Shown piece after piece: positions 1-12,076 of a DNA stretch of 12,076 bases (the stretch's first letter is position 1; every line of letters starts with the position of its first letter). The position numbers and the translations under genes were made by a program. The notes under the pieces were generated by a model, which had not been told where the DNA came from, did no database searches, and worked only from the letters and a program-made list of their open reading frames with translations. The stretch spans positions 1 to 12,076 of the forward strand of contig NYZA01000216.1 of assembly GCA_002686955.1 (NCBI GenBank), in the 5' to 3' direction. This stretch comes from Gemmatimonadota bacterium. GTDB taxonomy: Bacteria; GCA-2686955.

Positions 1-49
1 CTCGAAATAGCCCGACTATTCCTCCGGTTTCGGAACTCACCGATCGACC

Positions 50-106
50 AGGTCCGCGGCACATCTGGGCGCCAAGATGACAAGTTATTCTTGCGCGGCC
101 CCTCAG
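50..106. repeat. Shortened, diverged copy of the palindromic element at 10780-10886
   Basis: Positions 58-106 align without gaps to one arm of the large palindrome at 10780-10886. Shared blocks are GGCACATCTGGG, GCCAA, AGTTATTC and TGCGCGG, and roughly 40 of 49 positions match by eye. The preceding bases AGGTCCGCG (50-58) resemble the outer tip of the opposite arm, so this looks like an internally deleted copy keeping one full arm and only the tip of the other. The tips (51-58 and 94-101) can pair with one mismatch. It lies about 45 bp past the stop of the hydrolase gene ending at 151. A 3'-end or transcript-stabilising role is possible but not shown. Confidence 0.6.
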
Positions 107-150
107 CTCCAGGAACACCCTCGCGGAACCGGTTCTCGCTGTCCATTCCG

Positions 151-1872
151 CTACCCAAAGTAGCCCAGTGATCTGAGCCGTTCCTTCACCAACTCGTCCT
201 CTTTCTCTGTATGAACATGATCATCCTCGAGAGCCTTCTCACCGCCGGCGGCGGTCTTGCGGATCTCTCTCGTCTTCAGCAGATCGGAATCGACGGCATC
301 TCGCAACACTTCTCCATCTACATCATCGGGAATCGCTTCATCCAGTAGATAGAGAAGTGTGGGATAAACATCGATTATTCTCGCGTCTTCGAAACGACCT
401 CCATTCGCGTCGCACCCATGCCCGGCCATGACAAAAATCCCGTCGTCCCTATGCTGGCCCGATTCGCCCTCTTGCTGCCCTCCTTCGAAGCGAGGATCGG
501 ACGTTGAGCGGAATATCTCCTTCGTACCTTGTGTCACACCCGGCATATACGAATGCTCGCGCATCGTCACGATCAGATCGGGGGCCGATTCGACGTACGG
601 TCCCTCGTAGAGCTCTTCCCTGCGATGGACCGAGTCGACGACCGGAAGTCCGTCTTCAGGATCGACCAACTCACCCAGCTTCGCGATGATTTCATCTCTG
701 AGAGCCTCGTATTCCTCCCCGGATCGCACGATTCCCTCCGGCTCTCGGCCGGCAAGATTGATGAATAGCCCCTCCTCCGAGCCGACGAAATTGTTGTATG
801 CTTTGGTCTTGGACCAATCCACCATCATGAATGGAGGTAGCGACATAACCTTGAAGAGCGGCATACGAAAACGTCGCAACCTCTCGGTGATCTCGTGCCC
901 GACCCCTAGTCGGGCAAGAACACCCCCGAGGCTCACCGGGCGCGGAACAGGGCGCCAACGACGCAGCCAATACGGCTTCTTGTATGCAAAAAGCCCCTGC
1001 TTTTCGAGCCACCGATTCAGATACACATTTTTTCGCTTTGGTCCAAATCCATGATCCGACACCAGCACGACTGTATCTTTCGACAGATCGATTTCTTCAA
1101 GCATCGTTCCGATCTCGCGGTCGACCCGCTCATAGACCTGCGGAATCACCTCCCGCATCTTCGCGCCCCGCTCGGTCCTCGAAGCAGGGTGCTTCTCGTC
1201 CCAGTACTTCCAGAAAAAATGCTGGATCCGATCGGTGATCGTCCACGTCACCATGAATAGATCCCAGTCTCGGTCCCGGTCCATCAGATAGCGGCCCACA
1301 CGTGTGCGGATTTCCATGGCCTCGACCGATGCGCGCAGAAAATCCAGCTCTCTGCCTGTTCCGGAATACTGCATCAGGTCCATCTCGACTGGAATCCGCC
1401 CGAACTGGGCCATCAGCTCGGTATGAAGCCGCGGCGGATAGGTGAAGGCCGCCTCGGGACTTGGCGTCAACAGACCCGCCACCATCGTTCCGTTCACTTC
1501 CGGAGGCGGGTAGGTAACGGGCAGATTGACCGAGCCGACCCGATATCCCCGCTGCGACAGCGTCTCCCACATCGTTCGCGTCTTGATGCACCGGTAGTTG
1601 ATCAAAGGCCGGAGCACCTGGCCGGCATTCGACACCCAAAACGCGTAGACCCCGGTCTTGCCGGGGTTCTTGCCCGTCATAAAGGCCGGCCAAGCCACCG
1701 AGCTCTGGCAGGGCTGGGTCGAGCGAAGAGGCGCCGACACCCCTTCACCCATGAGCCTGGCCAGGTTGGGGAGACGCCCATCGTCGATCAAAGGGTCGAT
1801 GACGTCGAAGGTGGCGCCATCGATGCCGAGAACCAAGATACGGTTCCGATCGTCTTGCTTCGGCGCTCTCAT
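151..1872 (-). CDS. Alkaline-phosphatase-superfamily phosphohydrolase/phosphomutase-like protein (COG3379 type), copy 1
   Basis: A 573-residue metal-dependent hydrolase of the alkaline phosphatase / nucleotide pyrophosphatase / phosphomutase superfamily, expected to cleave a phosphoester or phosphodiester. The substrate is unknown. Visible motifs are the first metal ligand in LGIDGATFD (Asp18), a probable Ser nucleophile in QSSVAW (Ser57), Asp214 and His218 in TDRIQHFFW, Asp273-His274 in SDHGFG, and His474 in SGQHRDDG. All expected ligand regions are present. The family's usual GKHG reads GKTG here (Thr73). There is no signal peptide, so it is probably cytoplasmic. An acidic, His-containing linker leads to a C-terminal LRSLGYFG. 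The ATG overlaps the TGA of the upstream membrane gene (ATGA, 1869-1872), implying translational coupling, and GAGGTG lies just upstream. It is paralogous to the gene at 2539-4170, for example through the shared AGREPEGIVR segment. Confidence 0.9.
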   Translation of the reverse strand: MRAPKQDDRNRILVLGIDGATFDVIDPLIDDGRLPNLARLMGEGVSAPLRSTQPCQSSVAWPAFMTGKNPGKTGVYAFWVSNAGQVLRPLINYRCIKTRTMWETLSQRGYRVGSVNLPVTYPPPEVNGTMVAGLLTPSPEAAFTYPPRLHTELMAQFGRIPVEMDLMQYSGTGRELDFLRASVEAMEIRTRVGRYLMDRDRDWDLFMVTWTITDRIQHFFWKYWDEKHPASRTERGAKMREVIPQVYERVDREIGTMLEEIDLSKDTVVLVSDHGFGPKRKNVYLNRWLEKQGLFAYKKPYWLRRWRPVPRPVSLGGVLARLGVGHEITERLRRFRMPLFKVMSLPPFMMVDWSKTKAYNNFVGSEEGLFINLAGREPEGIVRSGEEYEALRDEIIAKLGELVDPEDGLPVVDSVHRREELYEGPYVESAPDLIVTMREHSYMPGVTQGTKEIFRSTSDPRFEGGQQEGESGQHRDDGIFVMAGHGCDANGGRFEDARIIDVYPTLLYLLDEAIPDDVDGEVLRDAVDSDLLKTREIRKTAAGGEKALEDDHVHTEKEDELVKERLRSLGYFG

Positions 1873-2495
1873 TGGATCGACACCTCGTCGCTAGGTGTTG
1901 GCAAGTCACCGATCGCGGCGCGCTGCACTCGAAAATCGTTGGCGAGGAAGACCGCGATAACTAGAACCACCGCGACTCCGGCGCAGACGATCGAGAGACG
2001 CCGCAATCCGCTCGGCGTACCGTCCGGTGGTAGAAAGGCATCTGTCGCAATGTAGATCAGAGCTGCAGCGGCCGCGCTGAACATCAGCCCATTGAAAAGG
2101 GTCAAAAACACCAGGAACTGTACTGCAATGGCGGGCAGATCGAAGCGGGGGAATACTTCGATGAATAGAAGATCGAGCAGGAGAAGCGCCCCGAAGAAGA
2201 AGATCGAAACGCCGGTAACGCCCGCGATCCACTCCGACGGGCCGGAGAAAATATGACGCAAGGCCGGCTTTCGGCTTATGCCGTAGCACACGACACCCAG
2301 AAGGGCTCCGATGAGGTAGAGTGTGAGCGACAAAGGAACGAAGGGCGTGCCAACGTTCAGCAGGCGGCCGAGTGCATCGTAGATGTAGTCGCCCGTGATC
2401 AGATCCAGAGCAGACAGAATGACGGCGTCGAGCGTGCCTATCAAGATAAAGACCGGCAATCTCTGCGCATCGGTTTCTCGGCTCAGTGTCGGCAT
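1869..2495 (-). CDS. Five-helix integral membrane protein, function unknown
   Basis: A 208-residue protein I cannot assign to a named family. Hydrophobic segments at about residues 14-35, 53-72, 89-113, 121-150 and 167-186 predict five transmembrane helices, with a short hydrophilic N-terminus and a polar C-terminal tail of about 20 residues (PTPSDEVSIQ at the end). No enzymatic motif is evident. It lies 43 bp after the stop of one phosphohydrolase gene and overlaps the start of its paralogue by 4 bp, so all three are very likely one transcript. The arrangement suggests it works with the two hydrolases, for example as a membrane partner or transporter of their substrate; that is inference. 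The Shine-Dalgarno sequence before ATG 2495 is weak, so the exact start is slightly uncertain. Confidence 0.8.
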   Translation of the reverse strand: MPTLSRETDAQRLPVFILIGTLDAVILSALDLITGDYIYDALGRLLNVGTPFVPLSLTLYLIGALLGVVCYGISRKPALRHIFSGPSEWIAGVTGVSIFFFGALLLLDLLFIEVFPRFDLPAIAVQFLVFLTLFNGLMFSAAAAALIYIATDAFLPPDGTPSGLRRLSIVCAGVAVVLVIAVFLANDFRVQRAAIGDLPTPSDEVSIQ

Positions 2496-2538
2496 TCTGC
2501 TTCGAGTGCCCGCTCTCGCGGCGCAACAGCTCCGCTGA

Positions 2539-4170
2539 TCAGCTCACATAGCCCATCGCCCGCAGGGTTTCCTCGACAGCCGCGGCTTCTTCGCCGCCGA
2601 AGTCCTCCTTGCCGCCATGGTCGGAGTCAAGGGTCGGGGGACCGGTTTCTACGCCGTGCTCGGATCTGAACTCTTCCGTGAACAAGTTCAGCATCACTTT
2701 CCCGTCCATATCCTCCGGAACCGGAATATCGAGCAAGTGACAAACCGTCGGAGCGATATCGATGAGCTCGTTGCGATCGGCCGAAGCACCAGCTGAGATA
2801 CCCGGCCCCGCGGCGGCGAGAATACCGTCCATGCGATGCATTCCCGGCACCTTGTCGGTGGGCTCGGTCAGGACCTCGGCCGCGAAAAGATCCGAGTCGA
2901 TGTGGTAGGCGACGTCATCGACTTCGAACTGTATGTCCGGGGCGCGCTCGACCGCCTTCCCGTGCCAAAGATCGGCGCGCTTGTATGCCTTGGGGATGAA
3001 AGGGCGACCGAGATCGGGATCGTCGATTGTCTCGAGCTTGCGACATATTTCATCGCACAACCCCTCGTAATCCGGCCCGGGCCGCACGATTCCTTCGGGT
3101 TCACGACCGGCCTGATTGATCAGAACGATCTCTTCACCCCCGCCCCACGAAGTGTACGCCCGCGTGCGAGACCAATCGACGAGATCCCACGGTGGACGAT
3201 CGTAGCGCCCCGGTGCCGTCACGCGAAAACGACCGGCGATGCGACGCTTTCGCGTCTCCCACCCGCGGCGCCGCTTCTCGGCATCGGGCACCAGCACCAG
3301 ATAGCCCTCATCGATCAACCACTTCGCAAGGTGGAAATGCTTGCGCAGCGGTCCCTGTCCATGATCGGAAAGCAGAAGAATCGTAGTTTCGTCGCCCACT
3401 TTCGCCAGAAGCTCCCCTGTGAGGCGATCCAGCTGGCTGTAGGTGTCCTGCAGGATCCCGCCGAATTTTGCGACCATATCGGGGGATTCGGCCGCGAACG
3501 CCTCGTCGAGAAATCGAAAAGCGACGTGTCCGATCCGGTCCGATGAGGTGAAAACGACCATGAAGAAGTCCCACGGATCTCGGTCCATGAGGTATTGGGC
3601 GATCTCGCAACGCCTTTCCTGGTCGCGCCAGATTTCGTTCAAGAGCTCGAGACGATTCGGGTTGTAGGCAACACCGCCCTCGACGTGATCCATCGGCACC
3701 CACCCCACTCGCGACATCAGCTCGGTATGCAGAGTCGGCGGCCAGGTGAAGCTGCTCTCCACGGAGGGAGCCAACATGCCGGTCACCATGGTGCCGTTGA
3801 CCGGCCTGGGCGGATAGGTGATCGGCACATTGATGACGCCGATCTTCTTGTCGTGGCGAGAGAGGAGCGACCACAGAGTTTCGGTATCGATACTCGTGGA
3901 GTTGATGAGCCGGCGCTCGTAGCTGCCCGGCTTGCGCTCGACGAAGTAGTAGACGCCGTGCTTGCCCGCCTGCTTCCCAGTGGCGAAGCTCGCCCACGCG
4001 ATCGACGAGTTGGGAGGAACGGTCGACCGCAGATCGCAACGCACGCCCCGCTCCATCAGGCGCGCGAGGTTCGGCAACCGCCCCTGCTCGATCATCGGGT
4101 CGGCGATATCGAAAGTGGCACCGTCCCACCCGATGACGAGCACCCGCTCGGGCTTCCGCGACGCTGGCAT
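2539..4170 (-). CDS. Alkaline-phosphatase-superfamily phosphohydrolase/phosphomutase-like protein (COG3379 type), copy 2
   Basis: A 543-residue member of the same superfamily as the gene at 151-1872. Catalytic-site motifs are Asp16 in WDGATFD, a probable Ser nucleophile in NSSIAW (Ser55), GKHG at 69-72, Asp211 and His215 in SSDRIGH, Asp269-His270 in SDHGQG, and His445 in GMHRMDG. It is therefore likely an active metal hydrolase of unknown substrate. It has no signal peptide. The C-terminus is a Gly/Glu/Asp-rich linker followed by LRAMGYVS, echoing the LRSLGYFG of the paralogue. I chose ATG 4170 because GAGGAG precedes it with 9-nt spacing. The in-frame GTG at 4218 has no such site and would add 16 residues lacking family resemblance. 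It follows the VOC gene by 81 bp and precedes the membrane gene by 43 bp. Confidence 0.9.
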   Translation of the reverse strand: MPASRKPERVLVIGWDGATFDIADPMIEQGRLPNLARLMERGVRCDLRSTVPPNSSIAWASFATGKQAGKHGVYYFVERKPGSYERRLINSTSIDTETLWSLLSRHDKKIGVINVPITYPPRPVNGTMVTGMLAPSVESSFTWPPTLHTELMSRVGWVPMDHVEGGVAYNPNRLELLNEIWRDQERRCEIAQYLMDRDPWDFFMVVFTSSDRIGHVAFRFLDEAFAAESPDMVAKFGGILQDTYSQLDRLTGELLAKVGDETTILLLSDHGQGPLRKHFHLAKWLIDEGYLVLVPDAEKRRRGWETRKRRIAGRFRVTAPGRYDRPPWDLVDWSRTRAYTSWGGGEEIVLINQAGREPEGIVRPGPDYEGLCDEICRKLETIDDPDLGRPFIPKAYKRADLWHGKAVERAPDIQFEVDDVAYHIDSDLFAAEVLTEPTDKVPGMHRMDGILAAAGPGISAGASADRNELIDIAPTVCHLLDIPVPEDMDGKVMLNLFTEEFRSEHGVETGPPTLDSDHGGKEDFGGEEAAAVEETLRAMGYVS

Positions 4171-4179
4171 GAACCGACT

Positions 4180-4185
4180 CTCCTC
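4180..4185 (-). promoter_or_regulatory. Shine-Dalgarno GAGGAG deciding the start of hydrolase copy 2
   Basis: On the minus strand GAGGAG is followed by 9 nt and then ATG at 4170. The alternative GTG at 4218 has no purine-rich site ahead of it. This is the main reason for preferring the shorter protein. Confidence 0.65.
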
Positions 4186-4197
4186 GCTGACTGGAAC

Positions 4198-4214
4198 CCG
4201 CGCGGCATGCGCGG
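4198..4214 (-). other. Small GC hairpin in the VOC-to-hydrolase intergenic gap
   Basis: The minus strand reads CCGCGC, a 5-nt loop, then GCGCGG: a perfect 6-bp GC stem between the VOC stop and the hydrolase start. No T-run follows, so it is not a standard intrinsic terminator. It could stabilise the processed mRNA or be chance in GC-rich DNA. Confidence 0.25.
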
Positions 4215-4251
4215 CCACGAAGCGGTCAGGTTACCAGAATCGCGCCGATGT

Positions 4252-5019
4252 TCACGACTTGGCGGACCCCTTGAAAAACGCCACGGCCGCTCCTTGAGGA
4301 TCGGCGGCCACGCAGAAGCGCCCGACATCGGGAATATCGGTCGGTGGATGGTGGATCTGTCCGCCCAGCTCTTCGATGCGGCCGGCCGTGGCGTCCACAT
4401 CGTCGACCTGCAGGTAGTGGACCCACATCGCCTGGGGCGGTCCTCCCGGCGGCGTCGACATGAGGCCCGCAACGTCGGTCTCGCCGAGCTGGAACATCGT
4501 GTAGGTGCCCATGTCACCCATCGGGAACTGCTTGTGCTTCCAGCCGAAAACCTCGCCATAGAACGAAACGACGGCATCGGGGTCGGGGCAGATCAGCTCG
4601 TTCCAGACGAAAGTGCCGGTCCCGGTGGCCAGATCCGCACCGTCGTCGCCCCCTTGGTTGCGATAGACCGCGAAAACCGCGCCCTGGGGATCGCTCAGAA
4701 AAGCAAATCGGCCGACATCGGGAATATCGGTGGGTGGAAAGAGGTTCGTGCCACCCATCCGGGTAGCCCGTTCGACCGCCGCGTCCACATCGTCGACCAG
4801 AACATAGCCGATCCAATGGGGCGGCCCCGGCTGCTCGTCCGGCTTGCTCGAGATCCCCCCGAGGGTCTTCTCCCCCACGGTGATCATCTTGTAGGGCTCC
4901 CCCTCCCCCATCGAATGGTCGCCGTAGGTCCAACCCAGAAGCGCGGTGTAAAAATCGAGCGCGGCGGCCCGATCGGTGGTCATCAGATCGTGCCAGACGA
5001 ATTGGCCTGTGAGGTTCAT
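4252..5019 (-). CDS. Two-domain VOC family (glyoxalase / bleomycin-resistance fold) protein
   Basis: A 255-residue protein of two tandem VOC modules, about residues 5-121 and 135-250. Each starts with a strand plus FY..hhGW (FVWHDLMTTD with LDFYTALLGW; FVWNELICPD with VSFYGEVFGW). Each continues with a VDDVDA segment (75-80 and 205-210) and a PPTDIPDVGRF....DPQGA segment (from 96 and from 226). This is the organisation of the widespread CFP-30B-like two-domain VOC proteins, which are soluble, cytoplasmic and of mostly unknown substrate. Related VOC folds include glyoxalase I, extradiol dioxygenases and resistance proteins, but no specific activity can be read here. ATG 5019 is chosen because AGGAG precedes it by 6 nt. 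An upstream in-frame ATG at 5097 would add 26 residues unlike VOC proteins and run through the likely -10 box. It probably leads the transcript containing the hydrolases. Confidence 0.9.
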   Translation of the reverse strand: MNLTGQFVWHDLMTTDRAAALDFYTALLGWTYGDHSMGEGEPYKMITVGEKTLGGISSKPDEQPGPPHWIGYVLVDDVDAAVERATRMGGTNLFPPTDIPDVGRFAFLSDPQGAVFAVYRNQGGDDGADLATGTGTFVWNELICPDPDAVVSFYGEVFGWKHKQFPMGDMGTYTMFQLGETDVAGLMSTPPGGPPQAMWVHYLQVDDVDATAGRIEELGGQIHHPPTDIPDVGRFCVAADPQGAAVAFFKGSAKS

Positions 5020-5025
5020 GAGGTT

Positions 5026-5030
5026 CTCCT
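5026..5030 (-). promoter_or_regulatory. Shine-Dalgarno AGGAG deciding the VOC start
   Basis: AGGAG on the minus strand lies 6 nt before ATG 5019, an optimal spacing, and supports MNLTGQF as the N-terminus. Confidence 0.75.
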
Positions 5031-5055
5031 GTTTGGCATTGAGGCGCAGGCGAAC

Positions 5056-5061
5056 ATTGTA
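5056..5061 (-). promoter_or_regulatory. Possible -10 box (TACAAT) for the VOC-hydrolase operon
   Basis: The minus strand carries TACAAT about 37 nt before ATG 5019, giving a plausible short leader of roughly 30 nt that includes the Shine-Dalgarno site. No good TTGACA-like -35 is visible at 16-18 nt, so the call rests on the -10 and its position. Confidence 0.35.
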
Positions 5062-5207
5062 GGCCGGTGGAGAAAGAAAGTGGGGGAGACGGCGCATTGA
5101 GATTGTGGTCTCCGCGATTCATCGCCAGGCACGCCCAGCGGCTCCGCGCCCTCCGAAGCGGTGAACCTGACGGCTCTCTCCGGCCCCTGTCGCACTGGAT
5201 AATCGAC

Positions 5208-5378
5208 ATGGGTCACCGTCTGATAGAACGTGGCGGCTTGCGCGCCTTCCTCGACGACTATCCCCTTGCCGTGGGCATCATGCTCTACGGCGGGGATCGC
5301 GAGGAGAGCCGCGAGGATCGAATCCGAGTGCTCCCGGTCGACGGCTTCCTCCGCGGCGCCTCACGGATTCTCGGCTGA
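5208..5378 (+). pseudogene. Probable relic: C-terminal end of a DUF4143-type ATP-binding protein
   Basis: The plus-strand reading frame ending at 5378 carries ERGGLRAFLDDYPLAVGIML, then YGGDREE and IRVLPVDGFLRG. This resembles the last 45 or so residues of AAA/DUF4143 ATP-binding proteins (hydrophobic strand, LYGG/LYRG turn, then VLPxxxFL at the C-terminus). Upstream the frame is open back to 5067 but no longer resembles that family, and no Walker motifs are present. I read it as the leftover 3' end of a gene lost by deletion. It fills most of the 412 bp between the VOC start (5019) and the beta-helix start (5432). Nothing else coding is recognisable in that gap. A short real gene is possible but less likely. 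Confidence 0.35.
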
Positions 5379-5384
5379 TTAGGA

Positions 5385-5390
5385 TAGAAT
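5385..5390 (+). promoter_or_regulatory. Possible -10 box (TAGAAT) for the beta-helix gene
   Basis: TAGAAT lies about 42 bp before ATG 5432, just after the stop of the relic frame, in a locally AT-richer patch. No convincing -35 is seen, so this is tentative. Confidence 0.25.
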
Positions 5391-5431
5391 GGGGCGATGC
5401 ACGGGATCCCCGAACAGGAGAAGAAGAAGCC

Positions 5432-7057
5432 ATGTGCCGCAGGGCCCCGATCGCCGCTTCCTTGCTGAGCTCGATCGTCTGGAGCACGGCAGAGCCCGCA
5501 ACGATCCACGTGCCCGACGACTACGCCCAGATCCAAGCGGCCATCGATGCTGCCTCAGATGGGGACGAGGTCGTCGTCGCGCCGGGCACGTACTTCGAGA
5601 GCGAGGTCGGATTTCGGGACAAGTCGATCGTCGTTCGAGGCAGCGATCCCGCCGACCCGGACGTTGTGGACGCGACCGTGGTAGACGCCGACTCGATGGG
5701 ATCGGTGTTCCGTTTCGAGTCGGAAGACGACTCCACGGCGGGACTCATCGGGCTGACGGTTACGGGGGGGAAATCATGGACGGGGGGTGGCGTCTACGTG
5801 GGTCCTCGCGCTTCGATTTTGCTCGATCGACTGCGGATCGCCGGAAACTGGGCGACCGGCGTGGACACCAGCTCGCGGACGGGGCGTGGAGGGGGAATCG
5901 CCTGCGGCGAGCTCAGCCGCCCGAGGATTCTGGCGTGCCGAATTGAAGACAACGTCGCGGGAGCATCAAGGAACAAGGGTGGCGGCCTCTGGTGCGACTC
6001 GTGGTGCGCCGCGGTGATCGAAGAGACCGTGTTTCGAGGCAACACCGCGAAAAGCGGCGGCGGAGCGTACTGCGAGCGCAGTTCCGCCCCGATCTTCGTT
6101 CGTTGTCTGTTCGAAGGGAGTCGGGGGACCAGCACCGGTGGAGGCGTCTACCTCGAAAGCGGCTATCAGAGCTCCGCACTATTCGAGGAGTGTCGCTTTG
6201 TCGATAACGATGCGATCCACGGGGGCGGCGTATACTCGCCATGGGGCGTAGGCCAAGGAACATATCGTTTCTCGAACTGTCTCTTTCAATCGAACACCGC
6301 TGCGCGGGGCGGCGGCGCCTACACTGAAGGCTGGACGACCATGGCCTTCGAGAACTCCACCTTTCGGGCCAACGGCGCCCTGGGTGCGCCTCGAGTGGCC
6401 GGCGGTGGCCTCTACAGCGAAGGATTCGCGACCATCACAAACTGTGTCTTCGACTCCAATTCGGCGACCGGGTGGCGCGGAATGGGAGGGGGCGTTTGCT
6501 CGGAACAGGGCGACATCCACGCCACCGCAACCCTGTTCACGGGCAATTGGGCATCCGGCTCCGACACCAGTGCGGGCGGCGCAGCCTTCTGTAGCGCCGG
6601 AACGCTCAAGCTCTTCAACTGCACCCTGGTAGGCAACGCGGCCACCGGTTCAGACACCGGATCGGGCTCGGGCCGTGGAGGTGCCGTGTATGGCAACGTC
6701 GCATGGGACCTCGACATTCGCAACTCGATCCTCTGGGGGAACGAGCCGGAGGAGGTTTATGGCGACTACCCGGAGGTGTCCTACTCCGACGTTGAAGGCG
6801 GCTGGCCGGGAGTGGGCAATATCGATGCCGATCCCGGCTTCTCCCCCCGCTGGCCGGAGCACCCCCTCGCCCGCTTCCTCCTCGGGATTCACTCCCCTTG
6901 CATCGACTCGGCCGACCCGACCATGACCGATCCTCCCTGGTGGCGCATCTCACCGGCCTACGCGGAGCACAATAGTCGTCAAGCCGACATGGGGGCGTAC
7001 GGGGGTGACTCGGCGGTGGGGTGGATTGGAGGGGCGAGTCAGCCGACCTCGCATTGA
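5432..7057 (+). CDS. Secreted right-handed parallel beta-helix repeat protein
   Basis: A 541-residue predicted exported protein. Residues 1-20 form a short signal peptide (MCRRAP, hydrophobic core, WSTA) with likely cleavage after Ala20. The mature start, TIHVPDDYAQIQAAIDAASD and then VVVAPGTY, is the classic entry strand of pectate-lyase-like beta-helix proteins. From about residue 105 to 430 there are about ten coils of the form NCxFxxNxAxxGGGxY, for example GGGVY at 118-122, 237-241 and 265-269, and GGGAY at 294-298. The tail has NSILWGN (431-437), YSDVEGGWPG (451-460), GNIDADPGF, SPCIDSADP and DMGAYGG, the usual ending of this family. No catalytic residues or C-terminal sorting domain are evident, so an adhesin or structural surface role is as likely as polysaccharide binding. 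AGGAG precedes ATG by 11 nt. It is the only intact plus-strand gene. Confidence 0.88.
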   Translation: MCRRAPIAASLLSSIVWSTAEPATIHVPDDYAQIQAAIDAASDGDEVVVAPGTYFESEVGFRDKSIVVRGSDPADPDVVDATVVDADSMGSVFRFESEDDSTAGLIGLTVTGGKSWTGGGVYVGPRASILLDRLRIAGNWATGVDTSSRTGRGGGIACGELSRPRILACRIEDNVAGASRNKGGGLWCDSWCAAVIEETVFRGNTAKSGGGAYCERSSAPIFVRCLFEGSRGTSTGGGVYLESGYQSSALFEECRFVDNDAIHGGGVYSPWGVGQGTYRFSNCLFQSNTAARGGGAYTEGWTTMAFENSTFRANGALGAPRVAGGGLYSEGFATITNCVFDSNSATGWRGMGGGVCSEQGDIHATATLFTGNWASGSDTSAGGAAFCSAGTLKLFNCTLVGNAATGSDTGSGSGRGGAVYGNVAWDLDIRNSILWGNEPEEVYGDYPEVSYSDVEGGWPGVGNIDADPGFSPRWPEHPLARFLLGIHSPCIDSADPTMTDPPWWRISPAYAEHNSRQADMGAYGGDSAVGWIGGASQPTSH

Positions 7058-7177
7058 CACCCCCACGCCCTCGATACGGTCGTACCATTTGAAGGTTCGC
7101 GCCATCGCCATCCACTTGCTCCGCCGCGACGAGCGCGGGAGCCGCATGCCGCGTGAATCGGCCGACGAGCTACTCCA
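7058..7177. other. Convergent intergenic region, no clear terminator
   Basis: These 120 bp separate the 3' ends of the plus-strand beta-helix gene and the minus-strand deacetylase gene. A bidirectional terminator would be expected, but I see only imperfect GC-rich self-complementarity around 7119-7143 and no T-run on either strand. Confidence 0.4.
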
Positions 7178-8338
7178 TCAGGAGTCCGCTGCAAAGAGGT
7201 CTTTCGCGCCCATCAAGCGATTCGCCACAACCGTCATCGCCTTGCCAATGGGCGAGCCGTGCGCACTCTTCAGAGTGCCCCGAAAACGCAGGTTCAGCAG
7301 GGCGTCGGTCCGGATCCGCAGGTAGCGCTCGTCCTGACCGAAGTAGAGACGGTGCAGAAGTGTCGGATCCTGTCCCGGGTGGTTCGAGTGTTGCTCGCAG
7401 GTCAGGGTGGCGGTGTAGCCCGCCTCCGCGGCCAAGGCGCGCGTCGTGTCGTTGAAGAGGCCGCAGGGCCAACAGAGGAACCGGACCGCATGCCCCAGCT
7501 CCCGCTCCAGCTCGTCTCGGCCCTCGCACATGTCGGCCAGCACCCGCTCGCGATATGCCTCGGGGCTCTCGCGGCGTGAGGGATCGTCGCGATCGCCCGG
7601 CGCGGCGTCGCGGGCGGCGGCCCGCAGTGTTTCGCGCCAATCGTCGCGATCGAAAAATATGTCGCCTCCGGCCTCTTCCACAACGGCACGACATACCTGC
7701 GCTTCCTCTTCGGGCGGGGTCCACTGCCTCTCCACCATGGCGTAGGTGTGACGATAGACCGGCGCGCCGAGCGGGATCTCGCCGCGATAATCGGTGGTCA
7801 GCCAGTGCGGCTTCCGCTCCGGGAAAAGCTGCCAGTGAATCCAGTAGGCATCACCGTGGGGGTGGTGAAAATCGAGAATCTCGGGGCCGCAAATGATCTC
7901 GCCGTGTGTCGTCGAATGCGATTCGACCCGCAGGAGCCCGGTGGCTTCCATCGCGCGCAGCTCGTCGAAGGTGACGAAGCCGAACGACGCCTCGTCACCC
8001 GGCGCCACCCCCTCGCGCGGCCGCAATCCCCCGCGCCGGTCGATCATCTCGTTCGGCGGGAAGATCGTCGCGGGGATTTCGTAGCGCTCCAGGATCGGAA
8101 GCGCGAAGAGCCAGTTGTCGAGATAGCCGTCGTCGAGCGTGACCACGACCGGTCGCGGCGGCAGAGTCCCCGGTTCGGTCAATCCGCGCTGCGCCGCATC
8201 GAGTGTGATCGGGTTCATGCCGGAGCGGCGAATATGCGCCATCTGCGCTTCGAACACTTTCGGGGGGAGCGAAAGCACGCTCCAGACGTGCCCCTCCCGC
8301 GGCTCGTTGATGGAGTGGTAGATGAGAATCGGGACCAT
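7178..8338 (-). CDS. Polysaccharide deacetylase (NodB-like, carbohydrate esterase 4 fold) with a large insertion
   Basis: A 386-residue protein beginning VPILIYHSI, the typical first strand of NodB-fold deacetylases. Motif 1 is VTLDDGY (66-72, Asp69-Asp70), matching the family TFDDG catalytic/metal site. Motif 2 is HSTTH (141-145), supplying two His metal ligands. Motif 3 is probably FLCWPCG (287-293), in place of the usual RxPYG. Between motifs 2 and 3 lie about 140 residues, more than in minimal NodB domains, including FHHPHGD, APVYRHTYA and a GGDIFFDRDDW segment. The expected reaction is metal-dependent N- or O-deacetylation of a surface glycan. No signal peptide is seen. The frame is open upstream to 8524, but that part overlaps the beta-barrel gene; ATG 8338 starts 5 bp after that gene's stop, fitting operon reinitiation. 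It is the last gene of the right-hand operon. Confidence 0.87.
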   Translation of the reverse strand: MVPILIYHSINEPREGHVWSVLSLPPKVFEAQMAHIRRSGMNPITLDAAQRGLTEPGTLPPRPVVVTLDDGYLDNWLFALPILERYEIPATIFPPNEMIDRRGGLRPREGVAPGDEASFGFVTFDELRAMEATGLLRVESHSTTHGEIICGPEILDFHHPHGDAYWIHWQLFPERKPHWLTTDYRGEIPLGAPVYRHTYAMVERQWTPPEEEAQVCRAVVEEAGGDIFFDRDDWRETLRAAARDAAPGDRDDPSRRESPEAYRERVLADMCEGRDELERELGHAVRFLCWPCGLFNDTTRALAAEAGYTATLTCEQHSNHPGQDPTLLHRLYFGQDERYLRIRTDALLNLRFRGTLKSAHGSPIGKAMTVVANRLMGAKDLFAADS

Positions 8339-8343
8339 CGATC

Positions 8344-9576
8344 TCAGAGCTTTCGCGCCCACCGCTCCATCGCACCGAGCGAGATGTGGAAACGGTATTC
8401 CCGCTCCCGGATCGTCCCTTCGTCGCGCACGATGTACTCGAAGGCCAGATCCGCCCACCCCCTGCCGCCCGCGAAGCGCAATCCGGTTCCCAGGGTGAGA
8501 CGGCTCACATCGACACGCCGCCACCCGCCCCCTTGCGACGCGATCCGGTACGGCAGCGGGGAAAGCGCTCCTCCCACCCGTAGCGGCAGATTTTCACTCA
8601 GGTAGGTGCCTTCGCGCCCAAGATACCACTCCAATCCCGCGGCCAGCCGGTAGACATCGCTCATCGCAGGCAAAGTCGCGCCGTCCACCTCGAAGCTCGA
8701 CCAGGCTGAAAGCTCCCCGTCGGCCGCCAGCGTCACGCCTCCAAAGGGTCGCCAGGCGATACCGGCACCGGCTCTAGGCGGCATCGAATAGCTGCTATGG
8801 GTCCTCGATTCCAAGCCCGAGGCGAGCCCTTCGTATTCCTGGAAGCCCTCGGCCCAGGGCGAATAGGTGCCGAAAACGCCGATGTCGACCCCTTTCCCGC
8901 GCCAGAGCAGGCCGAGGGAAAACTGTGTTCCGAGGATCGAGGTTCGCCAACGATCGACTTGGTCGCGGATCGGAATCGGGCGATTCGAAGAATCGTGAAA
9001 AAGAGTGTCGCCTTCAAATCCGAGCAGCCAATCTTCGACCGCGGAGCCGAAAAGGTAGTCGCCTCGCGCGCCGATCGTGATCGCGCCGAGATCGAAAGCC
9101 AGCCCCCCTCCGATCGCCGAGATCGTGCCCGTCGATTGGGTCGAGCGGCGATAGACGAGACTGTCCTGCTCGAGGGTGGTCTCGATGCGGGGCGTATCGA
9201 ACGACGCCTCGGTATGAAGGCCCAGCGCCAGGGTCGTCGTCTCCCCGACCGGGAAGAGCAAGCGCGCCATCTCGAATCCGAAGCTCTCGGTGCTGAGCTC
9301 CGCCTCGGGCCCCTCCGTTCGCAGAGCTCCCGGGCTCAACTCCACACCGAGCATGGCCAGCTCTTCGGCCCGCGCCGTCGCGGGGTTCACGGTCGACAGG
9401 CTTCTTCCGTCCCCCACCGCGATCGTGGCCCCGCCCATACCCAAGGCGCGCACATCGGCCGCTTCGATCGGCTCTCCCATCCCGTTCAGCGAGAAGATCG
9501 ACGCCGCGCCGGCCGCCGACGGAAGCAACATCGAAGCCGCGAGCAGCAATCCGACTCCCGGGATCCGCCCCATCAT
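8344..9576 (-). CDS. Outer-membrane beta-barrel protein (FadL/PorV-like style)
   Basis: A 410-residue exported protein. Residues 1-24 form a signal peptide (MMGRIPG, hydrophobic core, PSAAGA) with cleavage predicted after Ala24. ADVRALGMGGATIAVGDG with NPATA (about 40-67) is the N-terminal signature shared by FadL-like transporters and PorV/PorQ-type outer-membrane proteins. The rest alternates short amphipathic strands ending in aromatic or small residues with polar turns (LALGLHTE, FSLGLLWRG, GVFGTYSPWA, LAAGLEWYLG, WADLAFEYIVR, YRFHISLG), as in a beta-barrel of about a dozen or more strands. Function beyond outer-membrane residence is unclear. The first ATG (9576) overlaps the TGA of the lipoprotein gene; a second ATG at 9573 is better spaced from the strong Shine-Dalgarno site, so the protein may start one residue later. 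Confidence 0.8.
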   Translation of the reverse strand: MMGRIPGVGLLLAASMLLPSAAGAASIFSLNGMGEPIEAADVRALGMGGATIAVGDGRSLSTVNPATARAEELAMLGVELSPGALRTEGPEAELSTESFGFEMARLLFPVGETTTLALGLHTEASFDTPRIETTLEQDSLVYRRSTQSTGTISAIGGGLAFDLGAITIGARGDYLFGSAVEDWLLGFEGDTLFHDSSNRPIPIRDQVDRWRTSILGTQFSLGLLWRGKGVDIGVFGTYSPWAEGFQEYEGLASGLESRTHSSYSMPPRAGAGIAWRPFGGVTLAADGELSAWSSFEVDGATLPAMSDVYRLAAGLEWYLGREGTYLSENLPLRVGGALSPLPYRIASQGGGWRRVDVSRLTLGTGLRFAGGRGWADLAFEYIVRDEGTIREREYRFHISLGAMERWARKL

Positions 9577-10895
9577 GAACCTCCCCCGCCGAAACGGCCC
9601 TCACCCGCCGTCACATACTGGATCTCGAGGCGCGGCAGCGAGTCGACGGGCGCGTCTCCGGCGAAGAACGACACATACGAAACATCGCCGACCTCCGCCG
9701 TCGTGCGGAAGAGGAAACCACGATTGGTCTCGGGCTCGTTGACCCACCTCTGCACCGGCACCTGCACATTCATCGCCAAACTGTCGAGCAAAAGCTCGCC
9801 CAGCTCGAAGAGGTCGACTGTAGTGCCGGGGAAGGCATCGCCCTCGAGATTGGTGAAGGAGCCCCGCCAATTCTCCGCCTCGGCTTCGTGCACCTCGAGT
9901 CCGAAGCCGGGATTGAATCCCCAGGTTCCACCCGCGTCGGGGATCAAAACCAGCTTCGCGCTCAGCACAGTTGCGCGTGCCGGGATCGACGAGAGGTCGA
10001 ACTCCATCAGGCCGCGGCGAGCGAGCCCGTTCTGAACCGTGATGCGCGCGGAGGGGTCATCGAAGGCGGCGGGGTCGGAGATGGCGACCGCATAGGTGTC
10101 CTGATCCGGGAGGACGGAGAAGATGCGGCTTCTGCCCTCGTTCCGCACGACCAGAGTCAAGTGCGCGGGCGCCGCCGCCGTGATCGAAGAGAGCGCGCTC
10201 ATCGCCGGATCGCCAACCGGAAGGAGCGCCACGCCCAGATTGTCCGAGGGATCGTTCATCCACTCCTTCGCATCGTCGAGTGCCATCGGCACGGTGGCGG
10301 TGGAGGTATCACCGGCACTGAAAACCGCTTCGCCTAAGGGAATCCCTCCGCAGATCAGGTCGTCGACGACGGTGGGTGCCGCTTCGTTCGTGGTGCGCAA
10401 GCTGTCTTCGTCCCAGGCGCCGCAAACCGCCCACACCTCGACCACCTGATCGCCGACGAGCGGACGCCTGCGCAGGGTCGCGAAGCTGAGGGTCGCCTCG
10501 ATCAGTGTGTCGCCCTCGGAGAGGTAGGGCGCACCGCTGCTGTCGGCCAATGGGAAGTGAAAGAGGCCCGCCGCGCGCACTCCCTCGTTCTGGCCCACGT
10601 GAACCGCGAATGCGTTTCCGTTCGCTCGCTCCCCAACCACCGACGCGTGGCTGGAGGGACGCAGGGCGACGCTCACCAGCTCACGCTCGAGTCCTCCGCG
10701 ATCGGTGAAATCGGTCGGCAAGTCGCCGGCATTCTCGCCGCACCCGGCGAGTAGCAGGGCGCAGAGCGGGGGCAAGACCTTAAGGGTCCGCGCAGGAATA
10801 ACTAGCGGTTTTGGCACCCAGATGTGCCGGAGATGTGGTGCAGATGGGATGCCAAAGTCGCTAGTTATTCCTGCGCGGACCCTTAACAACCTCAT
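9573..10895 (-). CDS. Lipoprotein with two tandem DNRLRE-like domains and an in-frame palindromic insertion at its N-terminus
   Basis: A 440-residue predicted lipoprotein. The signal core is KVLPPLCALLLAGC with lipobox LAGC (Cys52). From about 70 to 250 and 265 to 428 there are two similar beta-rich units, each with FxxP/FDLSSIP, a T(V/L)..A.L.h strand, a W-N-(D/E)-P motif (EWMNDPSDNLG; RWVNEPETNRG) and a closing strand (HLTLVV; PRLEIQYV). This matches DNRLRE (carbohydrate-binding-like) architecture and suggests surface glycan or structural binding. ATG 10895 is chosen because it overlaps the TGA of the DUF4321 gene (ATGA). Residues 4-38 are then encoded by the 107-bp palindrome, giving an unusually long pre-lipobox region. 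An alternative start is GTG 10817 inside the repeat (26 residues up to the Cys). The frame is open further upstream to 11207 but that overlaps DUF4321. The C-terminal GGGGS is encoded by the next gene's ribosome-binding site. Confidence 0.8.
   Translation of the reverse strand: MRLLRVRAGITSDFGIPSAPHLRHIWVPKPLVIPARTLKVLPPLCALLLAGCGENAGDLPTDFTDRGGLERELVSVALRPSSHASVVGERANGNAFAVHVGQNEGVRAAGLFHFPLADSSGAPYLSEGDTLIEATLSFATLRRRPLVGDQVVEVWAVCGAWDEDSLRTTNEAAPTVVDDLICGGIPLGEAVFSAGDTSTATVPMALDDAKEWMNDPSDNLGVALLPVGDPAMSALSSITAAAPAHLTLVVRNEGRSRIFSVLPDQDTYAVAISDPAAFDDPSARITVQNGLARRGLMEFDLSSIPARATVLSAKLVLIPDAGGTWGFNPGFGLEVHEAEAENWRGSFTNLEGDAFPGTTVDLFELGELLLDSLAMNVQVPVQRWVNEPETNRGFLFRTTAEVGDVSYVSFFAGDAPVDSLPRLEIQYVTAGEGRFGGGGS
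9580..9587 (-). promoter_or_regulatory. Strong Shine-Dalgarno (GGGGGAGG) for the beta-barrel gene
   Basis: The minus strand reads GGGGGAGG, then TTC, then ATG ATG. Spacing is 3 nt to the ATG at 9576 and 6 nt to the ATG at 9573, favouring the second. The site lies within the lipoprotein's last codons and encodes its GGGG tail. Confidence 0.65.
10780..10886. repeat. 107-bp near-perfect palindromic element inside the lipoprotein reading frame
   Basis: The outer 28 bp (10780-10807 and 10859-10886) are perfect inverted repeats starting TTAAGGGTCCGCGCAGGAAT. Further inward, TTTGGCA with TGCCAAA and the CCCA blocks continue the pairing with a few mismatches, so arms of about 45-50 bp meet near 10833. 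TTAA bounds both ends and could be a target duplication or part of the element. The minus strand contributes 35 in-frame codons to the lipoprotein; the plus strand is also open and encodes a similar peptide. A diverged, shortened copy lies at 50-106. No transposase is nearby, so it resembles a MITE or Rickettsia-type palindromic element, mobilised in trans if at all. As RNA it would fold into a very stable hairpin. Confidence 0.85.
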
Positions 10896-11167
10896 TCGTA
10901 CCACCGCAGCAAATACGCCGCCAACACGACCCCCACGATGCTGATCACGTTCAGCTCGATCGTGAGCCCAAGAGTAAACCGCAGCACGACCAGATCGAGG
11001 GTGGTGGGCGTGAATCCGGGTGTGATCGAGCGCGTGAAAAAGTCCTTCACCACGCCGTCGACCATGAACTCGCTGATCAGGGTCCCCATGAGCGATCCGA
11101 TCAGCATCCCCAGCACGAGGACGAGCAGGACCAGCCCGAGCGGCTTCTTCTGACTGCGCAACGCCAT
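10892..11167 (-). CDS. DUF4321 family small membrane protein
   Basis: A 91-residue protein with two hydrophobic helices at about 10-32 and 73-88. Between them FTPTTLDLVVLRFTLGLTIE matches the conserved core of DUF4321 (a P.TLDL segment followed by a GL.h.hN stretch, here GLTIELN). Members are short inner-membrane proteins of unknown function found in several bacterial phyla. GGGAAGAAAG upstream serves as ribosome-binding site for ATG 11167. It starts 36 bp after the polyprenyl synthase stop, and its TGA overlaps the ATG of the lipoprotein gene, placing it inside the envelope operon. Confidence 0.8.
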   Translation of the reverse strand: MALRSQKKPLGLVLLVLVLGMLIGSLMGTLISEFMVDGVVKDFFTRSITPGFTPTTLDLVVLRFTLGLTIELNVISIVGVVLAAYLLRWYE

Positions 11168-11203
11168 GATCGTCTTTCTTCCCGCGGGCGGGCGAGGTGC
11201 TCG

Positions 11204-12076
11204 TCAACGATCCCGCGAGAGAACGTAGTCGAGGATCGGCTCCAATCGTTCGATCAGACCCTCCGTCGCCAGCTCGTTCAGATCAATTCGCACCTCATCC
11301 GCCAACGCAGCGACGCGACCGCGGGCCAGGTTCACTCCTTCATGGCGGTTCACGATCTCTTCGACCTCATGCCAGGGGATCGTGGGCCGACCATCCAGTT
11401 CCGAGCGGGGCTGCCCGTCGGCGGGCTCACGCCGGCTGAGCCCCTCTTCGAAGAGGTCTTCGGTCCTGCGCCGCTCGGCGTCGGTTGCACGTTCGAAGGC
11501 GAGGATCAAGGGCAAGGTCACCTTGCCCTGGGCCAGATCGGTGTGGACCGGCTTGCCCATCAGGGCCTCGTCTCCCACGAAGTCGAGGATATCGTCCACG
11601 ATCTGATAGACGAGGCCGAGCTTACGCCCGAATCCACGAAGACGCTTTTGCTCCGCGCCGCCGATCCCAGCCACCACTCCGCCGATTTCGCAGGCCGCAC
11701 CGATGAGGGCCGAGGTCTTGAGCTCGATCAGCTGGAAGTAGTCCGATTCGACGAGATCCGGCTGAAAGACCACCTGCTCCTGAATCAGCTCCCCCTGAGA
11801 GAGCTCATAGGTGACATCGGCCATGATCGTTACGACATCGGGCATCGTCGCGTGGACGAGAGTGGAGAAGGCACGGGCGAAGAGATAGTCGCCCATCAAC
11901 ACCGCGGTCTTCCGGTCCCAGCGTGCGTTGATGGTGCCCATCCCCCGTCGCAACAAGGAATGATCGATGATGTCGTCGTGGATGAGGGTGGCCGTGTGGA
12001 TCATCTCGACGACCAGCGCCGAGGTCAGCACCCGATCCGCGATCGGGCCATCGATGTCCGGTCCGGCGCTCAGGAA
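11204..12076 (-). CDS. Long-chain polyprenyl diphosphate synthase (5' end beyond the window)
   Basis: The frame is open to the window edge, so about 290 C-terminal residues are seen and the N-terminal part (probably around 50-60 residues) is missing. The first Asp-rich motif is HDDIID (DDIID at 11963-11977), followed by RRGMGTINARWD. The second is VDDILD (11582-11596), followed by GKPVHTDLAQGKVTLPL. Both bind Mg-diphosphate of allylic substrate and isopentenyl diphosphate. The residue five before the first Asp is Ala (HTATLIHDD), as in octaprenyl/heptaprenyl synthases; bulky residues there limit products to C15-C20, so a quinone-side-chain-length product is likely. A Pro/Gly/Arg-rich insert (around 11385-11436) precedes the last helices. 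Cytoplasmic. It is the first gene seen of the operon continuing to DUF4321. IspB-like is a fair description but orthology is not proven. Confidence 0.92.
   Translation of the reverse strand, partial: FLSAGPDIDGPIADRVLTSALVVEMIHTATLIHDDIIDHSLLRRGMGTINARWDRKTAVLMGDYLFARAFSTLVHATMPDVVTIMADVTYELSQGELIQEQVVFQPDLVESDYFQLIELKTSALIGAACEIGGVVAGIGGAEQKRLRGFGRKLGLVYQIVDDILDFVGDEALMGKPVHTDLAQGKVTLPLILAFERATDAERRRTEDLFEEGLSRREPADGQPRSELDGRPTIPWHEVEEIVNRHEGVNLARGRVAALADEVRIDLNELATEGLIERLEPILDYVLSRDR

Follow-up and report, generated by a model that had tools for sequence, protein, structure and literature searches.

The lipoprotein locus and its palindrome

The window, i.e. the whole stretch of 12,076 nucleotides analyzed here (contig NYZA01000216.1, assembly GCA_002686955.1), belongs to the draft genome of a Gemmatimonadota bacterium and carries a lipoprotein gene that is interrupted shortly after its start by a long palindrome. 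The following features are relevant:

1-102, minus strand: second copy of the element family, full-length type, truncated at the contig start, assigned by similarity to the family
9573-10895, minus strand: lipoprotein gene (open reading frame, 440 aa, ATG 10895-10893, element after codon 3, lipobox LAGC at 10751-10740), 57-58% identical to an ortholog without the element
10781-10783, no strand: 3-bp target duplication, TAA side, assigned by the family rule; the two sides differ at one base
10784-10882, minus strand: MITE-type element, short form, 99-bp core GGGTCC...GGACCC, with dozens of relatives in its own genome and a 93% identical sibling (L002)
10784-10807, no strand: terminal inverted repeat, 24 bp, perfectly matching 10859-10882 in the pairing check
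10859-10882, no strand: second terminal inverted repeat (pairing check)
10883-10885, no strand: 3-bp target duplication, TTA side, assigned by the family rule of clean 3-bp duplications
10892-11167, minus strand: DUF4321 gene (PF14209, E 5e-14), 76% identical in the related genome G001, with the same ATGA overlap with the lipoprotein start

The palindrome at positions 10780-10886 (107 bp) had been described in an earlier note on this DNA, and the description was borne out by arm pairing, folding and the open frame that runs through it. Its arms (10780-10819 and 10847-10886) are 93% complementary over 40 nt, and in the 99-bp core (10784-10882) the outermost 24 bp are perfectly paired. The RNA of this stretch folds with -106.4 kcal/mol (z = -9.2), and none of 200 shuffled sequences folded equally well. 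When the minus strand is read from ATG 10895, the frame starts with MRL, continues through 35 open codons (LRVRAGITSDFGIPSAPHLRHIWVPKPLVIPARTL) and then enters KVLPPLCALLLAGC.

The junction was compared with the orthologous genes in one other genome of the same phylum, G001, which shows the same gene order of polyprenyl synthetase, DUF4321 (76% identical) and lipoprotein (57-58% identical). The coupled ATG of the G001 gene begins MRIAMWGFVLLVLPAAGC, with 18 residues to the lipobox Cys and without the element; hence, a long N-terminus lacking the palindrome, the pattern that would have spoken against an insertion, was sought at this junction and was absent. Removing 102 bp from the window gene gives MRL(L/F)KVLPPLCALLLAGC, which likewise has exactly 18 residues to the Cys. 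The core of 99 bp and the 3-bp duplication together account for these 102 bp, so that, given the open frame, the reading frame was kept and 34 codons were added. Judged from the sequence and the length of the ortholog, this in-frame gain of 34 codons is established. The proposal of an in-frame entry of a repeat, after which the lipoprotein open reading frame remained full-length, could thus be retained, whereas the ancestral signal peptide proposed along with it has to be replaced by the 18-residue form equal in length to the ortholog. Correspondingly, the previously assumed net gain of 105 or 103 bp is corrected to 102 bp, because 105 bp would leave 17 residues to the Cys instead of the 18 of the ortholog and 103 bp would break the frame. 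TTAA as the target duplication of the family was also discarded, since clean copies of the family show exactly 3 bp. An AlphaFold model of the lipoprotein built from two sequences reached a pLDDT of 34, too low to be informative.

A MITE-type family in the draft genome

The genome search recommended in the earlier note revealed a multicopy family with further in-frame cases. The window palindrome found dozens of related places in its own genome, and a full-length query gave more. A search with a 22-base terminal pattern, allowing up to 3 mismatches, yielded 147 matches compared to 1 for the reversed control in the 4.28-Mb draft (270 contigs, 84.5% complete), from which the family copies were retrieved as stretches for further study. 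The cores run from GGGTCC to GGACCC, with ends of the form GGGTCCGCGCAAGAATAACTTG; they are mainly 179-180 bp long (GGGTCCGCGC...GCGCGGACCC), and short forms measure 87-99 bp. An exact 3-bp duplication of varied sequence flanks the core in 25 of the 57 listed pairings, including, beyond the common TTA/TAA, clean duplications of TCA (L067, L078, L112), TGA (L101), CAA (L119), AAA (L034, L066), TTT (L065) and ATA (L073). A 3-bp target duplication is therefore the best supported rule for the family. The duplication of the window copy itself, TAA/TTA, contains one mismatch and is not clean.

With terminal inverted repeats, target-site duplications and short multicopy units devoid of a transposase gene (cores of 87-180 bp), the family is a MITE-type, non-autonomous and presumably IS-derived element. 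The search for an autonomous element sharing the ends of the family in the 84.5% complete draft gave two PF01609 places without matching ends and no PF13586 match. The element was absent from 60 other genomes including G001 as well as from the viral contigs and plasmids searched, and comparison with Rfam gave no match, leaving a known RNA family unsupported. An assignment to REP or REPIN was rejected, because units of 87-180 bp with GGGTCC ends and 3-bp duplications do not fit their definition, given in PMC3733652 as palindromes of 20-40 bp that carry, at one end, a tag of the GTAG or CGTC type.

Many contigs terminate within or near element copies (C18, C45, C55, C65, C131, C138, C195, C211, C216, C228, C240, C244 and C260), hence the element is probably a main cause of the fragmented assembly. 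The copy at 1-102 of the window lies directly 3' of a type I phosphodiesterase gene (PF01663, 151-1872), which shares direct repeats with its close neighbor of the same type at 2539-4218. Given that several contig ends fall inside copies, a repeat copy might have been wrongly joined at the lipoprotein locus during assembly; however, the flanks on both sides correspond to the syntenic DUF4321-lipoprotein pair of G001 and the window copy differs from every other copy retrieved, which makes such an artefact extremely improbable.

Insertions in and around genes

Most family copies are intergenic. Only one of 52 copies was found in a gene body, whereas 63% of random TNA sites fall there according to a simple coding model trained on the same genome. 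The closest sibling of the window copy, L002 on contig C196, contains the other 99-bp core (93% identical) and sits in frame in the middle of a gene adjoining DUF4159, where its predicted translation gives the same peptide as that of the window copy. We presume that the host gene is of the DUF4175 type, a name taken from the gene neighborhood and general knowledge; a Pfam search of its protein gave no match. Because the gene was not found in the search of G001, homologs from other phyla were used. Homologs occur in 49 other genomes, with homology on both sides of the insert, and a profile of 27 homologs scored 400.6 bits against the L002 protein without the 34 residues compared to 387.5 bits with them, in one continuous alignment. 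The structure model of this protein has a mean pLDDT of 80 and falls below 50 at residues 194-217; this part comprises most of the insert (183-216), follows the N-terminal helices and precedes the first beta domain. Among the compared codons of the two inserted peptides, 7 have changed, 6 of them nonsynonymously, hence nothing suggests selection on the inserted peptide. L009, at first considered as another mid-gene insertion, lies between two genes.

Six copies (the window copy, L075, L034, L041, L070 and L078) lie within about 10 codons of a gene start when the gene is read across the empty site; among them, ortholog comparison supports only the window copy and L070. The window copy and L075 are read through, while L034, L041, L070 and L078 are frame-shifted. 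L075 (contig C108, 14735-14916) has a 180-bp core with a clean TTA duplication and interrupts, without loss of the frame, the signal peptide of an FG-GAP lipoprotein; the empty site reads (V/M)GRTRFAPVLSLFALSAC. In L070 (contig C65, approximately 1820-2003) a 178-bp core has entered an EF-G gene at codon 6-7 and shifted its frame; within the element, an ATG or GTG agrees with the EF-G frame and would provide the protein with a new N-terminus. Subtraction of the core and 3 bp restores MFAPATKLRNIG, equal in length to the G001 EF-G ortholog MSASTHQLRNIG, which represents an independent check of the duplication rule. The genome contains two further EF-G-like genes. At L034, L041 and L078, two of the three gene pairs are coupled by TGATG or GTGA overlaps. 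The element provides ATGs 26 and 38 nt from its end, and at L034, L041, L070 and L078 alike they match the frame of the gene, an agreement with a chance of approximately 0.012 (one in three each) that was noted post hoc. The net length is divisible by three in about half of the copies, hence three genic cases with a kept frame do not by themselves reach significance. It is a tentative and rather doubtful idea that the family acts as a recurrent remodeller of protein N-termini, with two read-throughs in lipoprotein signal peptides and four replacement starts, EF-G included.

In L095, L029, L063, L038 and L112 the three duplicated bases are at the same time the stop codon of the neighboring gene, so that the stop is preserved on either side of the element. 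Specific targeting of stop codons, considered for these copies, is not established (5 of 53 copies versus 4% of non-coding TNA sites, p = 0.06).

Start codon, fate of the gene and relation to known elements

We regard it as very likely that a shortened MITE copy, moved in trans, has inserted in frame after codon 3 of the DUF4321-coupled lipoprotein gene. The palindrome would be a copy of a non-autonomous, IS-derived MITE that has lost internal sequence and was presumably transposed by a putative transposase that makes 3-bp target duplications. The insertion, directly behind the third codon of a gene translationally coupled to DUF4321, would have separated MRL from the hydrophobic core of the signal peptide by 34 additional codons. 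Translation from ATG 10895, as suggested by the conserved coupling, would yield a peptide such as AGITSDFGIPSAPHLR, and for its export the lipoprotein is predicted to carry a long basic n-region, presumably tolerated rather than selected. Copies of the family persist for the most part in intergenic positions or at the margins of genes. The explanation has its weak points in the unclean duplication of the window copy, the single relative available for comparison and the lack of a transposase with these ends among those found. Moreover, the stem of at least 24 bp begins 9 nt after the ATG and could hinder translation from ATG 10895.

The hairpin onset 9 nt behind the ATG could also mean that the inserted element supplies a new start instead of extending the signal peptide, with the gene now beginning inside or after it. 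GTG 10817 and TTG 10776 are both in frame, and the element apparently supplies the start in the four frame-shifted copies mentioned above; however, the ATGA overlap is kept in G001, GTG 10817 is not preceded by a Shine-Dalgarno-like sequence, and the frame is still open from the old start, making an internal start rather unlikely. We favor ATG 10895 as the predicted start, because no evident Shine-Dalgarno sequence precedes GTG 10817 and the coupled ATG is conserved. It is quite improbable that the gene was inactivated, i.e. that the very stable hairpin directly after the start blocks translation or ends transcription early and that the open frame is merely recent and not yet decayed. The arms perfectly paired over 24 bp might indeed indicate a young insertion, but 440 codons without stop or frameshift, the missing T-run after the hairpin and several other family copies in kept genes argue against inactivation.

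According to the reviews PMC2229807 and PMC10969869, palindromes in frame in genes have been established for Rickettsia (Ogata et al. 2000). The Rickettsia palindromic elements (RPE) resemble the family described here in being palindromes of approximately 100-150 bp with terminal inverted repeats, which lie in frame in protein genes and add an apparently neutral peptide. In contrast to RPE, for which the duplication is marked with a question mark in PMC2229807, the duplication is clear in the Gemmatimonadota family, the copies of which are overwhelmingly intergenic and reside in a high-GC bacterium of an unrelated phylum. The frequent in-frame insertion into gene bodies known from RPE was not found, with one such case among the 52 copies. 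Hence, the relation to RPE, compared by description, is an analogy and not family membership. In Yersinia, the MITE YPAL/RU-2 forms part of a signal peptide (PMC2759123, PMC2229807); however, RU-2 supplies the first signal-peptide residues, whereas here the element splits an existing signal peptide between MRL and the hydrophobic core. The QMITEs of Coxiella are likewise MITEs; they change the ends of genes, provide stop codons or lie in frame within open reading frames (PMC5896051), but host and element are unrelated and the effects on named genes are largely at their 3' ends.

Collectively, a new family in a little-known phylum is involved in a kind of event that is already known. It provides, beyond Rickettsiales and Enterobacterales, an element family with in-frame insertions in coding sequence, and owing to the element-free ortholog and the measured duplication rule the states of the gene before and after insertion can be stated almost to the base. 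The findings support an interpretation of protein-coding palindromes as ordinary MITE insertions that have passed a filter of frame and position, and the EF-G and lipoprotein loci are concrete places at which the tolerance of protein N-termini towards mobile DNA could be assessed.
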